This document shows positions 1 through 64,000 of a stretch of 64,000 bases of DNA, in pieces. The notes beneath the pieces are model-generated. The model saw nothing but the letters and a program-made list of their open reading frames with translations. It searched no databases and was not told where the DNA came from. The stretch is taken from contig NZ_JAINZP010000023.1 of NCBI RefSeq assembly GCF_020166435.1, forward strand, positions 1-64,000, read 5' to 3'. A program made the position numbers and the translations under genes. Numbering within the stretch: position 1 is the first letter of the stretch; each line of letters begins with the position of its first letter. The DNA comes from Pectobacterium versatile. Lineage in GTDB: Bacteria > Pseudomonadota > Gammaproteobacteria > Enterobacterales > Enterobacteriaceae.

Positions 1-88
1 TTATTTCCCAACCGTTCAAAAACAAGACAAGAAACAGTATTTAGCACACTTAACACACAAAAGATGGATATAACCTGAGCTTAATATG

Positions 89-126
89 TAAAAACGGAGC
101 ATCCATTAACGAATGCCCCGTTGCCC
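89..126 (-). terminator. clpB rho-independent terminator
   Basis: Read on the minus strand, an interrupted GC-rich stem (AACGG..GCAT / ATGC..CCGTT) is followed by a T run, just downstream of the clpB stop codon. Confidence 0.75.
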
Positions 127-145
127 GCTTACCATTTCACTCACA

Positions 146-2722
146 TTATTCTTGTCGTGCGACTATCTGTTCGCCTTCAACATCTAATGTGATCGGTTTA
201 CCAGGTATCAATTTCCCCCCAAGCATCTGCTGAGCGAGTGGGTTTTCTATCAATTGCTGTATCGCTCTTTTAAGCGGGCGCGCACCATAGACAGGATCAA
301 ACCCAACTTCCCCGAGCATATCTAAAGCCGCATCCGCGATCGTGACACTATATCCGCGCTCTTCAAGACGCTTGTACAGTCTCTGGAGCTGAATTTGTGC
401 GATCGACGTAATATGCGCCCTTCCCAGTGGGTGGAATACCACGACTTCATCGATACGGTTAATAAACTCAGGACGGAAGCTGTGACTAACAACATCAAGC
501 ACCATATCTCTCATTTCGGTATAGCTGCGCTCACCAAAACGTTCCTGAATAAGATCAGACCCCAAATTGGACGTCATGATGACCACAGTATTACGGAAGT
601 CGACCGTTCTGCCCTGGCCATCAGTAAGGCGGCCATCATCTAATACCTGAAGTAGGATATTGAATACATCAGGGTGTGCCTTTTCGATCTCATCCAGCAA
701 AATGACCGAATAAGGACGACGACGCACCGCTTCCGTTAAATAGCCCCCTTCTTCGTAACCGACATATCCCGGAGGCGCACCGACCAAACGTGAAACCGAG
801 TGTTTCTCCATAAACTCAGACATATCGATACGCACCATGGCGTCGTCACTGTCGAAGAGGAAAGTCGCCAGCGTTTTGCAGAGTTCCGTTTTCCCAACGC
901 CTGTTGGCCCAAGGAACAGGAACGAACCAATAGGACGATTCGGGTCAGATAGCCCAGCCCGACTACGACGGATAGAATTCGCTACCGCTTCAACGGCTTC
1001 GTTCTGCCCAATCACACGCTGATGCAGTTCATCTTCCATGCGTAATAATTTTTCTTTCTCGCTTTCCAACATGCGAGAAACAGGAATCCCAGTCCAACGC
1101 GCCAGAACATCAGCGATTTCAACATCCGTTACTCGATTACGCAGCAAATGCATCGTTTTCCCTTCCTGCTGCGTTGCTGCTGCCAGTTGTTTCTCCAGCT
1201 CAGGGATTTTGCCGTATTGCAGCTCAGACATTATTCCCAGATCGCCCTGACGGCGAGCCTGTTCCAACGCAATTTTCGCCTGCTCTAAAGACGCTTTAAT
1301 ATTCTGCGTTCCCGTGAGTGATGCTTTTTCTGCTTTCCACTCTTCTTCTTGTTGGAAATATTCACGCTCTTTTTGGTCAAGTTCAGCACTCAGCAATTCA
1401 AGCCGCTTTTGGCTTGCTTCATCAGATTCTTTTTTCAACGCCTGCTGCTCCAGCTTTAACTGGATGATTCGGCGCTCCAGCCGATCAAGGGGCTCTGGTT
1501 TCGAGTCAATCTGAATACGAATACTGGATGCCGCCTCATCAATCAGGTCAATCGCTTTATCCGGCAACTGACGATCCGCGATATAACGATAAGATAACAT
1601 GGCTGCCGCAACAATCGCCGGGTCAGTAATTTGTACATGATGGTGCAATTCATAGCGCTCTTTCAGCCCGCGCAGAATCGCAATCGTGTCTTCAACGGTC
1701 GGTTCAGCGACAAACACTTTCTGGAAACGACGCTCAAGGGCCGCGTCTTTTTCAATATATTGCCGATACTCATTTAGCGTTGTCGCCCCAACGCAATGCA
1801 ACTCACCACGAGCCAGCGCGGGTTTTAGCATATTGCCGGCGTCCATCGCGCCATCGGCTTTGCCTGCCCCCACCATCGTATGAAGTTCATCAATAAACAG
1901 AATGACGTTGCCTTCCTGCTTAGACAGATCGTTGAGCACGCCTTTCAAACGCTCTTCAAACTCACCACGATATTTCGCACCAGCCACCAGCGCGCCCATA
2001 TCCAGCGAAAGTACGCGCTTGTTTTTCAGGCCTTCGGGCACTTCGCCATTAACGATGCGCTGAGCTAACCCTTCCACTATCGCGGTTTTACCCACGCCGG
2101 GCTCACCAATTAATACTGGGTTATTTTTGGTTCGACGCTGTAGGACCTGAATAGTACGGCGAATTTCTTCATCACGTCCGATCACCGGATCGAGCTTGCC
2201 TTGCTCCGCTCGCTCCGTGAGGTCAATCGTGAATTTCTTTAGTGCCTGGCGCTGATCTTCAGCTCCCTGATCGTTCACTTGATCCCCTCCTCTCACTTGA
2301 TCGATGGCGTTTGTTACACCTTGCTGCGTGACGCCCGCCTTTTTCAAAATATCCCCCAGCGTGCCACGAGACTCCAAAGCAGCAAGCACGAAAAGTTCTG
2401 AGGAAATAAAGGTATCTCCACGCTTTTGCGCAAGTTTGTCGCACATATTCAATGCGCGGACTAACTCGTTCGAAGGTTGGACATCACCATCAGTGCCTTC
2501 AACCTGAGGCAAACGCGTGATTGCCTGGTCGATTTCGGTTTTCAGGTGATTAAGATTGGCTCCGGCAACAGTCAGAAGTGGACCAACAGTTCCACCATCC
2601 TGATGAAGCAAGGCACTCATCAAGTGAAGTGGTTCAATAAACTGGTGATCGCGCCCAAGGGCAAGAGACTGGGCATCAGCAAGAGCAAGTTGGAATTTGT
2701 TGGTAAGACGATCCAGACGCAT
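146..2722 (-). CDS. clpB: ATP-dependent disaggregase ClpB
   Basis: Hsp100 hexameric AAA+ chaperone that, with DnaK/DnaJ/GrpE, threads aggregated proteins through its pore in the cytosol. The order is N-terminal Clp-N domain, AAA-1 with Walker A GEPGVGKT (about residue 205), the long coiled-coil middle domain (about 400-520), and AAA-2 with GPTGVGKT (about 605). The start is placed at the ATG giving [10 protein letters not shown] (858 aa; E. coli 857). It has GGAGGT just upstream, rather than the in-frame ATG four codons earlier. Transcription is from a sigma-32 promoter. The gene is intact. Confidence 0.97.
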
Positions 2723-2762
2723 AACACCTCCCATACACTGGTCAAAATTGCTACTGGAGATT

Positions 2763-2791
2763 AAATGAGGTCATCCCTCAAAAATTTCAAG
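2763..2791 (-). promoter_or_regulatory. sigma-32 heat-shock promoter of clpB
   Basis: On the minus strand, CTTGAAA (2785-2791) lies 14 bp from CCTCATTT (2763-2770). The sigma-32 consensus is CTTGAAA-N13-17-CCCCATNT. Only one position of the -10 element differs, and the arrangement matches the E. coli clpB promoter. Confidence 0.85.
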
Positions 2792-2855
2792 GTTATTTTG
2801 CCAGTCGTGACAGGATTTAAATGTTACTTGTCTTGGATCGTCTTAATTCAATAGG

Positions 2856-3581
2856 TTATATCAGCCAGATTAAACTTGCCATACGGCCAGTCACGCCATC
2901 ACGCCGATAAGAGAAAAATTTGTGAGGCTCGCTCACAGTACAGGCATTTCCACCAAAAATTTGCGTTACCCCTGCAGCACGTAAACGCAGACGTGCCAGT
3001 TGGTAGATATCGGCAAAAAATTTGTTTCCTTCAGGCCGAAATGCAGAGGCCGCCGCCGCATCATGCTGAATAAATGCATTCCTAACCTCAGGGCCGACTT
3101 CAAAGGCATCAGGCCCAATAGCAGGCCCCAGCCACGCCATAATTTGCGCGGGTTGCGCACGGAAACAGGCTAACGTTTCTTCCAGTACCCCGGCGTGCAA
3201 TCCCCGCCAGCCAGCATGCGCGGCAGCGACTTCGTCACCGTTGATTGCACAAAAAAGCACGGGCAAACAGTCAGCCGTCATCACCGCACAGACTTTCCCT
3301 TTCTTGTCGGTATAAGCCGCATCACCGCAAACAGACGTAGGGGACACCTCACCAATACGAATCACATCGGTGCCATGAACCTGTTCCAACCAATGCGGCA
3401 TAGAAGGAAGACTGGCCATCTCCACCAGCGTTTGCCGATTTGTGGTGACATGCGAGGGGTCATCACCCACATGATTCCCTAGATTCAGCGAATCATAAGG
3501 TGCACCACTCCCCCCGCCAATGCGCGTCGTACTACAAGATTTCACACTTTCTGGCAAAGGCCAGTCGGGGTATATCAGCAT
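2856..3581 (-). CDS. pgeF: Peptidoglycan editing factor / multicopper polyphenol oxidase-like YfiH
   Basis: Homologue of E. coli YfiH (PgeF; about 243 aa there, 241 here), which helps exclude wrong residues from the murein stem peptide. Family members also act as purine nucleoside phosphorylase/deaminase or laccase-like enzymes in vitro. The zinc-site motifs are visible: TADCLP (about residue 102) and AAHAGWRGLH (about 120), plus an upstream His in LEQVHGTD. It lies 43 bp downstream of rluD on the same strand and is probably co-transcribed. clpB follows from its own promoter. Confidence 0.93.
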   Translation of the reverse strand: MLIYPDWPLPESVKSCSTTRIGGGSGAPYDSLNLGNHVGDDPSHVTTNRQTLVEMASLPSMPHWLEQVHGTDVIRIGEVSPTSVCGDAAYTDKKGKVCAVMTADCLPVLFCAINGDEVAAAHAGWRGLHAGVLEETLACFRAQPAQIMAWLGPAIGPDAFEVGPEVRNAFIQHDAAAASAFRPEGNKFFADIYQLARLRLRAAGVTQIFGGNACTVSEPHKFFSYRRDGVTGRMASLIWLI

Positions 3582-3624
3582 AGTCCGTCACCTCTATAAA
3601 TCGGCACTTATCGTATTGAATACA

Positions 3625-4602
3625 TTACCAGTCGAGCTGATCCTTAAATGCTTCGGTATCGGCTTTCAGTGCATCTATCAGATCGACCATATCCTGTGGT
3701 AATTCCGCATGCCATTCCATGTGAATGCCAGTAATAGGATGGTAGAAACGCAACATGGTGGCATGCAGTGCCTGACGATCGAACCCACGTAGCATCTCAA
3801 TGAAATCCTCCGAAGCGCCTTTTGGCGGGCGAGGACGACCACCGTATAGCTGATCGCCAACCAGAGGATGATTAATATGCGCCATATGCACACGAATCTG
3901 ATGGGTGCGCCCCGTTTCCAGACGCAACCGCAAGCGGGTATGCGCACGGAAATGTTCCATGATGCGATAATGCGTCACGGCAGGCTTACCCATTGGGTGC
4001 ACGGCCATATGAGTACGCTTGGTTGAGTGACGAGCGATAGGCTGCTCGACCATGCCACCCGCAGTCATCGAACCAATCGCAACGGCTTCATATTCACGCG
4101 TAATTTCACGCGCCTGTAGCGCCTCAACTAAACGCGTCTGTGCGGGTACAGTTTTCGCGACCACCATAAGCCCTGTCGTATCTTTATCAAGTCGGTGCAC
4201 AATCCCAGCACGGGGCACATCGGCAATCTCAGGATAATGATGTAGCAAGGCATTCAATACCGTACCATCTGGGTTACCCGCACCGGGGTGAACCACCAGA
4301 TCTCTGGGTTTATTGATGACCAGGATATCTTGATCCTCGTACACGATATCCAGTTTGATATCCTGTGCTTCCCAGCGTGCTTCTTCTTCAATCAATGCAT
4401 CAATGGCTACCGATTCGCCGCCAAGTACTTTCTCTTTTGGCTTATTGATGACATTGCCGTTAATCTGTACTCGATTCTCAAGAATCCACTCTTTTATGCG
4501 GGATCGTGAATAATCAGGGAACAATTCGGCCAAAGCCTGATCTAAACGTTGTCCGAGTTGAGATTCGGCCACCGTTGCGGTGAGTTGTACTTGTTGTGCC
4601 AT
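3625..4602 (-). CDS. rluD: 23S rRNA pseudouridine(1911/1915/1917) synthase RluD
   Basis: Modifies helix 69 of 23S rRNA, which is needed for proper 50S assembly and termination. An N-terminal S4 RNA-binding domain (GQRLDQALAELFPDYSRSRI, about residues 17-36) precedes the catalytic domain with the RluA-family motif HRLDKDTTGL, whose Asp is the nucleophile (about residue 139). It is 325 aa, as expected (E. coli 326). It is divergent from bamD, the usual enterobacterial arrangement. Confidence 0.96.
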   Translation of the reverse strand: MAQQVQLTATVAESQLGQRLDQALAELFPDYSRSRIKEWILENRVQINGNVINKPKEKVLGGESVAIDALIEEEARWEAQDIKLDIVYEDQDILVINKPRDLVVHPGAGNPDGTVLNALLHHYPEIADVPRAGIVHRLDKDTTGLMVVAKTVPAQTRLVEALQAREITREYEAVAIGSMTAGGMVEQPIARHSTKRTHMAVHPMGKPAVTHYRIMEHFRAHTRLRLRLETGRTHQIRVHMAHINHPLVGDQLYGGRPRPPKGASEDFIEMLRGFDRQALHATMLRFYHPITGIHMEWHAELPQDMVDLIDALKADTEAFKDQLDW

Positions 4603-4632
4603 ATTATGCAGCTTCTTCGTTAACGTTGGGTT

Positions 4633-4660
4633 TTGACGGCGACGCCGTTTAAAATAATGT
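4633..4660 (+). promoter_or_regulatory. Probable bamD promoter
   Basis: TTGACG (4633-4638) and TAATGT (4655-4660) are separated by 16 bp in the rluD/bamD divergent gap, reading toward bamD. Assigned by pattern only. Confidence 0.45.
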
Positions 4661-4736
4661 ACTATTGTAGCTGGTCTAAATCGGGAGCTTCACGGACAGT
4701 CTCCCGGAATAACATTCTGAGGATAATCAAAACGTC

Positions 4737-5471
4737 ATGACGCGTATGAAATATCTGGTGGCTGCCGCCACGTTGAGCCTGGCGCTGGCTGGTTGCTCCA
4801 GCAATTCCAAAGATGCGGTTCCTGATAGTCCGCCATCTGAAATCTATGCCAATGCTCAACAAAAACTGCAAGACGGCAACTTTAAAGCAGCCATCACGCA
4901 GTTGGAAGCACTGGATAACCGGTATCCCTTTGGCCCCTACTCGCAGCAAGTACAGTTGGATTTGATCTACGCTTATTACAAATCCGCAGAGCTGCCATTG
5001 GCCCAAGCTTCTATTGACCGCTTCCTGCGACTCAACCCGACCCATCCAAACGTGGATTATGTCCTGTACATGCGCGGCCTGACCGACATGGCGCTGGATG
5101 ATAGTGCGTTACAAGGCTTCTTCGGCGTTGATCGTTCCGATCGCGATCCGCAGTATGCTCGCACCGCATTTCGGGATTTCAGTAAGCTCATTCAGGGATA
5201 TCCGAACAGCCAATATGCCACCGACGCAAACAAGCGTTTGGTTTACCTCAAAGAGCGTCTGGCCAAGTATGAACTTTCTGTCGCGCAATACTACACGAAA
5301 CGCGGCGCTTATGTGGCAGTAGTTAATCGCGTTGAGCAAATGCTGCGTGATTACCCAGATACTCAGGCAACGAAAACTGCGTTGCCGTTGATGGAAAATG
5401 CCTACCGTGAACTGCAACTGGCCGCACAGGCGGACAAAGTCGCAAAAGTCATCGCGGCGAATCCAGCATAA
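4737..5471 (+). CDS. bamD: Outer-membrane assembly lipoprotein BamD
   Basis: Essential lipoprotein of the BAM beta-barrel assembly complex, anchored to the inner leaflet of the outer membrane. A signal peptide ends in lipobox LAGC with the lipidated Cys at residue 20. The rest is a TPR array (starting [20 protein letters not shown]) that binds BamA/BamC and substrate C-termini. It is 244 aa (E. coli 245) with close identity along its length. Monocistronic, followed by its own terminator. Confidence 0.97.
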
Positions 5472-5495
5472 ACGACAAGTGACGCGCAGTAATAA

Positions 5496-5522
5496 GACGG
5501 CAGCTTCGGTTGCCGTTTTTTT
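5496..5522 (+). terminator. bamD terminator
   Basis: The stem ACGGCA/TGCCGT around a small loop is followed by seven T residues, 25 nt after the bamD stop. Confidence 0.85.
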
Positions 5523-5687
5523 ATGGTTCGCTCGGTTGGCTATGCACAGCTGAGCAGAAAAAACAGGTTGGCGGGAGTCAACAACAGCGCGGTAACGTCA
5601 ATACATCCTATCAATAATGGCACAGGCCAGATGCCCCCTCAAGTACTTCCCTTCTATTCCCGATGATGCTTCACAAATCGTATTTTC

Positions 5688-5735
5688 TTGACAAAAAGTG
5701 ACGAAAAAAAGCGATCAATATCACGCTTTTTGTCA
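5688..5735 (+). promoter_or_regulatory. Nested inverted repeats upstream of raiA
   Basis: TGACAAAAAG (5689-5698) is inverted at 5726-5735. An inner AAAAAGCG (5706-5713) is inverted at 5724-5731. The left arm includes a TTGACA -35-like element. This lies 58 bp before raiA, so it may be an operator or a folded leader controlling the stress-induced gene. The rest of the 321-nt bamD-raiA gap shows no gene. Confidence 0.4.
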
Positions 5736-5792
5736 CAACTCACTGTATGCTGAAATTATCCAAGACGGACATAGGCAGAGAGGTAAGTTTAT

Positions 5793-6131
5793 ATGACTAT
5801 TAATATTACCAGTAAGCAAATGGATATCACCCCCGCAATTCGTCAACATGTCGAAGACCGTCTTTCTAAGCTGGATAAGTGGCAAACCCAGCTGATTAAC
5901 CCGCATATCATTCTGTCAAAAGAGCCTCAGGGTTTTGTGGCTGATGGCACTATCAGTACGCCAAATGGCCCGCTGGTTGCCAGTGCCAAGCATGACGATA
6001 TGTATGCCGCCATCAATGAGCTAATTACCAAGCTCGAACGCCAGTTGGACAAACTCCAGCATAAAGGTGAAGCCAGACGCGCGGTAGCTAGCGTCAAAGA
6101 AGCGAATCTCCAGCCGACTCAAGAAGAGTAA
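5793..6131 (+). CDS. raiA: Ribosome hibernation factor RaiA (pY, YfiA)
   Basis: Small ribosome-associated inhibitor that sits in the 30S decoding channel in the cold or stationary phase and keeps 70S ribosomes inactive. S30AE/HPF-family fold, 112 aa (E. coli 113). The start [20 protein letters not shown] and the core [14 protein letters not shown] are near-identical to E. coli. The C-terminus is short, so it is the short form rather than long HPF. Preceded by an inverted-repeat region and followed by a strong terminator. Confidence 0.95.
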
Positions 6132-6153
6132 TTCATTCTCTTTACCTCAATAT

Positions 6154-6176
6154 AACGCGCCTGAGGGCGCGTTTTT
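6154..6176 (+). terminator. raiA terminator
   Basis: AACGCGC/GCGCGTT stem with a short loop and a run of five T residues, 22 nt after the raiA stop. Confidence 0.85.
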
Positions 6177-6253
6177 GTATTCCAAACTCCGCAATCCGCA
6201 TCCTAAAGAGCCAACGCTATACCTCGTTTAAGATTGCGCTCGGCGATTTTGTA

Positions 6254-6282
6254 TTGACAGGATGAAAAGCCAACAGTTACCT
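6254..6282 (+). promoter_or_regulatory. pheL-pheA promoter
   Basis: A consensus TTGACA (6254-6259) is followed after 17 bp by TTACCT (6277-6282), 45 bp before the leader peptide. This matches the position of the E. coli pheA promoter, but the -10 box is weak. Confidence 0.6.
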
Positions 6283-6326
6283 TACCTACTCAGAATCTGG
6301 ATATCTTCCTGACTAACCGAGTAAAC

Positions 6327-6374
6327 ATGACAAATAAACTGTTCTTCTTCGTATTCTTTTTCACCTTCCCCTGA
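6327..6374 (+). CDS. pheL: PheA operon leader peptide
   Basis: A 15-codon ORF encoding MTNKLFFFVFFFTFP, with seven phenylalanines. Ribosome stalling on these Phe codons when charged tRNA-Phe is scarce controls whether the downstream attenuator hairpin forms. The E. coli leader is also 15 aa with seven Phe. Confidence 0.95.
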   Translation: MTNKLFFFVFFFTFP

Positions 6375-6420
6375 TTTGGGAGGCGATTCGTCGTAAGAGC
6401 AAGAATACGAAGACGAACAA

Positions 6421-6450
6421 AAAAGCCTCCTGACCAGGAGGCTTTTTTTA
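6421..6450 (+). terminator. pheA attenuator terminator
   Basis: Perfect stem AAAAGCCTCC (6421-6430) / GGAGGCTTTT (6437-6446) with loop TGACCA and a T tract, 47 nt after the leader stop. GGGAGGC at 6378-6384 can pair with GCCTCC as the antiterminator arm. Confidence 0.93.
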
Positions 6451-6479
6451 TATAAGAACATAAGACAGGTAACAGCATC

Positions 6480-7640
6480 ATGACAGACAACCCATTACTG
6501 GCACTGCGAGAACGCATCAGCGCATTGGATCTGCAATTAATTGAATTGTTGGCACAAAGACGAGAACTCGCGTTGGACGTTGCCCGCAGCAAATTGCATT
6601 CGCATCGCCCAATCCGTGATAAAGAGCGTGAGCGTGATTTGCTGGACAAACTGACAGCCGCTGGGAAAAAGCATCATCTTGATGGTCACTACATTACCCG
6701 CTTATTCCAGCTCATCATTGAAGATTCGGTACTGACGCAGCAGGCACTCTTACAGCATCACCTCAACCAAACAACGTCACACTCTGCCCGTATTGCGTTT
6801 CTCGGTCCGAAAGGATCTTATTCCCATCTTGCCGCTCGCCAATATGCCGCGCGACACTTCGAACAATTTATCGAATGTGGTTGCCAGAAATTTCAGGACA
6901 TTTTCAACATGGTGGAAACAGGGCAAGCGGACTATGCCGTTCTGCCGATTGAAAACACCAGCTCTGGTTCGATTAACGACGTCTACGATCTGCTGCAACA
7001 CACGGCTTTATCCATCGTCGGCGAATTAACCAATCCGATAAATCACTGCGTTTTAGTTGCCACCGATACGTCATTGGAACAGATCGAAACGGTTTACAGC
7101 CACCCGCAACCGTTCCAGCAGTGCAGCCATTTCATTAACCGTTTTCCACACTGGAAGATTGAATATTGTGAGAGCACGGCTGCGGCGATGGAAAAAGTCG
7201 CGGCGCTCAACTCACCAAAAGCAGCAGCGCTCGGCAGCGAAGCCGGTGGTCAGCTTTATCAGCTACAGATGCTGGAACACGATCTGGCCAATCAGTCGCA
7301 AAACATCACCCGCTTCATTGTATTAGCACGTAAGCCCATTGACGTGACGGAACAAGTGCCAGCAAAAACCACGCTAATTATGGCAACCGGTCAACAGTCA
7401 GGTGCGCTGGTGGAAGCCCTGTTGGTATTGCGTGATAACGGCATTGTGATGACCAAGCTGGAATCCAGACCGATCAACGGTAACCCGTGGGAAGAGATGT
7501 TCTATCTGGACGTACAGGCCAACCTGCGCAGCGATGCCATGCAGAAAGCGCTAAAAGGATTAGCCCCTATAACCCGCTCGTTAAAAGTGTTGGGCTGCTA
7601 CCCGAGTGAAAACGTCGTCCCTGTCGATGTGAACGAATAG
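6480..7640 (+). CDS. pheA: Bifunctional chorismate mutase / prephenate dehydratase
   Basis: P-protein making phenylpyruvate from chorismate for phenylalanine synthesis. It has an AroQ chorismate mutase at about residues 1-95 ([21 protein letters not shown]) and a prephenate dehydratase domain at about 105-285 ([19 protein letters not shown]). The C-terminal ACT regulatory domain contains [10 protein letters not shown] and [18 protein letters not shown], the Phe feedback site. It is 386 aa, the same as E. coli. Regulated by the upstream pheL attenuator. The stop codon is created by a 17-bp tandem duplication. Confidence 0.97.
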
Positions 7641-7656
7641 TCGATGTGAACGAATA
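7623..7656 (+). repeat. 17-bp tandem duplication at the pheA stop
   Basis: The 17-mer at 7623-7639, which encodes the last codons VDVNE, is repeated directly at 7640-7656. The first base of the second copy completes a TAG stop, while the second copy would have ended in TAA. The protein sequence is unaffected. Confidence 0.9.
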
Positions 7657-7660
7657 ATTG

Positions 7661-7690
7661 AAAAAGCCATCCTGGTATCCCCGGGATGGC
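7661..7690 (-). terminator. aroF-tyrA terminator
   Basis: GCCATCC/GGATGGC stem followed on the minus strand by TTTTT, 31 nt after the tyrA stop. The plus-strand side has a poorer T tract, so it may only partly serve pheA. Confidence 0.75.
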
Positions 7691-7721
7691 GTCTTAAACA
7701 CAACCAAGATAGCGAACGTAC

Positions 7722-8843
7722 TTATTGACGAATATCGTTTGCCTGGCGTAAAAGCACCCGGCTCTCCGCCTGAAAGCGTTTGGCATAGTCACCAAACCAG
7801 TGTTCGACCTTCTTGAAGCTGTTGATAAACTCTGCTTTATCCGTCTGCTCCAGTAGTTCAATCGCCTCGCCAAAACGTTTGTAATAACGCTTAATCAACG
7901 CCAGATTATCCGCTGAAGACATAATAATGTCGGCATAAAGCTGCGGATCCTGCGCAAACAACCGACCAACCATGATCAATTCCAGACGATAGATTGGCGA
8001 TGACAGCGCTAATAGCTGTTCAAGCTGCACGTTCTCTTCCGCTAAATGCAGGCCATACGCGAATGTCGCAAAGTGACGAAGCGCCTGAATGAACATCATG
8101 TTCTGATCATGTTCGACTGCACTGATACGATGCAGACGCGCGCCCCACACCTGAATCTGTTCCAGTAACCACTGGTAGGCTTCCGGCTGCCGCCCATCGC
8201 AATAGACGACAACCTGCTTGGCAAGGCTACCGCTGTCTGGCCCAAACATAGGGTGTAACCCAAGTACCGGGCCACTATGCACTGCCAGCATCGCCTGAAG
8301 CGGGCCATTTTTTACCGATGCCAAATCAACCAAAATACAGTCATCTGGTAAAGCAGGCAGACGGGCAATAACCTGTTCAGTCACGTGAATCGGCACGCTA
8401 ACAATCACCATACCGGCATCAGACAGCAGTTCATCAGCACGCGGCCAATCATCTTGCTCCAGGATCCTCACCTGATAACCAGACAGCGTCAGCATTTTCT
8501 CAAACAGGTTGCCCATTTGCCCCCGGCCACCGATGATGACAACCGGGCGTAACTGCGGGCACAGCGTTTTAAAGCCTTTGTCGTTTTCACTGGTATAAGA
8601 CTCACGCATGGTACGCCGCAGGATATCCTCAATGAGATCCGGCGGAACCCCCATCGACTCCGCTTCTTTACGACGTGAGCTGAGCATGGCCGCTTCACGA
8701 TCGGGCGCATAGATGGGCAAACCATGACGGCTTTTCACTTCACCCACTTCCGCCACCAAACGCAACCGACGTGATAACAGCGCGACAAGCTCCTTATCTA
8801 CCTCATCTATCTGATCACGTAATACGGTCAGTTCAGCTACCAT
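7722..8843 (-). CDS. tyrA: Bifunctional chorismate mutase / prephenate dehydrogenase
   Basis: T-protein that converts chorismate to 4-hydroxyphenylpyruvate for tyrosine synthesis. It has an N-terminal AroQ mutase (about 1-90, [22 protein letters not shown]) and then an NAD-binding Rossmann motif, [11 protein letters not shown] (about residue 103). The dehydrogenase helical domain follows. It is 373 aa, as in E. coli. It starts 6 bp after the aroF stop and its ribosome site AGGAGA overlaps the aroF end, so it is translationally coupled. Tyrosine control is expected through the aroF promoter. Confidence 0.97.
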
Positions 8844-8849
8844 ATCTTG

Positions 8850-9923
8850 TTACTCTCCTGAATGTTTCACACGTGCAGCGCTCAGATCGTGATGAACGGA
8901 ACGCAGCAACGTCTCTGTACTTTCCCAACTGATACAGGCATCCGTGACCGATACACCGTAGCGCATATCTGAACGCGGCTGTTCTGAAGACTGGCTCCCC
9001 TCGTTAAGGTGGCTTTCCAGCATCAAGCCTATAATGGAACGATTTCCCGCCTTGATTTGTTCAATCGCAGATTCAACAACAAGTGGCTGACGGCGGTAGT
9101 CTTTATTCGAATTACCGTGACTACAATCTATCATCAGCGCCGGTCTCAGTCCCGCTTCCTGCATCTGTTTTTCACATTCGGCGACATCCTGCGCACTGTA
9201 GTTTGGTTTTTTACCGCCGCGCAGAATCACATGACCATCAATGTTCCCTTGCGTTTGCAGCAGACAAACTTGCCCAGTTTGGTTGATACCAACAAAACGG
9301 TGCGGCATCGAGGCGGCTCTCATCGCGTTGATCGCCGTTCCCAGACTACCATCCGTACCGTTTTTGAACCCGACAGGCATCGACAGGCCGGAAGCCATCT
9401 CACGGTGAGTTTGTGATTCTGTCGTACGTGCACCGATAGCCGACCAACTGAACAAATCACCCAAGTACTGCGGGCTGTTTGGATCAAGCGCTTCAGTCGC
9501 CAGCGGCAGTCCCATATTCACCAGTTCTAATAGCAATCCACGCGCAATATGCAGCCCAGATTCCACATCAAATGAACCATCCATGAACGGATCGTTGATG
9601 AGCCCTTTCCAGCCCACGGTAGTACGCGGTTTTTCAAAGTAAACACGCATCACAATGTAGAGGCGATCGTTCAATTCAGCAGCAAGCGACTGTAAGCGGC
9701 GCGCGTATTCCAGCGCTGCATCCGTGTCATGAATCGAGCAAGGTCCGCAGACGATCAGCAACCGATCGTCACGACCATGAATGATATCCGCAATGGTCGC
9801 TCTCGCTTGCGCAATATCGCGCTGCTCCGCGTCGTTAAGCGGGAACTTAGCTTTCAATTCATCAGGGGTAATCAAAATTTGCTCGTCACTGATATTAATA
9901 TTATTAAGCGAATCTTTTTGCAT
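8850..9923 (-). CDS. aroF: Tyr-sensitive 3-deoxy-D-arabino-heptulosonate-7-phosphate synthase
   Basis: Joins phosphoenolpyruvate and erythrose-4-phosphate in the first step of the shikimate pathway. It is the tyrosine-inhibited isoenzyme by sequence and by pairing with tyrA. The class I DAHP synthase motifs LLIVCGPCSIHD and PVGFKNGTDGS are present. The start is set at the ATG giving MQKDSLNNINISDEQ (357 aa; E. coli 356), with AGGAA upstream. An in-frame ATG 39 codons earlier would translate the leader, including the regulatory region. Confidence 0.95.
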   Translation of the reverse strand: MQKDSLNNINISDEQILITPDELKAKFPLNDAEQRDIAQARATIADIIHGRDDRLLIVCGPCSIHDTDAALEYARRLQSLAAELNDRLYIVMRVYFEKPRTTVGWKGLINDPFMDGSFDVESGLHIARGLLLELVNMGLPLATEALDPNSPQYLGDLFSWSAIGARTTESQTHREMASGLSMPVGFKNGTDGSLGTAINAMRAASMPHRFVGINQTGQVCLLQTQGNIDGHVILRGGKKPNYSAQDVAECEKQMQEAGLRPALMIDCSHGNSNKDYRRQPLVVESAIEQIKAGNRSIIGLMLESHLNEGSQSSEQPRSDMRYGVSVTDACISWESTETLLRSVHHDLSAARVKHSGE

Positions 9924-10044
9924 GAGTCTGTTCCTGAAAAGTTCAATATGTTCGCGATCGTCTGTAAAGACTGCTGTCTGTACAACCTGCCTACGCGTGA
10001 TGTTTACACCATAACACGAACCGTAAAGATTTAAATCCACTTAG

Positions 10045-10062
10045 TGTAAATAAAAAATTACC
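10045..10062 (-). promoter_or_regulatory. TyrR box upstream of aroF
   Basis: TGTAAA-N6-ATTACC resembles the TyrR consensus TGTAAA-N6-TTTACA (10 of 12 defined positions), about 120 bp before the aroF start. Further half-sites, TTTACA and CGTAAA, lie at 10005-10027. TyrR repression of aroF-tyrA is known in E. coli; here it is inferred. Confidence 0.55.
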
Positions 10063-10172
10063 ACCCTAAATATTGCCAGAAAAACGATATCTGTCTGGCC
10101 TATCACTTCCCGACGCAACCATGCTAATCCCTGGCGTGAATAGTGATAGAATCACGCCAACAAGGGGGAAGG

Positions 10173-10889
10173 ATGCTGAAAGCCATAATCATCGATGACG
10201 AACAGCTGGCACGTGAAGAGCTCAGCCTGCTACTGGAAAATGAGTCTGATATCACCATCATTGCACAATGCAGCAATGCGCTGGAGGCGATACCGGCTAT
10301 CCATCGGCTACAGCCGGATGTGATTTTTCTGGATATACAGATGCCAAAGATCAGCGGATTAGAGCTGGTTGCCATGTTGGATCCAGAAAATATGCCTTAT
10401 GTCGTCTTCGTGACAGCCTATGATGAGTACGCAGTGAGGGCATTTGAAGAGCATGCTTTTGACTATTTGCTCAAACCACTAGATGCACAACGGCTAAGCA
10501 AAACGCTAAATCGTTTACGTCGCGGCGTCAGTGTAAATAAAAACGTACAGATAATTTCAGAACCCTTGCTTCGCCATATTCCCTGTAACGGACACAACCG
10601 TATTTTTTTACTCAAGATTGAGGAAGTCGAGTATCTTTGTTCAGAACTCAGCGGCGTACACGTCGTGGGCGTCAGCCAGTCTGGCTATACCCAACTTTCA
10701 TTGAAAACGCTGGAAGAGAAAACGCCTTTCGTCCGTTGCCATCGCCAATACATGGTTAATACGGAACAGCTGAAAGAAATCCAGTTAATGGAGAACGGCG
10801 CAGCAGAAGTATTGACGCATACGGGAAAACACATCCCCGTCAGTCGCCGCTACCTTAAATTACTGAAAGAAAAATTGGGCATCGCCTGA
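10173..10889 (+). CDS. LytTR-family response regulator, BtsR (YehT)-like
   Basis: Receiver domain (about 1-120) with acidic pocket DDE, phospho-acceptor Asp in DVIFLDIQMP, Thr in FVTAYD and Lys in YLLKPLD. A LytTR DNA-binding domain follows (about 135-238, HRQYMVNTEQLKEI..VSRRYLKLLK). It resembles E. coli BtsR along its whole length. The start is at MLKAIIIDDE with AGGGGGAAGG upstream, giving 238 aa. No histidine kinase gene lies beside it, unlike the btsS-btsR operon of E. coli, so it is an orphan here. Its partner and targets are unknown from this sequence. Confidence 0.85.
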   Translation: MLKAIIIDDEQLAREELSLLLENESDITIIAQCSNALEAIPAIHRLQPDVIFLDIQMPKISGLELVAMLDPENMPYVVFVTAYDEYAVRAFEEHAFDYLLKPLDAQRLSKTLNRLRRGVSVNKNVQIISEPLLRHIPCNGHNRIFLLKIEEVEYLCSELSGVHVVGVSQSGYTQLSLKTLEEKTPFVRCHRQYMVNTEQLKEIQLMENGAAEVLTHTGKHIPVSRRYLKLLKEKLGIA

Positions 10890-10932
10890 TGCGATGCTTC
10901 TGCAGGCCGATGGCCGAAACATTGAAGGTTTG

Positions 10933-11283
10933 ATGATGAAATACAGTTATGTCTTGGCTGTAATTCTTTTAATGACAGCATGCCAAAGCAACGTCCCGTC
11001 GCTACCCGCTAAAAGTGAGTCAGGCTTCTGGTACGAAACGGGTTATCAGGATGCAATCTCTGGTATGGTCGTAAAGGACGATAGCACTTTGCAGGAATGG
11101 TTTGGTAATCCTCAGATCGACCGTGAAACCTACCTACGTGGCTATCAGGCCGGACAGTCGGCTTTTTGCGGTACAGATAACATGGAAGAATGGGGAAAAG
11201 CAGGGAAAAACTTTCCCGCCAGTTGCGATGGCGTAGAGAATGCGGAGACACTGCGAACTCGCTGGCAACAGAGCCTGCCTTAA
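10933..11283 (+). CDS. Small lipoprotein, YfiL-like (DUF2799 type)
   Basis: About 116 aa, with signal peptide MMKYSYVLAVILLMTAC, a lipobox ending at Cys 17. The mature region repeats an aromatic/Gly motif, WYETGYQDAISGM and YLRGYQAGQSAFC, typical of DUF2799-type envelope lipoproteins. E. coli has yfiL at the same place (after aroF, before rplS), so orthology is plausible but not proven. The start at the first of two tandem ATGs is chosen because it gives a clean signal peptide and has GAAGG upstream. Function unknown. Confidence 0.65.
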   Translation: MMKYSYVLAVILLMTACQSNVPSLPAKSESGFWYETGYQDAISGMVVKDDSTLQEWFGNPQIDRETYLRGYQAGQSAFCGTDNMEEWGKAGKNFPASCDGVENAETLRTRWQQSLP

Positions 11284-11545
11284 CATCCTTCCGAAGATAA
11301 AACGATGATCCATACTCATCAGCACTTTAGCTGGCAAAGCGCTATGGCTCATCGCATCTGGTAACAATTCCACTCACTTTTGTACTCACACAGAAATACG
11401 TCAGACATACCTCCCCTCTATTATCGCTCACATTAAATAGTCACATTAAGTTATTAACAATCTGATGCTGGGATAACGAAAGGCATACCTCACTGATAGT
11501 TAAAACCATTATTCCTGATAGCGATTGATATTATGGAGTGCTCAT

Positions 11546-12484
11546 ATGTCCGGTTCAAGCAAGCCTCATAACTCGTCTCTAAATAGCAGTTCAAGACTCT
11601 TATCACACGCTACCTCATCACAGGAAAGCCATGATGAACGAGTCGCTGCGGTAAAGAACAACATTATCGAGTCCGGCGACCATCTCGGCATTTCTGTAGA
11701 GGAACAACTCGCGATTCTGGAGGCGTTCTCCCACCTTGAACTAGGCAAGTTTTTACTAAAACATCACGGGTTAAATGCGTACTGGACGCATAATGTGATA
11801 ACACATCAGCCAGCTCACTATGTTAATCCACTCGAAGAAATCATCTACACACAGTTACCCAGCGTTTTGGCAACACGTGAACGATTTGGTATTTTCCAAC
11901 GTCTGCTTCAAGAGCTCTTGCGCCCCGACGCCATCATGGTATCGGTCCCTTGTGGCGTCATGGCCGATTTACTGCTGCTGGACTATACGCGGCATCGAGA
12001 TGTGAAATTAATCGGAATCGATCTGGATAAACAGGCGCTGGAAGAAGCTTATAAGCTTGCCAGTCAGCAAGGGTTAGAAAACCAGATATCGTTGGTGCTT
12101 ACTGATGCCTGGACAATGGATTTGGCAGCACAAGCAGATGTGATTACCAGCAACGGACTCAACGTCTATGAACAAGATGATGACAAAGTTACCGAGCTTT
12201 ACCGCGTGTTCTACTCAGGTTTAAAGCCAGGAGGTACGCTGATCACCAGCTTTATGACACCGCCTCCTACGCTGTCACAAGATTCCCCATGGATAAACAC
12301 CGATCCAAAATTGCTAGCCCTCCAATATGTGCTTTTCTCACGTATTATCGGGGCAACATGGACAGCGTTTCGTACCCACAAAAAAACACAGTCGCAGCTA
12401 GAGCAGGCAGGATTCACAGATATTCAGTTCATTAACGATCGTATGCATATGTACCCAACAGTCATCGCGAATAAGCCGTTCTGA
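11546..12484 (+). CDS. Class I SAM-dependent methyltransferase, substrate unknown
   Basis: 312 aa. The C-terminal two-thirds is a Rossmann methyltransferase: modified motif I VSVPCGVMADLLLLD, acidic motif II LIGIDLDKQALEEA, then LTDAWTMDL and the late strand LKPGGTLITSFM. The first 90 residues form a helical domain with a Ser-rich start. The start is set at the ATG preceded by GGAG with 7-nt spacing; an ATG seven codons upstream is possible. A single gene of about 1 kb next to the rplS attachment site, not part of the usual core order, so likely acquired. No substrate motif is recognised. Confidence 0.75.
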   Translation: MSGSSKPHNSSLNSSSRLLSHATSSQESHDERVAAVKNNIIESGDHLGISVEEQLAILEAFSHLELGKFLLKHHGLNAYWTHNVITHQPAHYVNPLEEIIYTQLPSVLATRERFGIFQRLLQELLRPDAIMVSVPCGVMADLLLLDYTRHRDVKLIGIDLDKQALEEAYKLASQQGLENQISLVLTDAWTMDLAAQADVITSNGLNVYEQDDDKVTELYRVFYSGLKPGGTLITSFMTPPPTLSQDSPWINTDPKLLALQYVLFSRIIGATWTAFRTHKKTQSQLEQAGFTDIQFINDRMHMYPTVIANKPF

Positions 12485-12515
12485 GCAGAGTAAAAAACGG
12501 TATCAACACAATATT

Positions 12516-12570
12516 TTGATCGCCGTAACCGATCAATATTGAAAAATTGATCTGTATAAACGTTTATAAA
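12516..12570 (+). promoter_or_regulatory. Putative regulated promoter of chromosomal small-RNA unit
   Basis: TTGATCG-N7-CGATCAA (12516-12536) is followed by palindrome TATAAACGTTTATA (12555-12568) overlapping a -10-like TATAAAAT, with no consensus -35. The same two elements at the same spacing occur at 38172-38228. This suggests an activator or repressor site with a factor-dependent promoter. The factor is unknown. Confidence 0.55.
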
Positions 12571-12576
12571 ATAACC

Positions 12577-12661
12577 ATGTCTAATGTCATCATGGTACTG
12601 AAATTCAAACAATAATGATGGCACCAGGGAAAGCTAAGCCCACCAAGATGGTGGGCTTTTT
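12577..12661 (+). ncRNA. Candidate small RNA, chromosomal copy
   Basis: Predicted transcript of about 85 nt with no ORF. Hairpin 1 is TGTCATCAT (12585-12593) paired with ATGATGGCA (12615-12623), including one G-U pair. A linker AGGGAAAGC follows, then terminator GCCCACCA-AGA-TGGTGGGC (12638-12656) with T residues. A homologous unit in the prophage (38233-38322) conserves the promoter, linker and terminator stem. It swaps a C-G pair for U-A in hairpin 1, which supports a structured RNA. Function unknown. It could also be the scar of an earlier prophage at the same site. Confidence 0.55.
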
Positions 12662-12770
12662 ACTGCCAACACGGTCATGCCTTAGACTCGGGCCTTAAGC
12701 AAAGGACTTATTCCCAGAAAGAGGACTACCACACAGCCATGATCTGCCGCTACTTTGCCGCCATTTAGAT

Positions 12771-12800
12771 AAAAAAAAGCCTAGCGAATTCGCTAGGCCA
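12771..12800 (-). terminator. Ancestral rplS operon terminator, now outside attL
   Basis: CCTAGCGAATTCGCTAGG-type stem with eight T residues on the minus strand. Before integration it followed rplS. In the lysogen it lies downstream of the phage integrase gene and should end int transcription. Confidence 0.85.
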
Positions 12801-12857
12801 TTGAAAAATAACAACTTTCGGATGTTGCGAAAGCGCTATCTTAGTTAAGACGCTCTT
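12801..12857. repeat. attL core, 57-bp direct repeat
   Basis: Identical, base for base, to 45477-45533. It covers the last codons, stop and 3' flank of rplS. Left of it is the chromosomal terminator; right of it is phage DNA. Confidence 0.95.
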
Positions 12858-12948
12858 ATGCAACCACACTGATTTATATGGTTATTTTATAAAATACAGT
12901 TAGTTACGTGTATCTTTGGTGCATTGCGGTGCGACCTAATACATGCTG

Positions 12949-12967
12949 CGTGGACTATTTGTGGACA
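12949..12967. other. Integrase arm-type sites, int side
   Basis: CGTGGACT (12949-12956) and TGTGGACA (12960-12967) are spaced 11 bp apart, overlapping the end of int. The same pair occurs at 45421-45439. P2 Int arm sites are known to contain TGTGGACA. Confidence 0.7.
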
Positions 12968-13986
12968 CTATGACTAGCTAGTGGGTTCAAGCTGACCGCC
13001 TCTTCTAAATGATCCGGCGCAAAGTGCGCATACTTCATCGTTTCACGGATATTTGCATGGCCTAAGATGCGCTGTAGTACCAAAATATTTCCCCCATTCA
13101 TCATGAAGTGTGATGCAAATGTGTGCCGCAATACATGGGTTTTCTGTCCATCAGGTAATGTGATGCTGGTCATCGCCAGCACTTTCTTAAAGTTCTGATA
13201 GCACGGTTTGAACATGCGTCTCTGTCTTGACGCTAGTTCATCATGTAGCCACTGTGAGATCGGGACTGTTCTATTCTTCTTACCCTTAGTCTTAAAAAAG
13301 GTCACTTTGAAAGGAGACAGTTGAGAACGGGTCAGCTTTTCCGCCTCGCTCCAACGTGCACCTGTAGACAAACAGACTTTCACAATCCACGTTAGATCTT
13401 CATTGCCGTATGATTCACACGCCCCCAATAATTCATTTATCTGGGGGTGAGTTAACCACGCCATTTCCTTATCTTCTTCTTTGAATATGCGGACACCATC
13501 TAGCGGGTTCGGCAGCGTCCATTCTCCTAACCTTTTCAGCTCACTAAAAACAGCAGTCAGATATTGTAGTTCTCTGTTGACCGTGATCGGTTTCACAGCC
13601 CAGCGCTCTGGATTGTCATGGTATCCGTTACTGATTTCGCCCCGTAACCGCTTATCACGGTAGTGCGCAAAATCTTTAGCTGTGAAACGAGAAGCTATTG
13701 GGTCGCCCAACCCATCACAGACTATTTTCAACTTTCCCATGCGGGAACTGATAGCGGTAAGAGATTGGCCGTGCAAGTGATACCAGAGATCGATAACTTC
13801 ACTAAGGCGGCGGCGATCTTCTTTCTCCCCTAACCACGGCTTTTCACTGGCTTCATTCAACGTGTATTGCTCAAACGCAACCGCTTCGCCTTTTGTAGGG
13901 AATGTTTTACGAACGCGCTTACTATCGCGCCCGTTAATACGAAAATCAGCGCGCCATTCTCCTGATGGGAGCTTGGTTACTGTCAT
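12955..13986 (-). CDS. int: P2-family tyrosine-recombinase integrase
   Basis: Site-specific recombinase that inserts and, with Cox, excises the prophage. The N-terminal arm-binding domain starts MTVTKLPSGEWRADFRING, then the core-binding domain. Catalytic residues: Arg in STGARWSEAEKL, Lys in KTKGKKNRTVP, HxxR in HVLRHTFASHF, and H...Y in LGHANIRETMKYAHF. The ATG start is chosen over a GTG five codons upstream because it follows the upstream gene's stop closely. 343 aa (P2 Int 337). Confidence 0.95.
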   Translation of the reverse strand: MTVTKLPSGEWRADFRINGRDSKRVRKTFPTKGEAVAFEQYTLNEASEKPWLGEKEDRRRLSEVIDLWYHLHGQSLTAISSRMGKLKIVCDGLGDPIASRFTAKDFAHYRDKRLRGEISNGYHDNPERWAVKPITVNRELQYLTAVFSELKRLGEWTLPNPLDGVRIFKEEDKEMAWLTHPQINELLGACESYGNEDLTWIVKVCLSTGARWSEAEKLTRSQLSPFKVTFFKTKGKKNRTVPISQWLHDELASRQRRMFKPCYQNFKKVLAMTSITLPDGQKTHVLRHTFASHFMMNGGNILVLQRILGHANIRETMKYAHFAPDHLEEAVSLNPLASHSVHK

Positions 13987-13990
13987 GAAT

Positions 13991-14530
13991 TTAACGCCCA
14001 CTCTTCTTATATCGATTTACATATTCGTAAGATTTCAAGAGTTCTCCAGTTTCACGAATAATAACACCATCAATAACTCTATCTACTCTAAATGTTCTCA
14101 ATGCTTTTGCTGTATGACAATAGCCCGTGATATATATCAAGTCGCATTCTTTTACATCGATAGTTCTATAGCTCTGCTTGCCTACAGCGTCTTCATATTC
14201 AAAAGCAATTTCTTTTAAATTAACCTTTGATGAAAAAACCCTGAGTTTATCTGATGTTGTAGATACTTCTCCCGATTCACTTTGCTTTTTATTAGCTGCT
14301 TTTTCTTTGTAGCTATAACCAGCAATCAATAAGCAAACGTTTAAAAAACAGAAAAAGTAAAGAATTGGGTAATCATCGAAAATCAAAGAAATTAAGGAAA
14401 TGATAAAAAAAGAAAATGAATAACAAAGAGAAGATATCTTAACGATCTTCTCTGAGTAACGACCACTGTAGCTATATCTAACAATATAAAATGAAAGGAT
14501 AGCGCCAATAATACTAATTATTACATCCAC
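13991..14530 (-). CDS. Membrane protein with WYL-like C-terminal domain
   Basis: 179 aa. Two to three hydrophobic helices occupy residues 1-72 (VIISIIGAILSFYIV; YSFSFFIISLISLIF; ILYFFCFLNVCLLIAGY). A cytosolic part follows with CDLIYITGYCHTAKALRTFRVDRV, which matches the end of WYL ligand-binding domains (aromatic/Leu, YC/H, R..F.L.RI). It is AT-rich compared with the phage core and lies between repressor and integrase, ending 4 bp before int. A role in superinfection immunity or in sensing infection is only inferred. Confidence 0.6.
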   Translation of the reverse strand: MDVIISIIGAILSFYIVRYSYSGRYSEKIVKISSLCYSFSFFIISLISLIFDDYPILYFFCFLNVCLLIAGYSYKEKAANKKQSESGEVSTTSDKLRVFSSKVNLKEIAFEYEDAVGKQSYRTIDVKECDLIYITGYCHTAKALRTFRVDRVIDGVIIRETGELLKSYEYVNRYKKSGR

Positions 14531-14548
14531 TGTTTAAAAGCCTCCAAA

Positions 14549-15412
14549 TTAAATATGTTTTTCCAACGTTAAGAAAACTAAACCAACAGGTTTAACGTCA
14601 CTGACATCACAATCAAACTGCGCAGAACTACTACTTACTTTGATCTTGTTCCCCGGCAATCGAGCGATATCGCAAACATCAATAGCCCCATCTAAATCAA
14701 CGAACCAGCGCCCATTACTGATAATTTTTGCGTCTCTATCGATTACCCAGGAATTTTTAGTGCCGTCTACAAACGCGGGAGAGGACACAGAAGCAGGGAT
14801 AAGTGCTTTATCACACGCCCATGATCCAACGGATTTTAGTTCGCCGGATAAGAGCTGATATTTCGGGATATCCGTTACATTTTCATTAGCGGGTAGCGAG
14901 AACGCCACTTCGCCTTTCATATCCCCCTGCCCTGTTACCAGCCACCGGAGAGAAACCCCGGTTTCCAGAGCACAAGTCACGACAATATCCCCGGGGAAAA
15001 AATTACGGCGAATCCATGAACTGATCGTGCCAGATGACAGGTTGAAACGGTCACCTAACTCTTTTTGCATTTCAAAACCGTAGGCATCCAGCATGCGGCG
15101 GAGAATCGGCTTACCCCCTGCCGAGAGCACCATATCGTAAAGACTTTTACCCACTTTCCCTTTCAAACGGTCATTAATAGCCGATGAACTTAAATTTTTA
15201 AGCTCACCTGTTAGCAACCAATTAAGATCCGCACCAGTATCTAATACACACGTGATAATGGCGCTACTTGGTACGCTATTCCTTTGAACCCAATTACTTA
15301 CATTGGCTGGGTGCAGTTTCATACACTCAGCTAAGTCCTTCTGAGTAGAGACGTTGTATGACGCATAAAGTCGTTCTAAAACGTCAATTGCGCTTTGTTC
15401 CTCAAAATTCAT
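14549..15412 (-). CDS. CI-type phage repressor with two tandem HTH domains
   Basis: Maintains lysogeny by repressing the early promoter of the divergent cox operon. The first helix-turn-helix spans about residues 7-75 (AIDVLERLYASYNVSTQKDLAECM..WLLTGE). A second, similar one spans about 98-165 (KPILRRMLDAYGFEMQKELGDRF..WLVTGQGD). A C-terminal beta domain of the 186 CI oligomerisation type follows. There is no Ala-Gly cleavage site I can recognise, in line with antirepressor-driven induction. The start is at MNFEEQSAID (287 aa); 186 CI is about 190 aa with one HTH. Confidence 0.8.
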   Translation of the reverse strand: MNFEEQSAIDVLERLYASYNVSTQKDLAECMKLHPANVSNWVQRNSVPSSAIITCVLDTGADLNWLLTGELKNLSSSAINDRLKGKVGKSLYDMVLSAGGKPILRRMLDAYGFEMQKELGDRFNLSSGTISSWIRRNFFPGDIVVTCALETGVSLRWLVTGQGDMKGEVAFSLPANENVTDIPKYQLLSGELKSVGSWACDKALIPASVSSPAFVDGTKNSWVIDRDAKIISNGRWFVDLDGAIDVCDIARLPGNKIKVSSSSAQFDCDVSDVKPVGLVFLTLEKHI

Positions 15413-15423
15413 AATCTCTGCCA

Positions 15424-15511
15424 AAACCAAACGAAGGGGTTTACAAGAAACAAACGTTGTTTTAGAGTGTCCACCGTAGAGACAAAATGCACGCCAATGC
15501 ACTAAAACAAC
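15424..15511. promoter_or_regulatory. Repressor operator region, divergent lysogenic/early promoters
   Basis: The repressor-cox gap carries AAACAA-N3-TTGTTT (15448-15462), AAACC-N9-GGTTT (15424-15442) and the long inverted pair GTTGTTTTAG (15456-15465) / CTAAAACAAC (15502-15511). Several related half-sites in this divergent gap are what repressor and Cox binding would need. Promoter boxes are not clear. Confidence 0.55.
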
Positions 15512-15533
15512 AGCCAACTAGAGATATTGATTT

Positions 15534-15758
15534 ATGACATCACAAATTGCAATCCCTTCCGGCAAGGACGTCATGACCTATGACGAGTTTGCCGACGCTT
15601 ACGGATACAGCCTGCGAACCGTTAAAAAGATGGTTGCCGATGGCGATCTCCTTATCATGCCTCGTAAAAAAGAAGGAAGTGCCGCCCGGATTAACATGGT
15701 TGCTTTCCGTGCCCGACTGCTACAGCAAGGTATCAATTGCCGTTACGTTGCTGCGTAA
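15534..15758 (+). CDS. cox: Cox/Apl-like excisionase and repressor
   Basis: 74 aa with a winged/MerR-like HTH: MTYDEFADAYGYSLRTVKKMVADGDLLIM. First gene of the early operon, divergent from the repressor, which is the position of P2 cox and 186 apl. Such proteins block lysogenic transcription and direct integrase toward excision. Assigned by position, size and HTH pattern. Confidence 0.75.
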   Translation: MTSQIAIPSGKDVMTYDEFADAYGYSLRTVKKMVADGDLLIMPRKKEGSAARINMVAFRARLLQQGINCRYVAA

Positions 15759-15796
15759 GTTCAACTTAATTATTTAAGTTAACAGGGATGATGACT

Positions 15797-16306
15797 ATGT
15801 TTGATTACCAAATGGCTAAACAACCGCACTTCAACAACGCTTGCCGGGCATTTTCCAACAAGCAGAATCTGGCTGATGTGGCCGAACGTATCGGCATGAA
15901 TGCGCAAATGTTGCGTAACAAACTGAATCCAGAACAGCCGCACAAATTGACCTGTGACGAGCTGATGACCATCACCGATGTAACCGAAGACGCCACGCTG
16001 ATCGATGGGCTTTTGGCACAGCTTAATTGCCTGCCAGCCGTGCCAGTGAATGAGGCAAAGGCGGAACGGCTAACCACGTATGTATTGCAGGCCACCGCCG
16101 CCGTGGGCGCGGTCGCTGCTGAAAGTGTATCAGATGAGCGTATGACGCCAGCGCGTCGGCATAACGTGATCGAGAGTATCAACGCGGGTGTGCGTTATTT
16201 GTCGTTGGTCGGCTTAACGCTGCAATCGCGTATTCAGGCTAACCCCGCGTTAGCGTCAACCGTAGATGCACTGAGCGGTATTAGTGCGTCGTTGAATATT
16301 GGGTGA
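15797..16306 (+). CDS. CII-like lysogeny regulator (186 CII family)
   Basis: 169 aa, the same length as 186 CII, and similar throughout (MFDYQMAKQPHFNNACRAFSNKQNLADVAERIGMNAQMLRNKLNPEQPH). 186 CII is a tetrameric activator of the establishment promoter for cI. The ATG is chosen because it aligns with 186 CII and leaves 9 nt to AGGG; two earlier in-frame ATGs are too close to the ribosome site. Confidence 0.88.
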   Translation: MFDYQMAKQPHFNNACRAFSNKQNLADVAERIGMNAQMLRNKLNPEQPHKLTCDELMTITDVTEDATLIDGLLAQLNCLPAVPVNEAKAERLTTYVLQATAAVGAVAAESVSDERMTPARRHNVIESINAGVRYLSLVGLTLQSRIQANPALASTVDALSGISASLNIG

Positions 16307-16316
16307 GGTTACGAAG

Positions 16317-16406
16317 ATGGAACAAGCATACGAAGAGTATTTTTACAGTCTTGCAGAGGGCGAGGAAGCACTGAGCTTTGCTGAGTTTGTAGAGGCGCTT
16401 TCCTGA
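16317..16406 (+). CDS. 29-aa acidic phage peptide
   Basis: MEQAYEEYFYSLAEGEEALS... ends at TGA, with AGGT 8 nt upstream of the ATG and 10 bp after the cII stop. Seven Glu residues and no Lys or Arg. Small ORFs are usual here in P2-like early operons. Function unknown. Confidence 0.5.
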   Translation: MEQAYEEYFYSLAEGEEALSFAEFVEALS

Positions 16407-16490
16407 GTGGCGTCACCCTGTGCCGGATACGCCCGGCACCTATTCGCAACCGTCTATCCGTGGGCGGTTACCAATAGGAAGGAGGAAACC

Positions 16491-16667
16491 ATGCAAGCAC
16501 CAATATCAATCGCGCCGTTCCTCTGGTGGCACCAGACGGAGACAAAGCCCGATTTTACGATCACCAAAGGCAAAGGCCGTCAGGGGATCATCATCCGTAC
16601 CCGCTCGGCGAATTATGCCCAACGGGCTATCCGTTCTATCAAGTCAGTGATACGGGGGAAAGCATGA
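16491..16667 (+). CDS. 58-aa phage protein, possibly Fil-like
   Basis: The start ATG follows a near-perfect AGGAGG with 5-nt spacing. The sequence IAPFLWWHQTETKPDFTITKGKG, followed by a basic tail, resembles the small Fil (filamentation) proteins of 186-type phages. In 186, Fil blocks host division after induction. The match is from memory of the family pattern and is weak. It overlaps the next gene (ATGA). Confidence 0.5.
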   Translation: MQAPISIAPFLWWHQTETKPDFTITKGKGRQGIIIRTRSANYAQRAIRSIKSVIRGKA

Positions 16668-17164
16668 CAGCCTTTACTGTCAGCAGTATGCAGAACTTAC
16701 CCGCCGGGCTGCGCAACGTGATCGGCAAACACTTTGCTGATAGCCGCTGGCGTGAAACTTGCGCGTATTACAACAGCTTGCATGAGCGTGACCGTTTGAC
16801 GGTCTGCTTTCATGCGCAGATGAAAAAGAGCCAAACCGTTTACCGTCTTGACGAAATGCCAACCGCAGAGCGTGAGCGGATTGTTTGCGCTATTGATGAA
16901 CTGCGCCGGGCTTTTTCAAAGGTGCGTAGTCGGGGCGTAAATACGTCAACGTTTCTGAGTTGGTTAAATGTCGGCGAGAGAAAAACCTTATTTATGCACG
17001 CGGGGTTAACTGAAAAAGAATTTAATCAACCTTATTGGCGTATTGACGATGAATCATGCCAATGGCGTAAACCAATATTACGCGCATTAAATGAGCTTGT
17101 GAGTTTATTTGATGCTGCCCCTGACATTCTGACGGCAATTAAACCCGAAGAATATCTGAATTAA
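16664..17164 (+). CDS. P2 gpB-like replication protein
   Basis: 166 aa, the same length as P2 gpB, and in the gpB position between cII and gpA. P2 gpB works with DnaB in lagging-strand synthesis. The start MTAFTVSSMQNLPAGLRNVIGKHF is preceded by GGGGGAAAGC and overlaps the preceding stop. Helical, no enzymatic motif. Assigned on size and position. Confidence 0.6.
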   Translation: MTAFTVSSMQNLPAGLRNVIGKHFADSRWRETCAYYNSLHERDRLTVCFHAQMKKSQTVYRLDEMPTAERERIVCAIDELRRAFSKVRSRGVNTSTFLSWLNVGERKTLFMHAGLTEKEFNQPYWRIDDESCQWRKPILRALNELVSLFDAAPDILTAIKPEEYLN

Positions 17165-17226
17165 ATAACCACCTGAAATTAATTAGGCGCTTAACCGCGT
17201 CGGAACTCCTTTTATCTGAGGATTAT

Positions 17227-17475
17227 ATGCACATGTATAAAACAGTAGGTCAGGAAATACGCCGCAAGGCTGAAAGCGAAGGCGTTCAGTTAATGCTTTC
17301 TCAGGCACGTAACGAGGCGAAGGCGGATGCGCACGTTTCGTTTTCTTGCCGTTTAAATGATTTAGCCACTCACGTTTCTATTCATGAACTAAGTAATTTG
17401 GAAATTATCGAATTATTACGTCAGGAAGCTGACACTTTTTATCATTCACGCTTAGATATTCAGGCGGTGATGTAA
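17227..17475 (+). CDS. DUF2732-type phage protein
   Basis: 82 aa. The pattern LMLSQARNEAKAD..FSCRLNDLATHVSIHELSNLEIIELLRQEAD is typical of small helical proteins annotated DUF2732 in P2-like early operons. Preceded by GAGGATTAT. Function unknown. Confidence 0.65.
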   Translation: MHMYKTVGQEIRRKAESEGVQLMLSQARNEAKADAHVSFSCRLNDLATHVSIHELSNLEIIELLRQEADTFYHSRLDIQAVM

Positions 17476-17780
17476 TGGAGAATCCAGCTTATAACCGCGT
17501 CGATATCAACGGAAATTATGCAATAGCTAAAGTTGGCTATGACTTTGCGCTGGGCGAAATTAAATGCGGGAAAGAAGACGGCGACCAGCCGTATTTATCC
17601 ACGCTGGCTGTTTATCAGAATCCCATCAGCCTCATTAACGATTTTGTACATCGTGCTATCGCCACCGAAATTTGGCGCGGGAACGTCACCGACGCCAAAA
17701 AATTGCTGGCCGAAAGCAAACGCTTTGCCGCGCTGTGCCAGTCAGCCTTTGACCAGTTAAACAGCGATAAGGTGGAGTAA
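17475..17780 (+). CDS. Conserved phage early protein, unknown
   Basis: 101 aa. The start codon overlaps the previous stop (TAATG), so translation is coupled. Mixed alpha/beta, no motif recognised (AVYQNPISLINDFVHRAIATEIWRGN). Part of the gpB-gpA early operon. Confidence 0.65.
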   Translation: MENPAYNRVDINGNYAIAKVGYDFALGEIKCGKEDGDQPYLSTLAVYQNPISLINDFVHRAIATEIWRGNVTDAKKLLAESKRFAALCQSAFDQLNSDKVE

Positions 17781-17782
17781 TT

Positions 17783-18094
17783 ATGCAGTCTATTGATTGG
17801 AACGAAATTTCACGCCGCGGGCTTTTAGTCCGCATAAATAACGAAATTATGCACCCCATCGGGCTTGCCATATTTCGTGATCCAGATAGTGGTGTTTCTG
17901 GAGGCGCATTAGTCGCTGATGATGGTGTTTGGCAATATGCGGAATCCGTACGCACATCCTTAGATAAGTTGGTTCTCAGCGAAATCAGTGATTTTTTTGC
18001 AGGTATCGGCCAGCCCGGCGCGCCAGAGACGCTCGGAGAAATGCAGGCCACATTAATGGCGCGTGTTGAATCAGTGATGCGCGATCATCAATGA
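17783..18094 (+). CDS. Conserved phage early protein, unknown
   Basis: 103 aa, starting 2 bp after the previous stop with GGTGGAG upstream, and overlapping the start of gpA by 4 bp. Opening MQSIDWNEISRRGLLVRINNEIMHPIGLA. Similar proteins precede gpA in many P2-like phages. No known function. Confidence 0.65.
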   Translation: MQSIDWNEISRRGLLVRINNEIMHPIGLAIFRDPDSGVSGGALVADDGVWQYAESVRTSLDKLVLSEISDFFAGIGQPGAPETLGEMQATLMARVESVMRDHQ

Positions 18095-20388
18095 CCGTTA
18101 CCCACCGGGGGCGCACCGCTCCCACCCCTCCACCACCTTTCCCCGGCAGCACCCGCGATGCGTTCGTGGGCGCGCATTCGTGGAACTCCCCCCGCCCGGC
18201 CATCGTGCCAGAAGAGAGACAGCTTACCCGTGAGGAATGGACTCAGGGGCAAGCCGTTTTATCGAAAATTAACCAGCAACCGCACTTCCTGCGCGAAATC
18301 TGCCTGAACCGTTACGCATACCTGAAAAAAAATAAAGGGATGCTGAGCGCTAATCGTTTTCTGACTGACAGCTTTATGCAGCGCATGTGGCCGCGTATTG
18401 AGGCGATCAATGCCCGGCATGCCATGAACCGCCACGCCTCCGAGCGTTTCCTGTCTGAATCTGACGCTTATCAAACGCTACCCGGCATGAATGACAAGGC
18501 GCTGGGGCGTCTGGCTGCGCGTATTTCCGGCCAGATATTTTCTGCGTATGAGGAAATGAGTGATGCCATGAAAGCGCAGCTCGGCGGCCAGCCGGACGCG
18601 CTCTTTACCGACGCGGCACAGGCCGATCTTTTCGGTCATGTTGCCAGAATGGCGCGTGCGTTCAATGTCACCCCGCTTTTCTGGAAGAAATACCTCAAAG
18701 GCACGCTGAATATACGCAAGGCAATAGCCAGCCTGCGCCGCCTTCTTAATGAAGAATGGTGGGTGCGACAGCTTAAAGCCCAGCGCACACGCTGGCGTGA
18801 AGCGCTGATGATTGCCGTCGGTCAGGTCAGTAAAAAAGCGTCACCTTATGCCAGCAAGATGGCGATCCGCGATGTACAGGCGCGTCGCCTCGCCAATATG
18901 GATTACCTGAAAAGCTGTGAGCTGGAGAACGTCGCAACCGGTGAACGCATCGACCTGATCGACAAAGTGATGGCAAGTATCTCTAACCCGGAAATCCGCC
19001 GTATGGAGCTGATGAGCACCATCGCCGGAGTGGAGCGTTACGCCAGCGAACAGCGAGACGTCGGGATGTTTATCACCATCACTACCCCGTCGAAATATCA
19101 CCCGACTCGCGTGATCGGCAAGGGCGAAAAAGAGACAGTCCAGTTTAATCGGAGCTGGGACGGTGAAGCGTTTACTCCGAAAGACGGCCAGCGCTATCTG
19201 GTCAACATTTGGAGCAAGATGCGCACGGCATTTAAGGACAATGATCTGAAAGTATACGGAATGCGCGTTGTCGAGCCGCATCACGACGGGACGCCACACT
19301 GGCACATGATGCTGTTTTGCAAACGCGCGCATCGCCAACCTGTGATCGACATTATGCGCAGCTACGCCCTGAAAGAAGACGGCGACGAGCGCGGCGCGGC
19401 TAAGTACCGTTTTGAATGTAAACACCTCAATAAAGGCGGCGCGGCTGGCTATATCGCGAAATATATCAGTAAAAACATTGATGGCTACGCGCTGGACGGC
19501 CAACTGGACGACGAAACCGGAAAGCCACTGCGTGATGTGGCCGCCGCCGTCACTGCGTGGGCGTCAACGTGGCGCATCCCTCAATTTAAAGCCATCGGTA
19601 TCCCTACGATGGGCGCTTACCGTGAATGCCGCAGTACCCCATTGCGTACCGTCAATCTCACTGACCAGTTCGATGAGCAAGTCGAAGCCGTTCGTTGTGC
19701 CGCCGATGCTGGCGACTTTGCCACATACATGACAGCGCAGGGCGGCGCGAATGTTTCCCGCGAACTGCAAACGGTGCGTGTTGCGCGCCGAGTGTCGGAC
19801 ATGCTCAACGAGTATGACGAAGAGGTGCAAAAGGTGGTCGGGATTTTCGCCCCGCACTTGGGCGTCGGTCATGTTTTTGAAACCCGGACAACCGAATGGC
19901 GCATCGTTTCTAAAGCCGTTGACCTTGAGCCTTTGACTTTAAAAAGCGCCTCCGGCGCGCCTCGGAGTCCTGTCAATAACTGTGGGTTGGGTTCTCAACG
20001 GTCGGGTGCAGATGTCAAAAAGCAGGCCGAAAACAGCGGCATAGCGACGACATTAGAAACCGATAACCCACCGATTGATTGGAGTGACGACGCGGCTGTG
20101 AGGGCGCTAGGAATGCGTCTGCGTGAGCAATCCGTCAGGAAAAACCATAAGCAACGCGACTTTAACCCCAATACCCTCCGCGATCCGTCACCGTCGGCCA
20201 GATTAACGGGCGAAGAACGGGAGCGGATACCTCGTATTCAGCGTGATTTATTCCAGCGCGGTATCACCGCTCAACGCTGGGAGCTGGAAGCGCTGGCGCG
20301 TGGGGCAAAAATGAAGATTGACGGTGAGCTTATTTCATACCCGGCGGCTGATGAATGGCCGGGGTTTAGTAATCAGATGGAGGTTTAA
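18091..20388 (+). CDS. Replication initiation endonuclease gpA
   Basis: HUH-family rolling-circle initiator that nicks the phage origin, which in P2 lies inside this gene, and stays on the 5' end. 765 aa (P2 gpA 761). The HUH metal site is HHDGTPHWH (about residue 394-402). The paired catalytic tyrosines are Y454 and Y458 in GYIAKYISKNIDG, matching P2 Y450/Y454. The N-terminus is Pro-rich. It overlaps the preceding gene by 4 bp and ends 2 bp before the next. Confidence 0.95.
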   Translation: MTVTHRGRTAPTPPPPFPGSTRDAFVGAHSWNSPRPAIVPEERQLTREEWTQGQAVLSKINQQPHFLREICLNRYAYLKKNKGMLSANRFLTDSFMQRMWPRIEAINARHAMNRHASERFLSESDAYQTLPGMNDKALGRLAARISGQIFSAYEEMSDAMKAQLGGQPDALFTDAAQADLFGHVARMARAFNVTPLFWKKYLKGTLNIRKAIASLRRLLNEEWWVRQLKAQRTRWREALMIAVGQVSKKASPYASKMAIRDVQARRLANMDYLKSCELENVATGERIDLIDKVMASISNPEIRRMELMSTIAGVERYASEQRDVGMFITITTPSKYHPTRVIGKGEKETVQFNRSWDGEAFTPKDGQRYLVNIWSKMRTAFKDNDLKVYGMRVVEPHHDGTPHWHMMLFCKRAHRQPVIDIMRSYALKEDGDERGAAKYRFECKHLNKGGAAGYIAKYISKNIDGYALDGQLDDETGKPLRDVAAAVTAWASTWRIPQFKAIGIPTMGAYRECRSTPLRTVNLTDQFDEQVEAVRCAADAGDFATYMTAQGGANVSRELQTVRVARRVSDMLNEYDEEVQKVVGIFAPHLGVGHVFETRTTEWRIVSKAVDLEPLTLKSASGAPRSPVNNCGLGSQRSGADVKKQAENSGIATTLETDNPPIDWSDDAAVRALGMRLREQSVRKNHKQRDFNPNTLRDPSPSARLTGEERERIPRIQRDLFQRGITAQRWELEALARGAKMKIDGELISYPAADEWPGFSNQMEV

Positions 20389-20390
20389 CG

Positions 20391-20993
20391 ATGTTAACTA
20401 ACGAAAAATTGGAAGAAATTGGAGAATTGGCGGGAAAGGCTACATATAAACCGTTCGATTCGGAACATGAACGTAATCTGAGTGATGCTTGCGATAGTGA
20501 GATTATCGAAGAAATGGCGAAGGAAATTTTATCCCTCCGCGCCGTTCTGGATGGGTTACCACCAGAAGCCATCGCCGGAGGCTGGACAGCTAAAGGGATT
20601 CGCGCCCATGCAAAACGGCTTGAGTGTGAATTAGATGAGCTGAAAAAACAGCAGCCTGTCGCGTGGACTGATGAGCAGGAACTCCGCGACTTAGCGGCGC
20701 ACAACTGTGCGTATTTGTACAAGATTGACCCTGATAACCCATACCACGACCCACGCCGCCAAATAATGCTTTATCGTGCGCCCGTTCCGTTAGCTGTAAG
20801 CCAGCCATTGGCTGATGGCGACGCAAAATTTGATACTGCTAAACTCATCAATAAATTCTACGAAAGATACCCGCTTAACATGTTCAAATGTGACGGTGAT
20901 CGGGCTGAGTCGCTCGGATACTTTATGGCTGGCGCTGAATTACAGCATTTTGGTGATTTTATCGCTTTTGAGGATACAGACGATGATGCCTAA
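20391..20993 (+). CDS. Ead/Ea22-like phage protein
   Basis: 200 aa. The N-terminal LTNEKLEEIGELAGKATYKPFDSEHERNL and the internal LRAVLDGLP..IRAHAKRLECELDELKKQQPVAWT have the mosaic look of Ead/Ea22-type accessory proteins, whose segments are swapped between phages. Function unknown. It overlaps the next gene by 11 bp. Confidence 0.5.
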   Translation: MLTNEKLEEIGELAGKATYKPFDSEHERNLSDACDSEIIEEMAKEILSLRAVLDGLPPEAIAGGWTAKGIRAHAKRLECELDELKKQQPVAWTDEQELRDLAAHNCAYLYKIDPDNPYHDPRRQIMLYRAPVPLAVSQPLADGDAKFDTAKLINKFYERYPLNMFKCDGDRAESLGYFMAGAELQHFGDFIAFEDTDDDA

Positions 20994-21324
20994 ATCCCCC
21001 GCAGACCGTAAAGCCGCCCAGCGCGCACGTCAGCGAGATGCTGGCGTGGTGAAAGTCGAGATTCATGTTGATGCACAAGAGCTGGAAATGCTTAAGCGCA
21101 ACTGTACCCTGCGTCGTCCGGGGCGCGATCCGTATGATATCGACGAGTACCTGACCACGTTAATTCGTCAAGATGCTGCTGCCCTGCAACAAAAAATAGC
21201 CGTTCTGAATAAGCGTAACTGCCAGAAATGCGGAGAGAAATTACCCGTCGCTAAGTGCTGCCTATCCGGTGCGTCTGAGTGTTGGAACACACAAGGCTGG
21301 CATGATTTAAAGTTAATTCTGTGA
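20983..21324 (+). CDS. Small phage protein with C-terminal zinc ribbon
   Basis: 113 aa. The basic N-terminus MPKSPADRKAAQRARQRDAG leads to a Cys-rich end, CQKCGEKLPVAKCCLSGASECW, likely metal-binding. Proteins of this layout follow gpA in P2-like phages. The start is at tandem ATGs inside the end of the previous gene. Function unknown. Confidence 0.65.
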   Translation: MMPKSPADRKAAQRARQRDAGVVKVEIHVDAQELEMLKRNCTLRRPGRDPYDIDEYLTTLIRQDAAALQQKIAVLNKRNCQKCGEKLPVAKCCLSGASECWNTQGWHDLKLIL

Positions 21325-21330
21325 CGTGCC

Positions 21331-21365
21331 ACGGCGTGAAATGTTTAAGTGACATGTCACGCCGT
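21331..21365. repeat. Inverted repeat after the early operon
   Basis: ACGGCGTGA / TCACGCCGT, a 9-bp perfect stem with a 17-nt loop that itself contains palindrome GTGACATGTCAC. There is no T tract, so it is either a weak terminator or a protein site. Confidence 0.45.
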
Positions 21366-21417
21366 ATTAATCGCGCTGAACACATAACCAATCAGTCACC
21401 CGTAGCACACTAAGTGA

Positions 21418-21460
21418 TTGACGAAAATTTCAATATGTAAAATACTGTATGCGCATACAG
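21418..21460 (+). promoter_or_regulatory. SOS promoter with perfect LexA box
   Basis: TTGACG (21418-21423), 17 bp, then AATACT (21441-21446), overlapped by CTGTATGCGCATACAG (21445-21460). This is a perfect CTGT-N8-ACAG operator, identical to the box in the recA promoter at 59484-59499. Confidence 0.92.
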
Positions 21461-21483
21461 TAAAAATAAGGAAATGGCACCCC

Positions 21484-21705
21484 TTGGAAAACACGGAACA
21501 CATACAAGCCGTTTTGTCGCGGGTTCAGTTAATCGCTGACATATCGTTAGTGGCTCAGTGCGATGTAGACGAATTAAAAACCGCGATGTCACTGATTGCG
21601 GATTTAGCGAACGGCACGATTGAAACCAGAGAATATCGGCAGATTACAGATAAGTCGGAACTGGTCGAATACCTGAAAAAACGATTAGAGAATGCCGTCT
21701 TTTAG
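21484..21705 (+). CDS. Tum-position SOS-controlled protein, candidate antirepressor
   Basis: 73 aa from a TTG start (LENTEHIQAVLSRVQLIADISLVAQ..SELVEYLKKRLENAVF). It lies directly under a LexA-controlled promoter between the gpA block and cos, which is where 186 and Fels-2 keep tum, the antirepressor that inactivates CI after DNA damage. I see no clear sequence similarity to Tum or DinI. The start is uncertain: AAGGAA precedes an overlapping 21-codon ATG ORF (21474-21539) in another frame, and TTG is the first plausible in-frame codon. Confidence 0.55.
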   Translation: MENTEHIQAVLSRVQLIADISLVAQCDVDELKTAMSLIADLANGTIETREYRQITDKSELVEYLKKRLENAVF

Positions 21706-21832
21706 CCATGCATGCATAACCCGCATGATTTTGCATGATGATCTACTGCCAATTTATCCCCGTTAACGCCACGGCTGGCGCGGATCGCGCTGGATCGTGC
21801 GAGTGCATGAAAAGCGACACACAAAGCGGGCA

Positions 21833-21851
21833 GGCGTGGCGGGGATAGCAT
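21833..21851. other. cos packaging site
   Basis: GGCGTGGCGGGGATAGCAT closely resembles the 19-nt cohesive end of P2 (GGCGAGGCGGGGAAAGCAC) and even more the 186 version as I remember them. It lies in the P2 position, in a gene-free stretch (21706-21988) that also carries repeated GCATG words at 21709-21739. Terminase P/M would cut here. Confidence 0.8.
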
Positions 21852-21966
21852 TGCGCGCGAGCGCGAGAGGAAAAGTGTGCGTATCAAAAAAACATATACT
21901 CCATTTAGCTTAGTCTATCAAAATCCTGCTATAAATTTATCACCCGCTTTTGCTAATGTAGAATTC

Positions 21967-21975
21967 TGCTAGAAT
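21967..21975 (+). promoter_or_regulatory. Extended -10 promoter of DUF262-HEPN operon
   Basis: TGCTAGAAT fits the extended -10 pattern TGnTANAAT, 44 bp before the chosen start, in AT-rich DNA. The -35 is poor. A private promoter would allow expression in the lysogen. Confidence 0.5.
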
Positions 21976-22018
21976 AGTGATCACATAGATGAATCCAGAC
22001 TTAGACAAGGGAAATGGT

Positions 22019-23158
22019 ATGTCTCAAATTAGCCAATATGAATTAGAAATACCAGATGATCAACAAGAAGATGAAGATGATTTAGATAGACAAATTTCAT
22101 TTAAAGATTCTGTTGTTATGAACGCTGACTGGACTATCGAAACAGTAAATAGCCAAATAACTAAAGGGAATATCAATCTTCAACCAAGCTTTCAAAGACG
22201 AGGTGCTTGGGATGACACTCGAAAAAGCCGACTTTTAGAATCCATAATTGTTGGTATGCCTGTACCTAATATAGTATTAGCAGAGCAAAAAGAGCATCGT
22301 GGTCGTTTCATTGTAATCGATGGTAAGCAGCGATTGATCACAATAAATGACTTCTTGGGTGATAATTTTAAACTGAGAGGTTTAGATATAAGACCAGAAT
22401 TGAATGGTCTAACCTATAGCCAACTACCAAGCGAAGACAGAGAATATTTAGATAATAGTACATTACGCTCAACTGTAATCAGAAGTTGGAAAGATGAGAA
22501 TTTTTTGTATGCTATTTTCTATAGATTAAATAGCGGTAGTCTTCCTTTATCTCCACAGGAATTGCGAAAAGCCTTAATTGGTGGGAAACTTCTGGATGAG
22601 ATTGAAAATTATCTTGCGAACAGCAATGCTTTCCACTCTTTGTTTGGTGAACGTCTTGATAAAAGAATGAGGGACTCTGAGTTAGTCTTAAGGTTTATCG
22701 CATATAATAATAATATTTCTGGATATCGGGGTAACTTTAAAGAGTTCCTAGATGAAACCGTTGAATATTACGAGAATAATTGGGATGAATTACAACAAGA
22801 AGTTATTGGTTCATTACAATCTTTGAATACAGCTTTAGAGGCATCTCGTAAAATATTTGGTGATAATGCCTTTAAAAAATGGCTAGGAAATAAATACGAA
22901 AGGGTTATTAACAGAGCGATATTTGACTGTATAGCTCGGTTCTTCTGCGATCCGACAATCGCTAGCTTGTCAGAACAGAAAACGATTGAAGTTGAAGAAG
23001 CTTTCAAAACGCTATGCACGGTGCAATCATTTAGAGATTCTGTAGAGAAAACTCCAAAAACCACAGGTGCTACTCACACCCGAATTGATATGTGGGGAAA
23101 CGTTTTGGCACAGGTCATTGGTAAAAATTATGATGGTGTATTACGAAGGATTGTATAA
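22019..23158 (+). CDS. DUF262 (ParB/GmrS-like) protein, likely defence component
   Basis: 379 aa. An acidic N-terminus is followed by the DUF262 core: LQPSFQRRGAWDDTRKSRLLES (about 54-75), the DGQQR-type motif VIDGKQRLITI (about 99-109) and FYRLNSGSLPLSPQELRKAL (about 167-186). These motifs bind and hydrolyse nucleotides in GmrS, SspE and BrxU. No C-terminal DUF1524/HNH nuclease follows, unlike full GmrSD enzymes. The start with AAGGGAA at 8 nt is preferred over an ATG 10 codons upstream. AT-rich and unlike its neighbours. It forms a two-gene unit with the HEPN gene, which starts directly after its stop. Confidence 0.85.
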   Translation: MSQISQYELEIPDDQQEDEDDLDRQISFKDSVVMNADWTIETVNSQITKGNINLQPSFQRRGAWDDTRKSRLLESIIVGMPVPNIVLAEQKEHRGRFIVIDGKQRLITINDFLGDNFKLRGLDIRPELNGLTYSQLPSEDREYLDNSTLRSTVIRSWKDENFLYAIFYRLNSGSLPLSPQELRKALIGGKLLDEIENYLANSNAFHSLFGERLDKRMRDSELVLRFIAYNNNISGYRGNFKEFLDETVEYYENNWDELQQEVIGSLQSLNTALEASRKIFGDNAFKKWLGNKYERVINRAIFDCIARFFCDPTIASLSEQKTIEVEEAFKTLCTVQSFRDSVEKTPKTTGATHTRIDMWGNVLAQVIGKNYDGVLRRIV

Positions 23159-23767
23159 ATGCCTAAGGCCAGCGCACTATTTAATGAAATGACGAAGCGA
23201 GTCAAAAAGTTAAAGGGTAAGTATATGGCTCGCCAAATTAGAAATGAGTTGCTTAACCCATTAACCTACACGCATGACCCTCTAAACATGGCTGCTTATC
23301 GATTACTGGTTCACGCAGAGCTTGAAGAGTATATAGAGACAAAAGCACTTGAGGTTTTGAAAAAAATCCGATCCGATGTGCAGTTGAGTGGTTTTGGAAC
23401 TAAATATCTTCAAAACCTACTTGCTATATCAAAACAAGTCGAAACTCCCCTGGCAATTAATTTACCTTATAATGAGGCGGATTTTAAAAATGTTGTTGAG
23501 TCTATTATTAAAAATGCTGAGGGAAAAATATCAAAAAACAACGGAATCCGTAAGGATTCGTTTATAAAAATGGCATTATTTTCCGGCTATGAACCAGCAG
23601 CCATTGATAATGTTTTATTAAATAGTGTTGACAGCTACGGAAAACGAAGAGGTGCTGTAGCACATAAAGGCCCGAGACACATCACTAACTTTTCCTCACC
23701 TTCCGCAGAAGTTAATGATGCTGAAAGTATAATTAGCATGTTAAGGTTGCATTATTATGGTTTCTAG
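23159..23767 (+). CDS. HEPN-type RNase, MAE_28990-like
   Basis: 202 aa, helical. The HEPN catalytic signature Rx4H is present near the C-terminus as RRGAVAH (R164, H169), preceded by long helices (YRLLVHAELEEYIETKALEVL). The pattern resembles the MAE_28990/MAE_18760 group of HEPN proteins linked to conflict systems. The ATG follows the DUF262 stop with no gap, and AAGGA lies inside the end of that gene, so the pair is coupled. The likely role is an RNA-cleaving effector triggered by the DUF262 partner, or a toxin held in check by it; both are inferred. Confidence 0.75.
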   Translation: MPKASALFNEMTKRVKKLKGKYMARQIRNELLNPLTYTHDPLNMAAYRLLVHAELEEYIETKALEVLKKIRSDVQLSGFGTKYLQNLLAISKQVETPLAINLPYNEADFKNVVESIIKNAEGKISKNNGIRKDSFIKMALFSGYEPAAIDNVLLNSVDSYGKRRGAVAHKGPRHITNFSSPSAEVNDAESIISMLRLHYYGF

Positions 23768-23770
23768 ATT

Positions 23771-23795
23771 AAAGCCATCGTAGATGGCTTTTTCA
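23771..23795 (+). terminator. Terminator between HEPN gene and portal gene
   Basis: AAAGCCATC-GTA-GATGGCTTT stem followed by TT on the plus strand, in the 30-bp gap between convergent genes. It could serve both directions. Confidence 0.75.
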
Positions 23796-23797
23796 TG

Positions 23798-24811
23798 TCA
23801 TTTTAAAGCATACACTTTAAATTTAATGATATCGTCATTTAACCAATCATTAATTTCCTTCATTCGTTCCTGTAGTGGCGTCAGCTCGTTCCTGACAAAC
23901 ACCTGACTCGCCTTTTCCACATCCCCAAACCCGCCCGTATTATTCGGGATAATCCCCATCATCTGCGGCGGTACGCGATGGGCACTGAGCAGGTCGTCAC
24001 GGCTGGCATTTTTGATGTTAAAGAAGTCGTCTTTGGTCGCTACCTCGCTGAGCGGCACAATCTTGATGCCGTCCGGCTTACCGTTGGGCGCGTAGAAAAA
24101 CAGGTTCTTAAAATTCCCCAGCCCCTTTGTATTACTCATCGCGGCGCGTAGTTTGTCTACGTCGGTGCCGCTTTGTGCTGCGTCGGTCACATACATGATG
24201 TAACCCGCGTGTGCGCCGTTCTGGTAATACTTACGCCGGAACAGCGTCGCCGACTCATTCAGCCACGCCGAGTTCAACGAGCTGATATATTCCGGCAGGC
24301 CGTACATTTCCTGATTGATATCCGGCTCCAGCAGATGGAACACGCTACCCGGCTCAAAGCGGTGCGGCTCTTTGAATGACTGCACGAACCAGTAAACATC
24401 CTCCTCTACGCCGCGCCGGGTATATTTGGCCGGACTAGACTCAAGCCGTAATAAGCCCCCTACCCGATTCAGGCGCTTTTCCAGAAACGCATTCCCAAAC
24501 ACCAGATAGTCGAGCACGAAGCGGCTAAAGTCCTGCTGACTTAGTAGCGGGTGAGGAATAAACGTGCTTACCAGAATGTTACGTTTCACGTAAATCGGTG
24601 AGCTGTGATGAACGGCAGCGCGCAGGCTTTTAGCCAGACCGCTAAAGCTGATCGGCGGCTCAATCCACTTGCCGTTATGGATACACTCGGCATAGTCCAA
24701 AATGTCGCGGCGATCCAGAACGGCGGACGGCTCACCAAAAGTAAACGCCTCCATTGGCTGTGCCTGGCTGACGGGTGCTGATGTTGGCTGGCGATATTTA
24801 CGCTTTTTCAT
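23798..24811 (-). CDS. Q: Portal protein (gpQ)
   Basis: Dodecameric vertex through which DNA enters the capsid. 337 aa (P2 Q 344). Family stretches FRRKYYQNGAHAGYIMYVTD and LLSAHRVPPQMMGIIPNNTGGFGDVEKA are present. It overlaps gene P by 4 bp (ATGA) and is transcribed with it leftwards. Confidence 0.95.
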   Translation of the reverse strand: MKKRKYRQPTSAPVSQAQPMEAFTFGEPSAVLDRRDILDYAECIHNGKWIEPPISFSGLAKSLRAAVHHSSPIYVKRNILVSTFIPHPLLSQQDFSRFVLDYLVFGNAFLEKRLNRVGGLLRLESSPAKYTRRGVEEDVYWFVQSFKEPHRFEPGSVFHLLEPDINQEMYGLPEYISSLNSAWLNESATLFRRKYYQNGAHAGYIMYVTDAAQSGTDVDKLRAAMSNTKGLGNFKNLFFYAPNGKPDGIKIVPLSEVATKDDFFNIKNASRDDLLSAHRVPPQMMGIIPNNTGGFGDVEKASQVFVRNELTPLQERMKEINDWLNDDIIKFKVYALK

Positions 24812-26577
24812 TCGTTAAAATCCAAAATGCTGATCGGGACATGACCGTTAATCGCGATCAGGGGTTCATTTAACAGCGCGTGCATGGTTGCCCATGCCAC
24901 ATCAGCGTGGCTGATTTCCTCGCTGCGGCTGGCTTCATAGGTGGTACGGTTCCCGCTGGCCGTCATGGTTTTGCGTATGGCCATAAACGATTGAGTGATG
25001 TCGGTGTGGCTGGTGTCGTACTCCAGCCGCCCGCTAGTGATCGTGTCTTTTGCTTTCAGCACCATCGCGGTTTTGATTTCGGGGGAGTATTTGATTTCAC
25101 GCGCTGCGGGGAAGAAACCGCGTACCAGTTGGTACACGCCCTGACCGATGCCGGTTGCATCAATGCCGATGTATTCGACGATGTATTTTTCCGTCAGCAA
25201 CTTGATAGCGTCAGCCTGTGCGGCAAAATCCATCCCCTTCCACTGGAAGCGCTCCAGAATACGGAACTTACCGCCCGGTGCCTGCGGCGGTGCCAGCACC
25301 ACACAGCCTGCGCTGTCACCTGTGTGCGACGGGTCGTAACCAATCCAGACAGGTTTATAGGCAAACGGGCGCAGCGCGTAGGGGTTAAAGTCCTCCCACT
25401 CTTCCAGCGCATCGACCATGCAGCGCTGTAATTCCTCAAACGGGAACACCGACGCCTTATCATCAACAAACTCGCACATCAGCAGGTTTTGATACTCTGC
25501 CGGGCTGTATTCCAGCGTGAGTTGGTCAAGGTCGAACAGGTTGCAGCCCCCGGCTAGCGCATCTTCTACCGTCACAATCTGTCGCCACTGCCCATCACCG
25601 CACAGCACGCCGCCGGAAAGGTTGGCATGGCTTAAATCCAGATGGAGGTGATCGGCCTTGTTGCTGCGTCCCTTGTTGAACAGCTCGCCCGACCAGAACG
25701 GATAAGCACTGTGCGCCAGACTTGACGGCGTGGAGAAATACGTGGAGCGCCACTTTTTGTGCAACGACATGCCGCTGGCGACTTTGCGCAGTTCCTGAAA
25801 CTTGGGTATCCAGAAATATTCATCCAGATACAGATTTCCGGTGTAGCTCTGCGCGGTGCGGATGTTGGTGCCGAGGAAGAACAGGCGCGCCCCGTTGGGC
25901 AGCACCATCGGATCGCCTTTCAGGTCAACATCAACCAGCCGGGCAAAATCAATGATGTAGTTTTTAAAGACGTGCGCCTGTGCCTTACTTGCTGACAGGA
26001 AAATCTGATTACGCCCGGTGGTCAGCGCATCAATCAGCGCCTCCCGCGCAAAATAGAACGTTGCCCCAATCTGGCGCGATTTCAGGATATTGCGGATACG
26101 GTGCTGTAGCCCGGCCTGATGCCAGCCGCGCTGGTATTCGAAAATCTCACTCAGGAAAATGTCGTTCAGCTTCTCGATAGCCGCATCGCTGAACGCGTTC
26201 TTTTCCGGTGCCTTGCGTTCACCCTTGTTGCGGTTGCGCACGTTGGGATTGAGATCGGCCTCGTTGCCCGTCTGGCTGTAGCGGTTCACCCGCGCCAGCC
26301 GCTCAATCTGACGGCCTAACAGGTCAATCTCTTTGTAGTCATGCCCCTCCTTTTTCGTCTTCATGATGAGCTGGATCAGCCGTGCCTCAAGGCTAGCTTC
26401 CACACGCGATACCGGGGCGATAGCGTCCCAGCCGTCGCGCTGCTTCCAGCTCTGAACGGTCGGCGTTTTCTGGTTCAGCATTTCCCCAATCTGACGCACC
26501 GAAAAACCCTGCCAATAGAGCAAGGCCGCCTGTCGTCGTGGGTCGCTGATGATTGTGGTATCGATGGCTGTATTCAT
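24808..26577 (-). CDS. P: Terminase large (ATPase/nuclease) subunit (gpP)
   Basis: Packages phage DNA from cos with gpM. 589 aa (P2 P 590). An N-terminal HTH (LLYWQGFSVRQIGEMLNQKTPTVQSWKQRDGW) is followed by the ATPase domain with the divergent Walker A region KSRQIGATFYFAREAL and LYLDEYFW (Walker B). An RNase-H-like nuclease follows (WIGYDPSHTGDSAGCVVL). Confidence 0.95.
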   Translation of the reverse strand: MNTAIDTTIISDPRRQAALLYWQGFSVRQIGEMLNQKTPTVQSWKQRDGWDAIAPVSRVEASLEARLIQLIMKTKKEGHDYKEIDLLGRQIERLARVNRYSQTGNEADLNPNVRNRNKGERKAPEKNAFSDAAIEKLNDIFLSEIFEYQRGWHQAGLQHRIRNILKSRQIGATFYFAREALIDALTTGRNQIFLSASKAQAHVFKNYIIDFARLVDVDLKGDPMVLPNGARLFFLGTNIRTAQSYTGNLYLDEYFWIPKFQELRKVASGMSLHKKWRSTYFSTPSSLAHSAYPFWSGELFNKGRSNKADHLHLDLSHANLSGGVLCGDGQWRQIVTVEDALAGGCNLFDLDQLTLEYSPAEYQNLLMCEFVDDKASVFPFEELQRCMVDALEEWEDFNPYALRPFAYKPVWIGYDPSHTGDSAGCVVLAPPQAPGGKFRILERFQWKGMDFAAQADAIKLLTEKYIVEYIGIDATGIGQGVYQLVRGFFPAAREIKYSPEIKTAMVLKAKDTITSGRLEYDTSHTDITQSFMAIRKTMTASGNRTTYEASRSEEISHADVAWATMHALLNEPLIAINGHVPISILDFNE

Positions 26578-26622
26578 GACGGCAAGGCTACGTCAGCGCC
26601 GACCTTCCCCGCCTTAAGTGCC

Positions 26623-26683
26623 TGTTGTGCCAGCGGTTAGCGAACCGTGATTGATGGCGCGGCAAAGTGTCACGCCGGATACT
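26623..26683 (+). promoter_or_regulatory. Probable Ogr-dependent late promoter for O operon
   Basis: TGTTGTGCCAGC (26623-26634) lies about 55 bp before GATACT (26678-26683). The same 12-mer with one change precedes the FI operon at 38343-38354 at nearly the same distance to a -10-like box, and there is no -35. P2 late promoters are activated by Ogr bound near -55. Confidence 0.5.
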
Positions 26684-26716
26684 CGCCCCGACTTCCCGCA
26701 AACAACGGATGAGAAA

Positions 26717-27571
26717 ATGGCAAAGAAAGTTTCTAAGTGGTTCCGCGTTGGTGTCGAGGGTGACACCTGCGACGGTCGCGTGATTGACGCGAACGATATT
26801 CAAGACATGGCGGAGACGTTCGATCCGCGCGTCTATGGTTGCCGCATCAACCTTGAGCACCTGAAAGGCTTGTTACCTGACAGCCCGTTTCGCCGTTATG
26901 GCGATGTAGTCGAGCTGAAAGCCGAGACGATTGATGATGATTCAGCCCTAAAGGGCAAGCTGGCGCTGTTTGCCAAAATCACCCCGACTGACGAGCTGGT
27001 CGCCCTGAATAAGGCCTCGCAAAAGGTCTATACCTCCATGGAAATCCAGCCCAATTTTGCCAACACAGGCAAAGCGTATCTGGTTGGCCTGGCGGTCACC
27101 GATGATCCGGCCAGCCTCGGCACGGAAATGTTGGAGTTCAGCGCCAAAGCCAAACACAACCCGCTTGCTACCCGTAAATCTTCCCCGGAAAACCTATTTT
27201 CTGTCGCTACCGAAGTGACACTGGAGTTTGAAGACCTACCGGACGTGGAGCCGACTCTGTTAACCCGCGTGAAAGCGCTGTTTGGTCGCAAACAGTCGAG
27301 CGATGACGCCCGCTTTAATGACGTGCATGAAGCCGTGGCCGAGGTCGCCGGACAGGTACAGACCAACGCCGACAGCGTGGAGCAACGTTTTACCCAGCTT
27401 GAGCAGCGCCAGCAGCAGGACGTTGCCACGCTGACGCAGAAACTGAGCGCCAGTGAGCAGCAGTTAACCGACCTCAAAGCGACGCTGGACGGCACCGAAA
27501 GCCTGTCGCAGAAGCGACGCCCCCCGGCGACAGGTGGCGACGGTGAAGCCTCATTGCTGACCAACTGCTAA
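26717..27571 (+). CDS. O: Capsid scaffold and maturation protease (gpO)
   Basis: 284 aa, the P2 length. N-terminal serine protease domain (FRVGVEGDTCDGRVIDANDIQDMAETFDP..INLEHLKGL) and C-terminal coiled-coil scaffold (EQRFTQLEQRQQQDVATLTQKLSASEQQL). The start is placed at MAKKVSKWFRVG rather than 22 codons upstream, to match P2. Confidence 0.94.
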   Translation: MAKKVSKWFRVGVEGDTCDGRVIDANDIQDMAETFDPRVYGCRINLEHLKGLLPDSPFRRYGDVVELKAETIDDDSALKGKLALFAKITPTDELVALNKASQKVYTSMEIQPNFANTGKAYLVGLAVTDDPASLGTEMLEFSAKAKHNPLATRKSSPENLFSVATEVTLEFEDLPDVEPTLLTRVKALFGRKQSSDDARFNDVHEAVAEVAGQVQTNADSVEQRFTQLEQRQQQDVATLTQKLSASEQQLTDLKATLDGTESLSQKRRPPATGGDGEASLLTNC

Positions 27572-27620
27572 TCGGGGCGCTGCCCCTCAATACCTTTTTT
27601 CAGAAAGAACAGGAAAAACA

Positions 27621-28712
27621 ATGCGTAAAGAAACACGTTTTAAATTTAATGCCTACCTGACCCAGCTTGCCAGCATCAACGGCGTTGAGGTGGAAACGCT
27701 GAGCAAGAAATTCAGCGTTGAGCCATCCGTCACGCAGTCACTGATGGAAGTGGTGCAGGAATCCAGCGACTTCCTGACCCGTATCAACATCGTGCCCGTT
27801 GCCGAGCTGACCGGGGAAAAAATCGGCCTCGGCGTATCCGGGTCGGTTGCCAGCACAACGGATACGTCAAACGGCGACGAGCGCGAAACCGCCGATTTGC
27901 TGAATCTGGAAGCGCGGCAGTACAAGTGCGAACAGATGAATTTTGATTTTCATATCCGTTACAACACCCTTGACCTGTGGGCGCGTTTTCAGGATTTCCA
28001 GTTGCGTTTACGCAACGCCATCGCCAAACGTCAGTCGCTGGATTACATCATGGCCGGATGGCACGGCGTGAAACGTGCGGCGACCTCTGACCGAGCTAAA
28101 AATCCGCTGTTGCAGGATGTGGCGGTGGGCTGGCTGCAAAAATACCGCAACGAGTCACCCCGCCGCGTGATGGATAAAGAAACGGCAGAGGACGGCACTG
28201 TGATTTTCGAAAAAATCCGCGTCGGGCTGGGTGAGGCAGCGGCTTACGTCACTCTGGATGCGCTGGTGATGGATGCGACCAACAGCATGATTGACGAATG
28301 GCATCAGGAAGACCCTGACTTGGTAGTGATTTGTGGCCGTCAGTTGCTGGCTGATAAATATTTTCCCATCGTCAACCAACAGCAGCCCAACAGCGAAACG
28401 CTGGCCGCTGATGTCATCATCAGCCAGAAGCGCATCGGCAACCTGCCCGCGGTGCGTGTGCCGTACTTCCCGGCTAATGCGCTGCTGATCACTCGTCTGG
28501 ATAACCTGTCTATCTACTACATGGACGACAGCCACCGCCGCCACATCGAAGAGAACGCCAAGCGTGACCGCATCGAAAATTACGAATCCATTAAACAGGA
28601 TTACGTCGTAGAAGATTACGGCAGCGGTTGTTTGATTGAAAATATCGAGTTGGGTGATTTCCGCACTGATGAGGAAAAAGCCAAAGACGCGAAAGCCAAA
28701 GCGGGAGCCTAA
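27621..28712 (+). CDS. N: Major capsid protein (gpN)
   Basis: 363 aa (P2 N 357). MRKETRFKFNAYLTQLASINGV and the conserved FPANALLITRLDNLSIYYMDDSHRR identify the P2 capsid fold. The N-terminus is expected to be trimmed by gpO. Strong AGGAAAAAC ribosome site. Confidence 0.96.
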   Translation: MRKETRFKFNAYLTQLASINGVEVETLSKKFSVEPSVTQSLMEVVQESSDFLTRINIVPVAELTGEKIGLGVSGSVASTTDTSNGDERETADLLNLEARQYKCEQMNFDFHIRYNTLDLWARFQDFQLRLRNAIAKRQSLDYIMAGWHGVKRAATSDRAKNPLLQDVAVGWLQKYRNESPRRVMDKETAEDGTVIFEKIRVGLGEAAAYVTLDALVMDATNSMIDEWHQEDPDLVVICGRQLLADKYFPIVNQQQPNSETLAADVIISQKRIGNLPAVRVPYFPANALLITRLDNLSIYYMDDSHRRHIEENAKRDRIENYESIKQDYVVEDYGSGCLIENIELGDFRTDEEKAKDAKAKAGA

Positions 28713-28715
28713 GCC

Positions 28716-29375
28716 ATGTTAAGCCCCGCCCAGCGTCACATGATGCGGGTGTCGGCTGCTGAGGCGTCGCAGCGGGAGGATGATCCGCTGCGACAGGCCA
28801 CCGGATACGAGCAAATGCTGTTCCGGCTTGCGGCTGACAAACGCACGTTAAAACAGGTGCGCTCAATGGAGCGTAAAGCCGAGATGAAAAGCGGGTTGTT
28901 GCCCACGTATGCACCGTGGGTGGCGGGCGTCCTCGCTAACGGTCGCGGCGCACAGGACGCGGTATTGATGACGGTCATGGTGTGGAAGCTCGACGCCGGA
29001 GATGTCCCCGGTGCGCTGGAGATTGCCCGATATGCGCTCCAGCACAAGCTGGTGATGCCGGAGGGCTACACCCGCCCGACGCCGTACCTGTTGGCCGAGG
29101 AAGTCGCCGACGCCGCGACCCGTGCGCATACCGCCGGGCAAGCGGTCAACATTGACCTGCTGATCGACACGCTGACACTGACCGATGCGGAAGACATGCC
29201 CGATCAGGTGCGCGCCAAGCTGCACAAAATCATCGGCCTGATATTGCGCAGCGGCAAGCCGGAGCAAGCCCTGTTTCACCTGAAACGCGCCTTTCAGCTT
29301 GATAGCCGAAGCGGTGTGAAAAAAGACATAGAGCGGCTGGAAACCGCGCTGCGCAAAGCAGCGGCCAACCGTTAA
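28716..29375 (+). CDS. M: Terminase small subunit (gpM)
   Basis: 219 aa (P2 M about 247). Opens MLSPAQRHMMRVSAAEA and keeps the family core LPTYAPWVAGVLANGRGAQDAVLMTVMVWKLDAGD. Binds cos and presents it to gpP. Starts 3 bp after N. Confidence 0.92.
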   Translation: MLSPAQRHMMRVSAAEASQREDDPLRQATGYEQMLFRLAADKRTLKQVRSMERKAEMKSGLLPTYAPWVAGVLANGRGAQDAVLMTVMVWKLDAGDVPGALEIARYALQHKLVMPEGYTRPTPYLLAEEVADAATRAHTAGQAVNIDLLIDTLTLTDAEDMPDQVRAKLHKIIGLILRSGKPEQALFHLKRAFQLDSRSGVKKDIERLETALRKAAANR

Positions 29376-29466
29376 CCCAACGCGCCCCGCGCCGGGCGGC
29401 ACACAGGCCGGAACAGTTCACTGTTTTCTGTGCCTGTGTCCACCGCCCACCTATTCAGAGGTTGTC

Positions 29467-29970
29467 ATGACGACAATGATTTTCCCCGCGAAAGCGGAGC
29501 CACACCCGGATGCGGTGGTTATCCCTGTGCCTGTAAAACAGGATGCGGTCATCGAAAATACCTTTTTCTGGCCTGCCGTGGAGCCGGGAACGCTGCGCAC
29601 GCTGATGCGTCTTGAGAACACCGTTACGCCGGAACGCCTGCGCCATGCGGCATTAACCGCAATTTCAGAGGTTAACGCTGAGCTGTTCGAGTTCCGCCGG
29701 GAGCAGATCCCGTTAGGGTTTACCACGCTGGCAGATGTTCCCGCCGAGAAGATAGACGGCCAGAGCGAAAAGCTACATCACTACCTGCGTGCGGTCAGTG
29801 CCATTACCACGGCGACGCTGTACGAGCGCTACCGGAGCTATGACGCCAGCGCCAAAGGCGACCGCAAAGCCGACTCGCTCGACGGCACGATTGATGAACT
29901 GTGGCGCGATGCGCGCTGGTCAATCAGTCAGTTGCAGGACAAGCCCCGCTGCATCATCGGGCATATCTGA
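29467..29970 (+). CDS. L: Head completion protein (gpL)
   Basis: 167 aa (P2 L 169). Caps the filled head before tail joining. Family stretches FFWPAVEPGTLRTLMRLENTVTPERLRHA and DELWRDARWSISQLQDKPR are present. The stop overlaps the start of X (TGATG). Confidence 0.93.
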   Translation: MTTMIFPAKAEPHPDAVVIPVPVKQDAVIENTFFWPAVEPGTLRTLMRLENTVTPERLRHAALTAISEVNAELFEFRREQIPLGFTTLADVPAEKIDGQSEKLHHYLRAVSAITTATLYERYRSYDASAKGDRKADSLDGTIDELWRDARWSISQLQDKPRCIIGHI

Positions 29971-30173
29971 TGAACGTTATCGCCCAGCAGGGCGACACGC
30001 TGGACGCCCTGTGTTATCGCCACTACGGGCGCACGCAGGGTGCCGTTGAGGCAGTGTTAGCCGCTAATCCGGGGCTGGCTGAATTCGGGGCGATTCTGCC
30101 CCACGGCACCGCCGTCACCCTGCCGGATATTGCTGCCGCCCCTGTCGCAGAAACGGTGAGTTTATGGGATTGA
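29970..30173 (+). CDS. X: Tail protein X
   Basis: 67 aa, the P2 length. LysM-like small tail protein: VIAQQGDTLDALCYRHYGRTQGAVEAVLAANPGLAEFG. Start overlaps the gpL stop. Confidence 0.93.
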   Translation: MNVIAQQGDTLDALCYRHYGRTQGAVEAVLAANPGLAEFGAILPHGTAVTLPDIAAAPVAETVSLWD

Positions 30174-30175
30174 AT

Positions 30176-30382
30176 ATGGAAAGAATCACGTCGTTTATCG
30201 CGTACTGGATAAGCGTCGCGCTGGCCTTTTTTGGCGCGATGACGCCGCAGGATTTCGCGGCCTATTTCGGGGCGCTGGGGGTGGTGTTCACTGTCGGCGT
30301 TAACTGGTACTACCGCCGCAAGAGTTACCAGCTATTGAAGACTATCGATCCCCGCGAGGTTATCAATGAAATCACTCGTTAA
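30176..30382 (+). CDS. Class II holin, HP1 type
   Basis: 68 aa with two transmembrane helices (FIAYWISVALAFFGAM and FAAYFGALGVVFTVGVNWYY) and a basic C-terminus RRKSYQLLK. This is the two-helix HP1-type holin layout rather than the three-helix P2 Y. It permeabilises the inner membrane at lysis. Overlaps the endolysin start by 17 bp. Confidence 0.85.
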   Translation: MERITSFIAYWISVALAFFGAMTPQDFAAYFGALGVVFTVGVNWYYRRKSYQLLKTIDPREVINEITR

Positions 30383-30875
30383 ACGCTGCGTTATCGCCAC
30401 GGTGTTAGCGCTGGCCGCGTTAGTGCCGGATTTTTCATTGCTGAAAACGTCACAGGAAGGACTGGCGTTGATTGCTGACCTTGAGGGATGCCGCTTAAGC
30501 CCGTATCAGTGCAGCGCGAACGTGTGGACAAACGGGATCGGACACACCGCAGGCGTGGTGCCGGGGAAAACCATCACCGAGCGTGAAGCGGCGGTCAATC
30601 TGGTTGCCGATGTGCTACGGGTCGAAAAGGCGCTGGCACGCTGTATGGCCGTTAATATGCCGCAGGCCGTCTATGACGCCATTGTGAGCTTTGCCTTTAA
30701 TGTCGGCGTTGGCGCGGCCTGCCGCTCTACGCTGGCGTTTTTCATCAACAAAGGCCAGTGGAGCAACGCCTGTGACCAGTTGCTGCGCTGGGTGTATGTC
30801 AACGGCCAGACATCACGCGGTATTGAAATCCGTCGCCAGCGTGAACGTGCCGTCTGCCTTAAGGGGGCAGCATGA
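30366..30875 (+). CDS. SAR endolysin (GH24 lysozyme)
   Basis: 169 aa. The N-terminal weakly hydrophobic helix (CVIATVLALAALVPDFSLL) acts as a signal-anchor-release segment. The muramidase active site reads LEGCRLSPYQCSANVWTNGIGHT, with the catalytic Glu, a Cys at the Asp/Cys position and Thr. The many Cys residues allow the disulphide switch known in SAR lysozymes. Pairs with the pinhole-type small holin upstream. Confidence 0.92.
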   Translation: MKSLVKRCVIATVLALAALVPDFSLLKTSQEGLALIADLEGCRLSPYQCSANVWTNGIGHTAGVVPGKTITEREAAVNLVADVLRVEKALARCMAVNMPQAVYDAIVSFAFNVGVGAACRSTLAFFINKGQWSNACDQLLRWVYVNGQTSRGIEIRRQRERAVCLKGAA

Positions 30876-31315
30876 GCACGTTTACCCGCGTAATCCTTGT
30901 TGTTGCCGCGTTGTTCATCGTGCTGCTGTTCGTGACTAAGCGGCAACTGTCTGACGCGGAAAAACTGATTAGCGAACAGAGCGAAAGACTGGTCAAACAG
31001 TCGCTTGAACTGCTGGTCAGGGATGGGGTGATCGACACATTGCAGTCCAGCGCGATACGCAACGAACAGGCACAGGCGGAACTCCGCACCAAACTGTCAC
31101 AGGCCGGGCAACTGGCCGCCGGGCGCGAACGTACACTAACGAGGTTGCTTAATGAAAACGCCGATTTACGCCGCTGGTACAGCGCTAATTTGCCTGACGA
31201 TGTTAAGCGGCTGCACCGCCGCCCCGCCTTTGACAACCCCAATGATTATTTACGTTGGCTGTCCGAAAGTAACGAGTTGCCCGATACCGGGCAGCCGCCC
31301 GGAAACCAACGGTGA
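30872..31315 (+). CDS. lysB: Inner-membrane spanin LysB
   Basis: 147 aa. One N-terminal membrane helix (VILVVAALFIVLLFV), then a long coiled coil (LSDAEKLISEQSERLVKQSLEL). Spans the periplasm to fuse membranes with LysC. Overlaps the endolysin by 4 bp. Confidence 0.88.
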   Translation: MSTFTRVILVVAALFIVLLFVTKRQLSDAEKLISEQSERLVKQSLELLVRDGVIDTLQSSAIRNEQAQAELRTKLSQAGQLAAGRERTLTRLLNENADLRRWYSANLPDDVKRLHRRPAFDNPNDYLRWLSESNELPDTGQPPGNQR

Positions 31316-31442
31316 TGTAAGCGCGGATAACCGCCAACTGGAAAGCGCACTAGTGAGCTGTGCGCTACAGGTCGAAACCATCAAACACTGTCAGGAACAA
31401 CACCATGCTGAAACCCAACAGCCTGCGCAGCGCCTTAAGTGA
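31152..31442 (+). CDS. lysC: Outer-membrane spanin lipoprotein LysC
   Basis: 96 aa, embedded out of frame in the end of lysB and extending past it, the P2 Rz/Rz1 arrangement. The lipobox is LSGC (Cys at 21) after MKTPIYAAGTALICLTM. The mature part is Pro/Cys-rich. Confidence 0.88.
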   Translation: MKTPIYAAGTALICLTMLSGCTAAPPLTTPMIIYVGCPKVTSCPIPGSRPETNGDVSADNRQLESALVSCALQVETIKHCQEQHHAETQQPAQRLK

Positions 31443-31860
31443 CGCGGTGCCGGTACTGAAAAATAACCCGGACATGCTGCACATCTTTATCGACAGCGGC
31501 GCGGTGGTGTCTACGCTGGCCGCGTCGCTGTCGTTTGAGAACCAGTACACGCTGAATCTGGTCATCACGGATTTTACCGACGATATCGACTGGCTACTGG
31601 TGCCGATTCAGGCATGGCTACGGGAAAATCAGCCCGATATCGCCAATGATCCTAAGGGGTTTACCTATCTTGCTGACATTAACAATGATGGTAGCTGTGA
31701 TATCAGCATCAGCCTGAAACTGACTGAGCGGGTGATCGTCAAAGAGGTAGACAAGGCATTGCACGTGACCCATGCACCAGAGCCGCCGTTACCTGTTCCC
31801 GTAGAACGTCCGGTGTCGTTGTACATCAGCGGTGAGTTAGTGAGTCAGTGGCATGAATGA
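31405..31860 (+). CDS. R: Tail completion protein (gpR)
   Basis: 151 aa (P2 R 155). MLKPNSLRSALSDAVPVLKNNPDMLHIFIDSG with AGGAAC upstream. Overlaps both lysC and S. Confidence 0.92.
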   Translation: MLKPNSLRSALSDAVPVLKNNPDMLHIFIDSGAVVSTLAASLSFENQYTLNLVITDFTDDIDWLLVPIQAWLRENQPDIANDPKGFTYLADINNDGSCDISISLKLTERVIVKEVDKALHVTHAPEPPLPVPVERPVSLYISGELVSQWHE

Positions 31861-32308
31861 GCTGAAACCGTTTGACGACAAACTGGCCGCGTTGCTAGCC
31901 AGCCTGTCGGCAGCGAGTCGTCGGCAACTCGCCGGGAAAATTGCAAAAGTGCTGCGCAGTAGTCAGCAGCAGCACATCAAAAAACAGCAATCACCAGACG
32001 GAACGCCCTATGCCCCGCGCCGCACGCAGTCAATTAGCGGGAAAACAGGGCGAGTTAAACGCGAGATGTTCCAGAAGCTGCGCACCGCTAAATACATGAA
32101 GGCCAAAGGCACCGCCGACGCGGCCAGCGTGGGGTTTATTGGTCGGGTGCAGCGCATGGCGCAGGTGCATCATTATGGCCTGCGAGATCGACCCAGTCGT
32201 ACCAGCCGCGCAGTGCCATACGACCCCCGGCCACTGCTGGGAGTTAGTGACCACGACATGAATATCGTAGAACAGGAGATAATTAAGCATTTGTCGTTGT
32301 CTGACTGA
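31853..32308 (+). CDS. S: Tail completion protein (gpS)
   Basis: 151 aa (P2 S 150). Motif PDGTPYAPRR..GRVQRMAQVHHYGLRDRPSR is typical of phage virion morphogenesis proteins that join head and tail. Confidence 0.92.
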   Translation: MNELKPFDDKLAALLASLSAASRRQLAGKIAKVLRSSQQQHIKKQQSPDGTPYAPRRTQSISGKTGRVKREMFQKLRTAKYMKAKGTADAASVGFIGRVQRMAQVHHYGLRDRPSRTSRAVPYDPRPLLGVSDHDMNIVEQEIIKHLSLSD

Positions 32309-32362
32309 CCAGCGAACCGCATCACATTGCCGCCATTCTCCCCCGGCGGCATTCTTTTCCTC

Positions 32363-33004
32363 ATGAATACACAATCCTCTATCAACGAAATTCTGCGCCT
32401 CTTGCGCAATCTGATCCGTGTCGGCGTCGTGACCCACGTCAACACCACGGACGCCCTTTGCCGGGTGCAAACCGGAGAAATGACCACAGGCTGGTTGAAC
32501 TGGTTAACCCGCCGTGCCGGACGTTCCCGCGACTGGTGGGCACCGTCCATCGGTGAACAGGTGTTGATCCTGTCCATCGGCGGCGAACTGGACACCGCCT
32601 TTGTGCTGCCCGGCATCTATTCCGATGCCAACCCCGCGCCGTCGGCGTCTGCCGATGCGTATCACGTCAGCTTTCCCGATGGTGCGGTGATTGAGTACGA
32701 ACCCGCTACCGGAGCGCTGACCGTCAGCGGGATTAAAACCGCCGATGTCACCGCATCTGAATCCCTCACCGCCACCGTGCCACTGGTCACGGTGAAAGCG
32801 TCAACCCGCATCACACTCGACACGCCGGAAGTCGTCTGCACTAACAAGCTGATTACTGGAACGCTGGAAGTAAAACAAGGCGGGGAAATGCGCGGCACTA
32901 TCCAGCACAGTGGCGGCGCGTTTACCTCAAACGGCGTGCAAGTGGATGAACACAATCACGGCAACGTACAGAACGGCGGTGGCTGGACGGAGGGGACGCG
33001 ATGA
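32363..33004 (+). CDS. V: Baseplate spike protein (gpV)
   Basis: 213 aa (P2 V 211). OB-fold domain (GVVTHVNTTDALCRVQTGE), beta-helix repeats, and iron-binding tip VDEHNHGNVQNGG (HxH). Punctures the outer membrane. The start is at MNTQSSINE. First gene of the baseplate operon. Confidence 0.94.
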   Translation: MNTQSSINEILRLLRNLIRVGVVTHVNTTDALCRVQTGEMTTGWLNWLTRRAGRSRDWWAPSIGEQVLILSIGGELDTAFVLPGIYSDANPAPSASADAYHVSFPDGAVIEYEPATGALTVSGIKTADVTASESLTATVPLVTVKASTRITLDTPEVVCTNKLITGTLEVKQGGEMRGTIQHSGGAFTSNGVQVDEHNHGNVQNGGGWTEGTR

Positions 33005-33345
33005 CAGCGCGCTACCTCGGCATGAGCCGTGACAGCGGCCAGACGCTCGGCGATATCGAACACATTCGCCAGAGCGTGCGCGACATTCTCATCACGCCCG
33101 TCGGGTCGCGGGTGATGCGACGTGATTACGGGTCGCTGCTGTCGGCGTTAATCGACCAGCCGCAAAATCCCGCCGTGAAATTGCAGGTGATGGCCGCGTG
33201 TTACATGGCGCTGCTGCGCTGGGAGCCACGCATCACGCTGACGGCCATCAACCTGACCAGCGCATTCGACGGTCAGTTGTACGTTGATATCACGGGCGTG
33301 CTGGCTGACAGCAACGCCGTTTCCCTTTCTGTTCCTGTGAGTTGA
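33001..33345 (+). CDS. W: Baseplate wedge protein (gpW)
   Basis: 114 aa (P2 W 115), gp25-like: DIEHIRQSVRDILITPVGSRVMRRDYGS. Overlaps V by 4 bp. Confidence 0.95.
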   Translation: MTARYLGMSRDSGQTLGDIEHIRQSVRDILITPVGSRVMRRDYGSLLSALIDQPQNPAVKLQVMAACYMALLRWEPRITLTAINLTSAFDGQLYVDITGVLADSNAVSLSVPVS

Positions 33346-33349
33346 CACG

Positions 33350-34258
33350 ATGGCGATGATTGATTTAAGCCAGCTTCCCGCGCCTGCCGTGGTGGAAGAA
33401 CTGGACTACGAGGCAATTTACACCGAGCGCAAGGCGGTGCTGCTGTCGCTCTACCCGGAAGACCAGCGCGCCGCCGTCGCTCGCACACTGACGCTGGAAT
33501 CGGATCCACTCGTCAAGCTGTTGCAGGAAAACGCCTATCGGGAATTGCTATGGCGCCAGCGCGTCAATGAAGCCGCACGCGCCGTGATGGTGGCCTTTGC
33601 GCAGGGGAATGACCTCGACCAACTCGGCGCCAATTTCAGCGTGTCCCGTCTGGTGATCACCCCGGCTGACGATTCAACGTTACCGCCCACGCCTGCCCTG
33701 ATGGAATCCGACAGCGATTTGCGCCTGCGCATTCAACAGGCGTTTGAAGGACTGAGCGTTGCCGGGTCGGTTGGGGCTTACCAGTACCACGGACGTAGCG
33801 CCGACGGGCGTGTAGCGGATGTGTCGGTTATCAGCCCCAGCCCGGCCAGTGTCACCGTGTCAGTGCTGTCACGCGAGGGCGACGGCAGCGCAAGCCCAGA
33901 GTTGGTCGCTATTGTTGCCGCTGCACTGAACGGCGAAGATGTGCGCCCGGTGGCTGATCGGGTAACGGTACAATCTGCCGCCATTGTGCCGTATGAGATT
34001 GCCGCCACGCTGTACCTGTATCGGAGTCCCGAAGCGGAGCCAGTGCGAGCCGCAGCTGAACAGAAGCTGAAAACCTATATCAGCGCGCAGCACCGATTGG
34101 GGCGGGATATTCGTCGCTCGGCGATTTACGCTGCGCTGCACGTCGAGGGCGTGCAACGGGTCGAGCTGACGACACCCGCCGCTGATATCGTGCTGACCGC
34201 CGCGCAGGCGTCCTACTGTTCCGGCTATCGACTGGGTGTGGGTGGTGCCGATGAGTGA
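33350..34258 (+). CDS. J: Baseplate protein (gpJ)
   Basis: 302 aa, the P2 length and closely similar throughout (RELLWRQRVNEAARAVM; AGSVGAYQYHGRSADGRVAD). Overlaps I by 8 bp. Confidence 0.95.
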   Translation: MAMIDLSQLPAPAVVEELDYEAIYTERKAVLLSLYPEDQRAAVARTLTLESDPLVKLLQENAYRELLWRQRVNEAARAVMVAFAQGNDLDQLGANFSVSRLVITPADDSTLPPTPALMESDSDLRLRIQQAFEGLSVAGSVGAYQYHGRSADGRVADVSVISPSPASVTVSVLSREGDGSASPELVAIVAAALNGEDVRPVADRVTVQSAAIVPYEIAATLYLYRSPEAEPVRAAAEQKLKTYISAQHRLGRDIRRSAIYAALHVEGVQRVELTTPAADIVLTAAQASYCSGYRLGVGGADE

Positions 34259-34862
34259 TACCCGCCTGCTGCCTGTCGGATCGTCCGCGCTGGAAGTCGC
34301 CGCCGCCACTGCCTGTGCCGAGATTACCCGCGTACCCGTTCCCCTGCGCCTGCTGTGGAACCCGGACACCTGCCCGGCACACCTGCTGCCGTATCTAGCG
34401 TGGGCGTTTTCCGTTGACCGCTGGGATGAACGCTGGCCGGAGAGCGTGAAACGGCAGGTGATCCGCGATGCGTTCTTTATCCATCGTCACAAAGGCACCA
34501 TCGGTGCGTTGCGTCGCGTGGTGGAGCCGTTTGGTTATCTGATCCGTATCAGTGAATGGTTTCAGAACGGCGGAGAGCCTGGCACGTTCCGACTGGATAT
34601 CGGCGTGCAGGATAACGGCATCACAGAGGAAACCTTTTACGAGCTGGAACGCCTGATTGCCGACGCCAAACCCGCGTCACGTCACCTGCTGGGGCTGAAT
34701 ATCAACCTCGACACACAGGGTGCGGCCTATGTTGCCGCTACAACATACAGCGGTGATGACCTGACCATTTACCCCTATTTTCCTGAAACCATTACTGTAT
34801 CCGGTCTGGATGTGACCGGGGCAGCACTTCATTTAATCGACAACGTGAGCGTAACCGCATGA
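34251..34862 (+). CDS. I: Tail protein I
   Basis: 203 aa (P2 I 176). Core LLWNPDTCPAHLLPYLAWAFSVDRWDERWPE and HRHKGTIGALRRVVEPFGY. Links baseplate to fibre. The extra C-terminal 30 residues (TTYSGDDLTIYPYFPETIT) are a lineage extension. Confidence 0.93.
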   Translation: MSDTRLLPVGSSALEVAAATACAEITRVPVPLRLLWNPDTCPAHLLPYLAWAFSVDRWDERWPESVKRQVIRDAFFIHRHKGTIGALRRVVEPFGYLIRISEWFQNGGEPGTFRLDIGVQDNGITEETFYELERLIADAKPASRHLLGLNINLDTQGAAYVAATTYSGDDLTIYPYFPETITVSGLDVTGAALHLIDNVSVTA

Positions 34863-36799
34863 GTGCAACCTATTTTGCCCTGTTAACTAACATCGGCGCG
34901 GCCAAACTGGCTAACGCGACCGCGCTGGGTAGTCGTCTGAGCATCACCCGGATGGCCGTGGGTGACGGCGGCGGCGTATTGCCAACCCCAAACCCGGCAC
35001 AAACCAAACTGATTAACGAAAAGCGCCGGGCGGCACTCAACAACCTGATCATCGACCCGAAAAACCCCAGCCAGATTATCGCCGAACAGGTCATTCCCGA
35101 AAATGAAGGAGGTTGGTGGGTGCGGGAAGTCGGCCTGTTTGATGACGACGGCAATCTGATTGCTGTCGCCAATTGCCCTGAAACCTACAAGCCGCTATTG
35201 CAGCAGGGAAGCGGCCGCATTCAGACGGTCCGCATGATTTTGATTGTCAGCAGTACCGACGCCGTGACGCTGAAAATTGATCCGGCTGTCGTGCTGGCAA
35301 CGCGGGGTTATGTGGATGATGCACTGGCGGAGCATGAAAAGAGCCGCAAACACCCTGACGGGACACTGACGGCAAAAGGATTCGTGCAACTGAGCAGCGC
35401 GACGAACAGCGACAGTGACGTACTGGCCGCAACCCCTAAAGCGGTGAAAGCAGCGAATGATAACGCCAATGGGCGCGTACCGTCTGGCCGCAGGGTGAAC
35501 GGTAAGGCGCTGACAGCAGACATTACGCTGGGTGCCGGGGATGTGGGGGCATACACCAAGCTGGAAACTGATACGGCTGTTTCTGTCGCCGTAGCTGCCG
35601 CGAACACGGCCGCTACGGCAGCGGCTAACGCCAACACGAACGCTAATGGCCGCGTGCCGTCCGGGCGTACCGTCAACGGTAAAGCGCTGTCGGCAGATAT
35701 CGCGCTGGGTGCCGGGGATGTGGGGGCATACACCAAAGTAGAAACTGACACCCGAGTCGCGGCAGCAACCACCGCCGCGAATAATGCCGCTACGGCAGCG
35801 ACCAATGCTAACACGAACGCTAATGGCCGGGTGCCGTCTGGCCGTACCGTTAACGGCAAAGCGCTGTCGGCGGATATCGCGCTGGGTGCCGGGGATGTGG
35901 GGGCATACACCAAAGCCGAAACTGACACCCGTGTCGCGGCAGCAACCACCGCCGCGAATAATGCCGCTACGGCAGCGACCAATGCTAACACGAACGCTAA
36001 TGGCCGGGTGCCGTCTGGCCGTACTGTCAACGGTAAAGCGCTGTCGGCAGATATCGTGCTCACTGCTGGTGACGTTGGTGCGCTGACTGCGGGTGGCACT
36101 GCGGCTGCGGCTACTAAGCTGGCTACAGCCCGCAAAATCAACGGCGTGGCATTTGACGGTTCGGCAGATATTAGCGTTGATTCTGACTGGTCACAGATTA
36201 AAAACGTTCCCGCGGCATCATATGACGTCGCGGGTGTGGTGTTGTTGAGCTCGTCAATTAACACTAATAGCAGAACTATTGCTGCGACAGCGCAGCAACT
36301 TTTTACGGCTCACTCGATTGCAATTAACGCGCAGACAAAAGCGAATGCAGCGTTGCCAGCGGATGGAACTGCGGCGGCGGCGACTAAATTGGCAACCCCC
36401 AGAAAAATTAATGGCGTAGCATTTGATGGTACATCGGACATTGATCTAAATGGGTCACGAGTATGGATTTCGGGTGAGTACACGCCTGCAACCAGCACGC
36501 CAATCGTAGTGTCTCACGGATTGGTCGGTATTAATCCTCTGCACTGTCGTTGCGATGTGTTGATTAAATGTGTCGTCGCAGAAGGCGAATACCGCGTCGG
36601 TGAGTTCGCGATTAATCCCATGACACTTTTCATGCAACAAGGTGTCGCCCATCCCTATTCGTTGTTGCCAGCATTGAATGCAGGCACTGTGCAGTTGAAC
36701 ATCATGCACTATCTAGCTGCGTCATTTAAAACCAGCACGATAGGCAATCAGCAACTGAATATGGCTAATTGGCGTTGTATTCTTCGTATTTTTTATTAG
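34859..36799 (+). CDS. H: Tail fibre protein (gpH)
   Basis: 646 aa. The P2 H-type N-terminal attachment domain (about 1-150, YFALLTNIGAAKLANATALG..GDGGG) is followed by about four repeats of a 59-residue unit (NANGRVPSGRTVNGKALSAD..GAGDVGAYTK). A divergent receptor-binding tip follows (about 535-646, VWISGEYTPATSTPIVVSHG). The tip decides host range. Part of the V-W-J-I-H operon. Confidence 0.93.
   Translation: MSATYFALLTNIGAAKLANATALGSRLSITRMAVGDGGGVLPTPNPAQTKLINEKRRAALNNLIIDPKNPSQIIAEQVIPENEGGWWVREVGLFDDDGNLIAVANCPETYKPLLQQGSGRIQTVRMILIVSSTDAVTLKIDPAVVLATRGYVDDALAEHEKSRKHPDGTLTAKGFVQLSSATNSDSDVLAATPKAVKAANDNANGRVPSGRRVNGKALTADITLGAGDVGAYTKLETDTAVSVAVAAANTAATAAANANTNANGRVPSGRTVNGKALSADIALGAGDVGAYTKVETDTRVAAATTAANNAATAATNANTNANGRVPSGRTVNGKALSADIALGAGDVGAYTKAETDTRVAAATTAANNAATAATNANTNANGRVPSGRTVNGKALSADIVLTAGDVGALTAGGTAAAATKLATARKINGVAFDGSADISVDSDWSQIKNVPAASYDVAGVVLLSSSINTNSRTIAATAQQLFTAHSIAINAQTKANAALPADGTAAAATKLATPRKINGVAFDGTSDIDLNGSRVWISGEYTPATSTPIVVSHGLVGINPLHCRCDVLIKCVVAEGEYRVGEFAINPMTLFMQQGVAHPYSLLPALNAGTVQLNIMHYLAASFKTSTIGNQQLNMANWRCILRIFY
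35464..36060 (+). repeat. 177-bp tandem repeats within the tail-fibre gene
   Basis: Units begin near 35467, 35644, 35821 and 35998. The last three are almost identical at DNA level; the first is more diverged. The 177-bp spacing keeps the reading frame, so recombination would change fibre length without breaking the gene. Confidence 0.85.
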
Positions 36800-36810
36800 G
36801 AGTATAATAG

Positions 36811-36960
36811 ATGGATATTCAATATTGGAAACACAAAGATGGATGGATCTATATTGGAAATGAAATGGAGGGTGCCAGACCCGCTACAGATGAAGAGATA
36901 AATATTCATCAGCGTACCGTATATTTACCTGATGTTGTATCACATACGGTAAGTTCATAA
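36811..36960 (+). CDS. 49-aa protein after the tail fibre, assembly-protein remnant or small partner
   Basis: MDIQYWKHKDGWIYIGNEMEG..., with GGAG 9 nt upstream, 11 bp after H. WIY-G-x(n)-ATDEEI is the opening seen in small tail-fibre-associated proteins. P2 gpG (fibre chaperone, 175 aa) should be here and is absent, so this may replace it or be a leftover. Function unknown. Confidence 0.55.
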   Translation: MDIQYWKHKDGWIYIGNEMEGARPATDEEINIHQRTVYLPDVVSHTVSS

Positions 36961-36967
36961 ATGTAAA

Positions 36968-36998
36968 GTGGTTGCATCTCATAGCGAAATGCAACCAC
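36968..36998. terminator. Hairpin terminator between fibre operon and acyltransferase
   Basis: GTGGTTGCAT / ATGCAACCAC, a 10-bp perfect stem with an 11-nt loop, between convergent genes. T-rich on both sides (ATATTTT; TTTACAT). Confidence 0.75.
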
Positions 36999-37003
36999 AT
37001 ATT

Positions 37004-38050
37004 TTAAGCAAAAGACATTCTCTTTATTTTTGATATGAATTTCTCTTCAATGAGATAGTAGGAGATTGTCGCCATCATAAGGTTGAACACACCTACAACT
37101 ATCCAAACTTGGTGGTTTTCCATTCCAAAAAAAACACTCGGATATTTTACAAAAAACAGTATTATTGGTATTTGCATAAGATAAAAAGAGTAACTTATCT
37201 TACCTAGCCAAACAAACGGGCGTGTAAGTGAATTTATTTCAATCTTTGAGCAAGCAAAAACAAAAACCAAAGATGCGGTTGCCAGTACGGTGGCGAAATT
37301 TCTCTTCATGAATCCGTAATTACCTACTGGCGAAACAAAAAGTAGAATCAATAAAGAAAAACCGACTAACAATAACTTGTGCTTTTTCAATGTTAATTGA
37401 AAACCATTTATATACATAGCACCAAGAGCCATTCCAATGACAAACTCGGGAAGCCGATGTATTGGGCTTATATAAAAGTATGGCATCTTATCTGAGTTAC
37501 CAAAAACCATGACAAAAGGAATAATTAGCGAAGTTACAATATATGCTATTAATAAAGATGCTTTAGGATTCTTGTTAACCAATGGAAGTATTAGAGGAAA
37601 TACCATATAGAAAAAAAGTTCTGTGGAGACCGACCAAGACCCTCCAAAGTGCCAAGAAAAAAAAGAATCAGGTATCCAAGATTGCATCCCTGTAAAATAC
37701 AACACAAGAGATGGTATTAATTTTCCACTTTCAACATCAAATAAAAAAGGAAGTGAAATTATCCCCATGAAAATATATGCTGGATATATTCTTGATATTC
37801 TTGCCTTGACATAATCACTTCGGATGCCATTTCTGGCAGACCAAACCATAACAAAACCCGACAAGACGAAAAAAAATGACATACCAACGGCACCATTATT
37901 GATTACTCTCGTAATAAAATGGGGTACATCAAGAGGGTATCTGATTTGACAATGGAAAACGAAAACATAAAAGGCCGCGATAAATCTGAAAATGGTCAAT
38001 CCGTGTAATTGATTATTACTTGAGCCATTTTGGTTTGAGAAACTCCCCAT
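37004..38050 (-). CDS. Membrane acyltransferase, AT3 (OafA/YrhL) family
   Basis: 348 aa with about ten membrane helices. Family marks: N-terminal FRFIAAFYVFVFHC (catalytic His), FFFVLSGFVM, and R-x-x-R-I-Y-P in KARISRIYPAYIFMG. There is no SGNH domain, so it is a bare O-acetyltransferase-type unit. Transcribed against the late operons, AT-rich, with foreign codon use. It sits in the H-FI cargo position (P2 fun/Z). It probably acetylates a surface polysaccharide in the lysogen, altering antigen or phage receptor; the substrate is inferred only by analogy with phage O-antigen acetylases. Confidence 0.88.
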   Translation of the reverse strand: MGSFSNQNGSSNNQLHGLTIFRFIAAFYVFVFHCQIRYPLDVPHFITRVINNGAVGMSFFFVLSGFVMVWSARNGIRSDYVKARISRIYPAYIFMGIISLPFLFDVESGKLIPSLVLYFTGMQSWIPDSFFSWHFGGSWSVSTELFFYMVFPLILPLVNKNPKASLLIAYIVTSLIIPFVMVFGNSDKMPYFYISPIHRLPEFVIGMALGAMYINGFQLTLKKHKLLLVGFSLLILLFVSPVGNYGFMKRNFATVLATASLVFVFACSKIEINSLTRPFVWLGKISYSFYLMQIPIILFFVKYPSVFFGMENHQVWIVVGVFNLMMATISYYLIEEKFISKIKRMSFA

Positions 38051-38171
38051 ACTTCTTATCCCTGTGCGATTTCCAATGACCCACAGTTATCGGGGGAATT
38101 TCTAATTTCTTTAGATTTTTATCAGGATACCAAGGTTAGATGCTCGATTTACAGTCAATCGCAAACGTAAA

Positions 38172-38228
38172 TTGATCGTTACTGCCGATCAATAACACCT
38201 AATCGATCTGTATAAACGTTTATAAAAT
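38172..38228 (+). promoter_or_regulatory. Putative regulated promoter of prophage small-RNA unit
   Basis: TTGATCG-N7-CGATCAA (38172-38192) and palindrome TATAAACGTTTATA (38211-38224) overlapping TATAAAAT (38221-38228). Same elements and same spacing as at 12516-12570. The upstream repeat is centred about 51 bp before the predicted start, an activator-like position. Confidence 0.55.
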
Positions 38229-38232
38229 AATC

Positions 38233-38322
38233 ACCCGAAATGTCATTATGTTGTTGGTTTTAAAAATAATGACATATCAGGGAAAGCAAAGCCCACCGTT
38301 AGCGAGACGGTGGGCTTTTTTT
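38233..38322 (+). ncRNA. Candidate small RNA, prophage copy
   Basis: About 90 nt, no ORF. Hairpin 1 is ATGTCATTAT (38240-38249) perfectly paired with ATAATGACAT (38266-38275). The linker is CAGGGAAAGC (38279-38288), then terminator GCCCACCGT / ACGGTGGGC (38291-38315) and seven T residues. Compared with the chromosomal copy, loops differ while stems, linker and promoter are kept, and one pair changes from C-G to U-A. It lies between the acyltransferase and the FI operon and stops before FI. Confidence 0.6.
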
Positions 38323-38342
38323 GTGCCTGTTTTCCGTCTCTT

Positions 38343-38406
38343 TGTTGTACCAGCCCCCACCGTACCCGCATGACTCGCCCATGCTCGCACCACACCGGAC
38401 AATAAC
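38343..38406 (+). promoter_or_regulatory. Probable Ogr-dependent late promoter for FI operon
   Basis: TGTTGTACCAGC (38343-38354), 58 bp before -10-like AATAAC. It matches the site ahead of gene O at 11 of 12 bases. P2 has its F promoter here. Confidence 0.5.
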
Positions 38407-38450
38407 CTCTCCTAATGCAGCAATAGTGCTATTAGCTGGAGCCTGAATGT

Positions 38451-39620
38451 ATGAGTGATTTTCACCACGGCGTGCAGGTCGTCGAGATTAACGACGGCAC
38501 GCGCGTTATTTCCACCGTTTCCACCGCGATTATCGGCATGGTGTGTACCGCCGCCGATGCCGACGCGGCCACCTTTCCCCTCAATACCCCGGTACTGATT
38601 ACCAACGTGCTGTCCGCCGTCGGCAAGGCCGGGAAAAAAGGCACGCTGGCCGCTGCCCTGTCTGCCATCGCCGACCAGTCCAAACCCGTCACCGTTGTGG
38701 TGCGCGTGGCCGAGGGTAAAGATGAAGCCGAAACCATCAGCAATGTGATCGGCGGCAGCGACGAAAACGGCAAATACACCGGGATGAAAGCCCTGTTAGA
38801 TGCCCTGTCGGTAACAGGCGTGAAGCCGCGCATTCTCGGTGCGCCGGGGCTGGACTCGCTGCCCGTTGCCACGGCGTTAGCGTCCATTTGTCAGTCGCTG
38901 CGTGCTTTTGGTTACGTCAGCGCGTGGGGCTGCAAAACCCTGTCGGACGCCATTAATTACCGGGAAAATTTCAGCCAGCGTGAACTGATGGTGATCTGGC
39001 CGGATTTTATCGCGTGGGACACCACGGCCAACGCCAGCGCCACCGCGTATGCCACCGCCCGCGCCCTCGGTCTGCGTGCCAAAATCGACCAAGAGACAGG
39101 CTGGCATAAAACCCTGTCTAACGTCGGCGTGAACGGCGTGACGGGTATCAGCGCCTCGGTGTATTGGGATTTGCAGGCACCCGGCACCGACGCGGATTTA
39201 CTGAATGAAGCAGGTGTCACCACGCTGGTTCGTAAGGACGGCTTCCGCTTCTGGGGTAACCGCACCTGTTCTGACGATCCGCTGTTCCTGTTTGAGAACT
39301 ACACCCGCACCGCACAGGTACTGGCCGATACGATGGCCGAAGCGCACATGTGGGCGGTGGATAAGCCCGTTACCGCAACGCTTATCAAAGACATTATCGA
39401 AGGTATCAAGGCCAAGTTTCGTGAGCTGAAAACGGGCGGCTACATCATTGACGCCGATTGCTGGCTGGACGAAACCGCCAACGATAAGGAAACGCTGAAA
39501 GCGGGGAAGCTGTATATCGATTACGACTATACCCCCGTTCCCCCTCTGGAAAATCTCACCCTGCGCCAGCGCATCACCGATAAATATCTGGTGAATCTGG
39601 CTGCATCGGTCAACAGCTAA
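38451..39620 (+). CDS. FI: Tail sheath protein (gpFI)
   Basis: 389 aa (P2 FI 396). Contractile sheath: MSDFHHGVQVVEINDGTRVISTVSTAIIGMVCTA, and C-terminal DADCWLDETANDKETLKAGKLYIDYDYTPVPPLENL. First gene of the tail operon. Confidence 0.96.
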   Translation: MSDFHHGVQVVEINDGTRVISTVSTAIIGMVCTAADADAATFPLNTPVLITNVLSAVGKAGKKGTLAAALSAIADQSKPVTVVVRVAEGKDEAETISNVIGGSDENGKYTGMKALLDALSVTGVKPRILGAPGLDSLPVATALASICQSLRAFGYVSAWGCKTLSDAINYRENFSQRELMVIWPDFIAWDTTANASATAYATARALGLRAKIDQETGWHKTLSNVGVNGVTGISASVYWDLQAPGTDADLLNEAGVTTLVRKDGFRFWGNRTCSDDPLFLFENYTRTAQVLADTMAEAHMWAVDKPVTATLIKDIIEGIKAKFRELKTGGYIIDADCWLDETANDKETLKAGKLYIDYDYTPVPPLENLTLRQRITDKYLVNLAASVNS

Positions 39621-39632
39621 GGAGCTAACGCT

Positions 39633-40154
39633 ATGGCACTGCCTCGTCACCTGAAATTTATGAATTTGTTTAATGACGGCATGAGCTACATGGGGATCGC
39701 CACCGCCGTCACGCTGCCAAAACTCACGCGCAAACTGGAGAACTATCGCGGCGGCGGCATGAACGGCACCGCCCCTGTCGATTTTGGGCTGGATGATGAT
39801 GCGCTGGCGATGGAATGGACGCTCGGCGGTTTTGCTGACAAAACGCTGTGGAGTCAGTACGCCGCGCCGGGTGCCGATAAAGTGCTGCTGCGATTTGCCG
39901 GGTCATATCAGCGTGATGACACTGGGGAAATTTCGGCAGTTGAGGTCGTTATGCGTGGTCGTCATAAAGAAATTGATGGCGGCGAGAGCAAACAAGGTGA
40001 GGCGACAGAAACCAAGGTTTCGACCCAGTGCACGTACTACAAACTGACCATCGACGGCGAGGAGATGATCGAGATTGACACCATCAACATGATTGAACGT
40101 GTAGTCGGCGCTGACCGTCTGGAGCAACACCGCCGCGCTATTGGTCTGGCATAA
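39633..40154 (+). CDS. FII: Tail tube protein (gpFII)
   Basis: 173 aa (P2 FII 172). MALPRHLKFMNLFNDGMSYMGIA and IDGEEMIEIDTINMIERVVG are family hallmarks. Confidence 0.96.
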   Translation: MALPRHLKFMNLFNDGMSYMGIATAVTLPKLTRKLENYRGGGMNGTAPVDFGLDDDALAMEWTLGGFADKTLWSQYAAPGADKVLLRFAGSYQRDDTGEISAVEVVMRGRHKEIDGGESKQGEATETKVSTQCTYYKLTIDGEEMIEIDTINMIERVVGADRLEQHRRAIGLA

Positions 40155-40221
40155 CCCTGTCCGGCCAGCCCGGCGCTGGCCGTCTTCTTTCTATTTTCTA
40201 TCTGAACACAGAGGCAACATC

Positions 40222-40518
40222 ATGAACAAAAACGACAACGTGGTAACACTGGAAACCCCTATCAAGCGCGGCGAAACCGTCATCGACACTATCACCCTGA
40301 TTAAGCCAAACACCGGAACGCTGCGCGGTGTCAGCCTGGCGGCGCTGGCCGGGTCGGACGTAGACGCGATGATTAAAGTGCTGCCACGCATGACGCTGCC
40401 AGCACTGACCGAAACCGAAATCGCCCGTATGGAATTGCCGGATATGATTACCATCGCAGGCAAGGTGATCGGTTTTTTGACGCCGAAATCGCAACAGGCG
40501 GACTACCCCGAAGCCTGA
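40222..40518 (+). CDS. E: Tail assembly protein gpE
   Basis: 98 aa (P2 E 91), ends LTPKSQQADYPEA. Tail-length chaperone region. The start follows GAGGCAAC. Its normal frame stops at 40518, and a frameshift product reads on (next entry). Confidence 0.92.
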   Translation: MNKNDNVVTLETPIKRGETVIDTITLIKPNTGTLRGVSLAALAGSDVDAMIKVLPRMTLPALTETEIARMELPDMITIAGKVIGFLTPKSQQADYPEA

Positions 40519-40655
40519 GTGTTGATGAGCTGATGGCGGATATCGCAGTGATTTTTCACTGGCCGCCATCCGAGCTGTACCCGATGACCCTCACCGAGTT
40601 GATTTTGTGGCGCGACAAAGCGCTGAAACGCAGCGGACACCATAACAATGAGTAA
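40222..40655 (+). CDS. Frameshift product gpE+E'
   Basis: The slippery heptamer T-TTT-TTG (40473-40479) is in the exact X-XXY-YYZ phase of frame 0. A -1 shift continues DAEIATGG..FHWPPSELYPMTLTELILWRDKALKRSGHH.. to a TAA overlapping the T start, giving about 144 aa (P2 E+E' 142). P2 is known to make E+E' this way, like lambda G/GT. Confidence 0.9.
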
Positions 40656-43392
40656 CAGTCTACAACTCAGTGTATTGTTGCGCGCCGTTGATCAGGCAAC
40701 CCGCCCCTTTCGGGCGGTGCAGGATGCGGCGCGCACACTGTCGGGTGAAATTCAGGGGTCGCAAGACCAGTTGCGCAGCCTGAACGCACAGGCCGGTCGC
40801 GTTGAGGGGTTCCGGCGAACCAGCACAGAACTGGCAAATACGGGACGGGCGCTGGAAAAGGCAAAAGCTGACGCCGCCGCGTTGGCGGTTGCGTTCCGAA
40901 ACACCGCCAACCCAACCCGCGCCCAGACTAAGGCGCTGGAAGAGGCGCGCAAAAAAGCCACGGAGTTACAGGCGCAACAAAACCGCCTGCGACAGTCTGT
41001 TCAGAACCAGCGCGGCGCATTGCGGGCGGCGGGCATCGATACACGCAATCTGGCAAGTGCAGAGCGACAACTCAGAACGAATATTGCTGCCGCTACCGAC
41101 ACCCTGAACCGACAACGGGCAGCGCTGGCACGCGTGAGTCAGCAACAGGAAAAACTGAACGCGGTCAAAAAGCGCTACGAGAAAGGCAAAGAAATTACCG
41201 CCGCCGTACGCAATACCAGCGCGGCAGCCTTTGCGGGCGGGTCAGCGGCACTGTATGCAGGCAGTCGGCTAATTGCCCCCTCGGTTCAGGCCGACGGACA
41301 CGGGGCGCGCATTGCGGCGCAGACGGGCGGAAATGCGGCCGACGGCGAACAGTACACCCGCGTTATCAAAGAGATTAACGCCTCTGGGGTCAGTGGTGAC
41401 CTCAACCAGATAGCCGACGCGGTGGCCGCCGTGCGCAGCACGCTGGGGGCGATGGGAAACGTAGGGGAAACCGAGCTGGCGCGGATATCGCGTAAAGCAC
41501 TGGACATTCAGGCGACGCTCGGCGGCGATGCGACAGAGAGTATCCAGATAGCCGCCATCATGATGAAAAACGGCCTCGCGAAAAACAGCGACGAGGCGTT
41601 TGATTTGATGGTCTCCGGGATGCAGCGCGTGTCTGCGCAGATGCGCGGCGAACTGCCGGAAATCCTGCATGAATATTCAACCCACTTCCGCAACATGGGA
41701 TTCAGCGGATCGGAGGCGATGACGCTGCTGGTCGATATGGCGCAGCAAGGCAAGTTCGCGCTGGACAAAACAGGCGACGCGATTAAGGAATTCAGTATTC
41801 GCGGGTCGGACATGTCAAAGGCCAGCATTGAAGCCTATGACGCCATCGGACTCAATGCGGCCAAAATGTCTAACGCCATCGCCAGTGGGGGCGATAAGGC
41901 GCGGGCGGCAATGCAGAAAACCGCCAACGGGTTGCTGAAAATTAAAGACCCGGCTGAGCGGGCAAATGCTGCCATTGCCTTGTTTGGTACGCCGATTGAA
42001 GACCTGTCGATTGACCAGATACCGAAATTTCTGTCCGCGCTGGCCGGAACCGAAAACAAGCTGGGCGACGTGTCCGGGGCGGCTGACCGGATGGGGGATA
42101 CCCTGCGCGATAATCTGCAAGGGGATATCAGCAAGCTGCAAGGGGCGATGGCTGGCCTGCGATTTAAATTGTTCAATGACGACGACGGCATACTGCGAAA
42201 ACTGACGCAAGCCGCCACGGCATGGCTGAACCGGGTCAATGAGTGGGTGACAGCAAACCCAGAACTGGCGCGCCAGATTGTCATGGTGGCCGGGGCAGCA
42301 GCGGCGTTGATAGCGGTCGTCGGTGGGATCGGGCTGGTCATCTGGCCTGTCATGGCCGGGATTAATGCATTGATCGCGGGTGCGGGATTTTTGGGCGTCG
42401 GATTCGGGGCGCTCACTAACCCTCTGGCCGTTGTCCGGGGCGCGATGTCGGGTTTTGGCCGGGTGCTGATGTGGTTGTTTACCTCACCGCTGGCGCTGCT
42501 GCGTACCGGGATTATGTTTATTGGCAGTGCGTTAGGCGTGCTGCTGTCGCCTGTCGGGCTGGTTGTCGCGGCGATTGTCGGCGGTGCGCTACTTATCTGG
42601 AAATACTGGGAGCCTATCAAGGCATTCATCGGTGGTGTGGTCGAGGGATTCGTTGCAGCCAGTGCGCCCATTATCGCCGCGTTCGCGCCGCTTCAACCTG
42701 TATTTACGTGGATAGGCGACAAAATCAGGGCGCTGTTTGGCTGGTTCGGCGATCTGCTGACGCCCGTCAAATCGACTGCCGCCGAGCTGGACGGTGCGGC
42801 CAGCATGGGGAAACGGTTCGGTGAGGCGCTGGCTAACGGGCTGAACATCATCATGCACCCGCTAGAGTCGCTGAAAAAAGGCGTGTCGTGGCTGCTGGAA
42901 AAGCTGGGGCTGGTTGACGAGAAATCGAAGAAGCTGCCAACCGCTGACAGTATCCTGCCGCCGGAAGAAGCCGCCGCACTCAAGGTCGGCGTGAGCCGCG
43001 CCCCGACACCGCAGGGAGTCGACGCAACGTCAATTGCTGCCCGATACAGCGGCGACCGCGACAACGGCGGACGCGTCCCGCTGGGAGAGTTTGCCGTCGT
43101 CGGTGAACATGGGCCGGAAATCGTTGAGGGTCCGGCCAATGTCACCAGCCGTAAAAAAACGGCGGCGATGGCGTCCGCAGCCATGAACATGTCAGCCTAT
43201 CGCCCGATAGCGCCAACGGTTCAGGCCAGCGCGGCATCGTCCCCGGTCAGCATTCACGCGCCAATTAGCATTGTTGCCCAGCCCGGCCAAAGTGCGCAGG
43301 ACATCGCGCAGGAAGTCACGCGCCAGCTTGAACAGCGGGAACGGGCGGCGCGGTCACGTGCCTTCAGTCAGTACAGTTATCAGGGGGGTTAA
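40648..43392 (+). CDS. T: Tape measure protein (gpT)
   Basis: 914 aa (P2 T 815), sets tail length. A long N-terminal coiled coil (about 1-180) is followed by a P2-type conserved region (SAQMRGELPEILHEYSTHFRNMGFSG), a hydrophobic membrane-active block (about 540-660) and an Ala-rich end. Confidence 0.95.
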   Translation: MSNSLQLSVLLRAVDQATRPFRAVQDAARTLSGEIQGSQDQLRSLNAQAGRVEGFRRTSTELANTGRALEKAKADAAALAVAFRNTANPTRAQTKALEEARKKATELQAQQNRLRQSVQNQRGALRAAGIDTRNLASAERQLRTNIAAATDTLNRQRAALARVSQQQEKLNAVKKRYEKGKEITAAVRNTSAAAFAGGSAALYAGSRLIAPSVQADGHGARIAAQTGGNAADGEQYTRVIKEINASGVSGDLNQIADAVAAVRSTLGAMGNVGETELARISRKALDIQATLGGDATESIQIAAIMMKNGLAKNSDEAFDLMVSGMQRVSAQMRGELPEILHEYSTHFRNMGFSGSEAMTLLVDMAQQGKFALDKTGDAIKEFSIRGSDMSKASIEAYDAIGLNAAKMSNAIASGGDKARAAMQKTANGLLKIKDPAERANAAIALFGTPIEDLSIDQIPKFLSALAGTENKLGDVSGAADRMGDTLRDNLQGDISKLQGAMAGLRFKLFNDDDGILRKLTQAATAWLNRVNEWVTANPELARQIVMVAGAAAALIAVVGGIGLVIWPVMAGINALIAGAGFLGVGFGALTNPLAVVRGAMSGFGRVLMWLFTSPLALLRTGIMFIGSALGVLLSPVGLVVAAIVGGALLIWKYWEPIKAFIGGVVEGFVAASAPIIAAFAPLQPVFTWIGDKIRALFGWFGDLLTPVKSTAAELDGAASMGKRFGEALANGLNIIMHPLESLKKGVSWLLEKLGLVDEKSKKLPTADSILPPEEAAALKVGVSRAPTPQGVDATSIAARYSGDRDNGGRVPLGEFAVVGEHGPEIVEGPANVTSRKKTAAMASAAMNMSAYRPIAPTVQASAASSPVSIHAPISIVAQPGQSAQDIAQEVTRQLEQRERAARSRAFSQYSYQGG

Positions 43393-43396
43393 TCCG

Positions 43397-43882
43397 ATGA
43401 TGCTCACGTTAGGGCTGTTTGTTTTCCAGCTCCAGACATTGCCGTATCAAAATATGCAGCGCAACGTTGACTACCGCTGGCCGTCAAACAGCCGCGTCGG
43501 TCAGCGTCCGGCGTTGCAGTTCTTAGGCGTTGAAGACGAGAAAATCACGCTGTCAGGCGAACTGTTGCCGGAAATCACAGGCGGCACACTGTCGTTGCTG
43601 ATGCTGGAGACGATGGCCGATCAGGGGCGTGCATGGCCGCTGATTGAGGGCAGCGGCACCATTTACGGCGTATTTGTGGTGAACAGTATCAGCCAGAAAA
43701 AAACCGATTTTTTCCCTGATGGCCGTTCCCGGCGGATTGAGTTTACCATCACGCTGACCCGTGTGGACTCGTCGCTGTCTGCCATGCTGGGCGATTTACG
43801 CCAGCAGGCGGAGGGCTTGATCGGCAACGCCGGGGAAATGGCTAACCGGGCGCAATCTGCCATCGGAGGATTATTCGCATGA
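43397..43882 (+). CDS. U: Tail protein U
   Basis: 161 aa (P2 U 159). MLTLGLFVFQLQTLPYQNMQRNVDYRWPSNSRVG; caps the tail tube. The start is at tandem ATGs 5 bp after T. Overlaps D by 4 bp. Confidence 0.94.
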   Translation: MMLTLGLFVFQLQTLPYQNMQRNVDYRWPSNSRVGQRPALQFLGVEDEKITLSGELLPEITGGTLSLLMLETMADQGRAWPLIEGSGTIYGVFVVNSISQKKTDFFPDGRSRRIEFTITLTRVDSSLSAMLGDLRQQAEGLIGNAGEMANRAQSAIGGLFA

Positions 43883-45042
43883 TTAACCCGCTGAATGTTC
43901 GCGCTGGCAGTAAAATCGCTCCCGCGTACCTGCTGCGACTCAATGAGCAGGACATCACGACCGTTATCAGTCCGCGCCTGTTGTCACTGAGCCTGACCGA
44001 TAACCGGGGATTTGAAGCCGATCAGCTCGACATCGAGCTGGACGACAGCGACGGGCTGTTGCAGTTACCCCGCCGGGGCGCGGTGCTGTCGGTGTTTTTG
44101 GGCTGGGAAGGAGACGCGCTGATCGGCAAAGGCGATTTTACGGTGGATGAAATAGAACACCGTGGCACGCCGGATACGCTCACCATCCGGGCGCGGAGTG
44201 CCGATTTTCGCGGGTCGCTGAACGCCCGGCGTGAGCAGTCGTATCACGATACGACGCTGGGGGCGATTGTTGAACAGGTGGCGAAGCGTAACAACCTTGC
44301 TCCGATGCTGGCCGACGGATTCGCGGGGATAAAAATTCCGCACATCGACCAGACGCAGGAAACCGACGCGGTATTTATTACCCGGCTGGCTGATCGCAAC
44401 GGGGCAATAGTGGCGATCAAGGCTGGGGGTTTGCTGTTTATCCGTCCCGGAACGGGGAAGACGGCCAGCGGCAAACCTATCCCGCAGCAGATAATTGAGC
44501 GCAGCGACGGCGATCAGCACAGTTTTAGCCTGGCTGACCGGGGCGCGTACACAGGCGTCACGGCAAGCTGGCTGCATACCAAAGAGCCGCAGCCTGAAAA
44601 GCCGAAAACGGTAAAGGTAAAACGTCAGAAAAAAGTGCTATTGCATCAAGGGCCACAACCCCAGACGCCACACCCTAAAGCGAAAAAGACAAAGAAGGAG
44701 CCGGAAGCCCGCGAGGGTGATTATCTGGTCGGCACCGATGAAAATGTGCTGGCACTGACCACGGTATTTGCGACCAAAGCACAAGCCATGCGTGCCGCAC
44801 AGGCAAAGTGGGACAAACTGCAACGGGGTGTCGCGGAGTTTTCTATTACGCTGGCAATGGGGCGCGCTGACCTGTTCCCGGAAACCCCTGTTCAGGTGAG
44901 CGGCTTTAAGCAGGTGATCGACGAACAGGAATGGACAATCTCAAAAGTGACGCACAGTTTGAGTAATTCAGGGTATGTTACTGCGCTGGAATTAGAGGTG
45001 CTGCTGTCTGATATTGATTATGATAGTGACGAGAAATCTTAA
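43879..45042 (+). CDS. D: Baseplate hub / late control protein (gpD)
   Basis: 387 aa, the P2 length. Hub between tail tube and spike, gp27-like: ITTVISPRLLSLSLTDNRGFEADQLDIELDDSD. The Lys/Pro-rich linker at about 235-275 (QPEKPKTVKVKRQKK) is a visible insert. Confidence 0.95.
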   Translation: MINPLNVRAGSKIAPAYLLRLNEQDITTVISPRLLSLSLTDNRGFEADQLDIELDDSDGLLQLPRRGAVLSVFLGWEGDALIGKGDFTVDEIEHRGTPDTLTIRARSADFRGSLNARREQSYHDTTLGAIVEQVAKRNNLAPMLADGFAGIKIPHIDQTQETDAVFITRLADRNGAIVAIKAGGLLFIRPGTGKTASGKPIPQQIIERSDGDQHSFSLADRGAYTGVTASWLHTKEPQPEKPKTVKVKRQKKVLLHQGPQPQTPHPKAKKTKKEPEAREGDYLVGTDENVLALTTVFATKAQAMRAAQAKWDKLQRGVAEFSITLAMGRADLFPETPVQVSGFKQVIDEQEWTISKVTHSLSNSGYVTALELEVLLSDIDYDSDEKS

Positions 45043-45124
45043 AAAAATAACATTAAGTTTAAATTTTTAAGTTTCATGTTTTTGTCTATAATGCGAACAT
45101 TATTAGACAAGACAGGTGATTTCT

Positions 45125-45343
45125 ATGATGCATTGTCCGCTCTGCCAAAATGCAGCGCACGCGAGATCCAGTCGCTACATTACAAATAAAACAAAAGAAC
45201 GTTATCACCAGTGCCAGAATATCAACTGTGGTTGTACATTCAAATCAATGGAAACTATAGCGGATATTATTATGACACCGGGCGATGTTAAACCCGTACC
45301 GCCACATCCTGATCGGTCAAATCAAGGGTCGCTTTGGGTTTGA
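45125..45343 (+). CDS. ogr: Late transcription activator Ogr
   Basis: 72 aa, the P2 length. Zinc-finger activator of late promoters through the alpha subunit of RNA polymerase. The metal ligands are CPLC (residues 4-7) and CQNINC; RSSRYITNKTKERYHQCQN is nearly P2 Ogr. The start ATG follows AGGTGATTTCT. A TATAAT at 45087-45092 may give it its own promoter in the AT-rich D-ogr gap. Confidence 0.95.
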   Translation: MMHCPLCQNAAHARSSRYITNKTKERYHQCQNINCGCTFKSMETIADIIMTPGDVKPVPPHPDRSNQGSLWV

Positions 45344-45356
45344 TGAGCCAACCACG

Positions 45357-45380
45357 AAGCCCGCGAAAGCGGGTTTTTTT
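45357..45380 (+). terminator. ogr / tail operon terminator
   Basis: AAGCCCGC-GAAA-GCGGG followed by seven T residues, 13 nt after the ogr stop. Tetraloop hairpin. Confidence 0.9.
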
Positions 45381-45420
45381 ACGTCCATTAGATAACAATG
45401 ACACCTGAATTTTATTTTTC

Positions 45421-45439
45421 CGTGGACATAATGTGGACA
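45421..45439. other. Integrase arm-type sites, ogr side
   Basis: CGTGGACA and TGTGGACA spaced 11 bp apart, the same pair and spacing as at 12949-12967 on the other prophage end. Confidence 0.7.
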
Positions 45440-45446
45440 TCAAGAC

Positions 45447-45474
45447 AAAAAAAAGCCTAGCAAACCTGCTAGGC
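45447..45474 (-). terminator. Phage-borne replacement terminator for rplS
   Basis: On the minus strand, GCCTAGCA/TGCTAGGC with eight T residues. It has the same outer stem as the ancestral terminator at 12771-12800 but a different loop and inner stem bases. It now ends the rpsP-rimM-trmD-rplS transcript. Confidence 0.85.
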
Positions 45475-45476
45475 AT

Positions 45477-45879
<403 letters not shown>

Positions 45880-45927
45880 CTAGGTAAACTGATAGTTGGG
45901 TTCGCCAGGTCAAACCGGCGTAACCAC

Positions 45928-46683
45928 CTAATACTCTTGTTGCTCAGACTGATATTCACGTTGGAATTCAGCCAGCAACCTTGTTTGCTCGTCAGTCAGA
46001 GCTAGGCTTTTCAGAAGTTCAGGTCTTCTAAGCCAGGTTCGGCCCAGCGACTGCTTCAATCGCCAGCGACGTATTTCCGCATGGTTGCCAGACAGTAACA
46101 CTGCCGGAACGTCCATGCCTTCCAGTATTTCAGGGCGAGTGAAATGAGGACAGTCCAGCAATCCATCGGCAAAAGAATCTTCTTCTGCTGAAGCCTGATG
46201 TCCCAGAACGCCCGGTATAAAGCGGGCAACTGAGTCAATCAGGGTCATCGCTGGCAGTTCCCCACCGCTGAGTACGTAATCGCCGATCGACCATTCTTCA
46301 TCGATTTCGGTTTTAATTACACGCTCATCAATCCCTTCGTACCGTCCACAGACCAGAATCATCTTCTGGTTCGTAGCGAGTTGATGTACGCCTTGCTGAT
46401 CTAATTTACGGCCCTGAGGTGATAAATAAATCACTTTCACGCCTTCGCCTGCCGCTGCTTTTGCTGCGTGGATCGCATCCCGTAAAGGTTGTACCATCAT
46501 CAGCATTCCGGGGCCGCCGCCATAAGGCCGATCGTCCACGGTGCGATGCCGATCGTAAGTGAAATCGCGAGGACTCCAATACTGTACGTTCAGCAGGCCA
46601 TTTTTAACTGCCCGGCCAGTGACTCCGTAATCAGTAATCGCACGGAACATCTCTGGAAATAGGCTAATCACCCCAATCCACAT
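45928..46683 (-). CDS. trmD: tRNA (guanine37-N1)-methyltransferase
   Basis: SPOUT trefoil-knot enzyme making m1G37, preventing +1 frameshifts. The SAM knot region is [14 protein letters not shown] and [14 protein letters not shown]; also [13 protein letters not shown]. The start at [13 protein letters not shown] is the conserved one (251 aa); the longer reading frame to 46740 overlaps rimM. E. coli TrmD is 255 aa. Confidence 0.97.
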
Positions 46684-46721
46684 AGTCTCGTTCCGCTGGG
46701 TACTACTGATCGATTCAGAGT

Positions 46722-47270
46722 TCAAAAACCAGGATCCCAATCTACTTCAACAGTTTGAGCAGAAAGGTCGACGCGCTTAACAACCTGTTCGGTGAGGAAC
46801 GGAACCAGCCGTTCCTTGACTCCGAAGGCATCTTTCAGGTTGGCCTTTATTACCATCACATCGTTCGAGCCGGTTTCCATCATATCGATGATTTTACCTA
46901 ACTCGTAACCAGCTACGGTCACGACCTGACAGCCAATAAGATCCTTCCAGTAATAATCACCTTCGCCCAGATCGGGCAGTTGTGACGAATCTACGACAAT
47001 TTCACAATTGGTCAGTAAATTAGCCGCATCACGGTCATCAGCACCTTTCACTTTGATGATCAGATCCTGATTGTGATACTTCCAGCCTTCAATCTCGACA
47101 AGCTGCCAACCGCTTTTACTCTGGATGAACCAAGGTTGATAATCAAAAATGCTCTCGGCATCTTCGGTGGATGAAAACACTCTGAGCCAACCTCGAATGC
47201 CATATGCCGATCCTATCTTCCCCATCACAATCGGGTTAACGGGAGCTTTTGGGCTGAGTTGATTGCTCAT
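46722..47270 (-). CDS. rimM: 16S rRNA processing factor RimM
   Basis: 182 aa, as E. coli. 30S maturation factor binding S19: [23 protein letters not shown] and PRC-barrel part [15 protein letters not shown]. The start is at [10 protein letters not shown], three codons inside the longest frame. Confidence 0.96.
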
Positions 47271-47288
47271 TATCACCACCGCAACAGG

Positions 47289-47537
47289 TTATGCTGCTTT
47301 TTTAGCGTCTTTGATCAGCGAAGATACGCGATCAGACACAGTTGCACCCAGACCAAGCCAATGCTCGATACGGTCCAGATCCAGACGCAGGGCTTCTGCT
47401 TGACCAGATGCGATTGGGTTGAAGAAACCTACGCGCTCGATGAAACGACCATCACGCGCATTGCGGCTATCGGTCACGACTACTTGATAGAAGGGGCGTT
47501 TTTTAGCGCCGCCACGTGCCAAACGAATTGTTACCAT
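47289..47537 (-). CDS. rpsP: 30S ribosomal protein S16
   Basis: 82 aa, [30 protein letters not shown]. First gene of the rpsP-rimM-trmD-rplS operon. AGAGGA ribosome site. Confidence 0.97.
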
Positions 47538-47694
47538 AACATCCTCTTTAGTGAATAAAACAACCGGGCCCCATCGAGGAACGGAGCCCAGTATGTCATA
47601 TAAAAAGCCCGAAAATTTTACTCATTTTGGCGCAAAAAGCAATCTAAAGCGTATAATCACGCCAAGAGTTTCTCTACACCATCGATTTCGGTGA

Positions 47695-49056
47695 TTAACG
47701 CCCCGGGAATCCAGGTGGCATCATCCCTTTCATACCGCGCATCATTTTCGCCAGACCGCCGTTTTTCATCTTCTTCATCATTCGTTGCATATCATCGAAC
47801 TGTTTCAGAAGACGGTTCACGTCCTGTACCTGCATACCAGAACCCTGCGCGATACGACGTTTACGCGATCCTTTAATAATCTCAGGTTTGGCACGCTCCT
47901 GACGCGTCATCGAATTAATGATCGCCTCCATACGCACCAGCACCTTGTCATCCATTTGTGACTTAACATTATCAGGCAGTTGGCCCATGCCCGGCATCTT
48001 GCTCATCATGCTTGCCATGCCGCCCATATTGCGCATCTGCTTGAGCTGATCCAGGAAATCGGTCAAATCAAACCCATCGCCCTTCTTCAACTTATTGGCA
48101 AGCTTTTCTGCCTGTGTACGATCGACCTTGCTTTCAATATCTTCAATCAGTGAAAGCACATCGCCCATACCGAGAATTCGCGAGGCAACACGCTCAGGGT
48201 AGAACGGCTCCAACGCTTCGGTTTTTTCGCCGACACCGAGGAATTTAATTGGCTTGCCAGTAATATGGCGGATAGACAACGCCGCACCGCCGCGAGCGTC
48301 ACCATCAATTTTGGTGAGGATCACACCGGTCAGCGGCAGCGCTTCATTAAAGGCTTTCGCCGTATTCGCCGCATCCTGCCCCGTCATGGCATCAACCACA
48401 AACAGCGTTTCAACTGGCTTAATCGCCGCGTGAACCTGCTTGATTTCGTCCATCATCGCATCGTCAACGTGGAGACGACCCGCGGTATCGACTAACAAGA
48501 CATCGTAGAACTTCAGCTTAGCGTGCTGTAACGCACGTTGTACGATAGCAAGCGGCTTTTCCTGCACGTCTGACGGGAAGAAATCGACCCCCACCTGCTC
48601 TGCCAATGTTTCCAACTGTTTAATCGCCGCAGGGCGATAAACGTCAGCTGAAACCACCAGCACTTTTTTCTTATGCTTTTCGCGCAGGAATTTACCCAGC
48701 TTGCCCACGCTGGTCGTTTTACCCGCACCTTGCAGACCGGCCATCAGAACAACCGCAGGCGGCTGTGCGGCAAGATTCAGCTCGGCGTTAATTTCACCCA
48801 TTGCGCTGACGAGTTCATTCTTAACAATCTTGACGAACTCTTGGCCCGGCGTCAGGCTTTTGTTGACCTCATGCCCAACAGCACGCTCTTTTACACGATT
48901 GATAAAATCACGCACCACGGGTAACGCGACGTCGGCTTCCAACAATGCCATACGCACTTCACGCAGCGTTTCTTTGATGTTTTCTTCAGTCAACCGCCCG
49001 CGGCCGCTGATATTGCGCAATGTGCGCGAGAGTCGATCGGTTAAATTTTCAAACAT
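47695..49056 (-). CDS. ffh: Signal recognition particle protein Ffh
   Basis: 453 aa (E. coli 453). N-domain, G-domain with GLQGAGKTTSVGKLG (about 101-115), DTAGR and TKIDGDARGG, then the Met-rich M domain (MQRMMKKMKNGGLAKMMRGM) that binds 4.5S RNA and signal peptides. Divergent from ypjD. Confidence 0.97.
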   Translation of the reverse strand: MFENLTDRLSRTLRNISGRGRLTEENIKETLREVRMALLEADVALPVVRDFINRVKERAVGHEVNKSLTPGQEFVKIVKNELVSAMGEINAELNLAAQPPAVVLMAGLQGAGKTTSVGKLGKFLREKHKKKVLVVSADVYRPAAIKQLETLAEQVGVDFFPSDVQEKPLAIVQRALQHAKLKFYDVLLVDTAGRLHVDDAMMDEIKQVHAAIKPVETLFVVDAMTGQDAANTAKAFNEALPLTGVILTKIDGDARGGAALSIRHITGKPIKFLGVGEKTEALEPFYPERVASRILGMGDVLSLIEDIESKVDRTQAEKLANKLKKGDGFDLTDFLDQLKQMRNMGGMASMMSKMPGMGQLPDNVKSQMDDKVLVRMEAIINSMTRQERAKPEIIKGSRKRRIAQGSGMQVQDVNRLLKQFDDMQRMMKKMKNGGLAKMMRGMKGMMPPGFPGR

Positions 49057-49225
49057 ATCTCATGCTCAACGTAAGACAGGCCGCCAGCGCGACACGAATG
49101 GAAGAGATTATACACAAAAGCGGCAACGATCTCAGCGCTGCTGATGGAGAACTGTTGGTGCCCACGACGACTAACGCTATACTGATTCTCTATTTTACCT
49201 AGTTGATATTTAATAACCTATTTGT

Positions 49226-50020
49226 ATGTCTGTTTTCGCTATTGTGGCGCTTGTCGCCTACACACTCAGCCTCGGACTGATTATCCCCAGTCTGCTGCGC
49301 AAGAACAGTGCATATCGTCGGCTGGCAATACTCTCGGCCAGCGCTGCGCTAATTTGTCATGCGGTGGCGCTCTATCAACGCATTTTCGATGTTCAGGTCG
49401 GCCAAAACCTTAGCTTGCTGAATATCGGTTCACTGGTCAGCCTCATCATCTGTACGGTGATGACGTTTGTCGCCACGCGCGATCGCGGCTGGTTTATTCT
49501 TCCTATCGTCTACACCTTTGCGCTGATCAATCTGGCGTTCGCCAGCTTCATGCCGAGTGAATTTATTACGCATCTGGAAGCGTCACCGGGCTTGATGATC
49601 CATATCGGCCTGGCCCTTTTCTCCTATGCAACGCTGTTAATTGCAGCCCTTTATGCGCTTCAACTCGCCTGGCTTGATTATCTGCTCAAGAATAAAAAGC
49701 TGGGATTTGCCGCTGACATGCCGCCGCTGATGGGCATTGAACGTAAGATGTTCCACATCACGCAGATTGGCGTCATCCTGCTCACGCTGACACTCTGTAC
49801 TGGTTTGTTTTATATGGATGACCTGATCGATAACAAAGAGAATCTGCACAAGGCCGTATTCTCCCTGTTTGCCTGGTTCATCTATATTCTGCTGCTCTGG
49901 GGACATTACCATGAAGGATGGCGGGGACGGCGCGTCGTCTGGTTCAGCCTGATCGGCGCACTGATGCTGACGCTGTCCTACTTCGGCAGCCGGGTTATAC
50001 AGCACTTCCTCGCGGTCTGA
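49226..50020 (+). CDS. ypjD: CcsA-like membrane protein YpjD
   Basis: 264 aa, about eight membrane helices, cytochrome c assembly (CcsA/ResC) family with WGHYHEGWRGRRVVW near the C-terminus as in haem-handling relatives. Close to E. coli YpjD (QNLSLLNIGSLVSLIICTVMT). Its actual role in enterobacteria is not established. Confidence 0.93.
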   Translation: MSVFAIVALVAYTLSLGLIIPSLLRKNSAYRRLAILSASAALICHAVALYQRIFDVQVGQNLSLLNIGSLVSLIICTVMTFVATRDRGWFILPIVYTFALINLAFASFMPSEFITHLEASPGLMIHIGLALFSYATLLIAALYALQLAWLDYLLKNKKLGFAADMPPLMGIERKMFHITQIGVILLTLTLCTGLFYMDDLIDNKENLHKAVFSLFAWFIYILLLWGHYHEGWRGRRVVWFSLIGALMLTLSYFGSRVIQHFLAV

Positions 50021-50040
50021 CACATTCACAAGCACAAAAA

Positions 50041-50066
50041 AAGAGAGCCAACGTTCGGCTCTCTTT
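50041..50066. terminator. Bidirectional terminator between ypjD and luxS
   Basis: AGAGAGCC / GGCTCTCT with A and T tracts on opposite sides, between convergent genes. Confidence 0.88.
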
Positions 50067-50089
50067 TTTATCTGTGCCTATCCAACAAG

Positions 50090-50605
50090 CTAGATATGTA
50101 GCTCGGCCAGTTTATCTTTCGGCAGCGCCAGATCGTCATTTTGGTTGATACCAATATCGTGATCCACGATGTGTTGAGCAATTTCCTGCGCTTCCTTCAG
50201 CGAATGCATCTCGTAGGTGCCACACTGGAATTCGTTCAGCTCAGGAATTTTACGCTGGTCAGTCACTTTCAGAACGTCCGCCATCGCCGCTTTCCAGGAA
50301 TCAGCAACGCGTTGCTCGTCCGGCGTACCAATCAGGCTCATGTAGAAACCGGTACGGCATCCCATCGGAGAAATGTCGATAATTTCAACGCCATCACCGT
50401 TTAAATGATCGCGCATAAAGCCAGCAAACAGGTGCTCTAGCGTATGGATACCGCGCTCTGGCATGACTTCGATGTTCGGACGGCAGAAGCGCAGATCAAA
50501 TACAGTGATATTGTCGCCATGAGGGGTTTTCATGGTTTTAGCGACCCGAACTGCGGGTGCGGCCATACGGGTATGGTCAACGGTAAAGCTGTCTAGTAAC
50601 GGCAT
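50090..50605 (-). CDS. luxS: S-ribosylhomocysteine lyase LuxS (AI-2 synthase)
   Basis: 171 aa. Cleaves S-ribosylhomocysteine to homocysteine and DPD, the autoinducer-2 precursor. Metal site HTLEH (about 54-58) and a Cys in [10 protein letters not shown]; catalytic Cys in MGCRTGFY. In soft-rot bacteria AI-2 contributes to signalling. The 5' region lies opposite micA. Confidence 0.97.
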
Positions 50606-50650
50606 AATGCCACCTCCTCATAGAAAAAATTCATTTTTTCTCGTTTCCGA

Positions 50651-50677
50651 GAACTTTTCCTTTTTATGCGAGTCTGA
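50651..50677 (+). promoter_or_regulatory. sigma-E promoter of micA
   Basis: GAACTT (50651-50656), 16 bp, TCTGA (50673-50677), the sigma-E consensus, 7 bp before the RNA start. Confidence 0.85.
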
Positions 50678-50683
50678 CTTACT

Positions 50684-50753
50684 GAAAGACGCGCATTTAT
50701 TATCATCATCCCTATTAGAGATGTTTATTTGGCCACAGTTTCTGTGGCCTTTT
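50684..50753 (+). ncRNA. micA: MicA small RNA
   Basis: The 5' end GAAAGACGCGCATTTATTAT and then CATCATCCCT match the E. coli MicA seed region. A central AGAGATG stem partner follows, and the terminator GGCCACAG/CTGTGGCC with T residues closes it. Hfq-dependent, sigma-E-induced, represses ompA and other porin mRNAs. Same place as in E. coli, between luxS and gshA on the opposite strand. Confidence 0.93.
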
Positions 50754-50757
50754 CTTT

Positions 50758-52326
<1,569 letters not shown>

Positions 52327-52393
52327 TTAAAATGTAATGGTTGTAAGCATAATTGAAACTCAGCAGCACTCACCAGTTCGCATTGCAATCTGG

Positions 52394-52822
52394 TTAAGAC
52401 CACCACGCCATCCCCTGCAACGTTATACCTGCCAATACGATATACCGCAGCGCTTTTCCAATACCGATGAAAACCGCCGATTGCATCCAGGGCATGCGTA
52501 GCCAACCCGCTAACACGCACAATAAATCGCCTACTACCGGCACCCAGCTAAATAACAACGCAGCGCAGCCATAGCGCTGTAACCAGCGCATGGCCACCGA
52601 ATACCCAGCTTGTTGTTTTGGCTGAGGGAGTAAGCGCCCTATAAAAATATTTGTTAACCCGCCCAGCGTATTTCCTACCGTTGCCACAGCAATCAACAGA
52701 TAGGGTTTTGCGCTGTCAGCAAGTAATAACGTTACCAGCAGCACTTCCGAACTGCCAGGCAACAGTGTTGCACTGAGCAGGCTACTCCAGAAAAGAGAAA
52801 AAACAGCCCAGAATTCACTCAC
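52394..52822 (-). CDS. yqaA: YqaA family membrane protein
   Basis: 142 aa, SNARE-associated/DedA-like membrane protein (GSSEVLLVTLLLAD; NTLGGLTNIFIGRLLP; FSWVPVVGDLLCVLAGWLRMPW). Overlaps yqaB by 4 bp (ATGA) and is translated with it. Role unknown. Confidence 0.92.
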   Translation of the reverse strand: MSEFWAVFSLFWSSLLSATLLPGSSEVLLVTLLLADSAKPYLLIAVATVGNTLGGLTNIFIGRLLPQPKQQAGYSVAMRWLQRYGCAALLFSWVPVVGDLLCVLAGWLRMPWMQSAVFIGIGKALRYIVLAGITLQGMAWWS

Positions 52823-53388
52823 AATGTACGGACGTCAACCACGGCCATGTTAGCGCGTTTAGCGGCTTCAATGCCGTAGTCAGCATCTTCAAACACGATA
52901 CAGTGTTCTGGTGCGACAGAAATCAATGTAGCGCAACGCAGAAAGGTATCGGGGAAAGGCTTATGCTGCATAACATCATCAGCCCCAACGATTGCATCAA
53001 AATAATCATGCAGCCCTAAATGCGTTAGCAATCTATCAGCCATGCCATGCGTGCTACCTGTGCCAACTGCCATCGGACGCCGTCCGCGATAGTGCTTAAC
53101 AACATCAATCAGCGGCAGTGGTTTTACGGTATCCAGCAGCATCTCCTCAACCACAGCGGTTTTTTCCGCCGCGAGTTGGTGAGCATCAATATCAGCTTGA
53201 TGACTGTCGATAATACGCTGTGCAATACGCCAGGTGGGCGAGCCGTTCAATGCGGTCATGGCACTGGCATCATATCTCATACCATATCGGGCAAGAACCT
53301 GATCCCACGCTTTATGGTGCGTCGGTTCGGTATCAAGCAGGGTGCCATCCATATCAAAGATCAGCCCGTGATAGCGATCGTACATCAT
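52819..53388 (-). CDS. yqaB: Fructose-1-phosphate / sugar phosphatase YqaB
   Basis: 189 aa, HAD superfamily. Motif I FDMDGTLLDTEPTH (nucleophile Asp), motif II VGTGS, motif III K in QHKPFPDTF, motif IV FEDADYG. The E. coli enzyme hydrolyses fructose-1-phosphate and 6-phosphogluconate. Confidence 0.94.
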   Translation of the reverse strand: MMYDRYHGLIFDMDGTLLDTEPTHHKAWDQVLARYGMRYDASAMTALNGSPTWRIAQRIIDSHQADIDAHQLAAEKTAVVEEMLLDTVKPLPLIDVVKHYRGRRPMAVGTGSTHGMADRLLTHLGLHDYFDAIVGADDVMQHKPFPDTFLRCATLISVAPEHCIVFEDADYGIEAAKRANMAVVDVRTL

Positions 53389-53768
53389 GACTCCATGATC
53401 ACTGAAAAGAGAGCTTACTTTATCGTAAAGTGAAAACGTTGTCGCTTATTCAATAACCTTATAAAAAACAGGTTATTACCTCCATAGGAGTAGGCAGCCT
53501 TCATTTATTCGTCGGCTCAATATCAATATAAGCAAGAGAGAGGCAAGAATTAATACACGGAGTAATGAGAAAAATATCATTCTGATATCAGCAGAACAGA
53601 AGGCTGTGCCACCAGAGCGCGAAAATAGGGTAGAGAGCGGTTGCTAAAACAGAAATGGGGCATCGGAGAAAATTATCTGGCTTGCTTAGTACTTCAGGAC
53701 GTTGCTAAAACAAGATTACTCTACGCTTATCGATTAACTAAGGTAAGAGTTTTATTTACATCAAAATG
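53389..53768. other. 380-nt gap between yqaB and the tRNA cluster
   Basis: No gene seen. It holds a hairpin AATAACCT (53452-53459) / AGGTTATT (53470-53477), without a T run, which may end tRNA readthrough, and a direct repeat GTTGCTAAAACA at 53640-53651 and 53701-53712. Confidence 0.5.
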
Positions 53769-53845
53769 TGGTGCATCCGGGAGGATTCGAACCTCCGACC
53801 GCTCGGTTCGTAGCCGAGTACTCTATCCAGCTGAGCTACGGATGC
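53769..53845 (-). tRNA. tRNA-Arg (ACG)
   Basis: 77 nt with encoded CCA, cloverleaf GCATCCG/CGGATGC acceptor, anticodon ACG in CTACGAA, T loop GGTTCGAATCC. Third arginine tRNA of the transcript. Confidence 0.97.
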
Positions 53846-53897
53846 AGAGTGTGGTGCAGAAATAATGGGGTGAGCAATTAAACGAGATACTTAAGAA

Positions 53898-53974
53898 TGG
53901 TGCATCCGGGAGGATTCGAACCTCCGACCGCTCGGTTCGTAGCCGAGTACTCTATCCAGCTGAGCTACGGATGC
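53898..53974 (-). tRNA. tRNA-Arg (ACG)
   Basis: Identical in sequence to the copies at 53769 and 54046. CCA encoded. Middle copy. Confidence 0.97.
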
Positions 53975-54045
53975 ATTGATAATTCTTCATCTGCGACAAA
54001 ACTTGCTTTCACTAATACTACTTGCCTTGCAAAGACAGTATTTAA

Positions 54046-54122
54046 TGGTGCATCCGGGAGGATTCGAACCTCCGACCGCTCGGTTCGTAGCCGAGTACTC
54101 TATCCAGCTGAGCTACGGATGC
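54046..54122 (-). tRNA. tRNA-Arg (ACG)
   Basis: Identical to the other two copies. First arginine tRNA after tRNA-Ser, 8 bp away. E. coli keeps argQZYV here. Confidence 0.97.
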
Positions 54123-54130
54123 ATATTAAA

Positions 54131-54223
54131 TGGCGGTGAGGGAGGGATTCGAACCCTCGATGCAGCTTTTGACCGCATACTCCCTTAGCAGGGGAGCGCC
54201 TTCAGCCTCTCGGCCACCTCACC
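54131..54223 (-). tRNA. serV: tRNA-Ser (GCU)
   Basis: 93 nt with long variable arm, anticodon GCT in CCTGCTAAGG, encoded CCA. First gene of the serV-arg tRNA operon. Confidence 0.97.
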
Positions 54224-54286
54224 TTACATTACCTGATTCGCTACTAAGAACTTCTTGTTAGTGCTCACCGGTACTGCGTGGCGCAC

Positions 54287-54314
54287 ATATTACTTTCCCA
54301 GACTTATAAGTCAA
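54287..54314 (-). promoter_or_regulatory. Promoter of the serV-arg tRNA operon
   Basis: On the minus strand, TTGACT-N16-TAATAT followed by a GC-rich discriminator GTGCGCC, typical of stringently controlled stable RNA promoters. Confidence 0.8.
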
Positions 54315-54517
54315 ACAATTTTTCCCACCTTGTGTTCGTTTGAACAATTCGCATCCAAGACGCGCACTTTCACAACAAAAAGTCTATTTTATCGACAGAA
54401 AAACAGGCGGTTACCTTGCCAAAGGAAGCGCACAGTAAAAATGGATATATCGATAAATGTGTGGGGGAAAAGCGGGAAATAACAAGTGCGTCCCGCGAAC
54501 ACGAGACGCATTGTCAA

Positions 54518-54703
54518 TCAATATGACGTTGGTTGAGATTTTTCGGCCTGAATACGCTGATAGATCTCTTCACGGTGGACAGAAACCTCTTTAGGTGCAT
54601 TAACACCAATACGCACCTGGTTGCCTTTCACTCCTAATACGGTAACCGTTACCTCATCGCCGATCATGAGGGTTTCGCCAACTCGACGAGTCAAAATAAG
54701 CAT
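54518..54703 (-). CDS. csrA: Carbon storage regulator CsrA (RsmA)
   Basis: 61 aa, [34 protein letters not shown]. mRNA-binding dimer recognising GGA motifs. In soft-rot bacteria RsmA represses plant-cell-wall enzymes and motility. The 258-nt gap to the alaS terminator likely contains its several promoters; I do not resolve them. Confidence 0.97.
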
Positions 54704-54960
54704 TCTTTGCTCCTTGAAAGATTATAAAGAGTCGGGTCTCTCTGTCTCCCCGCCATTATCCATCATGTGCTGTGAAAACGTAAACCTAGACGATGGTATA
54801 ACCACACCATCACACTCCGGTTTGTCACTACTTGTTAGTTTAGTCGATATCAGTAGCTTGTGCTTTTGTTATCACAACAACAGAACTGAGCATGTAAAGC
54901 TTCAGAATATCTGAAGGTAACACACTTTCTATCCTGCTTGCCGGATCCTTTTCCGCAGAC

Positions 54961-54994
54961 AAAAACGCCACAACCAGAAAGTTATGGCGTTTTG
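54961..54994 (-). terminator. alaS terminator
   Basis: AAAACGCCA.AAC / GTT.TGGCGTTTT stem with T residues on the minus strand, between alaS and csrA. Confidence 0.85.
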
Positions 54995-55027
54995 TCGGAT
55001 AACGCGAATAAAACGTTATCCGTCGTT

Positions 55028-57655
55028 TTACAGCTTAGCAGCAACCCAAGATTCAACGCTTGCCAGCGCAGCAGGCAGTGCTGACACGTCTGAACCACCA
55101 GCCTGAGCCATATCTGGGCGACCACCGCCTTTACCGCCAACCTGCTGGGCAACAAACCCAATCAGTTCACCGGCTTTTACACGGTCAGTCAGATCTTTCG
55201 TTACACCAGAAATCAAGCTAACCCGGCCTTCTGCCGCCGTTCCGAGAACGATAACAGCAGATCCAAGCTGATTCTTCAGGTCGTCAACCATCGTGCGCAG
55301 CAGCTTAGGATCCACGTTGTCCAGTTGCGTGACCAGCAACTTCACACCGTTAACCTCTTTTGCTTTGCCAGACAGCGACGAGCTTTCCTGCGCCGCTTGC
55401 TGAGCCTTCAACTGCTGAAGCTCTTTCTCCAACGCGCGGGCACGATCCAGAACAGAGCGTACCTTATCCGTCAGGTTGTGACTATCTCCTTTAAGCAGTT
55501 GCGCGATGTCTTGCAAAACATCACTTTGGCGGTGCAGCGCAGACAGCGCATTCTCACCCGTGGTCGCTTCAATACGACGCACGCCGGCAGCAGTGCCTGA
55601 TTCAGAAATGATCTGGAACAGGCCAATATCACCGGTACGACTTGCGTGCGTGCCGCCACACAGTTCAATGGAGAAATCACCCATCGTCAGAACACGGACA
55701 TGGTCGTCGTACTTCTCGCCGAACAGCGCCATTGCGCCCTTCGCTCTCGCATCATCCAGCGCCATGACATCCGTTTGCACGGTAAGGTTACGGCGGATTT
55801 GCGCGTTAACGATATCTTCAACCTGACGAATCTGCTCAGATTTCATCGCTTCCGTATGTGAGAAGTCAAAACGCAGATAGCTATCGTTAACCAGAGAGCC
55901 TTTCTGCGCGACGTGATCGCCCAGAACCTGACGCAGCGCGGCATGTAGCAGGTGCGTCGCAGAGTGGTTCAGACGAATGCGATCGCGGCGTTGGCTATCA
56001 ACGTTTGCATCGACACTGTCGTTAACACGCAGCGTACCCTGAGTCAGTTTACCGACGTGGCCGATTGCCTGACCGTATTTCTGGGTATCCTGAACGGTAA
56101 AGCTAACACCCGCATTTTTCAGTTCACCCTGGTCACCAACCTGACCACCGGATTCACCATAGAATGGCGTTTCGTTCAGAATCACAACCGCTTCATCACC
56201 TGCCGCAATCTGATCAACCGCGTTTCCATTGTGATAAATCGCAATAACCTTCGCTTGCTGCTGCGTTTTTTCATAGCCGCAGAACGGTGTGTTTTCATCT
56301 ACACGGATGAGGCTGTTGTAATCTACGCCAAATCCGCTGGCTTCGCGTGCGCGCTGGCGCTGAGCCGTCATCGCAGCTTCAAAACCTTCTTCATCGACTT
56401 TCAGGCCGCGCTCGCGGCACACATCGGCAGTGAGGTCGACAGGGAAACCATAGGTGTCATACAGGCGGAAGGCCGTTTCACCATCAAGAGTATCCCCTTT
56501 CAGGTTTTTAATTTCTTCGTCCAGCAGAGACAAGCCGCGTTCCAGCGTGCGGGCAAACTGCTCTTCTTCCGTCTTCAGCGCTTGCTCAACCACAGACTGC
56601 TGTTTTTTCAATTCTTCAGCTGCTGGCCCCATGACGTGAATCAGCGGCGCAACCAGTTTGTAGAAGAAAGCATCCGTAGCGCCCAGCATATTACCGTGGC
56701 GCGCAGCGCGGCGGATAATACGGCGCAGAACATAACCACGGTTTTCATTAGATGGCATCACGCCATCGGCAATCAGGAACGCACAAGAGCGGATATGGTC
56801 GGCGATAACACGCAGCGATTTATTGGTTAAATCCGTCGTTCCGACGGCTTTCGCTACTGCATCAATCAGCGTTTTGAACAAATCAATGTCATAGTTTGAA
56901 TTGACGTGCTGCAAGACAGCAGAAACGCGCTCTAACCCCATGCCAGTATCGACGGAAGGTTTTGGCAGTGGCAACATTGTGCCGTCAACCTGACGGTTGA
57001 ACTGCATGAACACCAGGTTCCAGATTTCGATATAGCGATCGCCATCTTCATCAGGGCTTCCCGGCGGGCCACCTGCGATGTGCTCACCGTGATCGTAGAA
57101 AATCTCGGTACATGGACCACACGGCCCCGTTTCGCCCATCTGCCAGAAATTATCAGAGGCGTAAGGTCCGCCTTTGTTATCACCAATACGAATAATTCTT
57201 TCGCGCGGTACGCCAACTTCATCAGCCCAAATGTCGTAGGCTTCATCATCTGTTGCGTATACCGTTACCCACAGTTTTTCTTTCGGCAGATTGAACCACT
57301 GAGGAGACGTCAGCAATTCCCACGCATAGCGAATCGCATCATGTTTGAAGTAGTCACCGAAGCTGAAGTTACCCAGCATTTCAAAGAAGGTGTGGTGGCG
57401 TGCGGTATAACCTACATTTTCCAGGTCATTATGTTTACCACCGGCACGTACGCAGCGCTGCGAGGTCGTCGCTCGGACATAGTTACGTTTATCCAGACCG
57501 AGGAACACATCTTTGAACTGGTTCATACCCGCATTGGTGAATAACAATGTCGGATCGTTGTTCGGCACCAGAGAGCTGCTATCAACAACCTGGTGTCCCT
57601 TACTGTGGAAAAAATCGAGAAACGCTTGACGGATCTCAGCGGTGCTCTTGCTCAT
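55028..57655 (-). CDS. alaS: Alanyl-tRNA synthetase
   Basis: 875 aa (E. coli 876). Class II catalytic core at the N-terminus ([31 protein letters not shown]). Editing domain zinc site [10 protein letters not shown] and [14 protein letters not shown]-Ala domain with [12 protein letters not shown] at the end. Confidence 0.97.
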
Positions 57656-57792
57656 AATTGTCCTGGAATCAAGCTAGAAGAACAGATCGCGGGCAAGGTT
57701 AGTCCAGCATACTGACGTTACCGAGCAACTCACGAACAAAAAGTGGGAATAAGATAAATTTTCTTCGATGGGAAGTAAAATCCCGTGTGCGT

Positions 57793-58281
57793 TCAATCTG
57801 AAAAATTCGTATAAATTGACTGGATTTCTTCATGAAAGAAGCCACGATAGAGCAGATATCGCTGATGTTTGACTTTGTCTTTCCATTCATCGGACAGAGG
57901 ATGCCCGAATTTTCGTTCCACAACCGATTTCGCCAGCGCACACCAATCGATATCACTCTCGTTTAATGCTGCGGCTAACGTTGTTTTATCGATTCCTTTC
58001 TGGCTTAGCTCCATTTTGATCCGCTGGGCACCATAGCCTTTGCGGCTCCGGCTGCTGATATAGCGGCGAGCATAGCGCTCGTCATCCAGCCAACCATGTT
58101 CCTTGCAGTACGCAATAGCCGCTTCCACATCTTCTGCAGCAGCTGTGGCTTCATTTGCTTCATCTTCTGCTTTTGCGCTTTCTGACTTATATAAATACGC
58201 CGCACATTTGCGGCGTATTTCGGTTTCACTATAATCGCGAACAGAAAGCACATTCATCGCATAGCGTAATGGTTTATTCAT
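57793..58281 (-). CDS. recX: RecA regulator RecX
   Basis: 162 aa (E. coli 166), three-helix repeats (AMNVLSVRDYSETEIRRKCAAYLY; ARRYISSRSRKGYGAQRIKMELSQKGID). Caps RecA filaments. 45 bp downstream of recA, made by readthrough, so SOS-controlled. Confidence 0.95.
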   Translation of the reverse strand: MNKPLRYAMNVLSVRDYSETEIRRKCAAYLYKSESAKAEDEANEATAAAEDVEAAIAYCKEHGWLDDERYARRYISSRSRKGYGAQRIKMELSQKGIDKTTLAAALNESDIDWCALAKSVVERKFGHPLSDEWKDKVKHQRYLLYRGFFHEEIQSIYTNFSD

Positions 58282-58326
58282 CCATCTACCCGCTGAAGTG
58301 CTCTGTCGGCGATAATTCAGCCACCA

Positions 58327-59400
58327 TTAAAACTCTTCATTGCCTTCACCAGCGAATTCATCTTCGTCACGGCTATTACTGGCAGCGGCAGGCGTCAGTT
58401 CATTGCCTTTATGCAGCAGCATTTCACGCAATTTCTTATCCAGTTCAGCGGCAATCGTCGGGTTCTCTTTCAGGAAATTGCAGGCATTGGCTTTACCCTG
58501 ACCGATCTTATCGCCGTTGTAGCTATACCAGGCACCGGCTTTTTCGATCAGCTTGTGTTTCACACCCAGGTCAACCAGCTCACCGTGGATATTGATGCCT
58601 TCGCCGTACAGAATTTGGAATTCAGCCTGTTTAAACGGTGCTGCTACTTTATTCTTCACCACTTTCACGCGGGTTTCGCTGCCGACAACTTCTTCGCCTT
58701 CCTTGATAGCGCCAGTACGACGAATATCCAGACGAACAGAGGCGTAAAACTTCAGTGCGTTACCACCGGTAGTGGTTTCAGGGTTACCGAACATCACACC
58801 GATCTTCATACGAATCTGGTTAATGAAGATCAGCAGCGTATTGGCTTGCTTCAGGTTACCCGCCAGTTTACGCATAGCCTGGCTCATCATACGTGCAGCC
58901 AGCCCCATGTGGGAGTCACCGATTTCACCTTCAATTTCGGCTTTCGGCGTCAATGCTGCAACGGAGTCGACGATGATAACGTCAACAGCGCCAGAGCGCG
59001 TTAGTGCATCACAGATCTCCAACGCTTGCTCGCCGGTATCCGGCTGAGAACACAGCAAGTTATCGATATCTACGCCAAGCTTTTTCGCATAAATCGGGTC
59101 CAGCGCATGCTCAGCATCGATAAACGCACACGTTTTGCCTTCGCGCTGAGCGGCAGCAATAACCTGTAAGGTCAGCGTTGTTTTACCAGAAGATTCCGGG
59201 CCATAAATCTCAACGATACGCCCCATCGGTAAACCACCGGCGCCCAGAGCGATATCAAGAGACAAAGAGCCTGTAGAAATGGTTTCAACATCCATTGAGC
59301 GATCCTCGCCCAACCGCATGATAGAACCTTTACCAAATTGCTTTTCGATTTGGCCCAGTGCTGCCGCAAGTGCCTTTTGTTTGTTCTCATCAATAGCCAT
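58327..59400 (-). CDS. recA: Recombinase RecA
   Basis: 357 aa. Walker [10 protein letters not shown] (about 67-75), [16 protein letters not shown]1/L2 loops ([30 protein letters not shown]). The start at [10 protein letters not shown] has AGGAG upstream; five extra in-frame codons exist before it. The acidic C-terminus [13 protein letters not shown] is shorter in similarity to E. coli but of the same type. SOS-induced; its activation would trigger the prophage's LexA-controlled gene. Confidence 0.98.
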
Positions 59401-59477
59401 TTCTGCTCCTGTCATGCGGCGTAGCGCTGCTGTCTCTACGCGGCTGCTTAATCATGAATTGCCGAATAATTACTGAC

Positions 59478-59505
59478 ATTATACTGTATGCGCATACAGC
59501 ATCAA
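59478..59505 (-). promoter_or_regulatory. recA promoter with LexA box
   Basis: On the minus strand, TTGATG, 16 bp, TATAAT. The 16-bp spacer is exactly CTGTATGCGCATACAG (59484-59499), the LexA operator. It directly abuts the pncC stop. Confidence 0.95.
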
Positions 59506-59507
59506 GG

Positions 59508-60002
59508 TTATTTTTTCAGAAACGTGTCGAGCAACGTTTGCAGCGCAAAATGGACCGATTGCAGACGCACCGCGTTTCTGTCTCCGCTGAACCGCATTGT
59601 CCGGGCCAATGCCTCACCCTGTTTGTCTGTGAAGCCAAACCACACCGTGCCGACAGGCTTCTCTTCGGTCCCCCCGTCTGGCCCGGCGACGCCGCTTACC
59701 GATATGGAAAAATCGGCATCGGCGGCCTGTAAAGCCCCTGCAGCCATCTCATTGACGACGGCTTCACTCACCGCGCCATGCCGTTCCAGTGTTTCTGCGT
59801 TCACATTCACCAGACGCTGCTTGGCCAGATTGCTGTATGTCACAAAGCCGTAGTCAAACCAGCCAGAACTACCTGCGATATCGGTAATAGACTTAGCCAA
59901 CCAGCCTCCGGTGCAGGATTCTGCACACGTCAACGTGGCACCACGCGCCTTCAGTTTTTCACCCACCAAAGCACTTAACCGCAGAATGTCAGCTTCCGTC
60001 AT
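59508..60002 (-). CDS. pncC: Nicotinamide-nucleotide amidohydrolase PncC
   Basis: 164 aa, CinA C-terminal family: LTCAESCTGGWLAKSITDIAGSSGWFDYGFVTYSN and ISVSGVAGPDGG. Deamidates NMN in the NAD salvage cycle. Adjacent to recA as in E. coli (ygaD). Confidence 0.94.
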   Translation of the reverse strand: MTEADILRLSALVGEKLKARGATLTCAESCTGGWLAKSITDIAGSSGWFDYGFVTYSNLAKQRLVNVNAETLERHGAVSEAVVNEMAAGALQAADADFSISVSGVAGPDGGTEEKPVGTVWFGFTDKQGEALARTMRFSGDRNAVRLQSVHFALQTLLDTFLKK

Positions 60003-60237
60003 TGCTGCCTCATCTTAATCAAGGATTGTTGGGTCAGGGTAACACTTTTCCCCGAAAAAGACGTCCCGCTGCACGGTATGCGAAGCGCATAGCAAAGAAG
60101 ATGAAAAAGGGATGAAAACCGAAGAAGAGCGAATAAAACGCCGCCGAATAGTCAGAGAGAAAATAGCACTACCCTAATAGATTGTCGGTCGGCAGGGATA
60201 CAGAGGGAATAAGAGTCATTAATAGTGATGGGACAAT

Positions 60238-60573
60238 TTACATACAGCCAGCGCAACTGGTGCATCGCCAGTCCTGCTTATTTATAGCCTGAAAGAAATA
60301 TCTAAAATAGCACTCTTCGATAGGGATATTATTTTCTTCAAAGCTATCGGCCAGCCAGTCGATATTTTCCAGAATCCAATCATCCTCATCTAACCCGTCG
60401 CGGTACATTTCATCATCAGGATCGATGATAGAGTAAATCCCTATCGTTCCCATATGATTTTCTTTATATTTTTCCGGTAACGTGAACTCTTTTTCTTTAT
60501 AAGATATCAACCAGTGGCCGTGGCAAAGTAGGTTGCCATTGCGACTCCACTTAGCAACAAATGGGTTACTCAT
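60238..60573 (-). CDS. Hypothetical protein with C-terminal Cys cluster
   Basis: 111 aa from MSNPFVAKWSRNGNLLCHGHWLI. Compact alpha/beta, acidic middle (DPDDEMYRDGLDEDDWILENIDWLADSFEENN), ending in CTSCAGCM, a possible metal or redox motif. I do not recognise the family. Size, acidity and isolation resemble immunity or antitoxin proteins, but no toxin gene is near. The start is chosen at the second Met, with AGGAA upstream. Confidence 0.6.
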   Translation of the reverse strand: MSNPFVAKWSRNGNLLCHGHWLISYKEKEFTLPEKYKENHMGTIGIYSIIDPDDEMYRDGLDEDDWILENIDWLADSFEENNIPIEECYFRYFFQAINKQDWRCTSCAGCM

Positions 60574-61054
60574 ATTTATTCCTACCAGCATAAAAGCTAG
60601 CTATAAACGTATCACGACATATTTATAAAGTATAATCACCTCACAATCAATGTGCTATTTACAAGCCAGAATATAGGGGTAAACATCTTTTACATCTTAA
60701 TAGGTATAAACCCATTAGCGATAAATTGATAAATATCAATTCACATGGAAATAAAATATCTAGACAGGGAAAGATAAATAAAAAAAGCCCACTAAAAATA
60801 GTGGGCGGGGTACTGCTATTATCGTTATGTAAAAACCCTGGTGTTTTGCGGCACATCATTCGGCTTCTGTCTGATACTTACAGTACCGAACGAACATTAA
60901 CGCAACATTAGGCGTGGAAAAATCCTGACGATTGCTGTGATAGCCAGCACCAACACTATCGCCACCGTCTCCGCTTTGCTTCGTTGGTCGAGATCGGTCA
61001 GAATGGCGTGCACATGCCCATAAAGGGGTAATAATCCATTAGGGAGGATGACGG
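60574..61054. other. 480-nt gap with FNR-like palindrome and minus-strand terminator
   Basis: No convincing gene. AATTGATAAATATCAATT contains a perfect FNR consensus TTGAT-N4-ATCAA (60726-60739), but no -10 element lies at the expected distance. GCCCACT/AGTGGGC with seven T residues on the minus strand (60778-60806) is a terminator with no visible gene before it. A GGGAGG ribosome site at 61042 serves the next gene. Confidence 0.5.
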
Positions 61055-61543
61055 GTGTTTCCCTCTTTCTTAAGAAGAACAGCAGCGAAAAACGGCAGCT
61101 ATGCCAATGAAATCAGCAGCAGCATTACGATCAATCGCCCAGCGGAACGCTTGTTTGATCTCTGGCGCAAACCGGAAACGTTGCCGATCCTGATGGGCCA
61201 TTTCGCCAGTATCGAGATACTGAACTATACCGATTCTAACTGGCGGATTAACACACCGATTGGCGCGCTCATTGAATGGCAGGCTCGTATTATTGATGAA
61301 AAACTGGGGGAGTATATCCACTGGCGTTCGCTGGAAGGGGCTCGGGTTCCCAATGAAGGCCGGCTTTCTTTTCAAGCTGCCACATCGGAAGCGGGTACAA
61401 CCGTAACACTGACGATTCGCTACAATCCACCGGGGGGGGTGATTGGGAAAAAGATCGGCCAAATGTTTGATATGTTTTCTCGCGATATGCTGACGAAAAC
61501 GCTCTATCGTTTCAAAAAATTAGCTGAGGATGAGCTGGCGTAA
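61055..61543 (+). CDS. SRPBCC (START/cyclase-like) family protein
   Basis: 162 aa from a GTG start 7 nt after GGGAGG. Pattern of polyketide cyclase/dehydrase-type SRPBCC proteins: SSSITINRPAERLFDLWRKPETLPILMGHFASIEIL and a C-terminal helix after NPPGGVIGKKIGQMFD. Hydrophobic-cavity fold; ligand unknown. Related proteins (YgaP/CoxG-like) may act in lipid or quinone handling. Confidence 0.75.
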   Translation: MFPSFLRRTAAKNGSYANEISSSITINRPAERLFDLWRKPETLPILMGHFASIEILNYTDSNWRINTPIGALIEWQARIIDEKLGEYIHWRSLEGARVPNEGRLSFQAATSEAGTTVTLTIRYNPPGGVIGKKIGQMFDMFSRDMLTKTLYRFKKLAEDELA

Positions 61544-61625
61544 GCCGCATCAGACACCATAGCAACAGGTCATCATTGACCGTTTTTCTGAACTGACGAA
61601 AACACCCCACTAAAAGGAACGTAGA

Positions 61626-62300
61626 ATGCTGGAATTGATTCAAACCATTGGTCTTGGTCTGGTGTTAATCCTACCACTCGCGAACCCACTGACAACGGTA
61701 GCGGTATTTTTAGCGATGTCCGGCAACATGAGCCAAGGGGAACGAAATCGTCAGATCTTTCAAGCCTCGCTTTACGTCTTCATCATTATGACCGTCGCGT
61801 ACTATGCGGGTCAGATCGTGATGAATACCTTCGGAATTTCCATTCCTGGATTGCGCATTGCTGGTGGACTTATCGTGGCATTTATCGGTTTTCGCATGCT
61901 CTTTCCTCAGCAAAAGCCAGAACATGCACCTGAAGTCAAAAGCAAAAAAGAAGAAATTAACGACAGTATCTCTGCCAATGACGTCAATATCGCCTTCGTT
62001 CCACTGGCGATGCCAAGCACCGCAGGGCCAGGAACCATTGCCCTCATCATCAGTTCTGCCTCACAAATCAAGAGCGGCGTCGACATCACGCCATGGGTGA
62101 TTAACGTTGCCCCTGTACTCACGTTTATGTTGATCAGCTTGATCGTCTGGCTCAGCCTGAAAAGTTCTGGCCTGATTATGCGTCTGATCGGGAAAAGCGG
62201 CATTGAAGCCATTTCACGGCTGATGGGATTCCTGCTGGTTTGCATGGGCGTGCAGTTCATCATAAACGGTACACTGGAGATCGTGCATTCTCTCCCTTAA
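61626..62300 (+). CDS. marC: MarC family inner-membrane protein
   Basis: 224 aa, six membrane helices; nearly E. coli MarC in key stretches ([85 protein letters not shown]). Once linked to multiple antibiotic resistance, but its role is undetermined. It is away from marRAB here. Confidence 0.92.
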
Positions 62301-62449
62301 GTTGAAACGTTGCCAGATAGCCCAATTAGCGTCTATAACTTTGAATAGCGGGATTTATTTAACGGCCGTAAGAGATGTTCAGCCTGTGTTACATAACAAC
62401 AATAAAGATTAATTTTTTGCTTACCTAGCGGAAAGTAGGTGCGGCCACC

Positions 62450-64000
62450 ATGAAAATAAGAAAACGGTTCTCAATCAATTTACGTTCACTCATTTTATCC
62501 CTCGCCATTGTCAGCATGATCATTACGCTGACTAACGCTTATGTTGCCGTTTATAACGTACAGAAGAAGCTCATTACCGATCAGATACTGAGTTCAAACC
62601 TTAACTATTCGTCCAAATTAGCGGCTACCACAGAAAGCTTTTTGTCTTCGGCACAGAAGGAGTTGGCTTACAGCGCGGCATCAGTCGCTGAGAGTTTTAG
62701 TGACGATGCTGCGCTACTGGAGAAAAGTGAACAGACATACCGCATGAGCCAAAGTTTTAATTCTATTTTCGTTGCGGATACCCAGAATAAGATACAAGCG
62801 GTTTACCCAACCTCGCTGAACCTGAAAGGAAATACACTGACTTCAGAGGCCAGTAAGCTGGCGTTGGAGGAACAAAAGCCGTTAATCAGCCAGCCTTATG
62901 TCTCCATGACAGGGAATCTACTCGTATTGGTTTCCTCCCCCATAAAAGATAAACAAGGAAATTATCTCGGTTACATCGGCGGGACGATTTATTTAAAAAG
63001 CAAAAGCGTCTTAAACGAATTCATGAATACCCATTTCTATAACGATTACTCCAGCGTTTACGTTATCGATAAAAGCGGGATTGTTCTCTATCATCAGGAT
63101 AAACAATGGGTCGGCAAGCCCGTCAGCGACGAAAGAATCAAAGCGGTATTTCAGAACAAGAAGAGTGGCACCGCCGCCATGCCCGATATGCAGGGCATGC
63201 CGTCTCTGGCGGGTTTCGATACGGTCAATTCATCCGGCTGGATCATCATTACCTTACACCCTTCTCAAACCGTTATCGATTTGCTCGACAGCGTGATGCG
63301 ATCCGTCTTATATGAAGGTGCGCCAGTGATGATATTAACGCTTATTGCTCTCACCCTACTCGCTTTCTCTATTGCCAACCCTCTGCGCTTACTGGCCGTT
63401 TCTGCCAGTAAAATGGAGGAACCCGATGTCATTGAAAAAATTAAGAAAGTCCCCTCCTGGTATTTTGAGGTTGACCAGCTAAAACGCGTCATTCTTTTCG
63501 GTACTCTGCTGCTACACAAACGAATTGGCAAACTGAGTTTGCAAGCCCACACCGATCCGCTCACCGGGTTACTCAACCGCCGTGGTATCTATGAAAACAT
63601 CGAACTCATTCTGTCGAAGAGTCATCAGGTTGCCGCTATCGTGATTGATATCGACCACTTCAAACACGTGAATGATACCTATGGGCACAATGTTGGCGAC
63701 GATGTCATCAGGATACTGGCTAAAAACATAAAACAGGGTTCACGCGAATCCGATCTGATCGGCCGTACCGGAGGGGAGGAGTTCCTCGCGCTCTTGCCCG
63801 ATACGGACATAGAGCAAGCCGCCGAAATTGCCGAACGGCTGCGTAAAAAAGTCGAAAAAATGCCGCTGCCCATTCCTGAAAACATCACAATTTCATTAGG
63901 CGTCACCTGTTTTATTCCGGGAGAGGAGCAGATCGATAGCGTTTTGAAAATCGCGGATGATGCCCTTTATCAGGCTAAGCATGAAGGCAGAAACCGAGTC
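62450..64000 (+). CDS. Membrane diguanylate cyclase with dCACHE sensor (cut by window end)
   Basis: First 517 codons; no stop before the edge. Membrane helix 1 (about 13-33), periplasmic dCACHE domain (about 40-280, YVIDKSGIVLYHQD; SGWIIITLHPSQTVIDLL), membrane helix 2 (about 290-310), then GGDEF domain with active-site GGEEF and product-inhibition site RESD five residues before it. Should make c-di-GMP in response to a periplasmic ligand. The leader just before the ATG can form the small hairpins ACCTA/TAGGT and GGTG/CACC around the ribosome site. Confidence 0.93.
   Translation, partial: MKIRKRFSINLRSLILSLAIVSMIITLTNAYVAVYNVQKKLITDQILSSNLNYSSKLAATTESFLSSAQKELAYSAASVAESFSDDAALLEKSEQTYRMSQSFNSIFVADTQNKIQAVYPTSLNLKGNTLTSEASKLALEEQKPLISQPYVSMTGNLLVLVSSPIKDKQGNYLGYIGGTIYLKSKSVLNEFMNTHFYNDYSSVYVIDKSGIVLYHQDKQWVGKPVSDERIKAVFQNKKSGTAAMPDMQGMPSLAGFDTVNSSGWIIITLHPSQTVIDLLDSVMRSVLYEGAPVMILTLIALTLLAFSIANPLRLLAVSASKMEEPDVIEKIKKVPSWYFEVDQLKRVILFGTLLLHKRIGKLSLQAHTDPLTGLLNRRGIYENIELILSKSHQVAAIVIDIDHFKHVNDTYGHNVGDDVIRILAKNIKQGSRESDLIGRTGGEEFLALLPDTDIEQAAEIAERLRKKVEKMPLPIPENITISLGVTCFIPGEEQIDSVLKIADDALYQAKHEGRNRV

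Follow-up and report, generated by a model that had tools for sequence, protein, structure and literature searches.

A small-RNA-like unit shared by the Pectobacterium chromosome and several phage types, with a probable Dam/OxyR-type switch

Why does the chromosome of Pectobacterium versatile carry, just outside a prophage, a short small-RNA-like unit of which that prophage holds a second version? The window, i.e., the whole analysed stretch of 64,000 nucleotides, contains both. An earlier note made from the sequence had described 12516-12661 (copy A) and 38172-38322 (copy B) as sharing one layout, and they are indeed homologous promoter-to-terminator units. Both carry the TTGATCG-N7-CGATCAA dyad, an identical block of 26 bp (12549-12574 in copy A, 38205-38230 in copy B), and a common linker followed by a GCCCACC/GGTGGGC terminator with a T run (Table 1). 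In copy A the second dyad starts 10 bp after the first, and inspection of the sequence gave no good -35 at the usual distance from the -10. The intrinsic terminator with a U tail, a trait of Hfq-type sRNAs, is present in both copies. In line with the earlier note, no substantial ORF is apparent; by eye only mini-ORFs of 5-13 codons occur in the copies, with start or stop codons that differ between them. A small peptide product was rejected on a by-eye reading in which the start codons vary among copies. A search of the whole genome (4.83 Mb, 69 contigs) with copy A returned copies A and B only (next best E 0.37), and even with up to 3 mismatches allowed a 25-mer of the 26-bp block had no third site in the assembly (none at all for the reversed control).

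Table 1. Features of the two copies and of neighbouring genes (window positions)
Feature	Position	Strand	Basis
Methyltransferase gene upstream of copy A, marker of the chromosomal locus	11525..12484	+	Pfam
Copy A dyad 1, TTGATCG-N7-CGATCAA, putative OxyR dimer site with two Dam (GATC) sites	12516..12536	+	P22 gtr match; OxyR consensus 7/10
Copy A dyad 2, TTGATCT-N7-CGTTTAT, weaker putative OxyR dimer site with third GATC, overlaps -10	12547..12567	+	OxyR consensus 6/10
Copy A -10 like TATAAA	12565..12570	+	Sequence; TTTATAAAA invariant in 54 copies
Copy A putative chromosomal small RNA, about 85 nt, predicted start	12577..12661	+	Sequence, fold, alignment
Copy A linker AGGGAAAGC, between both hairpins	12626..12634	+	CAGGGAA core shared with several distant homologues from other genera
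Copy A intrinsic terminator	12636..12661	+	Two-sided stem-pair changes across the family (no shuffle control)
Prophage tail fibre gene	34859..36799	+	Pfam
Copy B dyad 1, TTGATCG-N7-CGATCAA, two GATC	38172..38192	+	Sequence
Copy B dyad 2, TCGATCT-N7-CGTTTAT, third GATC	38203..38223	+	Sequence; OxyR consensus scoring
Copy B -10 like TATAAA	38221..38226	+	Sequence, alignment
Copy B putative prophage small RNA, about 90 nt, predicted start	38233..38322	+	Sequence, fold, alignment, tree
Copy B linker AGGGAAAGC	38279..38287	+	Sequence, alignment
Copy B intrinsic terminator	38288..38322	+	Fold; family alignment
Prophage tail sheath gene, just downstream of copy B	38451..39620	+	Pfam; same order in 22/39 IMG/VR loci

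The prophage is P2-like, judged from its sheath, fibre, CI and integrase genes (Pfam), and its ends are formed by a 96-bp repeat at 12762-12857 and 45438-45533 (91% alike); the attR side reads as the 3' end of rplS. By these positions copy A lies directly outside attL, and copy B is flanked by the tail-fibre region and the sheath gene; an opposite-strand acyltransferase gene separates it from the tail fibre gene. The prophage also holds a gene for a WYL-domain protein between integrase and CI repressor (13991-14530).

The earlier note held that a structured RNA is what has been conserved; on this view the first hairpin would be the functional element and the promoter incidental. The 9-10 bp hairpin is seen in the single-sequence folds of both window copies, and most of 54 homologues form a similar one. 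Both copies also fold better than their dinucleotide shuffles (z -2.97 for copy A, -6.66 for copy B), which is probably due in large part to the terminator. The changes taken as compensatory, C-G to U-A at the seventh pair and G-U to A-U at the third, are present in the single folds, but in registers 3 nt apart; as homologous bases pair in these shifted registers in the 54-copy alignment, neither change is compensatory, the seventh-pair one being slippage. The alignment comprises the 54 non-redundant copies out of 97 placed (97% identity filter on the RNA part); L029 (terminator insert), L030 and L109 (skipped) and L063/L072 (B. roseae, no terminator end found) were left out, and the ends of L064, L066, and L067 were extended by hand. 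Across the 54 copies no pair of hairpin 1 was changed on both sides in the host register (92.8% of cells paired) and one pair (2 cells) in the phage register (83.1% paired), and in neither register did covariation of this hairpin exceed that of shuffles, so that the proposed proof by compensatory changes does not hold. The 5' arm is nearly invariant, and the stem is broken in several lineages, e.g., in L017 among the hosts and in the GCCATTATG group among the phages. With RNAalifold, pairing falls on the DNA dyad and the terminator rather than on hairpin 1; run with no control, it gave five pairs with both sides changed in some sequence, four of them in the terminator. Mean column identity was 0.98-0.99 in the half-sites, 0.98 in the core promoter, 0.95 in the 5' arm, and 0.89 in the linker, and decreased to 0.83 in the 3' arm, 0.75 in the loop, 0.67 in the leader, and 0.65 in N7. 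Conservation is higher in the control region than in the RNA body, and the unit is not supported as a covarying RNA. Despite the hairpin in both window copies, the lacking covariation, the broken stems and the better conserved control region make it very unlikely that the hairpin is what selection has kept. What stands of the earlier reading is the conserved small-RNA-like unit; the covariation does not, and the dyad, noted merely as a common block, turned out to be the informative part.

The operator reads TTGATCG-N7-CGATCAA-N10-TTGATC. All three Dam sites (in copy A at 12518, 12531 and 12549) are found in 52 of the 54 copies (54/54 and 53/54 for those of dyad 1, 53/54 for that of dyad 2). 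The GATC sites lie inside OxyR-type half-sites, as in the OxyR/Dam phase-variation loci gtr, agn43, opvAB and mom, at which OxyR competes with Dam methylase, and the arrangement of two putative dimer sites with a 10-bp spacer (10 bp also in mom, 11 bp in gtr and agn43) is that expected for reduced OxyR. The P22 gtr region contains TTGATCG-GTAACAA-CGATCAA and TTGATCG-CTTGTAT-CGATCAA, in which all 14 fixed bases equal those of the sRNA dyad. Sites for LexA, FNR, FlhDC, H-NS, Cra, PurR, and lux boxes had been candidates for the identity of the dyad and were dropped after this match. At gtr, it is reported that OxyR binds the element, that its binding is blocked by GATC methylation, that binding in turn prevents methylation, that expression is phase variable and that half-site spacing fits reduced OxyR (Broadbent et al., 2010; PMC2909390); the same text states phase variation of mom as unsettled. 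For opvAB a behaviour like that of gtr is reported, again with half-site spacing that fits reduced OxyR (PMC3350482), and GATC-bearing OxyR sites that score 7-8 of 10 (PMC12902445). The agn43 element reads CGATCAA, 11 bp, TCGATCG-N7-CGATCGA and that of Mu mom CGATCGA, 10 bp, TCGATCG-N7-AGATCGA. Against the OxyR consensus ATAGNTNNNANCTAT the sRNA dyads score 7/10 and 6/10 and the scored gtr, agn43, and mom sites 7-10 (gtr 8, 10, 8; agn43 8, 8). In the window a score of 7 is reached at 0.25% of positions and a score of 6 at 1.7%. As opvAB sites with GATC score 7-8/10, the 7/10 of dyad 1 is no reason to discard it; the 6/10 of dyad 2 is a weak match. The host encodes Dam and an OxyR of 302 aa that is 89% identical to that of E. 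coli.

OxyR-type half-sites in a host that encodes OxyR could also belong to an ordinary oxidative-stress sRNA like OxyS, regulated by OxyR but not heritably switched. The spacing and the GATC-filled half-sites are, however, those of loci which are reported as Dam-sensitive and indifferent to OxyR oxidation, and we consider such an sRNA quite unlikely. It is likewise conceivable that another dyad-binding regulator, LysR-type or phage-borne, acts here and that the GATCs are incidental, given that the OxyR consensus match is only moderate and that the operator also occurs before two chemoreceptor genes and near WYL/YafY regulator genes elsewhere. This appears unlikely, as the dyad is identical to the experimentally studied gtr element and the three GATCs are all conserved.

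The reading that we prefer and regard as probable is that copies A and B are the chromosomal and prophage members of a Dam/OxyR-controlled, probably phase-variable sRNA family, a phage moron kept by the host. OxyR would occupy dyads 1 and 2 when they are unmethylated, and once bound would most likely keep the RNA off, since dyad 2 covers the -10; at agn43, too, OxyR acts as a repressor according to a review (PMC13076061). Activation by OxyR is possible too, as there is no evident -35; with one poor half in dyad 2 and its overlap with the -10, the sign of control is uncertain. Dam methylation would exclude OxyR and let the RNA be expressed, and as the methylation state would be inherited, a clone should be a mix of ON and OFF cells.

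Homologue searches returned many further copies in Pectobacterium, related genera and IMG/VR phage contigs, and this large family supports a conserved small-RNA-like unit with host and prophage homologues. The statement in the earlier note that no described family has this layout agrees with Rfam, which gave no match at either locus beyond weak ones below threshold. The copy A locus was recognisable by DNA search in 25 of 25 Pectobacterium genomes and intact in 22 of them in the fetched sequences; the methyltransferase gene adjoins it in the Pectobacterium and Samsonia loci. The chromosomal copy of G022 (L029) carries an insertion in the terminator loop; this insertion, near position 1500 of the locus, has inverted ends and lengthens the terminator stem. 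In G009 (L030) and G014 (L057) the chromosomal copy is truncated, with the methyltransferase gene still beside it. Both genomes have an intact prophage copy, and a nearby integrase in L057 is 96% identical to that of the window. A phage copy is thus found in 2/2 hosts with a truncated copy vs. 12/25 overall, two hosts being too few to show compensation. The 12 second copies all lie in phage-tail genes: seven directly before a sheath gene of the window's type, two by a second, opposite-strand sheath type and three after Tfa, the latter in clusters that may be remnants or tailocins.

Copy B was matched in 9 of 246 genomes of the family, the weakest match being probably due to chance, and the exact pattern retrieved 20 named stretches (Pectobacterium, Samsonia, Brenneria, and Lonsdalea) together with 39 IMG/VR contigs. 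Phage copies are carried by 38 of these contigs (22 at sheath type 1, 8 at type 2, 8 in other phage contexts), and one (L109) has a chromosomal flank. In phages the unit either closes the tail-fibre region or follows a Tfa or baseplate gene, and a promoter-like sequence and a terminator placed between phage genes in several phage types are the marks, at the sequence level, of a phage moron. A sequence-only model gave matches at E 0.001 or better in 50 of 392 family genomes, reaching at least 60 bits in 16, and matched 10 of 295 genomes of the order, with more than 36 bits only in two Pectobacterium genomes. Among 27 loci with weak model matches beyond the close family that were read by eye, many have the operator and fewer the whole RNA; in some distant family members from other genera (e.g., L224) a CACCAGGGAA-like linker and a terminator persist with little of the hairpin. 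INPHARED phages and PLSDB plasmids gave no convincing sRNA copy, and E. coli genomes gave operator-sized pieces or no match and no whole sRNA. Weak matches to phi80 and Fraca were traced to the operator of cor and not to the sRNA, and one further set of phage matches covers the terminator end of the query only. In the Lonsdalea loci L065 and L066 the sRNA is accompanied by a DUF3289-like gene (cf. L097) and small membrane-protein frames, about 2.3 kb from apparent flhD/flhC/motA.

In the window's genome the exact dyad occurs three times, in copies A and B and at L144:2000-2021 (G000:C5:47200), the last between an apparent acs and a small frame with no Pfam match. The pattern TTGATMG-N7-CGATCRA-N10-TTGA had, with one mismatch allowed, 79 matches in the genus, distributed over 25/25 genomes (reversed control 0). 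Thirty of these were fetched and comprise 22 sRNA copies, seven chemoreceptor-type sites and one acs-type site; the other 49, read by letters only, include a recurrent one-mismatch site, TTGATCGGTAACGCCGATCGATACGATCGCATCGA. The chemoreceptor (MCP) genes behind the operator are two paralogues by Pfam, with the composite GATC operator about 0.45-0.6 kb upstream (L145:2070-2140 and L147:1603-1675; G000:C23:321070 and C14:58103), and may possibly be phase variable themselves. In two unrelated genomes the operator lies a few hundred bases from genes for YafY/WYL-domain regulators (L150, E. coli ET896, 3001-3047; L068, 6151-6196).

In IMG/VR at least 120 stretches contain the composite operator in its exact form, and 79 new loci were read from these, with lineages not de-duplicated. 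A Cor-like frame follows within 400 bp in 47 of them, counted by a regular expression that misses some (e.g., the lipoprotein frame of L298); in nine a Tfa end lies just upstream, and 23 have neither. In phi80 and Fraca the exact composite operator stands directly before the annotated cor. HMM searches named Cor in both Cor-like frames tested. Six further frames that follow the operator comprised a transcriptional repressor and five without a family; judged from these eight frames the slot is not reserved for exclusion genes. Ten upstream frames were three Tfa, two "membrane associated" moron, and one each baseplate, major tail protein, holin, integrase and unnamed. One operator, often in one kind of place, thus precedes an exclusion lipoprotein in some phages and an RNA in others.

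In 9 of 24 sRNA contexts (L050, L051, L053, L062, L102, L104, L108, L122, and L128) the Tfa frame extends across dyad 1 to a stop codon immediately behind it (...GAT CAA TAA), so that the operator doubles as coding sequence; a baseplate frame does the same in L207. This overlap, the adjoining tail genes, and fibre genes that differ between carriers would fit a unit that is mainly a portable terminator and a block of recombination homology for tail-fibre cassette swaps, its RNA having no function in trans. Such a role would not explain why the full switch element and the 5' arm are conserved, nor why a chromosomal locus away from tail genes exists in 25/25 Pectobacterium genomes, intact in 22, and it seems quite improbable.

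In the tree the host copies (16 rows, support 92/90) form one clade and the main phage copies another (28 rows, 97/91), apart from it. Of the Brenneria copies, two are placed close to the host clade and one groups with two phage copies; Lonsdalea is distant. The bootstrap had not settled, the root is arbitrary and the support of the host clade is just below the starred level. These separate clades do not favour the view that the prophage recently took up the host copy next to it, with the same reservations about root and host support (92/90). A CRISPR array of 41 repeats in G021 (L055, about 4995-7782, reverse strand), presumably of type I-F, has a 32-nt spacer identical to the promoter of five loci (L058, L081, L098, L110, and L117, L081 being the same record as L058) and 3 mismatches away from the chromosomal copy of G021 itself. 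This suggests that the G021 lineage has met a phage with such a promoter.

By analogy with cor, gtr, and opvAB the RNA would act in trans on surface functions. The 5' arm and the linker are conserved, and either may contain a seed. The exact linker complement (11 bases) occurs at seven other genomic sites. Four of these fall within frames, and the remaining three have no same-strand frame of at least 90 aa near; in this exact search none of the seven lies directly before a gene start, and no target is evident. A CsrA/RsmA sponge seems less likely, with a single CARGGA site in the linker. Other phages' protein morons, notably cor, occupy the moron position behind the same operator, and it is tempting to speculate that the RNA most likely lowers a surface structure used by phages, through base pairing; we offer this tentatively, as a possible but doubtful mode of action.

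Dam/OxyR switches have been described for mom and for genes of surface proteins and LPS enzymes. Among the papers listed in searches of open-access PMC, none was seen to describe a stand-alone small RNA under such a switch. As the control sequence matches the switch used for surface-changing genes, the unit may be a heritable RNA switch that affects encounters between cells and viruses, and if so, one heritable switch could alter several mRNAs together in part of a clone. In a wider and somewhat unlikely scenario, it would be a phase-variable, RNA-based system of superinfection exclusion and surface control, in which phages exchange protein morons such as cor and the sRNA in a tail-adjacent slot behind one Dam/OxyR operator and Pectobacterium has kept one chromosomally, perhaps coordinated with the two chemoreceptors behind the same operator. 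The shared operator also suggests epigenetic control of cor and of other morons next to tail genes, an idea directly testable in E. coli K-12 lysogens.

Among known systems OxyS is a small RNA under OxyR that is induced by peroxide; we know of no GATC switch for it, nor, to our knowledge, is there a Dam/OxyR element for the phage-borne anti-sRNAs of EHEC. The latter resemble the present unit as prophage-carried small RNAs that are reported to act in host networks (PMC4104026). Kwenda et al. (2016; PMC4710047) name nine novel sRNAs, the majority of them antisense or 5' UTR transcripts and in this unlike the present unit; fwd_6 (122 nt, 3' UTR of ECA3097) could conceivably be the same as it. The gtrABC operon of P22 is likewise a phage moron with TTGATCG-N7-CGATCAA dyads, paired GATCs 13 bp apart and OxyR sites spaced 10-11 bp, but has three OxyR half sites and four GATCs and encodes O-antigen enzymes, whereas the sRNA unit has two dyads, three GATCs and a putative non-coding RNA. 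The agn43 (flu) gene of E. coli, with its leader RNA/IsrC, shares half-site, 11-bp spacer, dyad, and three GATCs, but continues into an adhesin gene. Its OxyR site is also placed differently relative to the promoter. The agn43/IsrC leader of K-12 (L219:490-640) holds GACATTCAGGGAACAA, which resembles, by eye only, the family linker and GACATATCAGGGAAAG of copy B (CAGGGAA). Mu mom has half-site, 10-bp spacer, dyad, and three GATCs in common with the unit but drives a DNA-modification gene. In opvAB of Salmonella, GATCs lie within OxyR sites of 7-8/10 and the ON state gives phage resistance, although opvAB is a host operon with four OxyR sites that encodes membrane proteins (PMC3350482; PMC12902445). 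Finally, the Cor superinfection-exclusion morons of phi80, Fraca, and others have the identical composite operator and the same tail-gene neighbourhood, and differ in that their product is a lipoprotein rather than an RNA.
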